Shown here piece by piece: positions 1 through 64,000 of a DNA stretch of 64,000 nucleotides. This DNA is from Cupriavidus sp. EM10 (lineage in GTDB: Bacteria > Pseudomonadota > Gammaproteobacteria > Burkholderiales > Burkholderiaceae). The stretch covers positions 496,001-560,000 of the forward strand of contig NZ_CP076060.1 in the NCBI RefSeq assembly GCF_018729255.1, in the 5' to 3' direction. The notes beneath the pieces are model-generated. The model ran no database searches, was not told the origin of the DNA, and saw only the letters and a program-made list of their open reading frames with translations. How positions within the stretch are numbered: the stretch's first letter is position 1; each line of letters begins with the position of its first letter. The position numbers were made by a program, and so were the translations under genes.

Positions 1-304
1 CGCGCAGCGGCACGCGGTGCCAGCCCAGGTCGCGCGACCCGGACAGGTCGCACGAGAACGAGCGCACCAGCTGCGTCCACTGGTCGATCGACGTCAGCGA
101 CGGCCGCCAGTGCCGCGTGATGGCCTGCTGCAGCGCCTGGCTGTCGGCTTCGCAGATATTGGCCAGGTCGGCCGGCAGGTACAGGGCCTGCGGCGTCGGC
201 GCGGGCGAGGTCCGCGCGGCGGCAAATGCGCTGCCGACAGGCGACAGCGCAACCGGCACGGCAAATGCCATCAGTGCCAGCGCGCCGCGCAAGCGGGCCG
301 TCAT
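1..304 (-). CDS. Exported protein of unknown function, partial (3' end outside window)
   Basis: About 101 codons are visible from the ATG at 304; the rest lies beyond the window edge. The N-terminus ([20 protein letters not shown]) is a typical signal peptide, with a likely cleavage after GSAFAAA, so the mature protein should be periplasmic or membrane attached. The visible mature part has two cysteines and several tryptophans, but I recognise no family. Its ATG overlaps the glyQ stop (ATGA), so it is co-translated with glyQ. In relatives glyS normally follows glyQ; here this protein comes between glyQ and whatever lies to the left. Confidence 0.7.
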
Positions 305-1254
305 GCGCGCGCCCCGTTGTTGCACATCGGGAAGCCCAGCGCCTCGCGCGAATCGTAGTAGGCCTGCGCCACCATGCGCGAAAGATTGCGGATGCGGCCG
401 ATGTAGGCGGCGCGCTCGGTCACCGAGATGGCGCCGCGTGCATCGAGCAGGTTGAACGTATGTGCCGCTTTCAGCACCTGTTCGTACGCCGGCAACGCCA
501 GGCGGGTGTTGGTCAGCTTCGGCGTGCCGTCCTCGTTCTTCTCGCCGGCATCGCCCATCAGGCGGCGGGCTTCGCCCTCGTGCTCGGCGAAGTGGCGGAA
601 CAGGATTTCGGTGTTGCTGTGCTCGAAGTTGTAGGTGGACTGCTCCACCTCGTTCTGGTGGTACACGTCGCCGTAGGTCAGGCGGCGCGTCACGCCGTTC
701 TCTTCCCACTCTGTCCAGACCAGGTCGTAGACGTTTTCCACCTTCTGCAGGTACATGGCCAGGCGTTCGATGCCGTAGGTGATTTCGCCCGTGATCGGCT
801 TGCAGTCGATGCCGCCCACCTGCTGGAAGTACGTGAACTGCGTCACTTCCATGCCGTTGAGCCAGACTTCCCAGCCCAGGCCCCAGGCGCCCAGCGTCGG
901 ATTTTCCCAGTCGTCCTCGACGAAGCGGATGTCGTTCTGCTTCAGGTCCAGGCCCAGCGCCTCCAGCGAACCCAGGTACAGCTCCAGGATGTTCTCCGGC
1001 GCCGGCTTGAGCACCACCTGGTACTGGTAGTAGTGCTGCAGGCGGTTCGGATTCTCGCCGTAGCGGCCGTCCTTGGGCCGGCGCGACGGCTGCACGTAGG
1101 CGGCGCGCCAGGGCTCCGGCCCGATCGCGCGCAGGAACGTGTGCACATGCGACGTACCGGCGCCGACCTCCAGATCGATCGGTTGCAGCAACGCGCAGCC
1201 CTGCCGGTCCCAGTAGGCCTGCAGGGTGAGAATCATTTGTTGGAAGGTCAGCAT
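301..1254 (-). CDS. glyQ: Glycyl-tRNA synthetase alpha subunit
   Basis: GlyQ forms the alpha2-beta2 glycyl-tRNA synthetase with GlyS and charges tRNA-Gly with glycine in the cytosol. The protein is 317 residues and closely follows the family from end to end: LEVGAGTSH near the start, [20 protein letters not shown], then the [20 protein letters not shown] and [13 protein letters not shown] motifs, and a C-terminal [11 protein letters not shown] chose the start at [15 protein letters not shown] (1254), because the 16 codons upstream match nothing in the family. The exported-protein gene overlaps its stop by 4 bases. glyS itself is not in the window. Confidence 0.96.
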
Positions 1255-1470
1255 AGGGAGACGAAATGAAAAGCTGGCGGGCAAGTGCGCGAACCATCTC
1301 ACGCGAGGATTGCCAAACCTTGGATTCTATCGGGTTTTTGGCCTGCCTCAGCCGGGAACCGGCAGGAAACGGTGTCGCAGGGCACGAATCGTGCATGCCG
1401 CAGCTGTCGGGCCGGCGCAACGGGTCGGGTAAATCCTGACATGGGTTTCAGAAGTGTCCGATAGGTGCCG

Positions 1471-1492
1471 ATACTGTTTTTGTATACAGTTA
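1471..1492. promoter_or_regulatory. Candidate LexA (SOS) box
   Basis: The core CTGTTTTTGTATACAG at 1474-1489 has the CTG-N10-CAG form of gammaproteobacterial and betaproteobacterial LexA sites, with TA on the left and TT on the right. It strongly resembles the site before recA in this same window. The nearest plus-strand candidate target is the small ORF at 1631; glyQ starts 217 bases away on the other strand. Confidence 0.7.
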
Positions 1493-1553
1493 GAGCACGC
1501 GGTCACCGAATCACAAACCAGATGGCCGCCGGGCCGGATCGTCGGCCTGCCAC

Positions 1554-1577
1554 GGGCGAAGCGCCAGCTTCGAGCCC
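1554..1577 (+). other. Leader hairpin between LexA box and small ORF
   Basis: CGAAGC (1557-1562) and GCTTCG (1567-1572) form a perfect 6-bp stem with the tetraloop GCCA. GGG (1554-1556) and CCC (1575-1577) can extend it across a small bulge. Another GC-rich imperfect inverted repeat lies just upstream, around 1522-1547, so a transcript starting at the LexA box would carry a folded leader of roughly 130 bases. Confidence 0.45.
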
Positions 1578-1630
1578 GGGCAGCCGATCAAGCGATGCGG
1601 ACTCGAAACAACAACTTAAGGGGATTGGTC

Positions 1631-1723
1631 ATGTCGCTGCTGTCTCGCAAGCCTTATATCGTCGCCATCGCCGTGATGGTGGCCGCCGCCGCCGTCTCGA
1701 TGGCGTCGTCGCTGGTCGGTTAA
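1631..1723 (+). CDS. Small membrane peptide, putative SOS-regulated
   Basis: This is a 30-residue ORF starting MSLLSRKPY, followed by about 20 hydrophobic residues (Ile, Val, Ala, Met) and ending SSLVG, which fits one membrane span with a positive N-terminus. A good ribosome binding site, AAGGGGA at 1618-1624, lies 6 bases before the ATG. A LexA-type box lies about 140 bases upstream with a structured leader between. The stop overlaps the end of lnt on the other strand by 4 bases. The frame is open further upstream, but only this start has a ribosome binding site. I know no family for it; by size, topology and SOS box it resembles TisB-type peptides, but the sequence is not TisB. It could also be a chance ORF. 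Confidence 0.45.
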   Translation: MSLLSRKPYIVAIAVMVAAAAVSMASSLVG

Positions 1724-3366
1724 TCCAGCGCCCGGCGCCGCGCCCGCAGCGCCAGCAACAACACGAGCACACTGCCGGCCAGCGCCGGCACGTTGCCCCA
1801 GCGGATATACGGCGTCAGGCCCTGCATGCCCTGCACGTCGGCCGTCAGCGTACCCACTTCGAACGTCGGCAGCTTCGCCTGCACGGTGCCGTCCGGGCGG
1901 ACCACGGCCGTCATGCCGGTATTGGTCGCGCGCAGCATCGGCCGGCGCATTTCCAGCGCCCGCATGCGCGAAATCTGCAGATGCTGGTCCAGCGCGATGG
2001 TGTCGCCGAACCATGCCAGGTTGGTGACGTTGGCCAGCAGGTTGGCGGGCGTGGCCTGCTGACGCAGCGTGGCGGCGATTTCCTCGCCGAACAGATCCTC
2101 GTAACAGATATTGGGCGCCACATGGATGCCCCGCACCGGCACGGCCGGCTGGTCCAGCGTGCCGCGCCGGAAGTCGCCCAGCGGCATCTTCATCATGTTG
2201 ACGAACCAGTGGAAGCCGAACGGGATGAATTCGCCAAACGGCACCAGGTGGTGCTTGTTGTAGCGGTAGAGCGCTTCCAGCTCCGGCCCGATGGCAAACA
2301 CGCTGTTGGTGAAGTCCACCGGCGAATCGGCGCCCGCCGCACCAAAGACGACCGTCGTGCCGGTCTTCTCCATATAGGTGCGCACATCCTTGGCGATATC
2401 CAGCGGCAGGTCCTGCAGGATCACCGGGAACGCGGTTTCTGGCGTCACGACGAGGTCTGCCGGCGCCGCGGTAATCATGTCGCGGTATAGCTCCAGCGAA
2501 CGCTGGATGCCCACCGGCTCGAACTTGATGTCCTGCGCCACGTTGCCCTGCAGCAGCCGCACGCTGACCGGCTTGCCGATCGGGGCCGTGTACGCCACCG
2601 GCGCCAGCGCCAGGCCAACGCCCAGGGTCGCGGCCACCAGCCCAATCGACCCGGCCGCGATGCGCGTGGCGCCCGGCTCGGTGCGGCGCAGCGCGGCGCG
2701 CACGGCCACCACCAGCAAGGCCGCCGATGCTGCCGCCAGGAACGTGATGCCGTAGACGCCGAACAGCGGCGCGAAGCCCGACAGCGGGCCATCGGTATGC
2801 GGATAGCCGCTGCCCAGCCACGGAAAGCCCGTGAACACCACGCCGCGCAGCCATTCCGACAGCGCCCAGGCCGCGCCGAACGCCAGCGCGGCCAGGATGC
2901 CGCCTCGGCCGCGCGCGGTCAGCCAGTGCCATGCGCCGGCCGCAAGCGCGGGCCACAGCGACAGGTAGGCGCCAAACAGCACCACGGCCAGCGCCGCCAT
3001 CCACGCCGGCATCTCGCCGTAGACGTGCATGCTGATATAGAGCCACCAGATGCCCGACAGGAACCAGCCCATGCCGAATGCGTAGGCCGTGGCCGCCGCC
3101 GCACGCGGGCGGCCGGCATCGGCCACCAGCGCCACCAGCCCCGCCAGCGACAGGATCTGCAGCCACCACCAGTCATGCGGCGCAAACGCCTGCGTATGGG
3201 CCACGCCCAGCGCGGTGGCGATCAGCAGCCGGAACAGCACGGTCTGGCGCGATGCCATGCCTGCGGCGCCTGCCGGTGTGGAAGCGGGGGAGGAGGATGG
3301 TCCGGAGCCGATCGACGGATCGGCGCGGCGGGTACCCACGGCGTCGGGCGTGCCGGCGCGCTTCAT
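1720..3366 (-). CDS. lnt: Apolipoprotein N-acyltransferase
   Basis: Lnt transfers an acyl chain from phospholipid to the N-terminal cysteine of lipoproteins in the inner membrane, the last step of lipoprotein maturation. The 548 residues show several N-terminal membrane spans, then a nitrilase-type periplasmic domain from about residue 265. Its catalytic triad is visible: Glu310 (TPETAFP), Lys371 (NKHHLVPFGE) and Cys421 (NICYEDLFG). A last hydrophobic segment lies near the C-terminus. The ATG at 3366 overlaps the corC stop (ATGA), which supports this start; an internal Met at residue 37 is an alternative because the first 36 residues are not family-like. The corC-lnt pairing is usual in proteobacteria. 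Confidence 0.95.
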   Translation of the reverse strand: MKRAGTPDAVGTRRADPSIGSGPSSSPASTPAGAAGMASRQTVLFRLLIATALGVAHTQAFAPHDWWWLQILSLAGLVALVADAGRPRAAAATAYAFGMGWFLSGIWWLYISMHVYGEMPAWMAALAVVLFGAYLSLWPALAAGAWHWLTARGRGGILAALAFGAAWALSEWLRGVVFTGFPWLGSGYPHTDGPLSGFAPLFGVYGITFLAAASAALLVVAVRAALRRTEPGATRIAAGSIGLVAATLGVGLALAPVAYTAPIGKPVSVRLLQGNVAQDIKFEPVGIQRSLELYRDMITAAPADLVVTPETAFPVILQDLPLDIAKDVRTYMEKTGTTVVFGAAGADSPVDFTNSVFAIGPELEALYRYNKHHLVPFGEFIPFGFHWFVNMMKMPLGDFRRGTLDQPAVPVRGIHVAPNICYEDLFGEEIAATLRQQATPANLLANVTNLAWFGDTIALDQHLQISRMRALEMRRPMLRATNTGMTAVVRPDGTVQAKLPTFEVGTLTADVQGMQGLTPYIRWGNVPALAGSVLVLLLALRARRRALD

Positions 3367-4250
3367 GCGTCGGCCACGCCGTTGGTCTCGACCGGAGCCT
3401 CGCGGTGTACCTGCAGCAGATGCACCTGGCGCGCGTCGGCGCGCAGCACTTCGAAACGGATCGGGGGCAAGGTAATGACCTCGCCGCGATGCGGAACATG
3501 GCCCACGTGGTTGGTCAGCAGGCCGCCGACCGTGTCGACATCATCGTTAGGGAATGCCGTGCCGAACGCCTCGTTGAACTGCTCGATCTCGGTCAGGCCG
3601 CGCACGCGCCAGGCACCGTCCGTGGTCGGCAGGATCATGTCCTGGTCCTCGTCCAGGTCGAACTCGTCCTCGATATCGCCAACGATCTGTTCCAGCACGT
3701 CCTCGATCGTGACCAGCCCGGCCACGCCGCCGTACTCGTCGACAACTATCGCAATATGGTTGCGATTGATCCGGAATTCGCGCAAAAGGATGTTCAGCCG
3801 CTTCGACTCCGGAATGAACACGGCCGGGCGCAGGGTCTCGCGCAGGTCGAAATTCTCGTCGGTGTAGTAGCGCAGCAGGTCCTTGGCCAGCAGGATGCCG
3901 ATGATGTTGTCGCGGTTGCCCTCGTACACCGGAAAGCGCGAGTGCGCCGTCTGCTGCATGTAGGGGATGAACGCTTCTGGCGTATCCGCGATGTTGACTG
4001 CATCCATCTGGGCGCGGGGCACCATGATGTCGCGCGCCGTGAGCTCCGACACCTGGAACACGCCCTCGATCATCGAGAGCGAATCGGCGTCGATCAGGTT
4101 GCGCTCGTGCGCGTCCTGCAGCACTTCCAGCAGTTCGGCGCGGGTGTCCGGCTCGGGAGAAATGAAATCCGAAAGGCGTTCGAGTAGGGATCGGGGCCGA
4201 TCCTGCTGCCTGTAGCTGGCAGGCTTCGAACTGGGATAGGGGTCGTTCAT
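3363..4250 (-). CDS. corC: CorC/HlyC-type CBS domain protein
   Basis: The protein is 295 residues: a short N-terminal region, two CBS domains (from about residue 65, TARDIMVPRAQMDAVN, and around residue 135, ending in IAIVVDEYGGVAGLVTIEDVLEQIVGDIEDE), and a C-terminal CorC/HlyC transporter-associated domain. CorC-type proteins are linked to Mg/Co efflux, and the domains are cytosolic or membrane associated. I chose the start MNDPYPSSKPASY at 4250; the open frame continues upstream but with no family character. Its stop overlaps the lnt start by 4 bases. The 121-base gap to ybeY includes an imperfect inverted repeat near 4310-4345. Confidence 0.92.
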   Translation of the reverse strand: MNDPYPSSKPASYRQQDRPRSLLERLSDFISPEPDTRAELLEVLQDAHERNLIDADSLSMIEGVFQVSELTARDIMVPRAQMDAVNIADTPEAFIPYMQQTAHSRFPVYEGNRDNIIGILLAKDLLRYYTDENFDLRETLRPAVFIPESKRLNILLREFRINRNHIAIVVDEYGGVAGLVTIEDVLEQIVGDIEDEFDLDEDQDMILPTTDGAWRVRGLTEIEQFNEAFGTAFPNDDVDTVGGLLTNHVGHVPHRGEVITLPPIRFEVLRADARQVHLLQVHREAPVETNGVADA

Positions 4251-4371
4251 GTCGCGGCTAGCGCGTGGTGGAGATCGTCTGAAGCATACACTAAAAGGCT
4301 TGCGGCCCCGTGACGGCCGGATTGCAATGGCGCCGGCGTCACGGGTATCAGCCTCTTGTGCGTTTTTGTGA

Positions 4372-5124
4372 TTATTCGCGCACTGGCAGGTACGGATCGC
4401 TGAAACCCAGCGCCTGCAGCGTTTCTGTCTCGATGGCCTCCATTTCCTCGGCCTCGGTGTCGTCCTCGTGCTCGTAGCCTTGCGCATGCAGCACGCCGTG
4501 GACGATCAGGTGCGCGTAATGTGCTTCCAGCGGTTTCTTCTGCTGCTTCGCCTCGGCTTCGACCACCGGGCAGCACAGCACGATGTCGCCCGAGACCGGG
4601 TCGTCGGCGCTTTCGGCATAGGCAAATGTCAGGACATTGGTCGCGTAGTCCTTGCCCCGGTACGTGCGGTTCAGCGTGCGGCCTTCTTCCTCGTCCACGA
4701 AGCGGATCGTCAGCGCGGCATCGTCATACAGGGCCGACCTGACGCACTTTTCGATCTGCTTGCGCGTCGGCACGCCCGCGCGCTTGCGGGTGCCATCACC
4801 AAACTGGATGTCGAGTTCGACCTCGGCCGGCTCGGCCGGCGTGCCCGTGGTGGTCACGATCGGGGTGGCGGTCACGGCCACCGACAGGGCGTCGCCGTTG
4901 TCGGGGCGCACCAGCAGGCCGGCCTGCTGGCGGGTGTCGGTGTGTTCGGCCAGCAGCGCCACCACGCCGTCGTTGGCCTGAGACAGGTCCAGCGTCAGGC
5001 TGCGGCCGTCGGCCAGCTGGATGCGCAGCGCGTGGGCCGACGCCTTGCGGGCGCGCCCGTCGGCGTCGAACAGGACAACGCGCGTGGCGTCGGGCGACTG
5101 GGTGGCGGGAGACTTCTTGGTCAA
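4372..5124 (-). CDS. ybeY: Endoribonuclease YbeY with N-terminal extension
   Basis: YbeY is a zinc-dependent endoribonuclease needed for 16S rRNA 3' maturation and ribosome quality control. The zinc site [11 protein letters not shown] gives His209, His213 and His219. At 250 residues it is about 100 longer than E. coli YbeY; the extra part is an N-terminal segment (about 1-100) with no recognised motif, and the family-like sequence begins near ELDIQFG. The frame starts at a TTG codon (5122-5124), only 2 bases after the phoH stop; no ATG exists in the extension, so either TTG is used or translation starts at an internal site. The phoH-ybeY order is conserved. Confidence 0.93.
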
Positions 5125-5126
5125 GA

Positions 5127-6125
5127 TCAGGCGTCCTTGTGCTGGGCGTGATATTCGTCATAGGCATCGACGATGCGTGCCACCAGCGGATGGCGCACCA
5201 CGTCGATGCTGGAAAAGCGGGTGAAAGCGACGCCGCGCACCTCGCGCAGCACGTGCTGCGCCTCCACCAGGCCGCTCTTCTGGCCGCGCGGCAGGTCGAT
5301 CTGGGTGGTGTCGCCGGTGATTACGGCCTTGGAGCCGAAGCCGATCCGCGTCAGGAACATCTTCATCTGCTCCGGCGTGGTGTTCTGAGCTTCGTCCAGG
5401 ATGATGAAGGCGTGGTTCAGCGTGCGGCCGCGCATGTAGGCCAGCGGCGCGATCTCGATCATCTGGCGCTCGAACATCTTCTGCGTGCGGTCGAAGCCGA
5501 GCAGGTCGTACAGCGCGTCGTACAGCGGACGCAGGTACGGATCCACCTTCTGGGCCAGGTCGCCGGGCAGGAAGCCGAGCCGCTCGCCGGCTTCCACGGC
5601 CGGGCGCGTCAGCACGATGCGCTTGACCGCGTCGCGCTCCAGCGCGTCGACCGCGCAGGCCACGGCCAGGTAGGTCTTGCCGGTGCCGGCCGGGCCGATG
5701 CCGAGCGTCAGGTCGTGCGACAGGATATGGCGCAGGTATTCGCGCTGCATGGCCGTGCGGCCCTGCAGCCCGGCGCGGCGCGTGTGCAGCACCGGCGATT
5801 CGTCGTCCAGGTCCGGCGCCGTGCCGCTGTCGTCATTGCCGGGCAGGTAGGCGCCATGCGCGGCGATCTGGCGCGATTCCACCAGGCCCAACTGCACGTC
5901 GTCGATCGACAGCGTGACCTTGGCGTTGTTGTAGAAGCGCTCCAGCGCCAGCGCCGCATCCTGCGCGCGCTCGCCGCGCACCGTCATCCGGTGGCCGCGA
6001 CGCTGGATCGTCACGTCCAGCGCCTGTTCGATCTGGCGCAGGTTTTCATCCAGCGGCCCGCACAGGTTCTGCAGGCGGGTGTTGTCGTCCTTCGGTGCGA
6101 CAAATTCTGCTGTCGGAATTTTCAT
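5127..6125 (-). CDS. PhoH family ATPase
   Basis: This is a 332-residue cytosolic P-loop NTPase of the PhoH/YbeZ type. The N-terminal 110 residues carry the small RNA-binding-like domain ([17 protein letters not shown]). The ATPase domain has Walker A GPAGTGKT at 144-151 and Walker B IILDEAQ at 241-247, followed by the conserved [10 protein letters not shown]. YbeZ works with YbeY in ribosome maturation in E. coli, and the genes are adjacent here, which suggests the same partnership. The start at 6125 lies 6 bases after the restored miaB stop, so the three genes are probably one operon. The name phoH or ybeZ would both be used for it. Confidence 0.93.
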
Positions 6126-6131
6126 GGAGGC

Positions 6132-7483
6132 TTATTGGCGCACGACGATTTCGCCGCGCAGCGAGTGCGGGAACGCCTGCGTGATGTTCACGTCGACCAT
6201 CTGGCCGACCATGCGGTCACGCTGGGCCTGGGGATGCCCGGCAGCGCGAAGTTGACCACCCGGTTGTTCTCGGTGCGGCCGTGCAGTTCGGTCGGGTCCT
6301 TGCGGGCCGGCCCTTCCACCAAAATGCGCTGGACGGTGCCCACCATGCCCTGGCTGATCCGCACCACATTTTCTTCAATTGCGGCCTGCAGGATCTGCAG
6401 GCGGCGCAGCTTCACCTCATGCGGCGTGTCATCGTGCAGGTTCGCGGCCGGGGTGCCGGGGCGCGGGCTGAAGATGAACGAGAACGACGTGTCGTAGCCG
6501 ATCTCGTGGACCATGGCCATCAGCTTGTCGAAATCGGCATCGGTCTCGCCGGGGAAGCCGATGATGAAATCCGACGACATCGACATGTCCGGCCGGATCG
6601 TGCGCAGGCGGCGGATGATGCTCTTGTACTCCAGCACGCTGTAGCCGCGCTTCATCCCCATCAGCACGCGGTCCGACGCATGCTGCACGGGCAGGTGTAG
6701 GTGATTTACGAGTTTGTCACAGCGTTCGTACAGTTCCACCAGGCGCGAGGTAAATTCCTTCGGATGGCTGGTGGTGTAGCGGATGCGTTCGATGCCGGGA
6801 ATCTCGGCCACGTACTCGATCAGCAGCGCAAAGTCGGCGATCTCGCTGGTGCCGCCCATCGTGCCGCGGTACGCATTCACGTTCTGGCCCAGCAGCGTCA
6901 CTTCGCGCACGCCCTGGTCCGCCAGGCCGGCCACTTCGGCCAGCACGTCCTCGAACGGACGCGACACTTCCTCGCCGCGCGTGTAGGGCACCACGCAGTA
7001 GCTGCAGTACTTCGAGCAGCCTTCCATGATCGACACAAAGGCGCTGGGGCCTTCCACGCGTGCCGGCGGCAGGTGGTCGAACTTTTCGATTTCCGGGAAC
7101 GAGATGTCGACCTGCGACAGTCCGGTGGACTGGCGGCGGTTGATCAGGTCGGGCAGGCGGTGCAGCGTCTGCGGGCCGAACACGACGTCGACGTACGGCG
7201 CGCGCGACACGATGGCCGCGCCTTCCTGGCTGGCCACGCAGCCGCCCACGCCGATCACCAGGCCGGGCTTGGCGGCCTTGAGCGCCTTCATCCGGCCCAG
7301 TTCGGAGAACACCTTCTCCTGGGCCTTCTCGCGGATCGAGCAGGTGTTGAACAGGATCACGTCGGCATCCTCGACGTTGTCCGTGGGCTCCATGCCCTGC
7401 GTGGCGTTCAGCACGTCCACCATCTTGTCCGAGTCGTACTCGTTCATCTGGCAGCCGTACGTTTTGACAAATACCTTCTTCAT
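6132..7483 (-). CDS. miaB: tRNA-2-methylthio-N6-dimethylallyladenosine synthase, frame broken near the C-terminus
   Basis: MiaB is a radical-SAM methylthiotransferase that modifies A37 of tRNAs reading UNN codons. The N-terminal UPF0004 domain has Cys11, Cys48 and Cys82 for one 4Fe-4S cluster; the radical-SAM cluster motif CSKYCSYC gives Cys156, Cys160 and Cys163; the TRAM domain is C-terminal. As written the frame runs into an unrelated tail and stops at 6188. Adding one base at the C run 6237-6239 restores a family-like ending ([20 protein letters not shown]) with TAA at 6132, giving 450 residues and the normal 6-base gap to phoH. I take this as a sequencing error, not a decayed gene. Confidence 0.93.
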
Positions 7484-7546
7484 GGTGCCGGTCTCAGTGG
7501 TTTACCTGGGGCATCAGGGCACAACAGGTTGTTGCAGAAAAATGGG

Positions 7547-7960
7547 TCAGTGCGCGGCCTTCCAGGCCTTCACTTCCGCGTCGGTCAATACCCACGCGGT
7601 CAGCAGCTGGCCATAGAGGTCGAGCTTGTATCGCACGTTGAGCTTCTTGCCGGCCACCACGTTCGGGTTCATCAGCATGGTGTCCGTGCTGAAGATCCGC
7701 AGCCCGGGGGCCACGCCGTGCACCTTGCCGTCGAGCTTGGCCTGCAGCGGCTCGCTGGCAGACGGCCGCGCCAGTTCCAGGCGCGCCATCTGGGCATCAT
7801 CCGGAATCACGCGCACCGGCGTGCCGGCCATTGCCACGGTGGAAACCTGGGTGGTGACCTGGCCGGTGGCCTGGGCGGTCTGCGCCATGACCGGGGCGGC
7901 GGACAACAGCAGCACTGCGGCGCACGCAAGGTGCGACGAACGCGACAACAGCTTCAGCAT
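7547..7960 (-). CDS. Exported protein of unknown function
   Basis: The 137-residue protein begins with a clear signal peptide (MLKLLSRSSHLACAAVLLLS, cleavage likely after PVMAQ), so it is periplasmic. The mature part contains VRVIPDDAQMARLEL and GKKLNVRYKLDLYGQLLTAWVL and no cysteine. I recognise no named domain; small proteins of this kind occur upstream of miaB in related genomes as far as I recall, but that is memory, not a search. It reads in the same direction as miaB, 63 bases upstream of it, and could share its transcript. Function unknown. Confidence 0.75.
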   Translation of the reverse strand: MLKLLSRSSHLACAAVLLLSAAPVMAQTAQATGQVTTQVSTVAMAGTPVRVIPDDAQMARLELARPSASEPLQAKLDGKVHGVAPGLRIFSTDTMLMNPNVVAGKKLNVRYKLDLYGQLLTAWVLTDAEVKAWKAAH

Positions 7961-8121
7961 TGAAGGCTCCCGACAAGAAATACAGCGATCGTTCTTGGAA
8001 TACCGCCGGCGCCGGACGCCATCACGCTTGCAGCCATCGCGCAGGCAGGGTAACCCGCGATTTTACCCGTTTGCGTCGTGGGTGGGGAAACCGTGCGGAC
8101 GTCGATTGTGGCGTACTCGCC

Positions 8122-9809
8122 TCAGAACAGGCAGGACGCCTCTTGCAGCACGCGCTGCTTGGAGACGGTGCCCATCAGTTCGCGGCCGGCGGCGTCGCGC
8201 ACCAGCGGGATGCGGTTGATGCCATGCTCGGAAAAGATCGCCAGCGCGTCGCGCAGCCGGGAATCGGGGTCAGGGACGGGAAGGCCAGGTCCCCCAGTGA
8301 CAGCAGCGTGGCGTCGGGGGCCTCGCGCTGTGCACGCTGGACGGCATGGATAGAGATGGCCCCCAGCAGCTTGCCGGCCGCATCCACCAGATACAGGTAG
8401 CGCGTGCCGGTTTCGGCGAACTTGTCGGCGGCCTGCGCCACGGTGGCGGTGGGGTCGATCACGGTGCTGGTGGGCTCGCACAGGCCGGCCAGGCGCAGGC
8501 CGCGGGCGCGCTCCACGGCCGCCGACGCCTGCGCGCGCTCTACCACCACGCTATACAGCGACAGCGTCTGGCAGCGCGCCGCCGTGTAGTACGCCGCCAC
8601 CGCGCCGATCATCAGCGGCAGCAGCAGCGTGGGCGCCAGCGTCATTTCGAAGACCATCAGGATCGACATCAGCGGCGCCTGGCTGGTGGCCGCCAGGAAG
8701 GCCGTCATGCCCACCAGCGGCAGTACCGGCGTGGACGTGCCGCCCGGAATGCCCAGCGCCACCAGCTGGCCCAGCGCCGCGCCCACGAACATCGACGGCG
8801 TGAACACGCCGCCCACGGCGCCCGAGCCCATGCTGACCACGGTGGCCAGCAGCTTGGCCAGCAGCACGCCCCAGACCGCCACCGAAAGCGGTTCGTTGCG
8901 CAGGATGGTCTGGATCGTGTAGTAGCCGTTGCCGACCACTTCGGGCACCACCATGGCCAGCAGCCCCACCAGCAGGCCGCCCAGCGCCAGCCGTGCCACC
9001 GGGCCGCCCGGCACGTGCAGGAACCCGTTGCGGGCCAGCGTGTTGGCGCGCATGAAGATCGCGCCGGACACCCCGGCGATCAGGCCGATACCGGCGGCGG
9101 CCAGCAGCAGATGGGGCTGCTGCAGCAGGTCGGGGCCGATATGCAGGCCGGTATAAAGCGGTTCCAGCCCGCCGTGCCACTGGCTGACCATGGTGCCGGC
9201 CACCGACGCCAGCAGCAGCGGCATCAGCCGCTGCACGGCCAGTGCGCCAAATACCACTTCGGCGACGAAGACCGCGGCCGACAGGGGGGTGTGATACGCG
9301 GTGGCCAGGCCGGCCGCCGCGCCGCAGGCGGTCAGCATGCGGCGCATGTTGCTGTCGCCCGTGGCCTGGTCCGCGCGCCCGGACGGGAAGATCGACCCGG
9401 TCAGCGCGGCCAGCTGGATCATCGCGCCTTCCTTGCCGACCGAGCTGCCCGAGACGATCGAGCAGAACGACGACAGCGCGCGCAGCAGCGTGATCCTGAT
9501 CGGCAGCCGGCCCGTGCCGCGCGCCACGGCTTCCATGTATTCGCTGGGCAGGGTTTCGGTGCGGGCATAGCGCTGCGCCGCCACCAGCAGCGCGCCGGCC
9601 AGGGCGCCGCCCACCACCGGGATCACGACCCGCCAGGCCAGGGCCAGGCCCGCGAAGATCAGCACGATATCGGCGTCCTTGCCGAACATCACCAGGCCGC
9701 TGGCCTCCAGCGCTTCCTTGAACAGCGTGGTCACGATGCCCGCCAGCAGGCCGACGGGGATGGCCGCAAAGAGCGTGACTTCCTGGTCTTCGACGAAACG
9801 GAACCGCAT
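8122..9809 (-). CDS. ClC-type chloride channel or antiporter with C-terminal CBS pair, frame broken
   Basis: This is a membrane ClC protein with about ten hydrophobic segments. The selectivity-filter motifs are visible: [12 protein letters not shown], the [14 protein letters not shown] stretch and [19 protein letters not shown] pair follows (from about residue 440). The frame breaks in the second CBS at the G run 8265-8268; one more base restores [20 protein letters not shown] and a stop at 8122, for 562 residues. I placed the start at [10 protein letters not shown] (9809); the open frame continues 40 codons upstream, and MTATR is the other candidate. Whether it is a channel or a Cl/H exchanger cannot be told with certainty. 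Confidence 0.88.
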
Positions 9810-10064
9810 GGCGATGGGGGAAGGGGCGATGAGAGGGGCTGGGGCGCGCCGGCACCGGGTGGCCGTCATGATAGCGCAGCGCCACCTGGCGTCGACGAGC
9901 GGCACGCCGGTTTCCACAGACTGGTACACTACGGGCCTTTCCAGCCCGGGAACGGGGGCAATCGACCCATCCCGCCGGCCCTGAGCCTCAGGTACGGTTC
10001 TCTACCCGAGCTGCCCCACGATTGGCGCACATCTGCTGCGCAACGGGCAGCCGAAGCGTCTTTC

Positions 10065-11708
10065 ATGTCTTTTTCCGATCTCGGCTTGTCCGACAAGCTG
10101 GTGCGTGCCGTGGCCGAACAGGGCTACACCACGCCGACCCCGATTCAGGCGCAAGCCATTCCCGCAATTCTGAAAGGTGGCGACCTTCTCGCCGGTGCCC
10201 AGACCGGCACTGGCAAGACCGCCGGCTTCACGCTGCCGATGCTGCAGCTGCTGGCCGATTCGGCCGCCCGCAACCCGGCCCCGCGCGGCGGCCGTCCGCA
10301 GGTACGCGCCCTGGTGCTGACCCCCACACGCGAACTGGCCGCCCAGGTCGAGGAAAGCGTGCGCAACTACGGCAAGTACCTGAAGCTGCGCTCGATGGTG
10401 ATGTTCGGCGGCGTCGGCATCAATCCGCAGATCGAAGCGCTCAAGCGGGGCGTGGACATCGTGGTGGCCACACCCGGCCGGCTGCTCGATCACGTGTCGC
10501 AGCGCACCATCGACCTGTCGCACGTGGAACTGCTGGTGCTCGACGAAGCCGACCGCATGCTCGACATGGGTTTCATCCACGACATCCGAAAGATCCTGAA
10601 CGTGCTGCCGGCCAAGCGGCAGAACCTGCTGTTCTCGGCCACGTTCTCGGACGATATCCGCGGGCTGGCCGACCGCCTGCTGAACAACCCGGCCTCGATC
10701 GAGGTGGCCCGCCGCAACACCACGGCCGAAACCGTGGCGCAGCGCGTGTTCCCCGTCGACCGCGAACGCAAGCGCGAACTGCTGGCCCATCTGGTACGCC
10801 AGCACGACTGGCACCAGGTGCTGGTGTTCACGCGGACCAAGCATGGCGCGAACCGCCTGGCGGAACAGCTGACCAAGGACGGACTGTCCGCGCTGGCCAT
10901 CCACGGCAACAAGAGCCAGTCGGCCCGCACGCGCGCGCTGACCGAATTCAAGGCCGGCACGCTGCGCCTGCTGGTGGCCACCGACATCGCCGCACGCGGC
11001 ATCGATATCGATCAGCTGCCGCACGTGGTGAACTTCGACCTGCCCAACGTGCCCGAGGACTACGTGCACCGTATCGGCCGCACAGGTCGCGCGGGCGCCG
11101 AAGGCGAGGCGATCTCGCTGGTCTGCGTCGACGAGCACGGCCTGCTGCGCGATATCGAGCGGCTGATCAAGCGCCAGATCGAACAGGTGACGCTGCCCGG
11201 GTTTGAAGTGGACCCGAGCATCGCGGCCGAGCCGATCCAGAAGGGCCGCCAGCAACGTGGCGGCCCGCAGCAGGGCCGTGGCGGCCAGCCGCGCGGCAAT
11301 GGCGGCAATGGCGGCAACGGCGGCAACGGCGGTGGCAATGCCAACGGCGGCGAACGCCGTGCGCCGCGCGCTCCGCAAGGCCAGCGCCAGGAATCGGCGG
11401 GCCAGCCGAGCCAGCCGCGCCAGCCGCGTCCCGCGCAGGGCGCGCAGCCTGCGCGTGGCGATGGCCGCCAAGGCAACGGCGGCGGCAAGGGCAACGGCAA
11501 CGGCGCAGGCAATGGAGCAGGTACTGGCGCCGCCAAGCCGGCAGGCCAGCGTCCGCAGCAGGCACGTGCCCAGCAGCCGCGCCAGCAGCAGGCTCGCCCG
11601 CAGCAGCCGCGTCCCGCACAGGATGCCGCCGCTGCAGCGCCGGCCCGCAATCGCCGCCCGGCACCGCAGGCCGCACTGCTCGGTGGCAGCCGCAAGCCGG
11701 CTCCCTGA
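10065..11708 (+). CDS. rhlE: ATP-dependent RNA helicase RhlE
   Basis: RhlE is a DEAD-box helicase acting in ribosome assembly and RNA turnover. In the 547 residues the motifs come in order: Q motif PTPIQ, motif I AQTGTGKT (45-52), Ia PTRELA (87-92), TPGRLLD, DEAD (160-163), SAT (about 191), then ARGIDI and [10 protein letters not shown] in the second RecA lobe. From about residue 390 a basic, low-complexity tail rich in Gly, Asn, Gln, Arg and Pro follows, with repeated GGN and QPRP units, a common RNA-binding tail. The start [13 protein letters not shown] is standard; a much longer open frame upstream is an artefact of the GC content. Confidence 0.95.
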
Positions 11709-11722
11709 CCGGACCGCGCCTC

Positions 11723-12770
11723 ATGACCCACCCGGATAGTTCGCCGTCAGACGACGACGTCCCCTACGCGGGACTGACGCCCGAGTGCATCCTCGATGCG
11801 CTGGAGGGGCGGGTTTCTATCCGGATGGCCGTCTGCTGGCCCTGAACAGCTACGAGAACCGCGTCTGGCAGGTGGGCATCGAGGATGCCTCTCCCGTGAT
11901 CGTCAAGTTCTATCGGCCGGGCCGGTGGAGCGACGCGGCGATCCTCGAGGAACATGCGTTCGTCCAGCAACTGGCCGACGCCGAGATCCCGGCCGTGCCG
12001 GCGCTGCCGCTGCGCATGGAGGAAGCTCCGGCCAGCACGCTGCTTTCGCACGCGGGCTTCCGCTTTGCCGTGTTCCCGCGCTGCGGCGGCCGCGAGCCGG
12101 CGCTGGACCAGGCCACCATCCGCACGTGGCTGGGCCGTTTCATCGGCCGCATCCACGCCTGCGGGGCTGCCGCGCCGTACCGGGCACGGCCGGCGCTCGA
12201 CATCGAGACCTTCGGTGTCGCGTCGCGCGACTATCTCATTGCCCACGACTGCATTCCGGCCGATCTGCTGGCCCCTGGCGCGCCGCCGTGGATCTGGCGC
12301 TCGATGCCGTGCGCCGCTGCTACGAGCGGGCGGGCGATGTGCGCCTGCTGCGCCTGCATGGGGACTGCCATCGCGGCAATGTGTTGTGGATCGATGAAGC
12401 CGACGCGCGCGGACGTGGCGCGCCGGGCCCGCATTTCGTCGACTTCGACGACAGCCGGATGGGACCGGCCGTGCAGGATCTCTGGATGCTGCTGGAAGGT
12501 GATCGTGCGGCGATGCAGGACCAGCTGGCCGACATCGTGGCCGGCTACGAGGACTTTGCCGAATTCGATACGCGCGAGTTATGGCTGGTGGAAGCGCTGC
12601 GTACGCTGCGGCTGCTGCACTACAGCGCCTGGCTGGCCAGCCGCTGGCGCGATCCCGCGTTCCCGGCCGCGTTCCCGTGGTTCGGCACGGCGCGCTACTG
12701 GCAGGATCGCATCCTGGAGCTGCGCGAACAGATCGCGCTGATGGACGAACCGCCGCTCTGGACGGCTTGA
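11723..12770 (+). CDS. srkA: SrkA/YihE-type stress-response kinase, frame broken twice
   Basis: YihE/SrkA is a cytosolic Ser/Thr protein kinase of the choline-kinase fold linked to the envelope-stress response. Three consecutive frames make one protein: MTHPDSSPSDDD from 11723, then FYPDGRLLALNSYENRVWQ and VIVKFYRPGRW (ATP-binding Lys), then LRLHGDCHRGNVLW with the catalytic Asp and HFVDFDDSRMGP (metal Asp). The first break is at the G run 11806-11809 and the second at the C run 12272-12275; adding one base to each gives a continuous 349 residues ending at 12770. Both breaks are in homopolymers, so I take them as errors. It follows rhlE by 14 bases and is probably co-transcribed. Confidence 0.88.
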
Positions 12771-12803
12771 TTCATCCACCTTCGCCAGGCCGGGCCCGAT
12801 ACG

Positions 12804-13262
12804 TCAGCCCTGCGGCCTGGACCTTTCCTCAGCCTTCACCATCACCACCGGACAGTCGGCCTGTGCCAGCACGCGGCCGGCCACCGAACCCAGCACCGCG
12901 TCGAAAAACGATCCGCGCCCGTGCGTCCCCATGACGATGGCGGCGGCATTCACCGATTTCGCATAGGCCAGGATCTTCTCGGGCGGATAGCCATGCAGCG
13001 CATGGCGCTCGACGGGGATTTGCGCACCTTCCAGGATGGCGCAGACCGAAGTCATGGCCTTGTCGCTGGCCTCGTTGTGCCACGCGTCGATGGTTTCCTT
13101 GCTGACGAACGCGCGCACCTGGCCCGTGACGTCGGGCGATACGTGTACCACGTGTACCGTGAATCCGGCCTGCAGCAGCTTGCCATCGGCCAGAAAGCGC
13201 GCGGCGGCGTCGCTGAAGGCGGAACCGTCGGTGGCGAGCACGATATTGGACATCGGGGGCAT
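12804..13262 (-). CDS. Universal stress protein, UspA family
   Basis: A single-domain UspA protein of 152 residues. It begins with NIVLATDGSAFSDAAARFL and ends with the ATP-binding signature GTHGRGSFFDAVLGSVAGRVL, so it is of the nucleotide-binding class. An AAGGAG sequence lies nine bases before the ATG at 13262 (MPPMSN), which decides the start over the longer open frame and over the inner Met. It is divergent from the NarL-type regulator at 13584. Role: general stress survival; no specific ligand can be inferred. Confidence 0.92.
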   Translation of the reverse strand: MPPMSNIVLATDGSAFSDAAARFLADGKLLQAGFTVHVVHVSPDVTGQVRAFVSKETIDAWHNEASDKAMTSVCAILEGAQIPVERHALHGYPPEKILAYAKSVNAAAIVMGTHGRGSFFDAVLGSVAGRVLAQADCPVVMVKAEERSRPQG

Positions 13263-13583
13263 GGCGCTATCTCCTTGGTTGGAAAACTGCGAGCGCGACG
13301 GGCGCGACGTGGTCATCATGTCATGCGGAGAATCCTCACACCGTAACGTAGATCAAATCGACGGTGAATATTTAAGGATTTCACGATTGTCATCTGCGTG
13401 TCGAAATGGTTGATCGTCGCGGCGCGGCACGCATTTGTACGAAGCATCGGACGCAACCGCGCAACGTCTGAAATTTCCGTACGAAAACCCGGAAATTTCA
13501 ACGCGCATTTTCAGCCCGTTCCGCCGCTGGCAAGGCGTCGGACAGCCTAAGCTGCCCGCTGTTCGTGTTCACGGAGACCTGGC

Positions 13584-14270
13584 ATGCCAAACGCAATCGT
13601 TATCGATCCGCATAGCACCGTCCGCAAGACGGTGTGCAATATCCTGGAGAATGCCTCCGGCTTCGACGAAGTCCGCGCGGCGCCCGGCGGGGCCGGAGGG
13701 CTGCTCGCGTTGCGGGACCGCCCGGCCGATCTGGTCGTCATGGATCTGCAACTGGACGACCTGCCCGGCGACGCCGTGCTGGAGGAAGTGGTGTCGACCT
13801 GGCCGGTCACGTGCGTGCTGGTGCTGTCGGCGCAGCGTCGGGCGGCGGAGCGCGCATTGCTGGGCGGCGCCCACGGCTACATCGACAAGGGCGCAGGGCT
13901 GGACGGCCTGGCCGATGCCGTGCGCGCGCTGATGAATGGCTACGCCGCGTTTCCGCTGAACGCACTGCCGACGTTCCGCCGCGCCGCCGCCAATCCCGCC
14001 GATCCGAAGACCCTGCTGAGCCGCCGGGAACTGACCGTGCTGCGGCTGCTGGCGGTCGGGCATTCCAACAAGGCGATTTCGGATGTGCTGGAGATCAGCA
14101 ACAAGACGGTCAGCTCGCACAAGGCCAGCATCATGGACAAGCTGGGTCTTGGCTCGCTGATCGACCTGGCGGAGTTCGCGCGCGTGCACCGGCTGCTGCC
14201 GGTGGAAGGGGAGCCGGTTCCCCGCGTGGCGAAGCCGCGTATCAGGCGAAACGACGCCGCCGCTTTCTAG
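13584..14270 (+). CDS. NarL/FixJ-type response regulator
   Basis: The protein is 228 residues: a receiver domain with acceptor Asp54 (LVVMDLQLDD) and a conserved late Lys (YIDKGAG), then a LuxR-type helix-turn-helix (LLSRRELTVLRLLAVGHSNKAISDV, NKTVSSHKASIMDKLG). It is a cytosolic transcription factor switched by phosphorylation. No histidine kinase is next to it. The GGAGA at 13569-13573, ten bases before the ATG, is a reasonable ribosome binding site. It lies opposite the universal stress protein gene, with about 320 bases between them that must hold both promoters. Target genes are unknown. Confidence 0.9.
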   Translation: MPNAIVIDPHSTVRKTVCNILENASGFDEVRAAPGGAGGLLALRDRPADLVVMDLQLDDLPGDAVLEEVVSTWPVTCVLVLSAQRRAAERALLGGAHGYIDKGAGLDGLADAVRALMNGYAAFPLNALPTFRRAAANPADPKTLLSRRELTVLRLLAVGHSNKAISDVLEISNKTVSSHKASIMDKLGLGSLIDLAEFARVHRLLPVEGEPVPRVAKPRIRRNDAAAF

Positions 14271-14326
14271 GCTGCGCGGCCGCTGGTGCACTGACGCCGG
14301 CCTTATCCGGCATAATCCCAGCCAAA

Positions 14327-14346
14327 CCGCGCCGCATCTGGCGCGG
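14327..14346 (+). other. Hairpin in leader of PLP decarboxylase gene
   Basis: CCGCGCC (14327-14333) and GGCGCGG (14340-14346) form a perfect 7-bp stem with a 6-base loop, 24 bases before the ATG at 14371. A CATAAT sequence at 14311-14316 could be a -10 element just upstream. There is no T run, so it is not an obvious terminator for the regulator gene. Confidence 0.35.
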
Positions 14347-14370
14347 CACGGTATTGACTGGGCTTTGCAA

Positions 14371-16014
14371 ATGAACGCGCCAAAGACGGAGACGTCAGAC
14401 AACTCGCACGACCACCCACTGGACGACGATTGTCCGCTGCACTGGTTCGACGCGGACCGTGGCGCGTTCGAAGACCTGGAACGGCGTATCGCCGATCATC
14501 CCGCCGACTTCTTTGCCAGCGCGGATTTCGATCCGGTGGGCGCCTGCGCCACGCGCGAGGCGCAGTTCACCTCGGTAGACCTGCCAGAGGACCCGACCGC
14601 GCCGCAGGCGCATGCCGACCATCTGCTGCACGACGTGTTCCGCCACGTGATGCCCGTGGCGTCGCCGACCTTCGTCGGCCATATGACGTCGTCGCTGCCA
14701 TCGTTCATGCCGTCGCTGGCCAAGATCGTGGCGGCGCTGAACCAGAACGTGGTCAAGCTCGAAACGTCGGGCGCGCTGACGGGGCTGGAGCGCCAGGTCA
14801 TCGGCATGCTGCACAAGCTGGTCTTTGCGCGCGATGCGGGCTTTTATCGGCAGTGGCTGCACAACCCCGAGCACTCGCTTGGCGCTTTCTGCGCGGGCGG
14901 CACCACGGCAAACCTGGCGGCGCTCTGGGCCAGCCGCAACAACGTGCTGCGCGCGCGCGACGGGTTTCCGGGCATCCACAGCGCGGGCCTGATGGCGGCG
15001 CTGCGCCACTACGGGTATGACGGGCTGGCAATCGTGGTGTCCGAGCGGGGCCACTACTCGCTGCGAAAGGCCGCCGACGTGCTGGGCATCGGCCGCGACA
15101 ACCTCGTGCCGGTGGCTGTCGACAGCGATGGCCGCATGCGGATCGACAAGCTGCGCGAAACGCTCGACGCCCTGAAGGCGCGCAACATCCGGCCGATGGC
15201 CATCGTCGGCATTGCGGGCTCCACCGAGACCGGCGCGGTCGACCCACTGGACGCGATGGCCGATGTGGCGCAGGAAGCCGGATGCCATTTCCATGTCGAT
15301 GCGGCCTGGGGCGGTGCCACCTTGCTGTCCGAGCGCGAGCGCGGCCGCTTTGCCGGCATCGAGCGCGCCGATTCCGTGGTGATCGACGCCCACAAGCAGT
15401 TCTATGTGCCGATGGGTGCCGGCATGGTGCTGTTCCGCGATCCGTCGTGGACGCAGGAGATCGTCCAGCATGCCAACTACATCGTGCGCAAGGGCTCGGT
15501 GGACCTGGGCCGCCACACGCTCGAAGGCTCGCGCGGCGCGGCGGCCGTGATGCTCTACGCCAACCTGCACCTGCTGGGACGCAAGGGACTGGCCAGGCTG
15601 ATCGACACGGGCATCGACAACGCCAAGTACTTTGCCGCGCTGATCGAGCAGCAGCCCGACTTCGAACTCGATAGCCGCCCGCAGCTGTGCATCCTGACCT
15701 ACCGCTACGTGCCCGAAGCCGTGCGCGCGGCGCTGGTATCGACATCGACCCCGGCGGCGCAGCGCGAGCAGATCCAGCAGGCGCTGGACGCGCTGACCAT
15801 CAGCATCCAGGAAATGCAGCGCGACGCCGGCCGGTCGTTCGTGTCGCGCACGCAGCTGACGTCGTCGCATTGGGGTGGCAGGGCGATTGCCGTGTTCCGC
15901 GTGGTGCTGGCGAATCCGGACACGACCCACGACATCCTGCAGGGCGTGCTGGCCGAGCAGCGCATGCTGGCGGCGCAGAGCCCGAAACTGGCGGAATTGA
16001 TGGCGCTGGTTTGA
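14371..16014 (+). CDS. PLP-dependent decarboxylase, PanP-like (putative aspartate 1-decarboxylase)
   Basis: This is a group II PLP decarboxylase of 547 residues. The cofactor lysine is in DAHKQFYVPMGAG (Lys342), and FHVDAAWGG carries the Asp that contacts the pyridine ring. The stretch IVRKGSVDLGRHTLEGSRG and the C-terminal half resemble the group annotated as pyridoxal-dependent aspartate 1-decarboxylase (PanP), which makes beta-alanine for pantothenate; a glutamate or aromatic substrate is not excluded from sequence alone. The ATG at 14371 is preferred to a TTG six bases earlier. It stands alone, followed by a strong bidirectional terminator. Confidence 0.78.
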   Translation: MNAPKTETSDNSHDHPLDDDCPLHWFDADRGAFEDLERRIADHPADFFASADFDPVGACATREAQFTSVDLPEDPTAPQAHADHLLHDVFRHVMPVASPTFVGHMTSSLPSFMPSLAKIVAALNQNVVKLETSGALTGLERQVIGMLHKLVFARDAGFYRQWLHNPEHSLGAFCAGGTTANLAALWASRNNVLRARDGFPGIHSAGLMAALRHYGYDGLAIVVSERGHYSLRKAADVLGIGRDNLVPVAVDSDGRMRIDKLRETLDALKARNIRPMAIVGIAGSTETGAVDPLDAMADVAQEAGCHFHVDAAWGGATLLSERERGRFAGIERADSVVIDAHKQFYVPMGAGMVLFRDPSWTQEIVQHANYIVRKGSVDLGRHTLEGSRGAAAVMLYANLHLLGRKGLARLIDTGIDNAKYFAALIEQQPDFELDSRPQLCILTYRYVPEAVRAALVSTSTPAAQREQIQQALDALTISIQEMQRDAGRSFVSRTQLTSSHWGGRAIAVFRVVLANPDTTHDILQGVLAEQRMLAAQSPKLAELMALV

Positions 16015-16089
16015 GAGCGAGGGGGCGCCAGCCAACGGCGCCCCAAAGCTCAAGCCCAAAGCCCCCAAAGCGGAAGCCCAAAGCAAAAA

Positions 16090-16120
16090 GCCGCAATCCC
16101 GTGAAGGATTGCGGCTTTTC
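16090..16120. terminator. Bidirectional rho-independent terminator
   Basis: GCCGCAATCC and GGATTGCGGC form a perfect 10-bp stem around a short loop (CGTGAA), followed on the plus strand by TTTT and on the minus strand by CTTTTTG. It separates the decarboxylase gene from the convergent tRNA gene. Confidence 0.85.
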
Positions 16121-16127
16121 AAATAGA

Positions 16128-16204
<77 letters not shown>

Positions 16205-16284
16205 AACGAAGATCGAAATTATACCTTCGGTTTCTGGCCTGTCAACACCTTTGTGACAACTTTCTGCAATCTTTCGCGCCTGCC

Positions 16285-16312
16285 CAAAAAATGGCAGACC
16301 CGAAGGTCTGCC
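16285..16312 (-). terminator. Rho-independent terminator of the MHS transporter gene
   Basis: GGCAGACC (16293-16300) pairs with GGTCTGCC (16305-16312) around CGAA; on the minus strand it is followed by six T (16286-16291). It lies about 90 bases after the transporter stop. A second perfect 8-bp inverted repeat without a T run (GGCTGGCC/GGCCAGCC, 16323-16342) lies between them. Confidence 0.8.
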
Positions 16313-16403
16313 TGGAAGGAGCGGCTGGCCGGTAGGCCAGCCATCCTGAGCGAGGGTTACCGGTCGTATCCCTCCGGCGAATGCCTGGACTGCCTTGCTG
16401 GTT

Positions 16404-18095
16404 TCAGTCGTTGGCGTAGATGTCCACGTCCTTGGTCTCGCGGATGAACAGCGCGCCCAGCACGAAGGTCATGGCCGCGATGATGATCGGGTACCAGAGG
16501 CCGTAGTAGATGTTGCCGTTCTGGGCCACCAGCGCGAACGAGATGGTCGGCAGCAGGCCGCCGAACCAGCCGTTGCCGATGTGGTACGGCAGCGACATCG
16601 ACGAGTAGCGGATGCGGGTCGGGAACATTTCCACCAGCATGGCCGCAATCGGGCCGTACACCATCGTCACGTAGATCACCAGGATGACCAGGATCACCAG
16701 CACCATGATCGTGTTCATCTGGGCCGGGTCCGCCTTGGTCGGGTAGCCGTGCGACGTCATTTCCGTGCTGACCGCCTTCTTGAAGTCGGCGATCTGCTTC
16801 TTGCTGGCGTCGTCGAATGCGCCCTTGCCCACGGTGGCGTCGAACGCCTTGATCTCCTTGTCGCCGATCTTCACCGAAGCCACGGTGCCGGCCGGTGCGT
16901 TCACCACTTCATAGCTGGCCGATGCCTGGGCCAGCGTACGCTTGACGATGTCGCACGAACTGCGGAAGTCGATCTCGCGGGCGATCGGGCTGCCCTGGAA
17001 CGAGCAGGTGGCCGGGTCGGCGGTGACCACGATCTGGGCCGACTGCTGGGCACGCTCCAGCGCCGGGTTGGCGTAGTGGGTCAGTGCCTTGAACAGCGGG
17101 AAGTAGGTCAGCACGGCCAGGGCGCAGCCCAGCATGATGATCCACTTGCGGCCGATCTTGTCCGACAGCGAGCCGAAGAAGATGAAGAACGGCGTGCCGA
17201 TCACCAGTGCGCCGGCGATCAGCAGGTTGGCCGTCTTGGCATCCACCTTCAGCACCTGCGTCAGGAAGAACAGCGAGTAGAACTGGCCCGTGTACCAGAC
17301 CACGGCCTGGCCGGCGGTCAGGCCCACCAGCGCCAGGATCACGATCTTCAGGTTGCGCCATTGGCCGAAGGCTTCGGTCAGCGGTGCCTTCGAAGTCTTG
17401 CCCTCGGCTTTCATCTTCTGGAAGGCCGGCGACTCGCTCATCGACAGGCGGATGTACACCGACATGGCCAGCAGCAGGATCGAGACCAGGAACGGGATGC
17501 GCCAGCCCCAGACCTCGAAGTTCGTGCCCGTGGCTTCACGCACCAGCAGGATCACGATCAGCGACAGAAACAGGCCCAGCGTGGCCGTGGTCTGGATCCA
17601 TGCCGTGTAGGCGCCGCGCTTGCCGTGCGGCGCGTGCTCGGCCACGTAGGTGGCAGCACCGCCGTACTCGCCGCCCAGTGCCAGGCCCTGCAGCATGCGC
17701 AGCAGGATCAGGATGATCGGGGCAGCCCAGCCGATGGTGGCGTATCCGGGCAGCAGGCCGACGATGAACGTCGAGAAGCCCATGATCAGGATGGTCACCA
17801 GGAAGGTGTACTTGCGGCCGATCATGTCGCCCAGGCGGCCGAACACCAGCGCGCCGAACGGGCGCACGATGAAGCCTGCCGCGAACGCCAGCAGCGCGAA
17901 GATGAATGCCGACGTCGGGTCCAGGCCGGCAAAGAACTGCTTGGCGATGACCGCCGCCAGCGAACCGTACAGGTAAAAGTCGTACCACTCGAACACCGTG
18001 CCCAGGGAAGAGGCCAGGATGACCTTTTTCTCTTCCTTCGTCATCGGCGCATTGTGGGCCGCAGGTACGGCCCCCACGTTTTGCGCGTTTGCCAT
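16404..18095 (-). CDS. MHS-family MFS transporter with large extra loop
   Basis: A metabolite:proton symporter of the MFS, with the MHS signatures ASSLGTVFEWYDFYLYGSLA at the start, RPFGALVFGRLGD (loop 2-3 motif), GLALGGEYGGAATYVAEHAP, and IGRKW in the second half. At 563 residues it is about 120 longer than the usual 430-450. The excess lies between membrane segments around residues 340-460 and contains two cysteines (364 and 381). The GGAGGAGACAACAC before the ATG is a strong ribosome binding site. It lies downstream of the DUF4212 gene in the same direction. The substrate, probably a carboxylate, cannot be assigned. Confidence 0.9.
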   Translation of the reverse strand: MANAQNVGAVPAAHNAPMTKEEKKVILASSLGTVFEWYDFYLYGSLAAVIAKQFFAGLDPTSAFIFALLAFAAGFIVRPFGALVFGRLGDMIGRKYTFLVTILIMGFSTFIVGLLPGYATIGWAAPIILILLRMLQGLALGGEYGGAATYVAEHAPHGKRGAYTAWIQTTATLGLFLSLIVILLVREATGTNFEVWGWRIPFLVSILLLAMSVYIRLSMSESPAFQKMKAEGKTSKAPLTEAFGQWRNLKIVILALVGLTAGQAVVWYTGQFYSLFFLTQVLKVDAKTANLLIAGALVIGTPFFIFFGSLSDKIGRKWIIMLGCALAVLTYFPLFKALTHYANPALERAQQSAQIVVTADPATCSFQGSPIAREIDFRSSCDIVKRTLAQASASYEVVNAPAGTVASVKIGDKEIKAFDATVGKGAFDDASKKQIADFKKAVSTEMTSHGYPTKADPAQMNTIMVLVILVILVIYVTMVYGPIAAMLVEMFPTRIRYSSMSLPYHIGNGWFGGLLPTISFALVAQNGNIYYGLWYPIIIAAMTFVLGALFIRETKDVDIYAND

Positions 18096-18220
18096 GTGTT
18101 GTCTCCTCCGTTTCCGTTCTTCCGTCGAAAATCTTCAAGGGGTCCTCGTCGTCGGGTTCGTGTACGTGTGCACGTACCGGCCCATTGCGGCAAGGTTGCA
18201 ACGATTGTGGGAGGCGAAAC

Positions 18221-18787
18221 TTACTGCGTTCTGACAGATTCAGGGCAAACGGCGCTGAATCGGTCGGGGTATACGCTAGGCGAACAGGGCACTTTCCAGG
18301 CGGCGGACGTGCTGCAGTGCGAGGCGTCCAGGTCGCTCGCCGCCTGCAGCCGCGCCGAAGGTGGTTCTTGCGCCGCAGCAATACAGGCTGACCAGGAGGA
18401 AACCCTAGATGGTGTCGCGATGGGGGCGGCGCTGGGGCTGTCAGGTTGGGCGGGCGGTGCCGGGTGGGCCTCGATACCGACGCCAGGGCCGGCCAGATCG
18501 CCAGCCAGTTCGTTCTCGCGGGCGTGCATCTCGTCGTCGGCGCGGTTCATGCGCCAGGCATACAGCGCGGCCATCAGCACATAAAGAATCAACGATCCCT
18601 GCGCGGCCATCCAGAACGAAAAGGGCCAGCCCATGAAGTCGAAGCGCAAGTCGCGCGCAAACCAGCTCACCCCGAACGTCACCGCAAACCAGGCGGCCAG
18701 CAGCGCCAGGATCCATCGCACGTTGTGGTGCCAGAAACGCCGTTCGAGCGGCGTCATGCGGTCGCGGGGCGGCGTTTTTCTTGTCAT
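18221..18787 (-). CDS. DUF4212 small membrane subunit, C-terminal part doubtful
   Basis: Residues 1-90 (RRFWHHNVRWILALLAAWFAV, GWPFSFWMAAQGSLILYVLMAALYAWRMNR) are a typical DUF4212 protein with two membrane spans, the small partner of a sodium:solute symporter. The family is normally 80-120 residues; here the frame reads on to 188 through a tail that looks non-native. One extra base at the C run near 18418-18422 would end the protein at about residue 128. No large symporter subunit follows; the next gene is an MFS carrier. The ATG overlaps the histidine kinase stop by 4 bases, so it belongs to the regulator operon. Confidence 0.75.
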   Translation of the reverse strand: MTRKTPPRDRMTPLERRFWHHNVRWILALLAAWFAVTFGVSWFARDLRFDFMGWPFSFWMAAQGSLILYVLMAALYAWRMNRADDEMHARENELAGDLAGPGVGIEAHPAPPAQPDSPSAAPIATPSRVSSWSACIAAAQEPPSARLQAASDLDASHCSTSAAWKVPCSPSVYPDRFSAVCPESVRTQ

Positions 18788-20357
18788 GCCGGGTTCTCTT
18801 CCGGTGCGGTGCGGCGCAGGGTGATGCGCAGGCGCGCCCCGGCCAGCCGTGGCGACGCCTGGTAGACGTTGTCGTCGATGGTCACCTCGCCGCCATGCTG
18901 CTGCACGATCTCGCGCACGATGGCCAGCCCCAGGCCGCTGCCCTCGGTGTTGGTGCCCAGCACGCGGTAGAAGCGCTCCATTACGCGTTCACGTTCCGAC
19001 GGCGCGATGCCGGGCCCCGTGTCCTCCACGTCCAGGTAGGCAAACGGCTCGAATGCGTCGCTGCGCACGCGCACCGTGGCGTGCCCGCCCGCCGGCGAGT
19101 AGCGGATGGCGTTGTCCACGAGGTTGTTGAGCATTTCGGTCAGCATCAGGCGGTTGCCCGTGATCATGACGGGATGATCGTCGGCTTCCAGCCCCAGGTC
19201 GATGTTGCGCGCCCAGGCCTGCGGCAGCCAGTCCTTGACCACGTCGCGGGCCAGCGCCGCCAGGTCCAGCGGCGCCATGCCGCCCGCGCCCGCCAGGTTC
19301 TCCATGCGCGCCAGCGACAGCAGCTGCGTCACCAGGTGCGCCGTCCGCTCGGAGCTGCCGGCGATCTGCGCCAGCGACCGCCGCAATTCCTCGGGCGACT
19401 GCTCGCGCTGCGCCAGTTCGGCCTGCATGCGCAGCCCCGCCAGCGGCGTCTTCATCTGGTGCGCGGCATCGGCAATGAAACGCTTCTGCGTCTGTACGGA
19501 TTGGTCGAGCTGGGCCAGCAGGTCGTTGAACGACGCCACCAGCGGCGTGATTTCCTGCGGCGCGGCGCGCTCGTCGATCGGGCTCGTATCGCCCGGATTG
19601 CGCGAGCGGATGCGCTGCTGGATGGCCGTCAGCGGCGCCAGCCCGCGCGTCAGCCCGAACCACACCAGCACCACGGCCAGCGGCAGGATCACGAACTGCG
19701 GCAGGATCACGCCCTTGATGATTTCGTTGGCCAGCCGGGCGCGCTTGTCCAGGGTCTCGGCCACCTGCACCAGCACCGGCTGGTTGCCGCCGACGTTCTT
19801 CAGGTCGACGTAGGTATAAGCCACGCGCACATCGTTGCCAGCCACGCGGTCGTCGCGCATCGACACCAGGCCGGCATGGCCCTGTTCCTCTTCCGGCGGC
19901 AAAGGCAGGTCGTGGTCGCCGGCCACGTACTCGCCGCGCCTGCCCACCACCTGGTAATAGATATTGTCGGTCTCGTCGGCGCGCAGGATCTCGCGGGCCG
20001 ACAGCGGCAGCTGCAGCGTCACGCGCCCGTTCACCTCGCGCACCTGCTGCGACAGCACGATGGCGCTGGCCTCCAGCGCGCGGTCGAACGGCCCGTTGGC
20101 GATCGACTTGGCCACCAGGTAGGTGACCGCGATGCTCATCGGCCAGAGCAGCAGCAGCGGCGCCAGCATCCAGTCCAGGATTTCGCCGAACAGCGAGCGC
20201 GGCGCGGGATGGGCCGAAGTTTCTTCCAGATGGGGCAGGGCGTCCGCCAGCGCCGAATCCTCGGCGGCCACATCGGCCAGCGTGGGGCGGGCGGCGTCGG
20301 GCAGGGGGCGGCGCCTGCGGCGGGATGGCGTCGCCAGGGCAGGCGCAGCAGGCTCAT
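18784..20357 (-). CDS. Two-component sensor histidine kinase, TctE-like, frame broken near the start
   Basis: An inner-membrane kinase with two membrane segments flanking a periplasmic sensor region of about 140 residues, then a HisKA domain (FIADAAHQMKTPLAGL, phospho-His) and an ATPase domain with N box NNLVDNAIRYSP, G1 EDTGPGIAP and G2 GSGLGLAIVREI. The frame that contains these has no plausible ATG. An ATG at 20357 starts MSLLRLPWRRHP; one extra base in the G run 20304-20308 joins it to the kinase frame, giving 524 residues. It is 12 bases after the response regulator stop. TctE-type kinases sense tricarboxylates; the ligand here is not known. Confidence 0.88.
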
Positions 20358-20369
20358 GGATGGTTGGCG

Positions 20370-21058
20370 TCAGCCGTGGGTGGCCATGGCCGGCTGGAAT
20401 TTCTCCAGGCAGTAGCCCAGGCCGCGCACGGTGGCAATGCGGATGCCGCCTACCTCGATCTTCTTGCGCAGGCGGTGCACGTAGACTTCGATGGCGTTGT
20501 TGCTGACTTCCTCGCCCCATTCGCACAGGTGGTCGACCAGTTGCTCCTTCGACACCAGCCGGCCGCTGCGGGTCAGCAGGATTTCCAGCAGGCCGATCTC
20601 GCGTGCCGACAGGTCCAGCATCTGGTCGTTCAGGAAGGCGATGCGGCCGACCTGGTCGAACGCCAGGGGCCATGGCGCATCAGCGTGGCGCCGCCGCCGG
20701 CGCCGCGCCGCACCAGGGCGCGCACGCGGGCTTCCAGTTCGGACAGCGCGAACGGCTTGGCCATGTAGTCGTCGGCGCCCAGGTCCAGGCCCTTGACGCG
20801 CTCGTCCACGCCGTCGGCCGCGGTCAGGATCATCACCGGCAGCATCGCGCCGCGCGCGCGCAGCCGCTTGAGCACCTCCAGGCCGGGCATGCGGGGCAGG
20901 CCCAGGTCCAGGATCAGCAGGTCGAAAGTCTGCGTGGAAAGCGCCGAGTCGGCTTCCACGCCATTGGCAACGTGATCGACGGCATAGCCGGAATGGCGCA
21001 GCGACCGCGTCAGGCCGTCTGCCAGCACGTCGTCATCTTCGGCGATCAGAATCCGCAT
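20370..21058 (-). CDS. OmpR-family response regulator, frame broken
   Basis: The receiver domain starts MRILIAEDDDVLADGL, with acceptor Asp51 (LLILDLGLPRMPG) and the conserved Lys in YMAKPF. The winged-helix DNA-binding domain (LSAREIGLLEILL, SNNAIEVYVHRLRKKI, ATVRGLGYCL) is in another frame. One extra base in the G run 20666-20669 joins both and gives 229 residues, the normal length. It pairs with the kinase downstream. As it stands, the sequence would encode a receiver with no DNA-binding domain, which I consider an artefact. Likely targets are the DUF4212 and MHS transporter genes that follow. Confidence 0.9.
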
Positions 21059-21136
21059 GGTTTGTCTCCACCCTTGTCACCTTTTTGGCCGGCATCGCCC
21101 GCCGCCGGTTTGCGGTGCCGGTGGGCTTGCCAAGCA

Positions 21137-21155
21137 TACTGTTTTTTATACAGTA
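21137..21155. promoter_or_regulatory. LexA (SOS) box of recA, one base short
   Basis: TACTGTTTTTTATACAGTA matches the LexA consensus at both ends, but the spacing between CTG and CAG is 9 instead of 10. A possible -35 (TTGCCA, 21127-21132) and -10 (TACAGT, 21149-21154) are 16 bases apart; one extra T in the T run would restore both the LexA spacing and the usual 17-base promoter spacing. The missing base fits the other homopolymer errors in the window. Confidence 0.8.
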
Positions 21156-21174
21156 CCCGACATTCCGCGCGAGT

Positions 21175-21190
21175 GGTCCCGGAAGGGACC
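21175..21190 (+). other. Short hairpin in recA leader
   Basis: GGTCCC and GGGACC form a 6-bp stem closed by the stable tetraloop GGAA, about 35 bases after the SOS box and about 150 before the recA start. No T run follows. Confidence 0.35.
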
Positions 21191-21337
21191 GGCGCAGGGC
21201 CGGGACTGGCGAATCCAGTCGGCGAAACCGGCGCCGAAAGCCTCCGAATTTGATCGGAAAAGGCTTAAAAAGCAGGCGCCACGCCGCATGCGGCCTATTT
21301 ATACACCAATTGACCACCCATTGACTGAAGGACGACC

Positions 21338-22399
21338 ATGGACGACAAGAAGGCCGGCGCCGGCGTAAGCGCTGAGAAGCAGAAGGCGCTTGCCGCCGCG
21401 CTCTCCCAGATCGAGAAGCAGTTCGGCAAGGGCTCGATCATGCGCCTGGGCGATGGCGACGTCGAACAGGATATCCAGGTGGTGTCCACCGGATCGCTGG
21501 GCCTGGACATCGCGCTGGGCGTCGGCGGCCTGCCGCGCGGCCGCGTGGTCGAGATCTACGGCCCGGAATCGTCGGGCAAGACCACGCTGACGCTGCAGGT
21601 CGTTGCCGAAATGCAGAAGCTGGGCGGCACCTGCGCGTTCATCGACGCGGAACACGCCCTCGACGTGCAGTACGCCGGCAAGCTGGGCGTGAACGTGGGC
21701 GACCTGCTGATCTCCCAGCCGGACACCGGCGAGCAAGCACTGGAAATCACCGACGCGCTCGTGCGCTCGGGCTCGATCGACCTGATCGTGATCGACTCGG
21801 TGGCCGCGCTGGTGCCGAAGGCCGAAATCGAAGGCGAGATGGGCGATTCGCTGCCGGGCCTGCAGGCCCGCCTGATGAGCCAGGCACTGCGCAAGCTGAC
21901 CGGCACAATCAAGCGTACCAACTGCCTGGTGATCTTCATCAACCAGATCCGCATGAAGATTGGTGTGATGTTTGGGTCGCCTGAAACGACGACCGGCGGT
22001 AACGCGCTGAAGTTCTACGCTTCGGTGCGTCTGGATATCCGCCGCATCGGCTCGATCAAGAAGGGCGACGAGGTCGTAGGTAACGAAACCAAGGTCAAGG
22101 TGGTCAAGAACAAGGTCTCGCCGCCGTTCCGCGAGGCGTTCTTCGACATCCTCTACGGCCAGGGCATCTCGCGCCAGGGCGAAATCATCGACCTGGGCGT
22201 GGATGCCAAGATCGTGGAGAAGTCGGGCGCGTGGTACAGCTACAACGGCGACAAGATCGGCCAGGGCAAGGACAACGCGCGCGAATACCTGCGCGAGAAT
22301 CCGGACATCGCCGCCGAGATCGAGAACAAGGTGCGTGCAGCGCTGGGCGTAGCCCCGACGAACACTGCACTGGCCGCGCCGGCCGAGATCGAAGACTGA
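21338..22399 (+). CDS. recA: Recombinase A
   Basis: RecA binds single-stranded DNA, carries out strand exchange and triggers LexA self-cleavage. The 353-residue protein has Walker A GPESSGKT at 75-82, the Walker B region [10 protein letters not shown], loop L1 [19 protein letters not shown], loop L2 [19 protein letters not shown], and a C-terminal acidic end. Length and sequence are standard. It has its own SOS promoter about 180 bases upstream and is followed by a terminator and recX, the usual arrangement. Confidence 0.98.
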
Positions 22400-22421
22400 G
22401 GCAGGCGCCTGCCGGCAACGG

Positions 22422-22453
22422 AAGCCGTCGCATGAGAGTGCGGCGGCTTTTTC
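22422..22453 (+). terminator. Terminator between recA and recX
   Basis: GCCGTCGC (22424-22431) pairs with GCGGCGGC (22440-22447, one G-T pair) around an 8-base loop and is followed by TTTTT. Partial read-through into recX is the known arrangement in other bacteria. Confidence 0.8.
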
Positions 22454-22492
22454 ATTTTCGTCCTACAAGCTCCCTCATTTCGCTGATTTCCG

Positions 22493-22969
22493 ATGGCCGG
22501 AACCCGTCCTCCGCTTTCCCTCAAGGCTCGCGCCGTAGGCTATCTCTCGCGCCGCGAGCACAGCCGCGTCGAACTGGCGCGCAAGCTGGCGCCGCACGCC
22601 GAATCCGCGGAGGAGGTAGAAATGCTGCTCGACGCGCTGGAGCGAGAAAACTGGCTGTCGAATGACCGTTTCGTCGACAGCCTGGTCCACCGGCGCGCCA
22701 GCCGCTATGGCGCGGCGCGCGTCATGCAGGAGGCCAAGACGCACCAGCTCGGCAATGAACAGCTGCGCGAGCTGCAAGACCGGTTGCGCGATACCGAAGC
22801 GGAACGGGCCGCCGAGGTCTGGCGCAAGCGCTTTGGTGTGCCGCCCGATTCTCCCGAGGCGCGGGCCAAGCAGATTCGCTTCATGATGGCGCGGGGATTT
22901 TCACGTAGCGTGATCGGCAAGATCATCCGGGGCGCCGAGGACGATCTGGATGCCGAGGACGCCGGCTAG
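22493..22969 (+). CDS. recX: Regulatory protein RecX
   Basis: RecX binds RecA filaments and limits their extension. The 158 residues contain the three-helix repeats of the family: LKARAVGYLSRREHSRVELARKL, then ENWLSNDRFVDSLVHRRASRYG, and at the end RFMMARGFSRSVIGKIIRG. It follows recA by 93 bases with a terminator between. The start MAGTRPPLSLKARA is the first ATG in the frame. Confidence 0.95.
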   Translation: MAGTRPPLSLKARAVGYLSRREHSRVELARKLAPHAESAEEVEMLLDALERENWLSNDRFVDSLVHRRASRYGAARVMQEAKTHQLGNEQLRELQDRLRDTEAERAAEVWRKRFGVPPDSPEARAKQIRFMMARGFSRSVIGKIIRGAEDDLDAEDAG

Positions 22970-23343
22970 GGCTTCGGGTGGCCATCTGCATACCTGCGTA
23001 CGCATAAGGGGTATTCGTGCGGACGTCAAGCCGGTTGTCGTACCACTGGTGCAACGCAGCGCCGTCTGCCGTCTCTGGCTGGAAACCCTGATGTGGCATG
23101 GGTTTGCCGCCGTCGTCATTGCAACAATCGGGGCCGGACAGACTGTCGCGCAGGATGTTCCCGGTCAAAGCATCGCGGCATGTTAAACTCCACGAGTTCT
23201 CCGGCCCAGCGGCCCAGGCGGCCGTCCGGCATACGCCGGGCTGTCCGGACGGAAACAAGCCGCGAGGTTCGCCGTAGCGAACGCCGCGTGAGTATCGCCC
23301 CAGAATTCCGCCAAGTTCAGCCTGCCGCTTCAGCCCCGCTGTC
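22970..23343. other. Intergenic region, no gene supported
   Basis: These 374 bases between recX and the DUF2889 gene hold open frames on both strands, but none has a ribosome binding site or protein-like composition. A TTAAAC sequence near 23184 may be part of a promoter for the gene at 23344. I see no RNA gene or repeat here. Confidence 0.5.
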
Positions 23344-24117
23344 ATGCCGCTTTCCCCTCCCGTCAACCGCGCCTTGCGTCATCGCCGTGCCATCACGGCC
23401 GAGGCTTATTTGCGGGACGACGGCCTGTGGGACATCGAGGCCCGTCTGACCGACACGAAGCCGCGCGATATCGAACTGGCCGGCAACCGCATCCGCCCGG
23501 AAGGCCAGCCGCTGCACGACCTCTGGCTGCGCGTGACGATCGACCTGCGCCTGAATATCGTGGACGCCGAAGCGTGTTCCGATTGGGTGCCTTATCCAAC
23601 GCATTGCGACACCATCGGCCCCGCCTATCGCCAGCTGATCGGCCTGAACTTGTCGAAGGGGTTCCGCAAGGCCGTGCGCGACCGGCTGGGCCATGTCGCC
23701 GGCTGCACCCATCTGACGGAACTGGCCGGCGTGCTGCCCACCGCGGCCATCCAGGCCTTTGCCGGCGACGTCTTCAAGATTCGCGACGGCGCCGAAGATC
23801 CCAATCCCGAACCACCGATGCAGCTTCATGGATGCCACGCGCTCCATTTCGAGGGCGAGGTGGTTCGCCAGTTTTACCCGCGCTGGTATGGTCACCAGCC
23901 GAAACCGAAAGCCGGCGCTGCGGCGTCGTCCCCCAGACCGCGTCACGCGCCGATGCCTCTGCATCAGGTGGCGAAGACACCCTGGCCCACCGGCCCAACG
24001 GTACGTCGGGCTGACCGTCACGGTCGGCCCAAGGAAACAGGCGCAAGCCCTTCGTCTCCAACTATTTTCCAATCCCTTTACGCCTACCCGAAAGGAAACA
24101 CGCATGAATATCCATGA
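23344..24117 (+). CDS. DUF2889 protein, C-terminal end uncertain
   Basis: The first 190 residues look like a DUF2889 protein: [41 protein letters not shown], the [24 protein letters not shown] segment with Cys and His, and FYPRWY near the end. Function of the family is unknown; it is cytosolic. The frame continues past the expected end into a Pro/Arg-rich tail, through the sucC ribosome binding site, and stops 14 bases inside sucC. That tail looks non-native, so the real stop is probably earlier (near 23900-24020) and hidden by a base error, or the gene truly overlaps. Confidence 0.72.
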
Positions 24118-25270
24118 GTATCAAGGCAAGGAAATCCTGCGCAAATACAATGTGCCGGTTCCGCGCGGCATCCCGGCATTCTCGGTCGAAGAGGCCCTGA
24201 AGGCGGCTGAACAGCTCGGCGGCCCGGTGTGGGTCGTCAAGGCGCAGATCCACGCAGGCGGCCGCGGCAAGGGCGGCGGCGTGAAGGTTGCCAAGAGCAT
24301 CGACGAAGTCAAGACCTACGCCAGCAACATCCTCGGCATGACGCTGGTGACGCACCAGACCGGCCCGGAAGGCAAGAAGGTCAACCGCCTGCTGATCGAA
24401 GAAGGCGCCGACATCAAGAAGGAACTGTACGTTTCGCTGGTGGTGGACCGCGTGTCGCAGAAGGTGGCCCTGATGGCCTCGAGCGAAGGCGGCATGGACA
24501 TCGAGGAAGTCGCTGCCCACACCCCGGAAAAGATCCACACGCTGATCGTCGATCCGGCCGAAGGCCTGAAGGACGCTGACGCCGACGACATCGCCCGCAA
24601 GATTGGCGTGCCCGACGCCAGCATCGCCCAGGCCCGCCAGGCGCTGCAAGGCCTGTACAAGGCTTTCTGGGAAACCGACGCCTCGCTGGCCGAAATCAAC
24701 CCGCTGATCCTGACCGGTGACGGCAAGGTCATCGCCCTGGACGCCAAGTTCAACTTCGACTCGAACGCGCTGTTCCGCCACCCGGAAATCGTTGCATACC
24801 GCGACCTGGACGAAGAAGACGCCAACGAAATCGAAGCCTCGAAGTTCGACCTGGCCTACATCTCGCTGGACGGCAACATCGGCTGCCTGGTGAACGGCGC
24901 CGGCCTGGCCATGGCCACCATGGACACCATCAAGCTGTTTGGCGGCGAGCCGGCCAACTTCCTGGACGTGGGCGGCGGTGCCACCACCGAGAAGGTGACC
25001 GAAGCCTTCAAGCTGATGCTGAAGAACCCGAACGTGCAGGCCATCCTGGTCAACATCTTCGGCGGCATCATGCGTTGCGACGTGATCGCCGAAGGCGTGA
25101 TCACCGCGTCGAAGGCCGTGCAGCTGGGCGTGCCGCTGGTCGTCCGCATGAAGGGCACGAACGAAGAGCTGGGCCGCAAGATGCTGGCTGACTCGGGTCT
25201 GCCGATCATCTCGGCCGACACGATGGAAGAAGCCGCCCAGAAGGTCGTGGCCGCTGTCGCTGGCAAGTAA
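24104..25270 (+). CDS. sucC: Succinyl-CoA synthetase beta subunit
   Basis: SucC is the ADP-forming beta subunit of succinyl-CoA synthetase in the TCA cycle. The 388 residues have the ATP-grasp domain ([46 protein letters not shown]) and the C-terminal CoA-ligase domain ([30 protein letters not shown]). GAAAGGAAACACGC before the ATG gives a good ribosome binding site. sucD follows after 58 bases. Confidence 0.97.
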
Positions 25271-25328
25271 GGACAACTTTCGTTGCCGCCTGGCCGCAGC
25301 CGGGCGGGGCGACTAAAAGGACTAGCAA

Positions 25329-26210
25329 ATGAGCATTCTGATCAACAAGGACACCAAGGTCATCACCCAGGGCATCACCGGCAAGACCGGCCAGTTCCAC
25401 ACCCGTGGCTGCCGTGACTATGCCAACGGCAAGAACGCGTTCGTTGCCGGCGTGAACCCGAAGAAGGCCGGCGAAGACTTCGAAGGCATTCCCATCTACG
25501 CCAGCGTGAAGGACGCCAAGGAACAGACCGGCGCCACCGTGTCGGTGATCTACGTGCCGCCCGCAGGCGCTGCCGCTGCCATCTGGGAAGCCGTCGACGC
25601 CGACCTGGACCTGGTGGTCTGCATCACCGAAGGCATCCCCGTCCGCGACATGATGGAAGTCAAGGACAAGATGCGCAAGCAGAACAAGAAGACGCTGCTG
25701 CTGGGACCGAACTGCCCGGGCCTGATCACGCCGGACGAGATCAAGATCGGCATCATGCCGGGTCACATCCACCGCAAGGGCCGCATCGGCGTGGTGTCGC
25801 GTTCGGGCACGCTGACGTACGAAGCCGTGGGCCAGCTGACCGCGCTGGGCCTGGGCCAGTCGTCGGCCGTGGGCATTGGTGGCGACCCCATCAACGGCCT
25901 GAAGCACATCGACGTGATGAAGATGTTCAACGACGATCCGGATACGGACGCCGTGGTCATGATCGGCGAGATCGGTGGTCCGGACGAAGCCAACGCGGCT
26001 TACTGGATCAAGGAAAACATGAAGAAGCCGGTGGTTGGCTTCATCGCTGGCGTGACCGCGCCTCCGGGCAAGCGCATGGGCCACGCCGGCGCGCTGATCT
26101 CGGGCGGTGCCGACACCGCCCAGGCCAAGCTGGAAATCATGGAAGCCTGCGGTATCAAGGTCACCAAGAACCCGTCGGACATGGGCCGTCTGCTGAAGGC
26201 AATGCTGTAA
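25329..26210 (+). CDS. sucD: Succinyl-CoA synthetase alpha subunit
   Basis: SucD binds CoA and carries the phosphohistidine intermediate. The 293 residues are standard: the CoA-binding Rossmann start ([21 protein letters not shown]), [24 protein letters not shown], and the active-site His252 in [10 protein letters not shown]. An AAAAGGACTAGCAA ribosome binding site precedes the ATG. It forms one operon with sucC, followed by a stem-loop. Confidence 0.97.
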
Positions 26211-26313
26211 GCAGCCCGGTCATCGCCGTGCGTACGTGGCGCTGGTGCCACATCGCACGGCGCGCCTTGCCTGCGGGGCGCGGGGTCGATCTGACGCCGC
26301 ACGCTCCGCATTC

Positions 26314-26342
26314 ATTGCCCCCGTCCTTGTGGCGGGGGCAAT
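26314..26342 (+). terminator. Stem-loop after sucCD
   Basis: ATTGCCCCCG (26314-26323) pairs perfectly with CGGGGGCAAT (26333-26342) around a 9-base loop. The following bases, GTCGTTCT, are only moderately T-rich, so termination is likely but not certain. Confidence 0.6.
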
Positions 26343-26380
26343 GTCGTTCTGGCGTGGCAATGTCCTAGGGTATATCCCGA

Positions 26381-26454
26381 GACATGAAGCGCGCCGGTTG
26401 AAACCGAATCGAAAGGTTCGTACGATAAATCTTCATGTCTGGTAATTCAGACAT
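26381..26454 (+). promoter_or_regulatory. Leader with alternative base pairing before the TerC-family gene
   Basis: AGACATGAAG (26382-26391) is the exact reverse complement of CTTCATGTCT (26431-26440). The second segment also overlaps ATGTCTG (26435-26441), which pairs exactly with CAGACAT (26448-26454). The two pairings exclude each other, as in attenuators and riboswitches. Inside the large loop CGGT/ACCG and CGAA/TTCG can form smaller stems. I did not recognise the yybP-ykoY manganese riboswitch consensus in it. Confidence 0.4.
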
Positions 26455-26532
26455 CCGAAAGTCCGCAGTTGGCCGCATCCGGCAGCTTCCGCGGGCACGG
26501 AACATAACTTTGGAATTTCGAGGAGTCTAGCC

Positions 26533-27227
26533 GTGGAATTGTTGTCCAGCAGCACGTTCTGGATTGCGCTGGGGTCGATCATCCTGACCAATATCGTCCT
26601 GTCGGGCGATAACGCCGTGGTGATCGCGCTCGCATCGCGCAACCTGCCCCCGCCCAGCAGAAGAAGGCCATTTTCTGGGGTAGCGCCGCCGCCATCATCA
26701 TGCGGGTGGTACTGACCGTGGCAGCCGTCAAGCTGCTGAGCCTGCCGTACCTGAAGATCGTGGGTGCCATCCTGCTGGTCTACATCGGCGTGCAACTGCT
26801 GACCGGCGAGGACGACGAGGACGGTCATGACGCCAAGGACAACATCTGGGCCGCGATCCGCACGATCCTGATCGCCGACCTGGTCATGTCGCTGGACAAC
26901 GTGGTGGCCGTGGCCGCCGCCGCGCAGAAGGGCCCCGAGGGCAGCCAGCTGATGCTGCTGATTATCGGCCTGGGCCTGTCGATTCCGCTGATCGTCTTCG
27001 GCAGCACGCTGCTGCTCAAGGTGATGGAGCGCTTCCCGATCATCATCGTGCTGGGCGCCGCCCTGCTGGGCTACCTGGCCGGCGAAATGCTGGTCAGCGA
27101 TCCGGTGGACGCCGAATGGTTCCAGGTCCACGTGCCGCACGCCCACCTGGTGTTCGGCGTGATTGGCGCCGTGCTGGTCGTGCTGATCGGCAAGCTGATG
27201 CGCCGCCGAGGCGCACAGACCGCCTGA
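26533..27227 (+). CDS. TerC/YjbE-family membrane protein, frame broken
   Basis: A TerC-family protein with about seven membrane segments and the two acidic motifs NIVLSGDNAVVIALA and LVMSLDNVVAVAAA. The family includes manganese exporters and tellurite-resistance proteins. The frame breaks at the C run 26647-26651; adding one C gives RNLPPAQQKKAIFWGSAAAIIMRVVL and a continuous 231 residues to 27227. Start: an ATG is not present; GTG at 26533 follows CGAGGAGTCTAGCC, a good ribosome binding site. A leader with alternative pairings lies upstream. A strong terminator follows. Confidence 0.87.
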
Positions 27228-27270
27228 CGAGACAGCATCGGGCATACACGAAGCATCATCGCGAGCCTGA

Positions 27271-27307
27271 AACGGGCGACCCACAGCGGGTCGCCCGTTT
27301 TATTTTT
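27271..27307 (+). terminator. Strong rho-independent terminator after the TerC-family gene
   Basis: AACGGGCGACCC (27271-27282) and GGGTCGCCCGTT (27288-27299) form a perfect 12-bp stem around ACAGC, followed by TTTATTTTT-type sequence. Confidence 0.93.
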
Positions 27308-27357
27308 ACAACACCCACATTGCGGCACCCGCGCAACGGACTCCTGCGGATTTCCAA

Positions 27358-27385
27358 ACAATTCCCACATTTCTGTGGGAATTGT
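27358..27385. promoter_or_regulatory. Perfect inverted repeat upstream of the first pilin gene
   Basis: ACAATTCCCACA and TGTGGGAATTGT form a 12-bp perfect inverted repeat with a 4-base spacer (TTTC), 135 bases before the pilin ATG. There is no T run on either side. It could be a protein binding site or an RNA hairpin in the leader. Confidence 0.5.
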
Positions 27386-27519
27386 CCGAGGTCATTGGAG
27401 CCTCGCCACCGTTCTTCCGATCATGACCCCGGTCACGCGCTGCAGGCCTCCGGGTACGCAGCGCGTGGCTGAAATCCAAACCAACGCGTCGGCTTCACGA
27501 CGACAACGAAAGGGTCAAT

Positions 27520-28011
27520 ATGCAACGCAAACTGAACGGCATCCAACGCGGCTTCACGCTGATCGAACTGATGATCGTGGTGGCCATCATCGGCATCCTG
27601 GCGGGCATCGCCGTCCCGCAGTACCAGGACTACGTGGCACGCTCGCAGTTCTCTGAGGGGCTCAACCTGGCGGCGGGGCAGAAGGCGAGCGTAACGGAGG
27701 CGTTTTCGCATGGAGGCAGTTGTCCCAGCAACGCCGATGGCGCGTCCAGCGGCATTCCAACTTCGACAGCCATCTCCGGCAGCTACATCAGCAGCGTGCT
27801 CGTCGGCGGCGACGCCACAGCGGCAGGCGGCTGCACGATCACGGCCAACTTCAAGGACAGCGGCATCGCCAAGGGCCTGATCGGCAAGCAGGTGAAGCTG
27901 ACCATGGGGAATGCCGACAAGGGCTCGGTGACCTGGAAGTGCGAGTCGTCGGCCGACAGAAAGTATCTGCCGCAGACCTGTACGAAGCTGGCTGAGGGCA
28001 GCGGAAGCTGA
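27520..28011 (+). CDS. pilA: Type IV pilin, first copy
   Basis: A prepilin of 163 residues. The leader [11 protein letters not shown] is basic and ends in Gly, followed by the cleavage and assembly signature [16 protein letters not shown] with Glu5 of the mature protein. The head domain has four cysteines (SCPSN, GGCTIT, WKCES, QTCTK); the last two should form the D-region disulfide. The protein ends in GSGS. A ribosome binding site GAAAGGGTCAAT precedes the ATG. A second pilin gene follows 243 bases on, and a PglL-type glycosyltransferase after that. Confidence 0.95.
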
Positions 28012-28035
28012 GAAAGCTGATTCCACTGGCGGCGA

Positions 28036-28073
28036 CCGGGATGTGGGAGAGAACCTTCCGAACCGCATCCCGG
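28036..28073 (+). other. Stem-loop between the two pilin genes
   Basis: CCGGGATG (28036-28043) pairs perfectly with CATCCCGG (28066-28073) around a 22-base loop. No T run follows. It could slow exonucleases and set relative pilin mRNA levels, but this is a guess. Confidence 0.35.
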
Positions 28074-28254
28074 AAAAGCCTTCCGATGCCGAAACGTGCC
28101 GGATTTCTTGCGCTTGTTGGCAATTGCGACATTGATCGTCGCCTTGTGTTGTATCAATCCTGACCTGTCTTGACTCGCCCGAAGATGGCGCCGTGCCGTT
28201 GGTCACGCGGCTGCCGGCACCATGCGTTCCAACAACTTCAACAAGGGGGTCAAC

Positions 28255-28737
28255 ATGAAACATCCACATGCTCGGCAAACCGGCTTCACGCTGATCGAAC
28301 TGATGATCGTCGTCGCGATCATCGGCATTCTGGCGGCAATCGCGATTCCGCAGTATCAGGACTACGTGGCACGGGCGCAGTTCGCCGAGGCGCTGAATCT
28401 GGCCTCGGGTCAGAAGGCGTCAGTGACCGAGACCTTTTCGCAAAGAGGTATCTGTCCGAATAACGCCTCGGACGCCGCATTTGGTATCCCGAAAGCTACA
28501 GCTATTGCGGGCAGTTACGTGTTGCAGGTGAATACCGCCGGCTCACCTACAGATAAGGGAGGTTGCACGATCACGGCGACCTTCAGCCAGGAAAGGGTTG
28601 CCAGAGGCCTCAGAGGAAAGACGGTAACCCTGACAATGGGCAACGCTGACAGTGGCGCCATTACCTGGGCGTGCTCCTCGAATGCCGAGACGCGACATGT
28701 GCCCCAGGCATGCGCGCCTGAACCCAAGAAGGTCTGA
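28255..28737 (+). CDS. Type IV pilin, second copy
   Basis: A second prepilin of 160 residues. The start at 28255 ([10 protein letters not shown], then [16 protein letters not shown]) follows the ribosome binding site CAAGGGGGTCAAC; the open frame extends 11 codons upstream without one. It shares with the first copy the N-terminal half ([23 protein letters not shown]), the four cysteine positions and the motif LTMGNAD-G--TW, so they are tandem paralogues. The C-terminus differs: PEPKKV instead of GSGS. It may be a minor or alternative major pilin. Confidence 0.93.
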
Positions 28738-28964
28738 TTCGCTGGCCCAAACCGCGCGGGCGGGTTTCCAGTCGCCCCGCTTCCCTAGCCGCGTGGCAAT
28801 GACGGGCGTCTGACTGTCGCGGCTCATGCGGGATGGCGCCACTGGCGCCTTCCCGCACTCATCACGCCACCAACAAAAAGCCACCACCCGAACCCACGAT
28901 CATTTATCAGCCGCAGGCCGCCAAGCTATCATGGCGCCTTTGCCCCCTTGAGCCCCCTGCGCGC

Positions 28965-30776
28965 ATGCCGCTGCACCGAGCCACGCTTCCCGCGACGGCG
29001 ATAGTCGTCGCCTTTACCCTTCCTTTCCTGGTCTCGCGGCATACGCTGCCGCTGGCGACGTTCTTCGGCGAGTGGACTGCCGCGCTGCTAGGAGTGGCGC
29101 TGGTGGCCGTGCTGGCCATGGTGCGCGTCGATGTGTCGGGCTCACGCCCTGACAAGGCTTTTCCGTGGGTGGCGGCGTTCCCGCTCTGGCTGATTGCGAC
29201 CACGCTGCTGCAGGCCGCGTCGGGCATGGCCGATGTGTCGGGCAGCCGCCTGACTACGCAGATGGTGCTGGTGCTCGGCACCGCCGTGATGTTCGGTGCC
29301 TGGCGCATGGGGCAGGCGTCGTCGGTGGAGCGGCGGGCCAGCATTGTCGATGCGCTGGCCATTGCCTTCCTGGTGGCCGGGCTGCTTGGCACGCTGGCGC
29401 AGTGGGTGCAGGTCTTCCATATGGAAGACCAGGCGTTCGGGTTGGTGTCGGAGTATTTCTACGACACCAACCGCCGGCTCTGGGGCAACCTGAACCAGCC
29501 GAACCATCAGGCGACACTGAACGGGCTGGCGCTGGTCGCCGCCGTCTGGCTGGCCACGCGTAGCTGGCTGCAGTTTCCTGCGTGGCTGGTGGCAACGCTG
29601 TTTCTGGAGAGCGGCATCGTGCTGTCCGGGTCGAGAACCGGGCTGGTGCATGTCGGTCTGACGGCGGTCTATGCATTGCTGGCGGCCGCCATGGCACGCG
29701 GCACGCCGCGCGGCGCCAGTCCGATGCACCGCGCCCCCGGGCTCGTGGCCGCCGCGGTGCTGCTGGTCGTGGGCATCGTGGTGCTGCAGCCGGGCATCAA
29801 GATGGCGGGCCAGGCGTTCGACTGGCGGCTGTTCGATACCGTGTCGCAAATGCAGTCGGGCAACCAGATCACCTATCGCGGCGCCCTGTGGTCGCAGGCG
29901 CTGGCGATGTTCCGCACGCATCCGTGGCTTGGCGTCGGCTACGGTGAATTCGGATGGGGACAGTTCCAGGTGGCCTCGCAGGTGCAGGTGGTGGCGGAGA
30001 TGTCGCTGCATGCGCACAACGCAATGCTCGATTTGCTGGCAAAGACGGGCGCGGTCGGCGCCGCGGGCGTCGTGATCGTGCTGGCGGCCTGGTTCTGGCG
30101 CGTGATCCGCGACCGCATCTGGCGCGGCAGCGAGGCCGAGCGAAGCATGGCGGTGCCGGCCCTGGTCTGGCTGGCCATGCTGGTGGCGCACTCCATGCTG
30201 GAGTACCCGCTGCACTACCTGTATTTCTTTCTGCCGTTCTGCTTCCTGCTGGCCTGGCTGGAGCCCTCGGGCTTTGGCAGGCCCTGGCCACGTGGCCGGG
30301 CAATACTGGTGAGCCTGGCTTTCGTAGCGGCGTCGGCGGTGGTGCTCGTCACGCTGTGGCAAGACTACAAGCGTGTCGAGGCGCGCGAGTATGCGAGTGA
30401 CGCGAAGCGCGATGCCTTGCCGATGCCCCGTTACTGGTTCCGCCAGCACGCGGCATCGGATGTCGCGGAACATACGACCATTACGCCCGATAGTGCTGCG
30501 GGCCAGCTGCCGGGTCATATCGACGCGCTGCACCTGCTGCCCACCCCCAACCTGATCCGCCGCACGGCGTGGCTGCTGGCGCTGACCGGCGAGCAGGCCC
30601 GCGCGCGGCTCTGGATGGAGCGCCTGCGCTACTACTACCAGGGGGATGAGGCCGCCCAGTTTGCGGCACTATCGCGCGACTGCGATGCACTGGGCGCCGA
30701 TCGCCGCCCGCGCGAATTCTGCGCGTGGGTGCACCTGCGCGAGCGGCGCGGCCACGACGCAACGCAGGGCAACTAG
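28965..30776 (+). CDS. PglL/TfpO-type protein O-oligosaccharyltransferase
   Basis: A membrane protein of 603 residues with about a dozen hydrophobic segments and the Wzy_C ligase signature region: LWGNLNQPNHQATLNGLAL, the GSRTGLVHVG segment, and the periplasmic loop with HPWLGVGYGEFGWGQF and SLHAHNAMLDLLAKTG. The C-terminal 150 residues are a soluble domain. PglL-type enzymes transfer lipid-linked glycans to pilins in the periplasm. It follows two pilin genes, so they are the likely acceptors. The start MPLHRATLPATA is chosen over a longer open frame. An O-antigen ligase is the alternative, less likely in this place. Confidence 0.85.
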   Translation: MPLHRATLPATAIVVAFTLPFLVSRHTLPLATFFGEWTAALLGVALVAVLAMVRVDVSGSRPDKAFPWVAAFPLWLIATTLLQAASGMADVSGSRLTTQMVLVLGTAVMFGAWRMGQASSVERRASIVDALAIAFLVAGLLGTLAQWVQVFHMEDQAFGLVSEYFYDTNRRLWGNLNQPNHQATLNGLALVAAVWLATRSWLQFPAWLVATLFLESGIVLSGSRTGLVHVGLTAVYALLAAAMARGTPRGASPMHRAPGLVAAAVLLVVGIVVLQPGIKMAGQAFDWRLFDTVSQMQSGNQITYRGALWSQALAMFRTHPWLGVGYGEFGWGQFQVASQVQVVAEMSLHAHNAMLDLLAKTGAVGAAGVVIVLAAWFWRVIRDRIWRGSEAERSMAVPALVWLAMLVAHSMLEYPLHYLYFFLPFCFLLAWLEPSGFGRPWPRGRAILVSLAFVAASAVVLVTLWQDYKRVEAREYASDAKRDALPMPRYWFRQHAASDVAEHTTITPDSAAGQLPGHIDALHLLPTPNLIRRTAWLLALTGEQARARLWMERLRYYYQGDEAAQFAALSRDCDALGADRRPREFCAWVHLRERRGHDATQGN

Positions 30777-30783
30777 GCCGGAA

Positions 30784-31302
30784 TCAGCGCACGTATCCCG
30801 GCGGAGGCGGGGGCGGATAGTACGGCTGGTAGTTGGCCGGTGGCATCGCGGCGCGCGGCTGTGCCGTCGCCATCTGGCCATAGACCGGCACGCGGTTGCC
30901 GCTGGCGTACATGCACTGGACATAGGCGGCGTCATACGCGCGCTGCGAGCCATAGCCCGCGTTGTACGAATTGCCGGCCCCCACTGCGGAGCCGGTCAGC
31001 AGCCCGACGCCGGCGCCCACGGCGGCACCCTGGCCGCCACCGAACGCCGCCCCCGCCGCCGCACCCAGGGCGGTGCCCACCACGGCACTGCCCACGGCCG
31101 CCGTGTTGGCGTTTTGCTGCGGCGTGGTACCGCCGACCTGGCCGAAGGCAAACTGCCGGCAGTTGTAATCGTCGCCACGGAACTGGTCGAACGTCTTGTT
31201 GGTGCCCGGCAGCGCCATCACGCTCGGGCCCGAAGGCATGACCGCGCAGGCGCCCAGCCCCAGCGAAGCCGCCATCAGCAAACTCGGCGAACGCAATCTC
31301 AT
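30784..31302 (-). CDS. Glycine-zipper exported protein
   Basis: A 172-residue protein with an N-terminal signal ending LGLGAC, which fits a lipoprotein cleavage before Cys. The middle is a glycine-zipper region with about 50 residues of Gly/Ala-rich sequence (VVGTALGAAAGAAFGGG, VGAGVGLLTG), typical of surface or outer-membrane inserted proteins. It ends in a Pro/Tyr-rich tail (YYPPPPPPGY). Start MRLRSPSLLM at 31302 overlaps the stop of the preceding gene (ATGA). Function is unknown; probably an outer-membrane lipoprotein. Confidence 0.82.
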   Translation of the reverse strand: MRLRSPSLLMAASLGLGACAVMPSGPSVMALPGTNKTFDQFRGDDYNCRQFAFGQVGGTTPQQNANTAAVGSAVVGTALGAAAGAAFGGGQGAAVGAGVGLLTGSAVGAGNSYNAGYGSQRAYDAAYVQCMYASGNRVPVYGQMATAQPRAAMPPANYQPYYPPPPPPGYVR

Positions 31303-31774
31303 GATGTCACTCCAGGGACGGGAGGAACAGGCGCCGACGAGGACGGCGCGCGCGGTTGCTCGCGCTGCCAGCCGCCGGGACATTCCTTCACGTACGGGTA
31401 GTAGCCGTCGGGCTGGGCGCAGCGATACCACCATGCGTTGGGCGACGACCCATCGGAGACCGACGGATTACCGTCGCTGCCCTGTTCGATGTACTGCGGC
31501 GGATTGGCCGGCGGCACGGCCACCACGGCCGGCGCCGGATAGTAGCCGGGGTAGCCGGGATAGCCGGGGTAGTAGCCCGGATAGTAGTACGGGCCATAGC
31601 CCACCCGGGTCCCCATCCAGGACCCCAACCCCAGCCCGGCCCTACATAGACACCCACGCCCACGCGAGCCCGCCCGCCGTGGTAATACCCATGGGCCAGC
31701 GACGTCGTGCTGTACCCCGCCGCGCCCACCGCGGCCAATGCCAGAACGATCTGGCAGAGCTTGCGCCCGTTCAT
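31299..31774 (-). CDS. Gly/Tyr/Pro-rich exported protein, frame broken
   Basis: The N-terminus MNGRKLCQIVLALAAVGAAGY is a signal peptide. The mature protein is rich in Gly, Trp, Tyr and Pro, with GWGWGPGW followed by YYYPGYYPGYPGYPG repeats and a C-terminal half containing WWYRCAQPDGYYPYVKECPGGW with two cysteines. The frame breaks at the short C run 31600-31602; one more base joins both halves for 158 residues. GAGG lies nine bases before the ATG at 31774. The C-terminal part is of the type seen in many small betaproteobacterial envelope proteins. It is probably co-transcribed with the glycine-zipper gene. Confidence 0.78.
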
Positions 31775-32007
31775 GATATGTACCTCGAGTTCCTGCCTGT
31801 ACTTAACGTCCGAAGCCTGCGCGCGGACGACTGGCGGCGACCGCCATGTCTTGCATTGAATATCAATTTGCGGCCGGCAGGGGCATTCGGGGGCATTCCG
31901 AAATGTGGCGTTACCTTTATTACGGGCGCGACGAAGAAGGCAAATGTGGCGGCACGGGCGCACGACGAAGTCGTCACAGCAGTCAGATGGCGCCTAGGCC
32001 GGCGACG

Positions 32008-32484
32008 CTACTCCGCCACCCAATCCCCCGACTTCCCCCCATGCTTCTCCAACAGCTTCACATTCCCCATCACCATGCCCCGGTCCACGGCCTTGCACAT
32101 GTCGTAAATCGTCAGTAGCGCTACCTGGACGCCGGTCAGGGCTTCCATCTCCACGCCGGTCTGGCCGTGGGTTTCGGTGCGGACGATGCAGGCGATGGTG
32201 GAACTGGGCTCATCGAGCGCGAAGTCGACTGCCACGCGGGTCAGCCCGATCGGGTGGCACAGCGGAATCAGGTCGGCCGTGCGCTTGGTGGCCATGATGG
32301 CGGCGACGCGGGCAATGCCCAGCACATCGCCTTTCTTGGCGGTGCCGTCGCGGACCAGGGCGAAGGTCTCGGGCAGCATCGTGATGGTGCCGGTGGCCAC
32401 GGCCACGCGATGGGTGCTGGATTTGCTGCCGACGTCGACCATGTGGGCCTGGCCGGCGGTGTCGAAATGGGTGAGCTGACTCAT
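32008..32484 (-). CDS. moaC: Cyclic pyranopterin monophosphate synthase
   Basis: MoaC converts the MoaA product to cyclic pyranopterin monophosphate in molybdenum cofactor synthesis. The 158 residues have the family motifs [15 protein letters not shown] at the start, [34 protein letters not shown] and the C-terminal [11 protein letters not shown]. It stands without other moa genes. Upstream of its start on the minus strand lie about five short tandem repeats. Confidence 0.96.
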
Positions 32485-32485
32485 G

Positions 32486-32540
32486 GCGGGCTAAGGGGAC
32501 TAAGGGGGCTAAGGGGCTAAGGGCGGCTAAGGGCGGGCTG
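32486..32540. repeat. Short tandem repeats, CTAAGGGG type
   Basis: About five imperfect copies of an 8-11 base unit (GGGCTAAGGGGA, CTAAGGGGG, CTAAGGGG, CTAAGGGCGG, CTAAGGGCGGG) run from directly upstream of moaC. Such runs change copy number easily and here they would change the distance between promoter and moaC start. Confidence 0.75.
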
Positions 32541-32669
32541 AAGAAATTGGGGCAAAGGTGCCGCCTTGCGACGCGGCAAACGTGGCGCCATGCAGCGGCT
32601 GCACGAAGGGCCGTCCTCGCTGGGGCTTGCCCGATGGGAACGGCAACCAGAGGCCGCTATCATAGCAAC

Positions 32670-34532
32670 ATGCCCAATCCATCATGGCCTCGCCGCCTGC
32701 CTGTCCGGTCGAGGGCCCACGCCCAGCACCCCGCCGTGCCTGCCGTCCGTGCGTCACATCTGGCGCGCGCCGTCGCGGCCGTGCTTGTACTGACCACGGC
32801 GGCGCCCGCATGGCCGCAGGGCACGGCGCCCGGCACCGCGGCCGCGCAGCCGGGGCGGACCAGTGCGGCGGCCACGGCCAATGCCAGGCTGTCCACGGCT
32901 GCGCCGGGGGTATCGGCATCGCAGACCTCGCAGGCTCCAACGTTGGCCCCTGCGCCAGTTCCAGGCCTGAACGGCGGCGTCAGCGACCAGGTTTACGACA
33001 ACCTCAACCGCAGTGTCCGGGCTGGCCAGAAATCGGAATTCGGCCTGCGCAGCGGCAATACGGTGGTGGAGAGCGCCGGCATCCAGTTGCCGGACCTGGG
33101 GGATCCGTCCACGGCGTCGCTGTCGCCGGACATGGAAAAGCGGCTCGGCGACCGCATCATGCGCAGCATCCGGCGCGATCCTGACTACGTGTCGGACCCC
33201 CTGCTGAACGACTACCTGAACGCGCTCGGCTACCGTCTGGTGCAGGCCGCGCGGCGCATGAACATCGCCGGGTCGAATGGGGCGGGCACATTCGCCACGG
33301 GCTTCGAGCTGTTCGGCGTGCGCGACCGGTCGATCAACGCGTTCGCCATGCCGGGCGGCTTTATCGGCGTGCATACGGGCCTGCTGGTGCAGTCCGATAC
33401 GGAATCGGAGCTGGCGTCGGTGCTGGGCCACGAAATCGGCCACGTCATGCAGCGGCATATCGCGCGCGGCATCACCAGCCAGGACCAGTCGATGTGGATC
33501 GCGCTGGCGTCGATGGTGCTGGCCGGCCTGGCCGCCACCAAGAGCGGCGACGCGGCGGCGGCGCTGGCCATGGGCGGGCAGGGCGCGGCCATCGCCAACC
33601 AGCTGTCGTTCTCGCGGGGCGCCGAACGCGAGGCGGATCGCGTAGGCTTCCAGATCATGACCGCCGCGGGCTTCGACCCGCAGGGCATGCCAGATTTCTT
33701 CCAGCGCCTGCAGCGCGTGACGGGGATTTCGGATAACTCCGTGCCGGCCTACGTGCGCACCCACCCGCTGACTTCCGAGCGGATCGCCGACATGCAGGAC
33801 CGCGTGCGCCACGTGGCTGCGCACAGGGTTGGCAACACGCCTGATTACGAATTCGCCCGCGTGCGCGCGGCGGTGTTGCAGTCGCCCACGCCCAACGACC
33901 TGCGCAATCTGCTGGCTTCGTTCCAGGCGCAAGTGTCCACGGCATCGCCCACGCGGCTGCCGGCGGTGTACTACGGCATCGCCTTTGCCAACCAGCAACT
34001 GCGCCGCTATGTGGAGGCCGACAAGGCCCTGGCCGAGGCCCGGCGCCTCTACGGCACGATTCCTGGCGCCACGTCGGGCACGCCGATGCTGGACGTGATG
34101 GCGGTGGAACTGGCGCGCAGCGAAGGGCGCGCGCAGGACGCGCTCACGCAGGCGGCGGCCACGCTGCGGGCCTTCCCGCTGTCGCACGCGGCTGCAATCA
34201 CGTATGCCGATACGCTGCTGGCCACCAACCGGCTGGACGAAGCGGTGAAGTTCCTGCGCTCGCGCACGCGCGAGGAAACCGGCCGTTCGGAATGGTGGGA
34301 GATGCTGGCGCGCGCCTATGCCGCGCAGGGCAAGCGGCTGCAGCAGCACCAGGCGCTGGCCGAGAAGTATGCGATGGATGGCTCGTACCAGGCGGCCATC
34401 GAACAACTGCAGATCGCGCGCAAGGCTGGCGATGGCGATTTCTACACGCTGTCGGAAGTCGACGCGCGGCTGCACCAGCTTCAGCTGCAGTACAAGGAAG
34501 ACCGGCAGGACAACAAGGGCATGCCGAACTAG
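32670..34532 (+). CDS. M48-family metalloprotease with TPR-like C-terminus, BepA type
   Basis: The 620-residue protein has a signal sequence (AVAAVLVLTTAAPAWPQ, residues 35-50), a Gln/Ala/Pro-rich stretch, and then an M48 peptidase domain with zinc site HEIGH (254-258) and the third ligand in the GAEREADRVGFQIM segment. From about residue 390 it is made of helical repeats. This matches BepA/YfgC, a periplasmic protease that checks LptD and other outer-membrane proteins. It is divergent from moaC; the start is an ATG at 32670. Confidence 0.9.
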   Translation: MPNPSWPRRLPVRSRAHAQHPAVPAVRASHLARAVAAVLVLTTAAPAWPQGTAPGTAAAQPGRTSAAATANARLSTAAPGVSASQTSQAPTLAPAPVPGLNGGVSDQVYDNLNRSVRAGQKSEFGLRSGNTVVESAGIQLPDLGDPSTASLSPDMEKRLGDRIMRSIRRDPDYVSDPLLNDYLNALGYRLVQAARRMNIAGSNGAGTFATGFELFGVRDRSINAFAMPGGFIGVHTGLLVQSDTESELASVLGHEIGHVMQRHIARGITSQDQSMWIALASMVLAGLAATKSGDAAAALAMGGQGAAIANQLSFSRGAEREADRVGFQIMTAAGFDPQGMPDFFQRLQRVTGISDNSVPAYVRTHPLTSERIADMQDRVRHVAAHRVGNTPDYEFARVRAAVLQSPTPNDLRNLLASFQAQVSTASPTRLPAVYYGIAFANQQLRRYVEADKALAEARRLYGTIPGATSGTPMLDVMAVELARSEGRAQDALTQAAATLRAFPLSHAAAITYADTLLATNRLDEAVKFLRSRTREETGRSEWWEMLARAYAAQGKRLQQHQALAEKYAMDGSYQAAIEQLQIARKAGDGDFYTLSEVDARLHQLQLQYKEDRQDNKGMPN

Positions 34533-34562
34533 CGGCAGCGGTAACGCAAGGCGCGCGGCCTG

Positions 34563-35132
34563 TTACGCCGCCACCGGCACGCGCACGAAGCCGAAGCGCT
34601 TCGGCACTTCGGCTTCCACGATCGGTTCGATATCGATATCCCGCCCGGCGTGGTGGAAGACCCCGAGCACCGCGCCGCAAGCCTCGCCATGCCAGTCGCT
34701 GGCCGTGCTGAACCCGTCCAGATCGTGATCGTGCAGCAGCGCTGCCTGCTCGCCGGCCACCCCTTCCACGGTACCTGACAGCACCACGTTGCCCTGCTCG
34801 TCCGCGAAGCACGCCGCCGGCGTGAACGCCCGGCCGGAGGAGGTGGTCAGCGCGCCGTTGTGCAGGCGCGCGATCCATGGCGCATATGCCAGCGACACGA
34901 ACACCCGCTGCGGGCCGTTCTGGAAGTACCAGGCGCCATGGCCGTCGTGCGTGTAGTTGCGTTCGATAAAGCCGATCAGCGCCTCGTGGCGGATCGGGTC
35001 GCCAGAGAGGCCGTGCTGCTGCGCGAATTCGTTGCGCATGCGCCATTGGCCGCGGCGGTCCAGCGCCAGCCAGCCGAAGCAGTTCGGCACGTTTGGCCAG
35101 CGCGCCATGGCTTGCTTGACGACTTCATCCAT
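34563..35132 (-). CDS. Conserved hypothetical cytosolic protein
   Basis: A 189-residue protein without signal or membrane segments: MDEVVKQAMARWPNVPNCFGWL, RRGQWRMRNEF, HDGHGAWYFQNGPQRVFVSL. I think it belongs to a small DUF family common in Burkholderiaceae (DUF2944/2946 type), but I cannot confirm which one. It is downstream of and close to the YheT hydrolase gene (10 bases), so probably in that operon. Function unknown. Confidence 0.8.
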   Translation of the reverse strand: MDEVVKQAMARWPNVPNCFGWLALDRRGQWRMRNEFAQQHGLSGDPIRHEALIGFIERNYTHDGHGAWYFQNGPQRVFVSLAYAPWIARLHNGALTTSSGRAFTPAACFADEQGNVVLSGTVEGVAGEQAALLHDHDLDGFSTASDWHGEACGAVLGVFHHAGRDIDIEPIVEAEVPKRFGFVRVPVAA

Positions 35133-35142
35133 GGTGTCTCCT

Positions 35143-36177
35143 TTATTTGCCGAGGCTGTCGAAGAAGCCCAGGATGCGCCCGGGCAGCCATTCGATATGT
35201 CCGGCCGTCGGCAGCAGCGGCAGTTGTCCCAGCAGGCCGCCGCGCGGTGTCATGAAGCCCACGTGGCCGCCGAATTCCGGCTGCTCCAGCAGCACATCGG
35301 CGCTGACATCGGCCGGGCCGGGCAGGTGCCGTGCGGGCAGGAACGGGTCGTTGCGGGCATTGAGCACCAGCGTGGGAATGCGGATCTCGCCCAGGATGGG
35401 TTTGCTGGCGGCGCGGGCCCAGTAGTCGTCGGTATCGCGAAAGCCGTGCAGCGGCGCGGTCACCACGTTGTCGAACGCGTACAGGTCGCGGCTGCGCAGC
35501 ATGGTGTCGCGGTCGAACAGGCCCGGGAACTGGTCCAGCTTGGCCAGCGACTTGCGCTTCAGCGTCTGCAGGAACATGCGCGTGTACAGCATGTTGAAGC
35601 CACTGGACAGCGCGGCACCGCCGGCGGCCAGATCGAGCGGCGCGGAAATGGCCGCCGCGCCTTGCAGGAAGCCGGCCTCCCGCCCATCCTCGCCCAGGAA
35701 GCGCAGCAGCGCGTTGCCGCCCAGCGAAATGCCCACGGCCAGCATCGGGCGGCCCGGCGTGGCGCCCTGCACCTGGTCGCGCAGGCGTTGCAGCACCCAG
35801 CGGATCTCGGCGGAGTCGCCCGAGTGGTAGAAGCGCGGCGCCTGGTTCAGTTCGCCGGAGCAGCCCCGGAAATGCGGGATCACGCCTTGCCAGCCGCGGT
35901 CGCGCAGCGCGGTCATCAGCGTCTGGGCGTAGTGGCTGCTGGAATCGCCTTCGAGGCCGTGGAACATCACCACCAGCGGCGATCCGGGCGCGGCGGGGTG
36001 CGTGGTCCAGTCGAGGTCGATGAAGTCGCCGTCCGGCGTGGTCCAGCGTTCGCGGCGGAATGTGATGCGGCGATGGCGCGTGAAGCGTGCCGGCAGGATG
36101 GTCTGGGCGTGGCCGCCGCGCAGCCACCAGGGCGTCTGGAACGTGTCGCCGAACAGCATCGCCCGCGCAGCCGTCAA
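35143..36177 (-). CDS. YheT-type alpha/beta hydrolase
   Basis: A 344-residue alpha/beta hydrolase of the YheT/ABHD1-3 group. It has the family N-terminus (WWLRGGHAQTILPARF), the oxyanion-hole region VVMFHGLEGDSSSHYAQ, the nucleophile elbow GISLGGN (Ser151), and the late His in FGGHVGF. Members act on lipid or fatty esters; the substrate is unknown. Its start overlaps the SnoaL-like gene stop by 4 bases. Confidence 0.9.
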   Translation of the reverse strand: MTAARAMLFGDTFQTPWWLRGGHAQTILPARFTRHRRITFRRERWTTPDGDFIDLDWTTHPAAPGSPLVVMFHGLEGDSSSHYAQTLMTALRDRGWQGVIPHFRGCSGELNQAPRFYHSGDSAEIRWVLQRLRDQVQGATPGRPMLAVGISLGGNALLRFLGEDGREAGFLQGAAAISAPLDLAAGGAALSSGFNMLYTRMFLQTLKRKSLAKLDQFPGLFDRDTMLRSRDLYAFDNVVTAPLHGFRDTDDYWARAASKPILGEIRIPTLVLNARNDPFLPARHLPGPADVSADVLLEQPEFGGHVGFMTPRGGLLGQLPLLPTAGHIEWLPGRILGFFDSLGK

Positions 36178-36614
36178 TGCAGGGCCTGTCCCGGTGCGGC
36201 GGCCACGGCGGCCACCTGCACGGCGTTGGCCGGGCTGCAGTGGATATGGGCCAGGCGCCAGCCTTCGTGGTTCTGCATCAGCACGTAGGTGGTGTGGACG
36301 AAGAGGTCGGCTTCCACTCGGCCCTCGCCAAAGCGCAGCGCCTCGGTCACGTCGAAGATCGACACGCCCAGCGACGCATGGCTGCTGGTCTCGATGGCAT
36401 CGATCAGCACCGGCTGCTCTTCCAGCAGCTGGGCGAAGGCCTGGCGCAGGTTCTCATGGCCGATCAGACGCTGGCCGTCGGGCATCACGCAGGTGACCGA
36501 GTCCTCGTCCAGCCAGAGCCGCAGCGCGCCATCGGCGTCGCGCAGCTTCATGGCTTCACGGAAGGCCTCGACGATGTCTTCGGCGGAATCGAACAGGCGG
36601 GCGAAACGGGGCAT
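36174..36614 (-). CDS. SnoaL-like / NTF2-fold protein
   Basis: A 146-residue protein with the cone-shaped NTF2 fold pattern: VEAFREAMKLRDADGALRLWLDEDSVTCVMPDGQRLIGHENLRQAFAQLL and a last strand HEGWRLAHIHCSPA. Such proteins are often stress-linked or bind small ligands; no catalytic residues can be named. It sits between the heptosyltransferase gene (10 bases upstream) and yheT-like gene (4-base overlap), in one probable operon. Confidence 0.85.
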   Translation of the reverse strand: MPRFARLFDSAEDIVEAFREAMKLRDADGALRLWLDEDSVTCVMPDGQRLIGHENLRQAFAQLLEEQPVLIDAIETSSHASLGVSIFDVTEALRFGEGRVEADLFVHTTYVLMQNHEGWRLAHIHCSPANAVQVAAVAAAPGQALH

Positions 36615-36624
36615 GTTGGTTGGG

Positions 36625-37647
36625 TCAGGGACGGTGCAGGAGCTTGCGCAGCTCGACGAACACCATTTCGGGTTCGATTTCCTTCAGGCAGCGCAAGTGG
36701 CCCAGCGGGCACTCGCGCTTGAAGCAGGGACTGCACTCGAGTTGAAGCCACATGATACTCGCTGCCTGTGACAGCGGGGGCGTGTGGCGCGGGTCGCTGG
36801 AACCATAGACGGCCACCTGCGGCCGGTTCAGCGCGGCGGTCACGTGCATCAGGCCCGAGTCGTTGCAGACCGCGGCCTCGGACAGCGCCAGCAGGTCCAC
36901 GGCGTCGTCCAGAGACGTCTGGCCGCACAGGTTGCGCACGAACGGCGCGCCCTGCACGATTTCCTCGGCGATCTCGCTATCCTTGCCCGATCCCAGCGTG
37001 ACGATCTGGGCATACGGATACGATCGGCGCAGCATCTGCGCCAGCGCGGCAAAGTGGGCGGCGGGCCAGCGCTTGGCAGGGCCGTATTCGGCACCCGGGC
37101 AGAACGCGATCACGCGCGTGCCCGGGGCAATGCCGAAGCGCTCGGCCGTGGCGGCCATGCGCGCCGGGTCCACCTTGAGACGCGGGTCGGGGATCGATTC
37201 GGGCAGCCGGGCGCCCGGCTTGAGGGCCAGGCGGGCGTAGTGCTCCACCATCGGCGGACGCTTGTCGCGCGGCGGATTGGCGTGGCGCACGTTGAGCATG
37301 CCGAAGCGCGCCTCGCCGCGATAGCCGATGCGCAGCGGAATGCCGGCCAGGAACGGGATCAGCGACGACTTCAGCGAATTCGGCAGCACATAGGCCACGT
37401 CGTAGCCTTCGTGCTTGAGCTGCTGGGCGAACATCAGGCGCGCGCTCAGCTGCAGCTTGCCGTGTGCCAGATCGCTGGGGAACACCTTGCCGATCTCGGG
37501 CATGCGCGCCAGCACCGGCGCCACCCATTTGGGTGCCAGGGCGTCGATGACCAGGCGCGGGTGGCGGGCCTTGAGCAGCGCGAACAGCGGCTGCGCCATC
37601 AGCGCGTCGCCGATCCAGTTGGGGGCGATAACGAGGGCTTTTCTCAT
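36625..37647 (-). CDS. waaF: ADP-heptose:LPS heptosyltransferase II
   Basis: WaaF adds the second heptose to the LPS inner core at the cytosolic face of the inner membrane. The 340 residues fit the GT9 family: MRKALVIAPNWIGDALMAQPLF, the HYARLALKPG segment, VIAFCPGAEYGPAKRWPAAHFAALA (ADP-heptose binding), CNDSGLMHVTAAL, and a Cys-containing C-terminal region (LECSPCFKRECPLGHLRCL) known in the family. The start at 37647 is chosen over a longer frame. Confidence 0.94.
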   Translation of the reverse strand: MRKALVIAPNWIGDALMAQPLFALLKARHPRLVIDALAPKWVAPVLARMPEIGKVFPSDLAHGKLQLSARLMFAQQLKHEGYDVAYVLPNSLKSSLIPFLAGIPLRIGYRGEARFGMLNVRHANPPRDKRPPMVEHYARLALKPGARLPESIPDPRLKVDPARMAATAERFGIAPGTRVIAFCPGAEYGPAKRWPAAHFAALAQMLRRSYPYAQIVTLGSGKDSEIAEEIVQGAPFVRNLCGQTSLDDAVDLLALSEAAVCNDSGLMHVTAALNRPQVAVYGSSDPRHTPPLSQAASIMWLQLECSPCFKRECPLGHLRCLKEIEPEMVFVELRKLLHRP

Positions 37648-37776
37648 GTTTGTGGGTATTGCCTGGCCCTTTGTTGCGTGGCCCTGTCTTGCTTGCCCGG
37701 GCATGTCAACGCCCCGGGCGCGGGGCGGCCCGGGGCGTCAGGTCTGAACGGTGGTAAGTGTCGTGGGCCGGGCGGG

Positions 37777-37971
37777 TCAGTGGTGACCCTTCAGCACGGT
37801 GCCCGGCTTGAGCTTGTACACGGTGCCGCAGTACGGACACTTCACTTCGCCGGTATCCACCACGTCCAGGAACACGCGGGGATGGTAGTTCCAGGCCGGC
37901 GTGTTGCCGGTGGGGCAATGCAGCGGAATGTCTTCTGCGCCGATTTCGACGACGGATGCGGTTTGCGTCAT
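37777..37971 (-). CDS. Zinc-finger protein, zf-CHCC type
   Basis: A small 64-residue protein with the pattern of the zf-CHCC domain: one Cys and His upstream (LHCPTGNTPAWNYHPRVFLDV) and CPYCGTVYKL near the end. The same fold is in NDUFS6 of complex I. Proteins like this are common upstream of waaF in Burkholderiaceae. It is 129 bases before waaF and likely shares its transcript. Confidence 0.9.
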   Translation of the reverse strand: MTQTASVVEIGAEDIPLHCPTGNTPAWNYHPRVFLDVVDTGEVKCPYCGTVYKLKPGTVLKGHH

Positions 37972-38078
37972 GGTCTTGCGGTTGTGTGCGGGGATGGGTT
38001 CAGGCCGCCATTGTAAGCCGGGGGGGCTTGCGTGCCAACGCGGCGGGGCCTGGCGGGAGCCGATGGGACGCACACACC

Positions 38079-38088
38079 GTTCTACAAT
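38079..38088 (+). promoter_or_regulatory. Possible -10 element for the SNF2 gene
   Basis: TACAAT at 38083-38088, about 40 bases before the suggested GTG start at 38125. No clear -35 box was found. Confidence 0.3.
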
Positions 38089-38124
38089 CGCACCTTTCCT
38101 CTTCCACCCGCGCGCCTGCTTCCG

Positions 38125-41063
38125 GTGTCCCAGTCCGCTCCCACCTCCCACGACCCTGACGATCCGGCGGGCACCGACCGCTGGCGGGACGCGCTCGGGG
38201 CGCTGGAAGCGCTGGCCGGCGGCGAACCGGCCCCGGACGCCGCCGGTGCGGGCCGCCGCCTGCTGTGGGCGCTGACGCTCGATGCGGAGGGTGAAATCGG
38301 CACCATCGAGCCGATGGAGCAGACCTGGGGCGCTCGCGGCTGGGGCCGTCCGCGCCCGGTGTCGCTGGCCCGGGTAGCCGACGACGACGCACTGCCGCCG
38401 TGGGATGCCCGCGTGGCGCGCACGATCCGCCGCGACAGCTCGCGCAATCGCCGCCTGGTGCTGGACCGCGCTGCCGCAATCATGGCGCTGGTCGGACATC
38501 CGGCCGTCGTGCTGGCCCACGCGCCTACCGTGCCAATGGAGGTGCTTGAAGCGTCACCCTCGCTGGAGGCCGTACGCGAAGGCGACCGCTTCCAGCTGCG
38601 CATCGTGCCGCCAATGCGGGCGCCAAAGTCGATGGAGGACTTCCTGCCTGCCGCCGCGAAGCAGGAGGCCGAAGCCTTGCGCCAGGTCACCGTCCTGCAG
38701 GACGGTGCGCGCCGCCTGCGCGTGATCCGCTTCACCGCCGCGCAGCAGGAAGCCGCCAAGCTGATCGCTGGCGGCCTGAGCGTGCCGGCCACGGCGCAGG
38801 CGCGCCTGGACAGCACCTTGCGAGCGCTGGCCGGCCATTTCCAGATCCACGCCGACAGTTCTGGCGAAGCGCGCGAGCGCGATCCCGAATCGCGGCTGCG
38901 CGCCGAGGTGGCGCCGGTGGGGCGCGGCATCAGCCTGCGTCTGGTGGTGACGCCGCTGGGCGCGGTCGGCCCTCGTCTGGCCCCCGCGCACGGCCGCGCG
39001 CGGCTGATGGCGACCATCGGCGGCGAAACGCTGGTCACCCATCGCAATCTCGCCGCCGAGCAGGCCCACGTGGCCGAGGTGTTCGACGCGCTGCCGTTAC
39101 TGGTGCAGCAGGCGCCCGCTGGCGGCGAGCACAGCTGGACGCTGGACGACCCCGAGGACGCGCTGACCGTGATCGAGACCCTGCCAGGCCTGGCGGGCGT
39201 GATCGATCTCGAATGGCCGCGCGGCCGCGAACTGCGCGTGCTGCCGGCCGACCTGCCGCAGCTGGCGGTCAGCGTGGAAACCGGCAGCGAGTGGTTCAAG
39301 CTGGTGGGCGAACTGCAGGTGGCCGAAGGGCTGGTGCTGTCGCTGGAAAAGCTCGTCGCCTGGGCGCACGGGCACGCTGGCCGCTTTATCGCGATGGAGC
39401 ACGGCGTTTACGTGGCGCTGACACGGCAACTGCGCCATCGCCTGCGCGACCTGGCCGCCATCGGCGATGGATTGCGCGATGGCATCCGCGTGCCGCTGGT
39501 GGCCACGCCCTGGCTCGACGATGTGCTGGCCGGCGTGGGCATCGATCCCGACGCGCATTTCCGCACGCGCGTGAAGCGCCTGCGCAGCGCGCGCGAGACC
39601 GATGCCCCGGTGCCGCCCACGCTGGCTGCCGACCTGCGCGCGTACCAGGTGGAGGGCTATCGCTGGATGATGTCGCTGGCGGAGGCCGGGTTTGGCGCCT
39701 GCCTGGCCGACGACATGGGCCTGGGCAAGACGCTGCAGTCGCTGGCCGTGCTGCTGGCGCGCGCGGCCGGCGGCCCGGCGCTGGTCGTGGCGCCCACTTC
39801 GGTCTGCGGCAACTGGGCGGCCGAAGCGCGCCGCTTCGCGCCGGCGCTGCAGGTGCATGTCTATGCCGAAGGCGACCGTACGGCCATCGTCGAACAGGCC
39901 GGCGCGCACGATCTGGTGATCGTCTCCTACAACCTGCTGCAACAGGCCCGCCGCGCGTTCTGCGACCGGCCATGGCGCACGGTGGTGGCCGACGAGGCGC
40001 AGTCGTTCAAGAACCCGTCGTCGCGGCGCGCGCAAGCGATGTTCGCGCTGCAGGCCGATTGCCGGATCGCGCTGTCGGGCACGCCCGTGGAAAACCGCCT
40101 GGCGGAACTGTGGGCGGTGATGCGCTTCTGCAATCCGGGCTTGCTGGGATCACTGGCGCGCTTCAACGAGCATTTTGCGAATCCAATTGAACGCAACGGC
40201 GCGCGCGACCCGCGTGCCCGCTTGCGCCGGATGATCGCGCCGTTCGTGCTGCGCCGGACCAAGGCGCAGGTTCTGGACGAATTGCCATCCCGCACGGAAC
40301 TGGTGATTCGCGTGGCCCCGGAACCGGCCGAGGCCGCGCACTACGAGGCGCTACGCCGTCAGGCGCTGTCCGAGGCTGAGCGGGCGTTGCTGCGGCCCCG
40401 CAAGGACCGCAAGGACCGCAAGGCGCCTGCCACGCTGCCCGAGGCGCAGGCGCGCATCCACGTGCTGGCCCAACTGATGCGCATGCGCCGCGCCGCGTGC
40501 GATCCGCGTCTGGTCACGCCCGAGACCAGCCATCCCGGGGCCAAGGTGCGGGCGTTCGCCGAACTGGCGGCCACGCTGGCGGCCAACGGCCACAAGACGC
40601 TGGTGTTCAGCCAGTTCGTTGATTTCCTGCAGTTGCTGCGCCAACCGCTGGACGAGGCCGGCCTGGCGTGCCAGTACCTGGACGGAGCGACCCCGGCCGC
40701 CGAGCGCACGAAACGCGTGGCGGCGTTCCAGGCCGGCGAGGGCGACGTATTCCTGATCAGCCTGAAGGCGGGCGGCTTCGGCCTGAACCTGACGGCGGCC
40801 GACTACGTGGTGATCGCGGATCCGTGGTGGAACCCCGCCGCCGAAGACCAGGCCATGGGCCGGGCTCACCGCATCGGCCAGCAGCGGCCGGTAACGGTCT
40901 ACCGGCTGATCACGGCCGGCACGATCGAGGAACGGATCGTCGATCTGCACCACGGCAAGCGCGCCCTGGCCGAGGGGTGCTCGACGCATCCGCCGACGAA
41001 GCCACCGGCCGCGACGTGCCGCTGCCAGATATCGACGAGCTGGTGGGTTTGCTGCGGCGCTGA
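38125..41063 (+). CDS. SNF2-family ATPase/helicase, frame broken near the end
   Basis: A bacterial SNF2 protein. About 500 N-terminal residues have no motif I can name. The ATPase then has motif I DDMGLGKT (about 529-536), the DEAQ box (about 622-625), GTPVENRLAELW, and in the second lobe VFSQFVDFLQLL, LKAGGFGLNLTAADYV, DPWWNPAAEDQAMGRAHRIGQ. The frame breaks at the G run 40974-40977; one more G restores the last 28 residues with DVPLPDIDELVGLL and a stop at 41063, for 979 residues. The start is uncertain; GTG at 38125 is used because it lies just after a possible -10; GTG at 38032 is the other choice. Confidence 0.85.
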
Positions 41064-41100
41064 TTTTTTGCCCGCTGGCCTCGGAAATGCCGACGGTTTG

Positions 41101-41143
41101 CTCCCCTCTCCCGCATGGCGGGAGCGGGCCGGGGGAGAGGGCG
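41101..41143. repeat. REP-type palindrome, copy A
   Basis: CTCCCCTCTCCCGC, a short loop, then GCGGGAGCGGGCCGGGGGAGAGGGC; an imperfect member of the repeat family found five more times in the window. Confidence 0.8.
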
Positions 41144-41187
41144 CGGCGGTTCAAATATCCGCCATGTCGGCAAGCAGGGCCGCTTTG

Positions 41188-41234
41188 CCCTCACCCCCAA
41201 CCCCTCTCCCACTTGCGTGGGAGAGGGGAGCAAG
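41188..41234. repeat. REP-type palindrome, copy B
   Basis: CCCTCACCCCC then CCCCTCTCCCAC, loop TTGC, GTGGGAGAGGGG and GCAAG. Same family as copy A, in inverted orientation relative to it. Confidence 0.85.
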
Positions 41235-41254
41235 GCCCGGCACGTGCTCGGTTT

Positions 41255-41297
41255 GCTCCCCTCTCCCGCATGGCGGGAGAGGGGCCGGGGTGAGGGC
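41255..41297. repeat. REP-type palindrome, copy C
   Basis: GCTCCCCTCTCCCGC, ATG loop, GCGGGAGAGGGG, then CCGGGGTGAGGGC. This is the fullest intact copy in the orientation that matches the copy split by the IS element. Confidence 0.85.
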
Positions 41298-41420
41298 AGG
41301 GCAGTTCAACATCCACAAAGTCTGCACCAATCGGTATACAACTTTGTCCCCACATGGTGCATGTGCACATGGCTGGAGCGGTACGCCTAACGCAGGCGTT
41401 ACTGGGTCTTGGTACGCCTT

Positions 41421-41466
41421 GCCCTCACCCCCGACCCCTCTCCCGCAAGCGGGAGAGGGGAGCAAG
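41421..41466. repeat. REP-type palindrome, copy D
   Basis: GCCCTCACCCCCGA then CCCCTCTCCCGC, AA loop, GCGGGAGAGGGG and AGCAAG. Same family as copy B in orientation. The 560 bases between the SNF2 gene and the amidase gene hold copies A-D and no gene that I can support. Confidence 0.85.
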
Positions 41467-41623
41467 ACAGTAGAAAGTGTCCACATGCTGCACTGCAACC
41501 ACCTTGGCATAAATACTGCCTTGTACATTATGGAATGCTGAATATAGTATACCGAATCGCTTCCTATCCGCCCCACAGGCCGGCGTCCCACTCGCGCCGG
41601 CCCATGACAACAACGGAGCCACT

Positions 41624-43129
41624 GTGACCCTGCCCGACCCCATGCCGGCCGACCCATCCCGGCCTGATGTCCGATGGATGTCCGCGCATATTGCCGCCGC
41701 GCAGCTGGCGCGCGGCGAGACCACGGCGCTGGCGCTTGTGGAGTCGTGCCTGGCAGTCTGGGAAGCCCATCACGCGCAGGTCAATGCCATCGTGCTGGCC
41801 GATTTCGAAGCCGCCCGCGAAGCCGCGATGCAGAGCGATGCGCGCCGGCAGGCGGGGCGTTCGCGCGGGCCGCTCGATGGCGTGCCGTTCTCGATCAAGG
41901 AATCGTTCGACGTGGCCGGCTGGCCGACCACGTGTGGCGCGCCGGCGCGTGCCACGCATCGTGCCGGCAGCGACGCGGTGGTGGTCGAGCGCCTGCGGGC
42001 GCACGGCGCGGTGTTGCTGGGCAAGACCAACGTGCCGCTGGGCCTGCGCGACTGGCAGAGCTACAACGCGGTGTACGGCACCACGCGCAATCCGCGCGAC
42101 CTGTCGCGCACGCCGGGCGGGTCGTCCGGGGGCAGCGCGGCGGCGGTTTGCGCGGGCATGAGCTATTTCGATATCGGCTCGGATATCGGATCGTCGCTGC
42201 GCAACCCGGCGCACTACTGCGGCGTGTTCTCGCACAAGAGCAGCCACGGCATCGTGCCGCTGCGCGGCCATGGCAACGCGCGGCACGGATTTGCCGAGCA
42301 GGACATCAACGTGGCCGGCCCCGTGGCCCGCAGCGCGCACGACCTGGAACTGGTGCTGCGCGCCATCGCCGGGCCCGACGCCGCCGATGCGCCGGCCTGG
42401 CAACTCGACCTGCCGCCGTGCGATCACACCCGGCTGGCCGATTTCCGCGTGGCCGTGCTGCCCACCCACCCGCTGGCCGAAGTCGACGACACGGTGCGCG
42501 GCGCCATCGAGCAGCTGGGCAGCCAGCTGGAGGCGGCCGGCGCGCAAGTGGCCTGGAACGTCCGCCCCGATTTCGACGCCGCGCAACTGTGGCGCATCTA
42601 CGTGCTGCTGCTGCGCGCCACCACCTCGCTGCATATGGATGACGCCGCGTTCGCCGATGCGCTGGCGCGTGCCGGCGACCCCAACGGCGACGATGCCGAC
42701 TACGCCACGCTGCAGTTCACGGGCGCCGCGCTGAGCCATCGGCACTGGTTGCTGATGCAGCCGGCCCGCGAGGCATTCGCGCGCGCCTGGAACCGTTTTT
42801 TCGGCGATTTCGACGTCTTGCTATGTCCCGCTGCGTCCACGACGGCGTTTCAGATCGACGAGCAGGGCGAGCCGTGGCAGCGCACGATCACGGTCAACGG
42901 CCAGCCCTGGCCGCTGACGTCGCAGCTGTTCTGGGCCGGTCATTCGGGACTGTGCGGCCTGCCATCGACGGTGGCGCCAATCGGCCCGGCGCGCGACGGC
43001 CTGCCGGTGGGCGTGCAGATCGTGGCGCGCCGCTATGGCGACCTCACATCGCTGCGGTTTGCCCAGTTGCTGGAAGACGCCGGCCACGGCTTCCGCCCGC
43101 CGCACATCGCTTCATCGCCGAATCTTTAA
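41624..43129 (+). CDS. Amidase-signature enzyme
   Basis: A 501-residue cytosolic amidase of the AS family with the Ser-cisSer-Lys triad: Lys92 in PFSIKESF, cis-Ser in the GGSSGGSAAA stretch (about 167), and nucleophile Ser near 190 in DIGSDIGSSLR. The start is GTG at 41624 preceded by ACGGAG at 41614-41619; the first inner ATG is at 41642. The MFS carrier that follows 58 bases on probably imports its amide substrate or exports the product. The substrate is not known. Confidence 0.9.
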   Translation: MTLPDPMPADPSRPDVRWMSAHIAAAQLARGETTALALVESCLAVWEAHHAQVNAIVLADFEAAREAAMQSDARRQAGRSRGPLDGVPFSIKESFDVAGWPTTCGAPARATHRAGSDAVVVERLRAHGAVLLGKTNVPLGLRDWQSYNAVYGTTRNPRDLSRTPGGSSGGSAAAVCAGMSYFDIGSDIGSSLRNPAHYCGVFSHKSSHGIVPLRGHGNARHGFAEQDINVAGPVARSAHDLELVLRAIAGPDAADAPAWQLDLPPCDHTRLADFRVAVLPTHPLAEVDDTVRGAIEQLGSQLEAAGAQVAWNVRPDFDAAQLWRIYVLLLRATTSLHMDDAAFADALARAGDPNGDDADYATLQFTGAALSHRHWLLMQPAREAFARAWNRFFGDFDVLLCPAASTTAFQIDEQGEPWQRTITVNGQPWPLTSQLFWAGHSGLCGLPSTVAPIGPARDGLPVGVQIVARRYGDLTSLRFAQLLEDAGHGFRPPHIASSPNL

Positions 43130-43187
43130 ATCGCGGCATCGCACGCATCGCGAGCATCGAAACATCGCTAAAAAGGGGAGGGCGATC

Positions 43188-44507
43188 ATGCTGGACTGGT
43201 TCAAGGAGCTGTCGCGCGCGGAGCGCAAGGGATTCTACGGAGCGTTCCTGGGGCATGCGGTCGACGTGTTCGACTTCATGATCTATTCGTTCCTGATTTC
43301 GACGTTGCTGGCGCAGTGGGGCATGAGCAAGTCGATGGCGGGCGCCATCGTCACCTGGACGCTGGTATCGTCGCTGGTGGGCGCCGTCGGTGCCGGCCTG
43401 CTGGCCGACCGCTTTGGCCGCGTGCGCGTGCTGCGCTGGACCATCCTGGTGTTCGCGGTGTCCTGCTTCCTGTGCGGCATCGCAAATTCGCCAGAACAGC
43501 TGATGATCTTCCGCATGCTGCAGGGCCTGGGCTTCGGCGGGGAATCGTCGCTGTGCATGGTGCTGGTGACCGAACTGATCCGCAATCCGGCGCATCGTGG
43601 CAAGTACTCGGGATTTACGGCCAGCAGCTATTCGTTCGGCTGGGGCGGCGCGGCCATCGCCTATGCGATCACGTTCAACCTGTTCGAGCCCGAGGTGGCG
43701 TGGCGGGTCTGCTTCTTCCTGGGCATCCTGCCGGCACTGGTGGTGGTCTACCTGCGCCGCAACCTGGAAGAACCGGAAGTCTTCCTGAAAAGCCGCGCCG
43801 AACGGGCCGGAACATCGGCCGGCGCCGACCTGGCGCGCGTGTTCCGCAAGCCGCTGCTGCGCAAGACCTTGCTGTGCAGCCTGCTGTCGGGCGGCATGCT
43901 CGGCGCCTACTATGCGATTGCCACCTGGCTGCCGACGTTCCTGAAGACCGAGCGCGGCCTGTCCGTCTTCGGCACCAGTTCCTACCTGGCCGTGACGATC
44001 CTGGGCTCGCTGGTCGGCTATGTGGCGGGGGCCTATGCCACCGACCGCTGGGGCCGGCGGCTGACCTATATCGCGTTCGCGGCCGGTGCGTTCGTCATGG
44101 CCATGATCTATATGGTGATTCCGGTCTCGAACACGTCGATGCTGTTCCTGGGCTTCCCGCTCGGGGTGCTGATGCAGGGCGTGTTCTCGGGCATCGGCGC
44201 CACCATTTCGGAGTCGTACCCGAGTGGTGTGCGGGCCACTGGCTACGGCGTGGCCTACAACCTGGGCCGCGTGATCGGATCGTTCTTCCCGCTGGCCGTG
44301 GGCTGGCTCAACAGCGGGCGTACGTCGCTGGCGCTGGCCATCGCCATGGTGGCGGGGGTGGGCTATGCGCTGGTGATGGTGTCGGCGGCGCTGCTGCCGG
44401 AGACCTCGGGCATCGACCTGGACAAGGCCGGTGGCGGCGACCACCATGACGATGCCACCGAGCCGGCGACGCTGGCGCCGGGTGCACCGACCGGCAAGCC
44501 CGCCTGA
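43188..44507 (+). CDS. MFS transporter (SHS/AAHS-like carboxylate carrier)
   Basis: A 439-residue MFS protein with twelve membrane segments. The family motifs are HAVDVFDFMIYSF in the first span, GLLADRFGRVRVL in loop 2-3, RMLQGLGFGGE, and YATDRWGRRLTYI in loop 8-9. AAAAGGGGAGGGCGATC before the ATG is a strong ribosome binding site. It lies downstream of the amidase gene and probably forms an operon with it. The last 40 residues are a His/Asp/Pro-rich tail in the cytosol. Substrate unknown. Confidence 0.9.
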   Translation: MLDWFKELSRAERKGFYGAFLGHAVDVFDFMIYSFLISTLLAQWGMSKSMAGAIVTWTLVSSLVGAVGAGLLADRFGRVRVLRWTILVFAVSCFLCGIANSPEQLMIFRMLQGLGFGGESSLCMVLVTELIRNPAHRGKYSGFTASSYSFGWGGAAIAYAITFNLFEPEVAWRVCFFLGILPALVVVYLRRNLEEPEVFLKSRAERAGTSAGADLARVFRKPLLRKTLLCSLLSGGMLGAYYAIATWLPTFLKTERGLSVFGTSSYLAVTILGSLVGYVAGAYATDRWGRRLTYIAFAAGAFVMAMIYMVIPVSNTSMLFLGFPLGVLMQGVFSGIGATISESYPSGVRATGYGVAYNLGRVIGSFFPLAVGWLNSGRTSLALAIAMVAGVGYALVMVSAALLPETSGIDLDKAGGGDHHDDATEPATLAPGAPTGKPA

Positions 44508-44597
44508 AAGCGGCCATGTGACGGCGGCGCTTTGACCTCGAAACAACAGTCGCCCGCCCGCAATTAAGCCGCTGCTTACCAGCGGCGCCAGCGGCCC

Positions 44598-44603
44598 TAT
44601 AAT
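44598..44603 (+). promoter_or_regulatory. -10 element of the azlCD promoter
   Basis: A perfect TATAAT about 105 bases before azlC. The transcript would start near 44610, directly before the hairpin at 44614-44644. Confidence 0.55.
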
Positions 44604-44613
44604 GGCTGCTCCG

Positions 44614-44644
44614 CCATCGGCCTCGCCTCTCGCGAGGCCGATGG
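44614..44644 (+). promoter_or_regulatory. 13-bp hairpin at the 5' end of the azlCD transcript
   Basis: CCATCGGCCTCGC (44614-44626) and GCGAGGCCGATGG (44632-44644) are perfect reverse complements with a 5-base loop (CTCTC). No T run follows. Placed at the extreme 5' end of the predicted mRNA. Confidence 0.6.
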
Positions 44645-44706
44645 TCCTTCCTGACGGCAATGCCGCACGCAAGACGGCCTGCCGTACCGTCTCTTTTCAT
44701 CTCGCC

Positions 44707-45504
44707 ATGACACCCCGACAGTCGTCCCCGGTGTGGTTGCGCCTTTGGCATCGCTTTGCCGAGGTGGAGCGCAACGCCTTTCTCGACGGCGCGCGATTCT
44801 TCGCGCCTTCGCTGCCCGCGGTATTTTCCTGGGGCCTGGTCACCGGGGTGGCCATGAGCAAATCGGCGCTGACGGTGCCCGAAGCCATCGGCATGTCGCT
44901 GCTGGTGTACGCGGGGTCGGCGCAACTGGCCGTGCTGCCATTGTTCGCGGCGGGCATGCCGATCTGGACGGTCTGGCTGACGGCCGCCGTGGTCAACCTG
45001 CGCTTCGTGATCTTCAGCGCCGCGCTGCAACCGCACTTCAACTATCTGCCGGGATGGCGCCGCACGCTGCTGGGTTTCTTCAACGGCGACCTGCACTTCG
45101 TCTACTTCATGCAGCGCTACACCGAACCGGGCTACGTGCCGGGCAAGGAAGGCTATTTCTGGGGCATGGCGCTGATCAACTGCGCCACGTGGCAGGTGTC
45201 GTCGATCATCGGCATCCTGCTGGCCAGCCTGTTCCCCGATAGCTGGGGCCTGGCGCTGGCCGGCACGCTGGCGCTGATCCCGGTGATGATCGCCACGATC
45301 AACTCGCGTTCGACGCTGATGGCCGTGGTGGTGTCGGCGGTGGTGGCGCTGCTGTGCTTTGACCTGCCGTACCGGCTGGCGCTGGTGATTGCCGTGGTGG
45401 CCGCGATTGCCGCCGGCATGGCCAGCGACGAGATGGCGGCGCGCGCCACGCTGCGCGGCATCCGGGCCCGCAAGTCTCGCCAGCCGACCGGAGACCAGGC
45501 ATGA
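44707..45504 (+). CDS. azlC: AzlC-family branched-chain amino acid exporter, large subunit
   Basis: AzlC/YgaZ-type inner-membrane protein of 265 residues that exports branched-chain amino acids together with AzlD. Family features are FLDGARFFAPSLPAVFSWGLVTGVAM, the SLLVYAGSAQLAVLPL span, and VVNLRFVIFSAALQPHF. Start MTPRQSSPVW at 44707; the open frame upstream covers the leader hairpin and is not coding. azlD overlaps its stop by 4 bases. Confidence 0.92.
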   Translation: MTPRQSSPVWLRLWHRFAEVERNAFLDGARFFAPSLPAVFSWGLVTGVAMSKSALTVPEAIGMSLLVYAGSAQLAVLPLFAAGMPIWTVWLTAAVVNLRFVIFSAALQPHFNYLPGWRRTLLGFFNGDLHFVYFMQRYTEPGYVPGKEGYFWGMALINCATWQVSSIIGILLASLFPDSWGLALAGTLALIPVMIATINSRSTLMAVVVSAVVALLCFDLPYRLALVIAVVAAIAAGMASDEMAARATLRGIRARKSRQPTGDQA

Positions 45505-45824
45505 GCCATCTCGATACCTGGATCGCCCTTGTCGGCATGACCGTGGTGACGGTGTTCTCGCGGGCGCTGTTCCTGATGGCGGGCGAGCGCGTCACGGTGC
45601 CGGACCGCATCCAGCGCGCACTGCGCTATGCGCCGGCCGCCGCGCTGGCGGCCATCATCCTGCCCGACCTGCTGACCTTCGAGGGCCACTTCACGATTGC
45701 ACCCGGCAACGACAAGCTCATGGCGGGCATTGCGGCCACGGTCTGCTATGTGCTGACCAAGCGCATGGTCGGGATGATCGTGGTGGGCATGGCGGTCTAC
45801 ACCGCGCTGCGGCTGCTGGGCTAG
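45501..45824 (+). CDS. azlD: AzlD-family exporter small subunit
   Basis: The small partner of AzlC, 107 residues with about four membrane segments: WIALVGMTVVTVFSRALFLMAG, RALRYAPAAALAAIILPDLL, and a last hydrophobic stretch VGMIVVGMAVYTALRLLG. Its ATG overlaps the azlC stop (ATGA), and its TAG overlaps the convergent regulator stop within CTAG. Confidence 0.92.
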   Translation: MSHLDTWIALVGMTVVTVFSRALFLMAGERVTVPDRIQRALRYAPAAALAAIILPDLLTFEGHFTIAPGNDKLMAGIAATVCYVLTKRMVGMIVVGMAVYTALRLLG

Positions 45825-46987
45825 ACGGGCTGCGGCGCGTGGCCGGTCCGGTCGGCGCGGTCGGCGCGGTCGGCCAGGATGCTGCCCAGGCGCGTCAGCA
45901 GGTGGGCCAGCTGCGCCTGGGTGCTGGTGCTGGTCTTGGTGAAAATCGCCTTCAGTTGCGAACGCGCGGTCTCGCGCTTGATCCCCAACTGCATGCAGGC
46001 GTCGGGCAGGCCGATGCCGGTGGTCAGCAGCATGGCCAGCCGGCTCTCGGCCGGCGTCAGGCCGTAGAGGTCGCGCAGCACGGCCGGCACGGCGCGCGGC
46101 GGGCCGTGGTTCTCGTGGATGGCCACCAGCACGGGCTGTCCTTCCCATTCCGAAGACAGATAGAGCGCGGGCGTCAGCGCCACGGCCACGACCTGCGCGA
46201 CGCGCCCATCGGCGCCGACGGCCTGGATGGCCTGGGCCGGCTGCAGCGTGTTCGGGTCGCACAGTGACCGCACGACATCCTCGAAGGGGCGCGACAGGCG
46301 CCAGCTGCCGCGCTGGGCTGCACGGCTGACGTCGGCGGCCTCGCCCGGCAGCAGCCGGCGCGGCCACGGCTTGCCGGCCGCATTGGCCAGCAGGACCTTG
46401 CCCGATTCCGAAAACACCACCACCCCGAACGGCAGGCGGTCGATCAGGTCGGCCGAGACGTGGCCGTGCGTGGACACGGCGTGGGCACGGTCGCGCAGGG
46501 CCATGGCTTCGCGCAGATGCGGGATGGCCCAGTCCAGCGCGCGGGCGTCGGCCTCGGTATAGCCGTCGGCGCTGGCCGGGCGCTGCAGCGCCAGGTAGAT
46601 CTCGTGCGCCGGACGGCGGTCCACCAGGCAGGCCATGACAGAGGTCAGGGCCACGTCGTCGAACGACTCCCCGCGAAAGGCCTGGTGGGACGTGGCGCCG
46701 GCCGTGTCGCGTCGGTCGATATGCCAGCCGCCAACCGGCATCGATCCCGATACCGGCATGCCGCTGTGCAGCCGGTAGGGCGGCGGCAGTACCGCCAGGT
46801 TGTCGGGCGCGCGGTTGACCATATGGCGTACCTGCACGGTCTGCTGGCGGGTATCCAGCACCAGCAGCGATGCCTGGATGCTGCCGCTCTGCTCGCACAG
46901 CGCGTGCAGGCTGCGTTGCCACGCAAGGGGCTCGAAGGCCCCCAGATAGAGACCACGAATGGTCTCATGCATGTCAGCTGTGTTCAT
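45821..46987 (-). CDS. LuxR-type regulator, copy 1
   Basis: A 388-residue regulator: a long N-terminal part with a PAS-like region (LIDRLPFGVVVFSESGKVLLAN) and a C-terminal helix-turn-helix of the LuxR class (LYGLTPAESRLAMLLTTGIGLPDACMQLGIKRETARSQLKAIFTKT). No receiver domain, so it is not a classical response regulator. The start MNTADMHETI at 46987 is used. It is paralogous to the next gene (about 35-45% by eye in aligned motifs) and convergent with azlD, sharing CTAG as overlapping stops. Confidence 0.88.
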   Translation of the reverse strand: MNTADMHETIRGLYLGAFEPLAWQRSLHALCEQSGSIQASLLVLDTRQQTVQVRHMVNRAPDNLAVLPPPYRLHSGMPVSGSMPVGGWHIDRRDTAGATSHQAFRGESFDDVALTSVMACLVDRRPAHEIYLALQRPASADGYTEADARALDWAIPHLREAMALRDRAHAVSTHGHVSADLIDRLPFGVVVFSESGKVLLANAAGKPWPRRLLPGEAADVSRAAQRGSWRLSRPFEDVVRSLCDPNTLQPAQAIQAVGADGRVAQVVAVALTPALYLSSEWEGQPVLVAIHENHGPPRAVPAVLRDLYGLTPAESRLAMLLTTGIGLPDACMQLGIKRETARSQLKAIFTKTSTSTQAQLAHLLTRLGSILADRADRADRTGHAPQPV

Positions 46988-47129
46988 TACGTGACTTCCT
47001 ATGTCCAGTTCGATGGCGAGCACGCGGGCGAAGGGTGTCGCCGTGCATCGCGACCTGCGGGATCGACGGGGTCGGGGCGCGCCGGGGACTGCGAGCGGAA
47101 CTGCCTGCAGGGGGAGGCCGGGACGGGCG

Positions 47130-48236
47130 TCAGCCTCCGTCCAGCGTGGCGGCCAGCTTCGTCAGCAGGTGGGTGAATTGCGCCTGGCTCGCGCAGCCCG
47201 TCTTGAGGAAGACGTTCTTGAGCTGGGTGCGCGCGGTCTCGTGGCGAATGCGCATGTGGCGCGCGGCCTCGGGCAAGCCTTCGCCCGTGGCCAGGCGCGA
47301 GGCAAGGCGCGTCTCGGCCGGAGTCAGGCCATAGAGATTGCGCAGCACGGTGTCGAGCAGGACAGACGGCGCGCCCGCCTCGTGCACCACCACCAGCGCC
47401 GCCGGCTGCTGCAACTGCGAGGCAAACGCGTGCGTGGGCGGCAACGGCAGGACCAGCACTTCAGCGCGGTTGCCATGCGCGTCGCTGGCGCGGGCGGCCT
47501 GAGCGCCAAGCGGGTTGCCGGGGTCGCAGGCGGCCTGCACCATCTCGGCAAATGGCCGCGACAGATGCCAGGACGTGGTCTTGCCCGATGGTTCCAGGCG
47601 GCGCGCCCAGCGTTCGCCGGCCATGTTGGCCAGCAGCAGGTGGCGGTCGGGTGCGTAGACGCCCACGGCAAACGCCAGCCGCTCCAGCAGGCGGGCCGAG
47701 ATCGACGCCATCGTCGACAGCGCCATCGTGCGGTCGCGCATGGCAATGGCGCTGCGCATGTGGGGGACGACCCAGTCCAGCCGGCGCGTGTCCTCGCCCG
47801 AGAAGGCGTCCTGAGACAGCGCACGCTGCATCGAGAAATACACCTCGTAGTGCGGCTGCCGTTCCACCAGGCAGGCCACGTACGAGCGCAGGTCGAACCG
47901 GTTGAAGAAATCACGATAGAACGGATGTCGCGCCATGGCCTGCGGGCCCAGGTCGCGGGCGTCGATGTACCAGGCGCCCGGCACCAGCCGGGGCGCGAAC
48001 GCCTTGGCTGGATCGATGGCCTGGAAATCGTTTTCATAGGCCGTGAACAGCTCCGCCACCGGATTGACGACTTCGTTGACCGTCACCTGGTCGCGCACCG
48101 TGTCCCAGACCATCATCGATGCATGCGCCGTGTCGGCGATCTCGGTCAGGGCGCGCAGGCTCTGCTGCCACGCGGCGGGATCGAGGATGCCCTCATACAA
48201 CCCACGGATGGCGCCGTGGATGGCGGCTTGTTCCAT
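47130..48236 (-). CDS. LuxR-type regulator, copy 2
   Basis: A 368-residue paralogue of the previous gene, with the same layout: IRGLYEGILDPAAWQQSLRAL at the start, the PAS-like ERLAFAVGVYAPDRHLLLANMAG, and the HTH LYGLTPAETRLASRLATGEGLPEAARHMRIRHETARTQL. The start MEQAAIH at 48236 has the ribosome binding site CAAGGGGGTAGTCAG. The 142-base gap to the downstream copy has no recognisable terminator. The pair is a tandem duplication; targets are unknown. Confidence 0.88.
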   Translation of the reverse strand: MEQAAIHGAIRGLYEGILDPAAWQQSLRALTEIADTAHASMMVWDTVRDQVTVNEVVNPVAELFTAYENDFQAIDPAKAFAPRLVPGAWYIDARDLGPQAMARHPFYRDFFNRFDLRSYVACLVERQPHYEVYFSMQRALSQDAFSGEDTRRLDWVVPHMRSAIAMRDRTMALSTMASISARLLERLAFAVGVYAPDRHLLLANMAGERWARRLEPSGKTTSWHLSRPFAEMVQAACDPGNPLGAQAARASDAHGNRAEVLVLPLPPTHAFASQLQQPAALVVVHEAGAPSVLLDTVLRNLYGLTPAETRLASRLATGEGLPEAARHMRIRHETARTQLKNVFLKTGCASQAQFTHLLTKLAATLDGG

Positions 48237-48354
48237 CTGACTACCCCCTTGCATTCACGAATTGCTGTTCCTTCTCGCGTGTCCGTCGCGCACGTCCGCG
48301 AAAATGGTGTCGCCAGTCTTCAGCCGGCTGTCGTCGTTAGTCATGATGTACCAA

Positions 48355-48417
48355 AACTATCAAAAATAGTTCGAGTGTCTGACTATGCATACGTTTAGTA
48401 CATTAGGCCGTACATTA
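48355..48417. promoter_or_regulatory. Repeat-rich region upstream of the LuxR pair and pgk
   Basis: AACTAT (48355-48360) and ATAGTT (48366-48371) form an inverted repeat with a 5-base spacer; GTACATTA occurs twice, at 48398-48405 and 48410-48417, 12 bases apart, that is about one helical turn. The 369 bases between the regulator and pgk contain no supported gene. The spacing suits binding of a dimeric or tandem regulator, possibly one of the LuxR proteins. Confidence 0.4.
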
Positions 48418-48605
48418 CCGCATGCCGGGGGAAGTTGTTAAGACAACTGACCCTTCTTAAGTAGGGGTATTGCCCGGTTGCCATGTGATGTATCCGATGC
48501 TCGGGCGCGCGAAGGCGCAAATCCGTAACGGCGATCGGGTAAAATGGCGGTTTTCCCGACTTCTGTGGACGGTTGTATGCCGTCCCCGTCCCCGCTCTTA
48601 TCGCC

Positions 48606-49802
48606 ATGACCTCTGTCCTGCGTCTTACCGATCTCATTTCCCAAGGCAAACTCTCCGGCAAGCGTGTGTTTATCCGCGCCGACCTGAACGTGCCGCAAGA
48701 CGACGCAGGCAATATCACCGAGGACACGCGCATCCGCGCGTCGGTGCCCGCCATCCAGGCTTGCCTGGAAGCGGGCGCTGCCGTGATGGTCACCTCACAT
48801 CTGGGTCGTCCGACCGAGGGCGAGTTCAAGCCCGAGGATTCGCTGGCCCCGATCGCCACGCGCCTGTCGGAACTGCTCGGCAAGCCTGTGAAGCTGGTGC
48901 AGAACTGGGTCGACGGCGTGGAAGTGGCGCCCGGCCAGGTGGTGTTGCTCGAAAACTGCCGCGTGAACAAAGGCGAGAAGAAGAACAGCGACGAACTGGC
49001 CCAGAAGATGGCCAGGCTGTGCGACGTCTACGTCAATGACGCCTTCGGCACCGCGCATCGCGCCGAAGCCACCACCCACGGTATCGCCAGGTTCGCCCCG
49101 ATTGCCTGCGCCGGCCCGCTGCTGGCCGCCGAGATCGATGCGCTGGGCCGCGCGCTGGGCCAGCCGGCCCGTCCGCTGGTGGCTATCGTCGCCGGTTCCA
49201 AGGTATCGACCAAGCTGACCATCCTGAAGGCGCTGGCCGACAAGGTGGACAACCTCGTGGTGGGTGGCGGCATCGCCAACACGTTCATGCTGGCCGCCGG
49301 CCTGAAGATCGGCAAGTCGCTGGCCGAGGCCGACCTGGTGGGCGACGCGCGCGCCATCATCGACATCATGGCCGCGCGCGGCGCATCGGTGCCGATTCCG
49401 GTGGACGTGGTTTGCGCCAAGGAATTCAGCGCCACGGCCGCCGCTACGGTCAAGGACGTCAAGGACGTGGCCGACGACGACATGATCCTGGACATCGGCC
49501 CGCAGACGGCCGCCATGCTGGCCGACCAGCTCAAGGCCGCCGGCACCATCGTCTGGAACGGCCCGGTCGGCGTGTTCGAATTCGACCAGTTCGGTAACGG
49601 CACCAAGGTGCTGGCCGAGGCCATCGCGTCGTCGAAGGCGTTCTCGATTGCCGGTGGCGGCGACACGCTGGCCGCCATCGCCAAGTACGGCATTGCCGAC
49701 CGCATCGGCTACATCTCCACCGGCGGCGGCGCCTTCCTGGAGTTCCTGGAAGGCAGGAAGCTGCCGGCTTTCGAAGTGCTGGAACAACGCGCAGCCGGCT
49801 GA
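48606..49802 (+). CDS. pgk: Phosphoglycerate kinase
   Basis: Pgk makes ATP and 3-phosphoglycerate from 1,3-bisphosphoglycerate. The 398 residues start [29 protein letters not shown] (substrate site), with [13 protein letters not shown], the [15 protein letters not shown] nucleotide region, NGPVGVFE and the C-terminal GGGDTLAA and STGGGAFLE motifs. The ATG at 48606 is the family start. It is followed by pyk and fba. Confidence 0.97.
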
Positions 49803-49889
49803 AGCCCGCCCCGGGCTGGCGGCGCGAGCCGGCCGGCCCCCAGGCCCCTAGCGCCAGCCACCCCCAGCTAACCCCAGGAAACCGCCCGC

Positions 49890-51335
49890 ATGACCCGTTC
49901 CACGAAGATCGTTGCCACGATTGGCCCCGCGTCCAGCTCCCTGGAAGTGCTGACCCGCATGATCGGGGCCGGTGTCGACGTGGTGCGCCTGAACTTCTCG
50001 CACGGCACCGCGCAGGACCATATCGACCGGGCCGCGCTGGTGCGCGAGGCGGCCACGGCCTGCGGCCGCGAGGTGGCCATCATGGCCGACCTGCAGGGGC
50101 CCAAGATCCGCGTCGGCAAGTTCGAGAACGGCAAGGTCACGCTGAAGACCGGTGATGCGTTCGTGCTGGACTCGACCTGCGAGATCGGCACCCAGGACCG
50201 CGTGGGGCTGGACTACAAGGACCTGCCGCGCGATGTGGGCCCGGGCGACGTGCTGCTGCTCAACGACGGCCTGATCGTGCTGGTGGTGGACCGCGTGATC
50301 GGCACCGAGATCTTCACCACGGTGCGCGTGGGCGGCGACCTGTCGAACAACAAGGGCATCAACCGCCAGGGTGGCGGGCTGTCCGCGCCGGCGCTGACGG
50401 CCAAGGACATGGAGGACATCAAGACCGCCATGGCCCTGCACGCCGACTATGTGGCCGTGAGCTTCCCGAAAAACGCCACCGACATGGAAATGGCGCGCCA
50501 GCTGGCCAACGTGGCCGGCCAGCCGCACAACCACAAGGCACGCATGATCGCCAAGATCGAGCGCGCCGAGGCCATCCGCCCGGGCGTGCTCGAAGAGATC
50601 CTGAACGCGTCGGACGGCATCATGGTGGCCCGTGGCGACCTGGCCGTGGAAGTGGGCAACGCGGCCGTGCCGGCGCTGCAGAAGCGCATGATCCGCCTGG
50701 CCCGTGAAGCGAACAAGCTGACGATCACGGCCACCCAGATGATGGAAAGCATGATCGTCAACCCGGTGCCGACCCGCGCCGAGGTGTCCGACGTGGCCAA
50801 CGCCGTGCTGGACGGCACCGACGCCGTGATGACGTCGGCCGAGACCGCCGCCGGCCGGTATCCGGTGGAAACCGTCGAGACCATGGCCGCGATCTGCCTG
50901 GAAGCGGAAAAGTCCGAGGTGGTGCAGCTGGACACCGATTTCCTGAACCAGACGTTCTCGCGCATCGACCAGTCGATTGCCATGGGTGCGCTGTTCACGG
51001 CCTATCATCTAGGCGTGAAGGCCATTGCCGCGCTGACCGATTCGGGCGCCACCGCTTTGTGGATGAGCCGTCACCGCATCCATGTGCCGATCTATGCCAT
51101 GACGCCCAACCTGGCGTCGCAGCGCAAGATGCAGCTGTACCGCAACGTGGTGCCGCTGCCGCTGCAGTCGAGCACCGACCGGGACGAGGCGCTGGAGCAG
51201 GCCGAGGAACTGCTGCTGGCGCAGGGCGCCGTGCAGCATGGCGATTTCATCGTGCTGACGATCGGCGAGCCAATGGGCCAGGCCGGCGGCACGAACACGC
51301 TGAAGATCGTGAGGGTCGGCAGCAAGTTCAAGTAA
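49890..51335 (+). CDS. pyk: Pyruvate kinase
   Basis: Pyruvate kinase, 481 residues. Motifs: STKIVATIGPASSS at the start, VRLNFSHG, ADLQGPKIRVGKF, the catalytic segment ARMIAKIERAEAI, MVARGDLAVEVG and TATQMMESMI. The C-terminal regulatory domain carries DSGATALWMSRHRIHVPIYA. It lies 87 bases after pgk and 111 before fba, in the same direction. Confidence 0.97.
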   Translation: MTRSTKIVATIGPASSSLEVLTRMIGAGVDVVRLNFSHGTAQDHIDRAALVREAATACGREVAIMADLQGPKIRVGKFENGKVTLKTGDAFVLDSTCEIGTQDRVGLDYKDLPRDVGPGDVLLLNDGLIVLVVDRVIGTEIFTTVRVGGDLSNNKGINRQGGGLSAPALTAKDMEDIKTAMALHADYVAVSFPKNATDMEMARQLANVAGQPHNHKARMIAKIERAEAIRPGVLEEILNASDGIMVARGDLAVEVGNAAVPALQKRMIRLAREANKLTITATQMMESMIVNPVPTRAEVSDVANAVLDGTDAVMTSAETAAGRYPVETVETMAAICLEAEKSEVVQLDTDFLNQTFSRIDQSIAMGALFTAYHLGVKAIAALTDSGATALWMSRHRIHVPIYAMTPNLASQRKMQLYRNVVPLPLQSSTDRDEALEQAEELLLAQGAVQHGDFIVLTIGEPMGQAGGTNTLKIVRVGSKFK

Positions 51336-51446
51336 AGATTACGTCCGATGTGGTGCGCTGCACGGACGGCGCACCGCGGATGCGCGAACCTGCCCGGCGC
51401 TGCATCGAAAAAATACCAGATACCCATTTTCATTCAGGAGTTAGAC

Positions 51447-52511
51447 ATGCCACTCGTATCCATGCGCCAGCTGCTGGACCATGCCGCCGAGAACAACTAC
51501 GGTCTGCCGGCCTTCAACGTGAACAACCTCGAACAGGTCCAGGCCATCATGCAGGCCGCCGACGAGGTCAACGCCCCGGTGATCATGCAAGCCTCGGCAG
51601 GCGCGCGCAAATACGCTGGCGAGCACTTCCTGCGTCACCTGATCGAAGCCGCCGTGGAAGCCTACCCGCACATCCCCGTGGTGATGCACCAGGATCACGG
51701 CCAGTCGCCGGCGATCTGCAAGGCCGCCATCGACCTGAACTTCTCGTCGGTGATGATGGACGGTTCGCTGAAGGAAGACGGCAAGACGCCGTCGGACTAC
51801 GAATACAACGTCGACGTGACCCGCAAGGTCGTGCAGATGGCCCACGCGCTGGGCGTGACCGTGGAAGGCGAACTGGGCTGCCTGGGCTCGCTGGAAACCG
51901 GTGAAGCCGGCGAGGAAGACGGCATCGGCGCCGAAGGCAAGCTCGACCACTCGATGCTGCTGACCGATCCGGAGCAGGCCGCCGACTTCGTCAAGGCCAC
52001 CCAGCTGGACGCCCTGGCCATCGCCATCGGCACGTCGCACGGCGCCTACAAGTTCACGCGCAAGCCCACGGGCGACATCCTGGCCATCGGCCGCATCAAG
52101 GAAATCCACGCCCGCATCCCGAACACGCACCTGGTGATGCACGGTTCGTCGTCGGTGCCGCAGGAACTGCTGGCCGAGATCCGCCAGTTCGGTGGCGACA
52201 TGAAGGAAACGTACGGCGTGCCGGTGGAAGAGATCCAGGAAGCCATCAAGTACGGCGTACGCAAGATCAACATCGACACCGACATCCGCCTGGCGATGAC
52301 CGGCGCGATCCGCCGCTTCTTCGCGGAAAACCCCAGCAAGTTCGACCCGCGCGAATACCTTAAGCCGGCCCGCGAAGCCGCCAAGCAGGTTTGCAAGGCG
52401 CGCTACATCGCCTTCGGTTGCGAAGGCCAGGCCAGCAAGATCAAGGCCGTGTCGCTGGCCGACATCGCCGGCCAGTACGCTTCTGGCAAGCTCGCCCAGG
52501 TCGTGCAGTAA
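51447..52511 (+). CDS. fba: Fructose-bisphosphate aldolase, class II
   Basis: A zinc-dependent class II aldolase of 354 residues. It has [15 protein letters not shown], the metal-binding region [18 protein letters not shown], the [21 protein letters not shown] segment, [19 protein letters not shown] and the [10 protein letters not shown] region. The subtype is that of the Calvin-cycle/CbbA-type aldolases common in Burkholderiaceae. The start has AGGAGTTAGAC upstream. A terminator follows. Confidence 0.96.
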
Positions 52512-52560
52512 ATCGTTTCGCCGCCCCGCCCGCCCAGCGCGCGGGGCGTTCGTACTTCAG

Positions 52561-52595
52561 GGGGCTTCGCCAACCGCACGAAGCCCCGCTTGTTT
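52561..52595 (+). terminator. Terminator after fba
   Basis: GGGGCTTCG (52561-52569) and CGAAGCCCC (52579-52587) form a 9-bp stem, followed by GCTTGTTTT. Confidence 0.8.
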
Positions 52596-52618
52596 TCAGC
52601 CGCAGCCGCTTTCACACC

Positions 52619-53527
52619 ATGTCTGACGCCCTCTACGAATCCTCCATCCAGTCCCTGCCGCTGCTCGGCAAGGGCAAGGTCCGCGACAACTACGCCGTCG
52701 GCGACGACAAGCTGCTGATCGTGACGACCGATCGCCTGTCGGCGTTCGACGTGATCATGGGCGAGCCGATTCCGGCCAAGGGCCGCGTGCTGAACCAGAT
52801 GGCCAATTTCTGGTTCCGCAAGCTGGCGCACATCGTGCCGAACCACGAGACGGGCGTGACGGCGGAAAGCGTGGTGGCGGCCGACGAAGTGGCGCAGGTC
52901 AAGGGCCGCGCCGTGGTGGTCAAGCGCCTGAAGCCGATCCTGGTGGAAGCGGTGGTGCGCGGCTACCTGGCCGGCAGCGGCTGGAAGGATTACCAGGCCA
53001 CGGGCAAGGTATGCGGCATCGAACTGCCGGCCGGCCTGCAGAACGCGCAGAAGCTGCCCGAGCCGATCTTCACGCCGGCGGCCAAGGCCGAGATGGGCGA
53101 GCACGACGAGAACATTTCGTTCGACGAGGTGGTGCAGCGCATTGGCCGCGAACTGGCCGAGAAGATGCGCGATATCTCGATCCGCCTGTACAAGGAAGCG
53201 TCCGAGTACGCGGCCACGCGCGGCATCATCATCGCCGACACCAAGTTCGAATTCGGCCTGGACGAAGACGGCACGCTGACGCTGATGGACGAGGTGCTGA
53301 CCGCCGATTCGTCGCGCTTCTGGCCGGCGGACTCGTACCAGGTGGGCACCAACCCGCCGTCGTTCGACAAGCAGTTCGTGCGCGACTGGCTGGAAGCCGT
53401 GCGCATCGACGGCAAGCCGTGGCCGAAGACCGCGCCGGCGCCGAAGCTGCCCGAGGACGTGGTGCAGAAGACCGCCGACAAGTACAAGGAAGCACTGACC
53501 CGCCTGACCGGCGAGCAGCTGCAGTAA
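52619..53527 (+). CDS. purC: SAICAR synthetase
   Basis: PurC joins CAIR and aspartate in purine synthesis. The 302 residues have [33 protein letters not shown], the [25 protein letters not shown] region, [12 protein letters not shown] and [18 protein letters not shown]. It is 31 bases downstream of the fba terminator and followed by purE (18 bases), so it begins a purCEK unit. Confidence 0.97.
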
Positions 53528-53545
53528 GGCGGAAGGGACCAGAAC

Positions 53546-54043
53546 ATGAGCAACGCAGCAAAGCCGGTGGTGGGCGTGGTGATGGGCAGCAGTTCCGACT
53601 GGGACGTGATGCAGCACGCCGTGGCCATGCTCAAGGATTTCAACGTGGCATTCGAGGCGCAGGTGGTATCGGCGCACCGCATGGCCGACGACATGTTCCG
53701 CTACGCCGAGTCGGCCCGCAGCCGCGGCATCCGCGCCATCATCGCCGGTGCCGGCGGTGCCGCGCACCTGCCGGGCATGATCGCCGCCAAGACGATCGTG
53801 CCGGTGTTCGGCGTGCCCGTGCCGTCGAAGTACCTGCGCGGCGAGGATTCGCTGCTGTCGATCGTGCAGATGCCCAAGGGCGTGCCCGTGGCCACGTTCG
53901 CCATTGGCGAGGCCGGTGCCGCCAACGCGGCGCTGCACGCCATCGCCACGCTGGCCACCACCGACGACGCGCTGGCCAGCGCGCTGGAAGCGTTCCGCGC
54001 GAAGCAGACCGAAGCTGCGCGCGCGATGACGCTGCCCGTTTAA
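53546..54043 (+). CDS. purE: N5-CAIR mutase
   Basis: PurE, class I, converts N5-CAIR to CAIR. The 165 residues have the signature [16 protein letters not shown], the [20 protein letters not shown] segment, [17 protein letters not shown], and [12 protein letters not shown]. Ribosome binding site AAGGGACCAGAAC. In an operon with purC and purK. Confidence 0.97.
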
Positions 54044-54070
54044 GACCCTGTTGTGACCGAAGCCTGAGCC

Positions 54071-55315
54071 ATGCCGACCGATATCCATCCCTACCTGTCC
54101 GAAGCCCATACGCCGGAGTCGCGCGCCGAATTTGGCGTGGACGCGCCCGGCGCGCCGATCCTGCCCGGTGCCTGGCTTGGCATGCTCGGCGGCGGCCAGC
54201 TGGGCCGCATGTTCACGCATGCGGCGCAGTCGATGGGCTATCGCGTCTGCGTGCTCGACCCGGACCAGGACAGCCCCGCCGGCAACGTGGCCGATCGCCA
54301 TATCTGCGCCAGCTACACCGACGACGCCGCGCTGGCCGAGGTGGCGAAGCTGTGCCAGGCCGTGAGTACCGAATTCGAAAACGTGCCGTCGATCTCGCTG
54401 GACCGCCTGGAACAGGCCGGCGTGTTCGTGGCGCCGCGCGGCTACTGCGTGTCGATCGCGCAGAACCGTATCGGCGAGAAGAAGTTCTTTGCCTCGTGCG
54501 CCGAGCGCACGGGCGTGCCGCCGGCCCCGCACTGGGTGATCCAGCATGATGCCGACGTGGACAACGTGCCCGACATCGTGCTGCCCGGCATCCTCAAGAC
54601 CGCGCGCATGGGCTACGACGGCAAGGGCCAGGCCCGTGTGAAGACGCGCGACGACGTGCGCGCCGCGTGGAAGGCCATGCAGCACGTGCCGTGCGTGCTG
54701 GAGCAGATGCTGCCGCTGGCCTATGAGGTATCGGTGCTGGCCGCGCGTGCCGCCGACGGCACCACGGCCACCTGGCCGCTGGCCGAGAACGTGCACCGCG
54801 ACGGCATCCTGTTTTCGACCACGATGCCGTCGACAAGCGTGTCCGACGACATCGCCAACCGCGCCCGCGCCGCCGCCGCCACGATTACCTCGGAAATGGG
54901 CTACGTGGGCGTGCTCTGCATCGAGTTCTTCGTGCTGACCGATGGCACGCTGGTGGCCAACGAAATGGCCCCGCGCCCGCACAATTCTGGCCACATTACG
55001 ATGGACGCCTGCGAGACAAGCCAGTTCGAGCAGCAGGTGCGCGCCATGGCCCGTCTGCCGCTGGGCAGCACGCGCCAGCATTCGGCCGGCAAGATGCTGA
55101 ACCTGCTGGGCGACTGCTGGTTCGAGTTCGGACTGGAGCGTACGCCGGCCTGGGACGAGGTGATGGGCCAGCCCGGCGCCAAGCTGCACCTGTATGGCAA
55201 GAACGATGCGCGCCCGTCGCGCAAGATGGGCCATGTGAACTGCGTGGGCGAGCATGCGGAGGCCGCGGCCACCGCGTTCGACGCCGCCGCCACGGCCCTG
55301 CATATCCCGCTCTGA
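54071..55315 (+). CDS. purK: N5-CAIR synthetase
   Basis: PurK, an ATP-grasp enzyme, makes N5-CAIR from AIR, ATP and bicarbonate. The 414 residues show [21 protein letters not shown], the ATP-grasp stretch [33 protein letters not shown], and the metal-binding [20 protein letters not shown]. There is a 35-residue N-terminal extension before the family start; an ATG is used at 54071. Confidence 0.96.
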
Positions 55316-55321
55316 GATTCG

Positions 55322-56314
55322 ATGTCCTCACGCATGCCAACGGCCGCCGAGCTTGACGAGGCGGTTCGCCTGCTCGAAGCCGGCCAGCTCGTGGCCTTTC
55401 CGACCGAAACCGTCTACGGTCTGGGCGCCGACGCCGAGAACCCCGAAGCCGTGGCGCGCATCTTCGCCGCCAAGGGCCGTCCGTCCAACCATCCGGTCAT
55501 CGTGCACGTGGTGGATGGTGGCGATGTCAGCTACTGGACCGACGACGTTCCCGAGGCCGCGCAAAAGCTGATCGACGCCTTCTGGCCCGGTCCGCTGACG
55601 ATCATCCTGAAGCGCGCCGCCCATATTCCGGCGGCCGTGGCGGGCGGGCAGGACAGCATCGGCCTGCGCTGCCCGTCGCATCCGGTGGCACAGGCGCTGC
55701 TGGGGCGTTTCAAACGCGGCCGGGGCGGCATTGCCGCGCCATCGGCCAACAAGTTCGGCCAGGTCAGCCCGACCACGGCCGAGCATGTGCGCGACGAGTT
55801 CGGCGGCACGGTCTATGTGCTCGAAGGCGATGGCGTGGACGTCGGCATCGAATCGTCGATCGTCGACCTGTCGCGCCTGGACACGCTTGGCCCGGTGCTG
55901 CTGCGCCCCGGCGCAATCACGGCCGCGATGATGGCCGACGTGCTGGGCACGATGCCGCTGCCTCCCGATGCCGCCGCGCCGCGCGCGTCGGGCACGCTCA
56001 AGGCCCACTACGCGCCGCGCACCACGCTGACGCTGGCCCAGGCCGAGGCACTGCCGCAACTGCTGCATGGATTGCCCGAAGGCGGAAGGCTGGCGTTTGT
56101 CGGCAAGACGTCGGCGAGCGCCGATCCGCGTTGCGTCTTCGTGCAGGCGCCGGATACGCCCGATGGCTATGCCCAGGCGCTGTATGGCCTGCTGCGCAAG
56201 CTCGACAAGGAAGGCTACCAGCGGCTGGTGTTCGAGCCGGTACCCGATTCGCACGCGTGGGATGGCGTGCGCGACCGGCTGGGACGGGCGGCGGCTGCGT
56301 TCGAGGATCGCTGA
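55322..56314 (+). CDS. tsaC: Threonylcarbamoyl-AMP synthase
   Basis: A Sua5/YwlC-type protein of 330 residues that makes threonylcarbamoyl-AMP for the t6A modification of tRNA. The YrdC domain has AFPTETVYGLGADA, the KGRPSNHPVIVHV stretch, ILKRAAHIPAAVAGGQDSIGLRCPSHPV and GIAAPSANKFGQVSPTTAEHV; the C-terminal Sua5 domain begins around residue 220 (HYAPRTTL). It begins 6 bases after purK, and is probably in the same transcript. The IS element lies downstream. Confidence 0.93.
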   Translation: MSSRMPTAAELDEAVRLLEAGQLVAFPTETVYGLGADAENPEAVARIFAAKGRPSNHPVIVHVVDGGDVSYWTDDVPEAAQKLIDAFWPGPLTIILKRAAHIPAAVAGGQDSIGLRCPSHPVAQALLGRFKRGRGGIAAPSANKFGQVSPTTAEHVRDEFGGTVYVLEGDGVDVGIESSIVDLSRLDTLGPVLLRPGAITAAMMADVLGTMPLPPDAAAPRASGTLKAHYAPRTTLTLAQAEALPQLLHGLPEGGRLAFVGKTSASADPRCVFVQAPDTPDGYAQALYGLLRKLDKEGYQRLVFEPVPDSHAWDGVRDRLGRAAAAFEDR

Positions 56315-56329
56315 GGATTTTGCGCTAGG

Positions 56330-56368
56330 CCCTCACCCCGGCCCCTCTCCCGCCATGCGGGAGAGGGG
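56330..56368. repeat. REP-type palindrome, copy E
   Basis: CCCTCACCCC then CCCCTCTCCCGCC, AT loop, GCGGGAGAGGGG. It stands 15 bases after the tsaC stop, with A-rich sequence behind it. Confidence 0.85.
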
Positions 56369-56402
56369 AAAAAACCGTAAGCAGTTCAAATACTGCCGGT
56401 CT

Positions 56403-56428
56403 GCTCCCCTCTCCCGCTCGCGGGAGAG
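56403..56428. repeat. REP-type palindrome, copy F, left part (split by the IS element)
   Basis: GCTCCCCTCTCCCGCTCGC, GGGAGAG: the left part of a repeat like copy C, cut after GAG AG by the IS110-family element. Its remaining tail is at 57564-57582. Confidence 0.85.
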
Positions 56429-56436
56429 CAACCGTG

Positions 56437-57563
<1,127 letters not shown>

Positions 57564-57582
57564 GGGGCTGGGGGTGAGGGCC
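57564..57582. repeat. REP-type palindrome, copy F, right part
   Basis: GGGGCTGGGGGTGAGGGCC, the right-hand tail of the repeat interrupted by the IS element; compare CCGGGGTGAGGGC in copy C. Confidence 0.8.
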
Positions 57583-57614
57583 AGCGCATCAAATTCCCAC
57601 CACGCCAACCACCA

Positions 57615-59204
57615 TCAAGGCGCCCCCTTGTAAACCCACTGCATCAACGCGTCATGCGCCTCCTGCGCGCCCGATGCGTTCGGGTGGTTGATATACGCCA
57701 CCACCACATAGCGCTCGCCATTGAGCGCGTCGACATAGCCGGCCAGCGCCCGCACATCGGCCAGCGTCCCGGTCTTCAGATAGGCATTCCCGGCGGCATT
57801 GGCGCGCGTCAGGCGGTTCCTCAGCGTGCCGTCGACACCAAGGATCGGCAGTGAATCGATCAGCACCGGTCCCACGTTGCTGGCCAGCGCCTGCTGCAGC
57901 AGGCGCGCCATGTCATAGGCGCTGATGCGTTCCTCGCGCGACAGGCCCGAGCCGTTCTCCAGCACCAGGTTCGGCATGTCCAGGCCCTGCTTCGCCAGCC
58001 ACTGATGGATCACGCGCGACGACTTGTCGGTGCTGGCGGGTCCCTTGCGGTCCATCTCCGCGCCGATCGTCAGGAACAGCTGGCGGGCCATCACGTTGTT
58101 CGAGTACTTGTTGATGTCGCGCACGATTTCGCCCAGTGGCTGGCCATAGTGGCGCGCCAGCAGGAAGGCGTTGCGCGGCACCGCGCCACTGCGCAGGCCG
58201 GGCGGGCGCGCAAAGCGGCCGCCGGCGTTCTGCCATTCGGCGACAAAGCCACCCCAGATGAAATCGCTATGGCTCAACGTGGCCAAATTCACGATGTGCT
58301 CGCCGCAGTCGGCCGAATAGCTGCCGTCGAACGATGCCACGACCGTGCCATCCGGCTGCGGCATGATGCTGGGCGTGGCGCGCGATTTCCAGTCGCCGCA
58401 GCGGCCATTGGCCAGCGTCATCCGGTTATCGACGCGCAACTGCGCCAGGGCTGGCGTAACTGCTACGTCCACAGTGCGATTGGCGGCGTCGGGCGTAATC
58501 GTGAACGACAGCGTCTTGAACGCGTAGAGCAGGGCGTCCGGGTTGACGTTGTAGGCGCGCTGGCTCTCGCCGTCGATCGTGTAGCTGCCGTCCATGCCAT
58601 CGGCAAAGAAGCTGCGGTCCAGCACCACGTCGCCGTTGATGGTGGTGGCGCCGGCGGTGCGGGCCGTGGCCACGAGCTTGGCCATTTCCTCGGGCACCAG
58701 CTTGGGATCGCCCCGGCCGCGCAGATAGACGTTGCCGTTGATGGTGCCGTCGGGGCCGGGCTGGCTGTCAGCATAGAGCGATGTCAGCCAGCGGAAGTCG
58801 GGCCCCAGCAACTGCAGCCCGGCGAAAGTGGTGACCACTTTCATCGTCGACGCGGGGTTCATCGGCGTCTCGGCATTCCAGCTCACGCGCGCCTGCGGAG
58901 CGCCCACCTTGACCACGTAGAAGCTCGCGGCGGACAGCGGCACATGGGCGCGGCGCAGCGCGGCGGTCACGGTGGCGGGCAGGCCGCTGCGCGCGGCTGC
59001 GGGATCGGCTGGCTCGGCTTTTACGCGCGTGGCGCCGGCCGTGGCCGCTGCAGCCGTGGCCGTCGCAGCAGCGCGGGCAGGTTTGGAATGCTTGGCGGGT
59101 TTGGCCTGGGCTCCGGACAGGCCGAAGACGAGCAGCGTGGCCGCGATGATGGCGGGCGACAGGCTGCGGCGGAGCAGGGACGGGCGAATGGGCATGGCGA
59201 GCAT
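57615..59204 (-). CDS. dacB: D-alanyl-D-alanine carboxypeptidase/endopeptidase (PBP4)
   Basis: A class C penicillin-binding protein of 529 residues, periplasmic, which trims peptidoglycan peptides. A signal peptide (SLSPAIIAATLLVFGLSGAQA) and an Ala-rich linker precede the domain. Active-site motifs: Ser119-x-x-Lys122 (PASTMK), SNN at 368-370 (KYSNNVMAR), and KTG in YLKTGTLADV. The insertion between SxxK and SxN is present, as in PBP4. The start is placed at MLAMPIRPSL (59204); 59195 is the other choice. Confidence 0.93.
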   Translation of the reverse strand: MLAMPIRPSLLRRSLSPAIIAATLLVFGLSGAQAKPAKHSKPARAAATATAAAATAGATRVKAEPADPAAARSGLPATVTAALRRAHVPLSAASFYVVKVGAPQARVSWNAETPMNPASTMKVVTTFAGLQLLGPDFRWLTSLYADSQPGPDGTINGNVYLRGRGDPKLVPEEMAKLVATARTAGATTINGDVVLDRSFFADGMDGSYTIDGESQRAYNVNPDALLYAFKTLSFTITPDAANRTVDVAVTPALAQLRVDNRMTLANGRCGDWKSRATPSIMPQPDGTVVASFDGSYSADCGEHIVNLATLSHSDFIWGGFVAEWQNAGGRFARPPGLRSGAVPRNAFLLARHYGQPLGEIVRDINKYSNNVMARQLFLTIGAEMDRKGPASTDKSSRVIHQWLAKQGLDMPNLVLENGSGLSREERISAYDMARLLQQALASNVGPVLIDSLPILGVDGTLRNRLTRANAAGNAYLKTGTLADVRALAGYVDALNGERYVVVAYINHPNASGAQEAHDALMQWVYKGAP

Positions 59205-59308
59205 GTTAACGCATGGCCCATGCGCGCCGGATGACGTCATGCGGCCGTTTCAGGCCGCATTTCGTGAGCGAGGTCGACTAGCCGGCGCTCGGTCGAGGAA
59301 TCGATGCC

Positions 59309-59758
59309 TCAGTTGGCCGACTGGCAGTCGGGCGCCGACGGCGTGGCGTTCGGGATCGGGAAGATGACGTCGTAGGCCCAGTTGTAGAAGAACGCGTAGA
59401 CCATGTAGTAGCCGGCCACGGCGATGTCCATGATGAACGCCTCGACCAGGCCGATCTTCAGATACCAGGCCACCGACGGCAGGAACACGATCAGCAGGCC
59501 GCCTTCGAACAGGATGGCGTGCAGCACGCGGATCGCCGTCGACTTCTTCAACTGCCCCGTGAAGCGCAGCATCGCGTGGTCGAAGAGGATGTTGTAGATG
59601 TAGTTCCAGGTGGCCGCGATCAGCGCCGCCACGGCGCCAACGATGCCCATCTGGTGCAGTTCATAGCCGAACACCCAGCTGGCCAGCGGCGCGAACGCGA
59701 TCAGACCGATCACCTCGAACCCGATGGTGTGACGAATACGGTCTGCGGTGGTACGCAT
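59309..59758 (-). CDS. PACE-family multidrug efflux protein
   Basis: A 149-residue membrane protein made of two tandem bacterial-transmembrane-pair units, four spans in total: TADRIRHTIGFEVIGLIAFAPLASWVFG, WNYIYNILFDHAMLRFTG, IRVLHAILFEGGLLIVFLP and VAWYLKIGLVEAFIMDI. This is the PACE family (AceI type), proton-driven exporters of chlorhexidine and related biocides. It is divergent from a LysR regulator, the usual arrangement for PACE genes. Confidence 0.92.
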   Translation of the reverse strand: MRTTADRIRHTIGFEVIGLIAFAPLASWVFGYELHQMGIVGAVAALIAATWNYIYNILFDHAMLRFTGQLKKSTAIRVLHAILFEGGLLIVFLPSVAWYLKIGLVEAFIMDIAVAGYYMVYAFFYNWAYDVIFPIPNATPSAPDCQSAN

Positions 59759-59836
59759 TGAGACTCTCCAATTTCAGCAAATTTCGACGATGGGAGGCAT
59801 TCTATCGGCACGACAGCTGATCGCAAGTTGGATACC

Positions 59837-59855
59837 ATCTGAAAATCCGATAGAT
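59837..59855. promoter_or_regulatory. LysR-type operator between the PACE gene and its regulator
   Basis: ATCT-N11-AGAT at 59837-59855, inside CCATCT...AGATGG. This is the T-N11-A inverted repeat recognised by LysR-type regulators; it lies between the two divergent starts, 36 bases before the regulator start. Confidence 0.65.
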
Positions 59856-59890
59856 GGGGGCCGGTGTCGCATCCGGTCTCGCTTTCCACC

Positions 59891-60790
59891 ATGTCCCTTT
59901 CCCTAGACCAGCTCCAGGCATTCGCGGCCGCCGCCGAGACCGGCTCGTTTTCCGCCGCCGCCCGCCAGCTTGGCAAGGCGCAGTCCGTGATCAGCGCCGC
60001 CGTGGCCAATCTGGAAGTCGATCTCGACACCACGCTGTTCGACCGCAGCGCCCGCTACCCCGTGCTGACGCCAGCTGGCGAACGGCTGCTGCTGGAAGCG
60101 CGCGTGATCCTGGAGCGCTGCGAGCATTTCCGGGGCGTGGCCAAGAGCCTGGGCGAGGGCGTGGAATCGCGGCTCACGCTGGCCGTCGACGAGCTGTATC
60201 CCGAGGAAACGCTGGGCGAACTGCTGACGGAGTTTTCCGAACGGTTTCCGTCCGTCGAGCTTGAAATCCTGTTCCCGCTGATGGAGGACGTCAGCCGCCT
60301 GGTGCTGAGCCAGTGCGCGGACCTGGGCATCATGTGGCGCCAGGAAATCCTGCCGCCGGAACTGGGCTTCCACGCACTGGGCTGGGTGCCCATGCCGATC
60401 ATCTGCGCCCCCGACCACCCGCTGGCATCGCAACCGCGCGTGGATTTCGAGGAACTGAAGCGCTATCGCCAGCTGATGGTGGCCACGCGCAGCGACAGCG
60501 AGGAAAAGAAGCGCCTGCGCGTGGCCGCCGAAGTCTGGTGGGTGGAAAGCCAGTGGGTCATCGTCGAACTGGTCAAGCGCCGCCTGGGCTGGGCCTTCGT
60601 CCCCTGGCACGTCGCCGCCAACTCACCCGCCGCCGCCGGGCTGGTATCGCCCCAACTGACCTTCCAGGACCAGGACTGGCCCGTCGCCATGGAAATCGTC
60701 TGGCACAAGCAGCGGCCACTGGGCAAGGCTGCCACGTGGCTGAAGGAGCGGGTCAGCCAGCAGCCGTTGCCGGTGCCGGAGGGGCGGTAG
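59891..60790 (+). CDS. LysR-type regulator
   Basis: A 299-residue LysR regulator: winged helix-turn-helix SLDQLQAFAAAAETGSFSAAARQLGKAQSVISAAVANLE, then the effector domain from about residue 90 (SRLTLAVDELYPEETLGELL). The ATG at 59891 is chosen; a GTG 27 bases upstream is open too. It is divergent from the PACE gene with an operator between, so it most likely controls it. Confidence 0.93.
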   Translation: MSLSLDQLQAFAAAAETGSFSAAARQLGKAQSVISAAVANLEVDLDTTLFDRSARYPVLTPAGERLLLEARVILERCEHFRGVAKSLGEGVESRLTLAVDELYPEETLGELLTEFSERFPSVELEILFPLMEDVSRLVLSQCADLGIMWRQEILPPELGFHALGWVPMPIICAPDHPLASQPRVDFEELKRYRQLMVATRSDSEEKKRLRVAAEVWWVESQWVIVELVKRRLGWAFVPWHVAANSPAAAGLVSPQLTFQDQDWPVAMEIVWHKQRPLGKAATWLKERVSQQPLPVPEGR

Positions 60791-60791
60791 G

Positions 60792-61238
60792 TCAAGGAGC
60801 GTAGGTCAGGCGGGCGAGGTTGGCCATCAGCCAGTCCCAGCGCGTGGGTGGAAACCGCAGGAACTTCTCTTCCGGGAGATCCTCGTTATCGGATTTTGTC
60901 GCGTCGGTGTAGCGGATGCTGTCAGCGAGGTACTCGACCTCGCCCAGCCGGGAAAACCGGAGTATCAGAAAGGAGCGCTGCGCCAGCAGGCGGCTTTGAT
61001 CGACCGAGTAAACACGCAGCCGACCATGTTCTTCGCCGGTGTCGAAATTCACGCGAAAGCAAAGTTCGGTTCGATATTCAACGCCCGAAAATGCCCTGAT
61101 CGGCCTGTCGCAAACGCGCGCTTCGCGATCCGCATAGGTCGCAGCGAGAAACAGGGCGACTGGAATCGCCGCAAGCGCAAGCAGATAGGCGAGTATCAAC
61201 AGGGAAACGTGCGCGGTTTGAAGCAGCCTTTTCAACAT
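60792..61238 (-). CDS. Hypothetical membrane-anchored protein, partner of the DUF6402 gene
   Basis: A 148-residue protein with one strongly hydrophobic N-terminal segment (VSLLILAYLLALAAIPVALFLA) and a soluble rest with two cysteines (RVCDRP, ELCFRV). No family is recognised. It overlaps the end of the DUF6402 gene by 7 bases and so is translationally coupled. A small membrane protein encoded directly after a DUF6402 gene would suit an immunity or tethering role, but nothing in the sequence proves that. Confidence 0.7.
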   Translation of the reverse strand: MLKRLLQTAHVSLLILAYLLALAAIPVALFLAATYADREARVCDRPIRAFSGVEYRTELCFRVNFDTGEEHGRLRVYSVDQSRLLAQRSFLILRFSRLGEVEYLADSIRYTDATKSDNEDLPEEKFLRFPPTRWDWLMANLARLTYAP

Positions 61239-62524
61239 TGCTTTCCCAGATCGACGTGTATCGGATGCGACAGGCGTAACGTTGCGAAATCCGAATAAAT
61301 CAGAAAGTCGCCGCCGCGGTTGTGCTCAGCCTGCCAGGCACGAAAATCCCGGTTACGGACCGGGTAGTACACGCTTTCTGGGTCGAGCCTGTCTTTGATC
61401 ACCACCGGAAGCAATTTCATATCATCGGGTTCCAATCTCACATCGAACCAGGACCCTTCTTCGACCATGCCGCCGAAAAAATGGGCAAGCGCGGCCGCAG
61501 GTAGCACTACCAGGCCGCGTTTGTTCCAGTGTCCCAAGTACTGCGATGAGCGGTGCGAGTCTTGAAACGAATAGCTGTCGCGCATGTAGACATGCACATG
61601 AGTGATCCATGCACGAACTCGATAACAAGGTGGTTCGGTCTCGCTAATACTGATCGGAGGAAGCTGCTCCCGCGATAGCTCTGCCTTTGCGATGGCCGCA
61701 TAAAAGTTAAACCTGCCCAGCGCCGCCGACAGGTCCGTCATGCCGATAGGCAGCCATTTCCCGCCGCTGACCGGCGCATGAGACAGAGTGTGTTGCATCC
61801 CGACACCCACATATTGGTATTGAAATTCGCTGTGCAGCTTCTGCAGATCGTCGCGACAGTAGGCGAACGTATCAAGGACGCCGGTGAATTGCGGCTCAGT
61901 CTGCAGAAATTTCTCCAGATTCTTCCGCAGCGCTTCCCTCGATATTCGGGTGCCAAGCTTCCTCAAGAGTTCGTCATACCGCTCGCGAACCCGTCCAAAT
62001 CTGAACAGCCATTTCAACCGGATCGTCTTGGTATCGATCATGTCAGGGTCATAACGCCCTTCGACATATGTCCCCTTTTTGAAGTCATACCGATGCGCAT
62101 CAAACCGTCGCCCGTGGAACCAGCGTTCGGCGAACTGCGCGGCAACAGGGAAATCCTCCGCGCGCATGGCAGCTGGCAAGTCATACAGATTGAAGGGCTC
62201 GAGCCAGCGCGCCTCCCTTGCCGGAGCGCTATCGAAGAAGCAATAGCTGGGCTGTGTGGCTACAGGAGGTGTGTCTGCCGCATCGGACGACCTTGATGCC
62301 GCCGGTGGGTTCGGATCACGGGGTTTTGCACTGTAGTACCGCCAGTCGGGCATGGGCGGTGGCGCTTTGTGCAGGCTCAGGCCGAAATCCTTGATGTCCA
62401 TCGGCGTGCAGGCACGCCGCCCATCAAAAAGCTTCCAGCGTCGCTCAATCGCCAAAATCGGATCGAGCTTGTTGCGGATGTATGGCTGTGGTGCCTTGAA
62501 TTCCTTGGCGCCTTCGAAAGACAT
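61232..62524 (-). CDS. DUF6402-family protein, possible T6SS-linked effector
   Basis: A 430-residue protein with the traits of DUF6402: FNLYDLPAAMRAEDFPVAAQFAERWFHGR, MIDTKTIRLKWLFRFGRVRERYDELL, LSAALGRFNFYAAIAKAEL, the YSFQDSHRSSQYLGHWNKRG region, and YPVRNRDFRAWQ with GGDFLIYSDF near the end. The family is often found beside VgrG/PAAR genes in Burkholderiaceae, as I recall, but none is in the window. GC content is visibly lower than the surroundings. The adjacent small gene is coupled to it. Function unknown. Confidence 0.78.
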   Translation of the reverse strand: MSFEGAKEFKAPQPYIRNKLDPILAIERRWKLFDGRRACTPMDIKDFGLSLHKAPPPMPDWRYYSAKPRDPNPPAASRSSDAADTPPVATQPSYCFFDSAPAREARWLEPFNLYDLPAAMRAEDFPVAAQFAERWFHGRRFDAHRYDFKKGTYVEGRYDPDMIDTKTIRLKWLFRFGRVRERYDELLRKLGTRISREALRKNLEKFLQTEPQFTGVLDTFAYCRDDLQKLHSEFQYQYVGVGMQHTLSHAPVSGGKWLPIGMTDLSAALGRFNFYAAIAKAELSREQLPPISISETEPPCYRVRAWITHVHVYMRDSYSFQDSHRSSQYLGHWNKRGLVVLPAAALAHFFGGMVEEGSWFDVRLEPDDMKLLPVVIKDRLDPESVYYPVRNRDFRAWQAEHNRGGDFLIYSDFATLRLSHPIHVDLGKQC

Positions 62525-62747
62525 GTTGCCCCTGAGAAATTGGGGGCGACAGCCGGAACGCTAACGCGGTTGTGCCTGGCTGTCCTTCATATTTCTGCGA
62601 TATGTCGATGCGGAACCGCTGCCGAGGCCGAAGCGACGAGTAGCGATGATCTGCGTCAAAACCCCCCGCGCCAGCAGGCCGCGCGCGTGTACAACGCCCC
62701 ATCGAATCAATAGCATGCTTAGCCATTCCAAGACCTTGGGGATCATC

Positions 62748-63155
62748 ATGATCACGCGCAGCAAGATTGACAGGTGGCCGCTTGCCAGCGTCAGGCAGGC
62801 TTGGCAGAACGCGTTCTTCACAGCACAAGTGGAATGGTTGGAGTACATCGAAGCACCGGAATTTGTGGTGATCGAGGGTGCCACAATCACTTCGAAATCC
62901 GAACAGATAGGTCGTCTCCAATGGAGCAAGCAGACGTTTGCCCGCGCTACGGACTTCCAGTACTCACAAGTCATACATCGGATTGATGAACGACCCGGCT
63001 GGGCAACGCTTGTTGGATCTTTTGATTCCCGACGAAATGGCAGAGTCTTAAGTTGCTGCGATTTTTCTGAGTTCTGGATCGTCCGTGATAGGAGATGGCA
63101 TATCGCGTCCCTGTACCTGCGGAACAAGCTGCCGGGCTGCGATATCGCCGGTTAA
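62748..63155 (+). CDS. Hypothetical protein, NTF2-like pattern
   Basis: A 135-residue ORF in lower-GC sequence, divergent from the DUF6402 gene. It looks protein-like: VRQAWQNAFFTAQVEWLEY, SKQTFARATDF, DERPGWATLVGSFDSRRNGRVLSCCDFSEFW and RRWHIASLYLRN at the end, a strand pattern like NTF2/SnoaL proteins. The start at 62748 has GGGGATC upstream; an ATG at 62715 is possible. Long frames on the opposite strand are less convincing. Confidence is moderate and the function is unknown. Confidence 0.5.
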   Translation: MITRSKIDRWPLASVRQAWQNAFFTAQVEWLEYIEAPEFVVIEGATITSKSEQIGRLQWSKQTFARATDFQYSQVIHRIDERPGWATLVGSFDSRRNGRVLSCCDFSEFWIVRDRRWHIASLYLRNKLPGCDIAG

Positions 63156-63191
63156 ATGAGCCGAATAAGGGCTGAACCCCCCGTCCAATGG

Positions 63192-64000
63192 CTAACGTGA
63201 CGTCGGCACCGCGCTAGTTTCGGCTCCCTCCACCTTCCCCACCTCCACCTCATACCCATGCCACCCACCGCCCAGCGCCTTGATCAGCGTGATGGCGGCC
63301 GTGTACTGGCGATCCATGATGCGCAGCGTGGTGGTTTCGGCGGTGTAGGCCGCCGTCTGGGCGGTCAGTACGTCGAGCAGGCCGGCGGTGCCGGCCTTGT
63401 AGCGGTTGTTGACCAGCGACAGTGCCTCGCGGGCGGAGCGCAGGGCGTCGCCCTGGACCACGGCTTCCTGTTCCAGTACGCGCGCCGATGCCAGGTTGTC
63501 CTCGACTTCCTGGAAGGCGGTCAGCACGGTCTGGCGATAGTTGGCCACGGTCTGGTCGTAGGCGGCCACGGCCTGGGCCTTGGCGGCGCTGCGCAGGCCG
63601 CCGTCGAACACGGTGCCGGCCAGGCCGGCGCCGAGCGACCACACGCGGTCGGGCAGCGACAGCCAGCGCGCCAGCGTGCTGGCCGTGAGGCCGCCCGTGG
63701 CCGACAGCGACAGCGTGGGATAGTAGGCCGCCTGAGCCACGCCGATATCGGCGTTGGCCGATGCCATGCGGCGTTCGACGGCGGCAATGTCGGGCCGCCG
63801 TTCCAGCATTTGCGAGGGTACGGCCACCGGCACTGGCACCGCTGTCTGCAGGTCGGCCGGGGCGATGTTCAGTTCCGACGGCGGGCGGCCGACCAGGATG
63901 GCGATGGCGTGTTCCAGCTGCGCGCGGCTGATCTGGATATCGAGCTGCTGCGCCTGCGCCGACTTGAGCTGGGTTTCCGACTGCAGCACGTCCGATCGTT
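63192..64000 (-). CDS. RND-type outer-membrane efflux protein (OprM/NodT family), partial
   Basis: The C-terminal 265 or more residues of an outer-membrane channel of a tripartite efflux pump; the N-terminus is outside the window. Family features: the RPDIAAVERRMASANADIGVAQAAYYPTLSLSAT stretch, VFDGGLRSAAKAQAVAAYDQTVANYRQTVLTAFQEVEDNLA, and the last coiled part ALSLVNNRYKAGTAGLLDVLTAQ. The pump's inner-membrane and adaptor genes are probably to the right. Confidence 0.92.
   Translation of the reverse strand, partial: RSDVLQSETQLKSAQAQQLDIQISRAQLEHAIAILVGRPPSELNIAPADLQTAVPVPVAVPSQMLERRPDIAAVERRMASANADIGVAQAAYYPTLSLSATGGLTASTLARWLSLPDRVWSLGAGLAGTVFDGGLRSAAKAQAVAAYDQTVANYRQTVLTAFQEVEDNLASARVLEQEAVVQGDALRSAREALSLVNNRYKAGTAGLLDVLTAQTAAYTAETTTLRIMDRQYTAAITLIKALGGGWHGYEVEVGKVEGAETSAVPTSR

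Follow-up and report, generated by a model that had tools for sequence, protein, structure and literature searches.

In a window of 64,000 nucleotides from Cupriavidus sp. EM10, by which we mean the whole stretch of DNA analysed, two leftward, minus-strand genes enclose a short plus-strand ORF. We take the divergent neighbour (301-1254) and the convergent neighbour (1720-3366) to be glyQ, encoding glycyl-tRNA synthetase alpha, and lnt, encoding apolipoprotein N-acyltransferase, respectively. The 30-codon ORF between them (MSLLSRKPYIVAIAVMVAAAAVSMASSLVG, 1631-1723) overlaps lnt by its last four bases and encodes a peptide with a single membrane span. It is preceded by the Shine-Dalgarno sequence AAGGGGA (1618-1624, plus strand), and an SD-like string occurs in 56 of 57 orthologous loci. 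An earlier sequence-only reading had pointed to a LexA-type box, a hairpin, a ribosome binding site and this ORF, and all four are present where it placed them.

Of 60 Cupriavidus genomes, 57 carry an intact ORF flanked by glyQ and lnt. In all 57, a leftward glyQ precedes the ORF by 280-435 bases and a leftward lnt follows it. With a profile of 15 orthologues, 57 of 59 Cupriavidus genomes were matched at E 1.2e-8 or better; the remainder of 398 family genomes gave nothing below E 0.001, the best family match outside Cupriavidus (E 0.0014) lying inside a long frame. Likewise, a 21-member profile run against 399 genomes of the order found matches solely in three Cupriavidus genomes, the source genome included. 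We also inspected 20 glyQ-upstream regions from 11 other genera, eight from the nearest large genus, presumably Ralstonia, and 12 from ten others; they contained neither the ORF nor the conserved element TTTTTGTATACAGT described below. The sequence-only reading had proposed comparing the region across Cupriavidus and Ralstonia. Within Cupriavidus, the peptide proved to be conserved under purifying selection, whereas the left half of the box and the hairpin did not; beyond it, the ORF was absent from all eight regions of the nearest large genus.

Peptides of 30 residues are encoded at 51 loci, of 29 residues at three and of 27 residues at three, and all three stop codons are used among the 57 ORFs. 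Over the 51 loci with 30 codons, pN/pS was 0.23 in codons 2-23 compared to 0.94 in codons 24-30; codons 2-23 are under purifying selection, and the tail is free. Ten residues (M1, L4, K7, P8, Y9, A12, V15, M16, A20 and S23) are invariant in the 51 peptides of full length. Neither ORF nor element was found in G415 (78% complete) and G012 (54% complete). In G396 (locus L188, G396:C313:2300-3300), the promoter, the stem described below and the start codon are kept, but a deletion removes the ORF body. Either the peptide is dispensable and this is a natural loss, or this assembly, which comprises 420 contigs with 6% contamination, is wrong. Judged by these sequence comparisons, the ORF at 1631-1723 is a real gene, clearly more than a chance frame, and the earlier proposal of a gene for a one-span membrane peptide, with a dedicated promoter region, holds up. 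It represents a micro-gene of Cupriavidus, so far unnamed, with a strongly conserved promoter region of its own. The window peptide had no match in Pfam or NCBIfam, and the best family matches among the 21 profile members were DUF2628 (E 0.035, three of 21) and TIGR02811 (E 0.018, eight of 21). A protein database contained seven entries for the peptide, all without a name, and no account of the gene was seen among the papers listed by the literature searches; glyQ goes unmentioned in the main text of two papers on transcription starts in C. metallidurans (PMC9045368, PMC7563307).

The start of the ORF has a peculiar codon usage. Codons 2-9 (1634-1657) are rare, AT-ending and kept across the genus, with a GC3 of 0.39 compared to 0.89 further on. 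Codons 5, 7, 8 and 9 are TCT, AAA, CCT and TAT in 43, 37, 40 and 37 of 51 loci, respectively, and the same codons are used in glyQ and lnt at 0 of 30 (TCT), 1 of 16 (AAA), 0 of 49 (CCT) and 4 of 31 (TAT) positions. This stretch is under constraint at the nucleotide level, which the micro-gene account leaves unexplained. It may be a translation ramp or an RNA pairing site; no complement of it was found elsewhere in the window.

Upstream of the gene, the most conserved feature is the element TTTTTGTATACAGT (1477-1490, plus strand), which is present ahead of the ORF in all 57 loci, exactly in 46 and with one base changed in 11. In G031:C3, for example, it occupies 475,664-475,677 and the ORF match 475,803-475,892. 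Its last six bases, TACAGT (1485-1490), form a putative -10 hexamer that varies only at the fifth base, where G is replaced by T in four of 57 loci; the fifth base is among the less constrained positions of a -10. Transcription from such a hexamer would begin at A1497 on the plus strand, a column that holds A in 44 of 57 loci and is followed by one with A in 43. No -35 was recognisable by eye at 16-18 bases from TACAGT, a sigma70 scan reported no promoter at the proposed site, and the conservation of the element exceeds what a -10 needs. Further upstream lies a second conserved block, CAACGGGTCGGGTAAATCCTGA (1418-1439, plus strand; consensus CAACGnnTSGGGWAAAYMCYGA), which contains an imperfect dyad and could be an activator site. 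It is centred about 65 bases before A1497, and this distance is the usual place for an activator. With up to three mismatches, the block had 11 matches in the genome, its own site included, compared to three for a reversed control. A shared regulon was considered and rejected, the ten further weak sites having mixed contexts and no common theme. TTTTTGTATACAGT was likewise dismissed as a regulon motif, having one occurrence in the genome at up to one mismatch, and its 11-base core stayed at control level (10 matches at up to one mismatch vs 7). On the other strand, a 16-locus alignment revealed a conserved TAGAAT (1329-1324), which is probably the -10 of glyQ.

Directly behind the predicted start, a small stem-loop (1499-1529, plus strand; arms 1499-1504 and 1524-1529) is conserved in position while its arm sequences change. 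Counted from the G of the element, a 5-bp stem begins 16-19 bases downstream in 51 of 57 loci; 100 shuffled sets gave 10.4 on average and never more than 18. This test was devised after folds had been inspected and related loci are not independent, so that its significance is overstated. We found 11 arm combinations, among them GCAAC/GTTGC, GCGGT/GCCGC, GCAGC/GCTGC, GCTGT/ACAGC, CCGGG/CCCGG and GCAGT/ACTGC, and arms taken from loci with different arms pair in only 6% of cases (147/2432). When arms were permuted among loci, a mean of 15.2 and a maximum of 22 of 57 paired, as compared to 39 observed; permuted arms still pair because many loci share an arm. A free-energy signal was seen neither in the first 45 nor in the first 60 bases (mean z -0.34 and -0.03, 57 loci), and the distance to the ORF is variable, between 62 and 151 bases over 56 loci. 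A 5' stem is a known protection for an mRNA 5' end. Taken together, we infer that the element is best read as a promoter with TACAGT as its -10, a reading based on sequence and favoured over a sigma28 promoter, which could be present as a second one.

The sigma28 alternative places the gene in the FliA regulon, with a T[CA]A[AG]-N15/16-GCCGATA promoter and a start near G1482, the peptide serving motility or chemoreceptor membranes. The window carries such elements as TCAG (1448-1451) and GCCGATA (1467-1473) on the plus strand, separated by a spacer of 15 bases. The strict form is found in 41 of 57 loci, and a relaxed form, T[ACT]A[AG]-N14/17-G[CTA]CG[AT][TC]A, in 54, with spacers of 15 (45 loci), 16 (eight loci) or 14 bases (one locus) that are poorly conserved in sequence. 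Promoters of the same genome ahead of fliC, flgK and a third flagellar gene, which we take for flgN, consist of TAAAG and G[CT]CGATAA with spacers of 15 or 16 bases, compared to which the TCAG found here is a weak -35. The consensus given for sigma28 in the literature, TAAAGTTT-N11-GCCGATAA (PMC2859248, PMC7286023), was counted in favour of the elements. FliA itself is encoded in 57 of 60 genus genomes; it was not found in G272 (100% complete) and G024 (97% complete). The -10 of G272 is GCCGACA, the sole such form among the 57 loci; however, GCCGACA is not a clear decay because the aer promoter of E. coli, as described in PMC2859248, uses GCCGACAT. G024 has a -10 of the same form as a FliA-bearing relative. 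Both genomes without FliA still keep the ORF, and conservation is lower in GCCGATA than in the TTTTTGTATACAGT that follows it, an element that sigma28 can do without. Membership of the FliA regulon is a possibility that we take seriously but do not favour.

The element also forms part of the LexA-type box. CTGTTTTTGTATACAG (1474-1489) is contained in the 18-base sequence ACTGTTTTTGTATACAGT (1473-1490), the left CTG of which occupies 1474-1476. The bare pattern CTG-N10-CAG is uninformative by itself, because the window holds 21 matches when 22.4 are expected. The AT-rich 18-base form, allowing up to three mismatches, matches this site alone in the window (once per strand), with 0.01 expected. 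The genome contains 17 perfect ACTGT-N8-ACAGT sites, ACTGTTTTTGTATACAGT among them, and others precede genes that, going by the adjoining ORFs, we take to be lexA, dinB and xth. On a LexA matrix built mostly from the source genome, the site scores 25.1 bits, level with the weakest of 16 training boxes (25.2-36.7 bits), which are themselves predicted. Orthologous sites score from -1.1 to 20.5 bits on the same matrix. Their left triplet takes 17 different forms over 57 loci, CTG occurring in one of them, namely here, and the three most similar relatives (88-89% DNA identity) have CCG in its place.

A box about 20 kb downstream, at the position of recA, served as control. The sequence CTGTTTTTTTATACAGT stands there in 55 of 60 genomes, and 56 retain both CTG and CAG, G014 being the extra one, as counted by hand. 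A RecA protein is encoded behind the site in six of seven fetched relatives, the seventh having been read in another frame, and at the remaining sites recA is presumed from position. Three genomes (G410, G415 and G024) yielded no such site, and G000 has a shortened one. In all seven fetched relatives, the recA-side site has the form TTGCCA-N17-TACAGT with the LexA box over it, the hexamer coming after a run of T. In the window itself, the recA box (21139-21154) reads CTG-N9-CAG with six T, one T short of CTG-N10-CAG, reflecting either a homopolymer assembly error or an altered recA control in this strain.

According to these data, the LexA box of the sequence-only reading stands for this species, where LexA probably binds it, but not as a part of the conserved system. 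LexA binding is not what keeps the element, and LexA as genus-wide regulator was rejected, given that the left half-site is free while the recA-position box is nearly invariant. Instead, one substitution, CCG to CTG, appears to have turned the sequence over the -10 into a complete LexA box in this species alone, so that SOS control and damage induction may be a lineage-specific gain. In its full form, this scenario holds that a -10 containing a LexA half-site was turned into a full operator by a single substitution and that a genus-wide membrane peptide unrelated to SOS is joining the SOS regulon, a proposal that we consider possible, though less likely than not. If true, it would offer a snapshot of regulon capture, with the 56 orthologous loci representing the state before and recA, 20 kb away, the finished one.

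Originally, the locus had been read as a possible SOS-induced membrane peptide in a TisB-like arrangement, which in full would be a toxin restrained by a structured leader and perhaps by an antisense RNA. The good LexA box of this species and a membrane peptide of TisB size are in line with this idea, whereas the rarity of the left CTG next to a conserved recA-position control argues against it. The leader does not support it either. The strong hairpin that was to provide the structure, GGGCGAAGC-GCCA-GCTTCGAGCCC (1554-1577, plus strand), has similar stems by eye only in close relatives, nine loci having been folded, and the window leader (1480-1660) is only moderately structured, with a z of -1.75 and 13 of 200 shuffles as good. 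Over 56 related leaders, the mean z was +0.24 and none fell below -2. The hairpin is not a feature of the genus, and structure in the leaders does not exceed chance. Searching positions 1200-1900 for an antisense RNA, we found no terminator-like site and no sigma70-type promoter, and the sole Rfam match in the same region, a snoRNA model at E 0.11, is not credible. Finally, TisB is described as needing charged or polar residues of the K12, Q19, D22 and K26 type, together with a C-terminal lysine (PMC11449926). In 49 of 57 peptides, that of the window included, D, E, K, R and H are absent after residue 9, leaving the peptide without a charged face. Neither the full box nor a structured leader is conserved in the genus, the peptide does not look like TisB, and we regard a toxin of this kind as highly improbable.

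Alternatively, the conserved entity might be an RNA, composed of the element, the 5' stem-loop and the AT-rich first codons, with the ORF as a leader or as by-product of a small RNA. Such a view would accommodate the position-conserved stem, the rare, AT-ending codons that persist at positions 2-9 throughout the genus and the survival of the upstream parts in G396, where they outlive the ORF. It is nevertheless hard to reconcile with purifying selection that acts on the residues as far as codon 23, with an ORF length that is unchanged in 51 of 57 loci, with the use of three different stop codons, and with a next gene, lnt, that is convergent in all 57, and we judge it very unlikely. Weak LexA control throughout the genus, by one strong and one degenerate half-site, is the least credible reading of all: many orthologous sites do score 14.8-20.5 bits, when one million random positions all stayed under 14, but the left half varies freely among its 17 triplets while the recA-position box hardly varies, and the right half is accounted for by a -10.

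We therefore come back to a stand-alone Cupriavidus micro-gene with its own TACAGT promoter and an inner-membrane modulator peptide as product, an account to which we give slightly better than even credence. The promoter module would have a nearly constant geometry, in which the block at 1418-1439, a probable activator site, is followed by TTTTTGTATACAGT with TACAGT (1485-1490) as -10. Transcription would proceed from A1497, yielding an mRNA that opens with the small stem-loop at 1499-1529. As suggested by the distribution of charges, the peptide would span the inner membrane once, its positive N-terminus (R6, K7) remaining in the cytoplasm and its nearly charge-free helix crossing the membrane. 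Its function, guessed from its class, would most likely be that of a small inner-membrane modulator that binds or tunes a larger membrane protein, not that of a pore toxin. The CTG of this species would complete a LexA box over the -10, in the layout seen at recA, and damage induction may follow.

With these results, a genus of biotechnology and metal-resistance interest gains a well-supported membrane micro-gene that is still unnamed, and the conservation of its promoter is so high that the regulator should be findable. They also illustrate that single-genome SOS predictions can mislead when a -10 resembles a LexA half-site, and that one substitution could put a gene under SOS control.

Compared to known systems, the locus shares individual parts with several. 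With the sigma28 flagellar promoters of fliC, flgK and flgN, it has the spacing and the GCCGATA element in common; it differs in the -35, which is TAAAG there and T[CA]A[AG] at the peptide gene, with TCAG in this species. SidA of Caulobacter is an SOS-induced single-span membrane peptide and, compared by description, resembles the present peptide in size, span and possible LexA control, the difference being that the SOS control of the latter is not conserved in the genus. The same likeness and the same difference apply to DinQ/AgrB of E. coli, as described in PMC3567139, with the SOS control possible in this species only and the comparison again made by description. TisB/IstR-1, a type I system of E. 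coli, has the same order of LexA box, leader and a one-span peptide of about 30 residues. Here, however, the LexA box was seen in this species only, the leader has no conserved structure, the peptide is without the K12, Q19, D22 and K26-type face, and no antisense RNA was found. A further likeness is with the Cupriavidus recA promoter. It has TTGCCA as its -35 and conserves the left CTG, both lacking at the peptide promoter; yet its TTTTTTTATACAGT is nearly the same as TTTTTGTATACAGT, and in both cases the LexA half-site overlaps the proposed -10.
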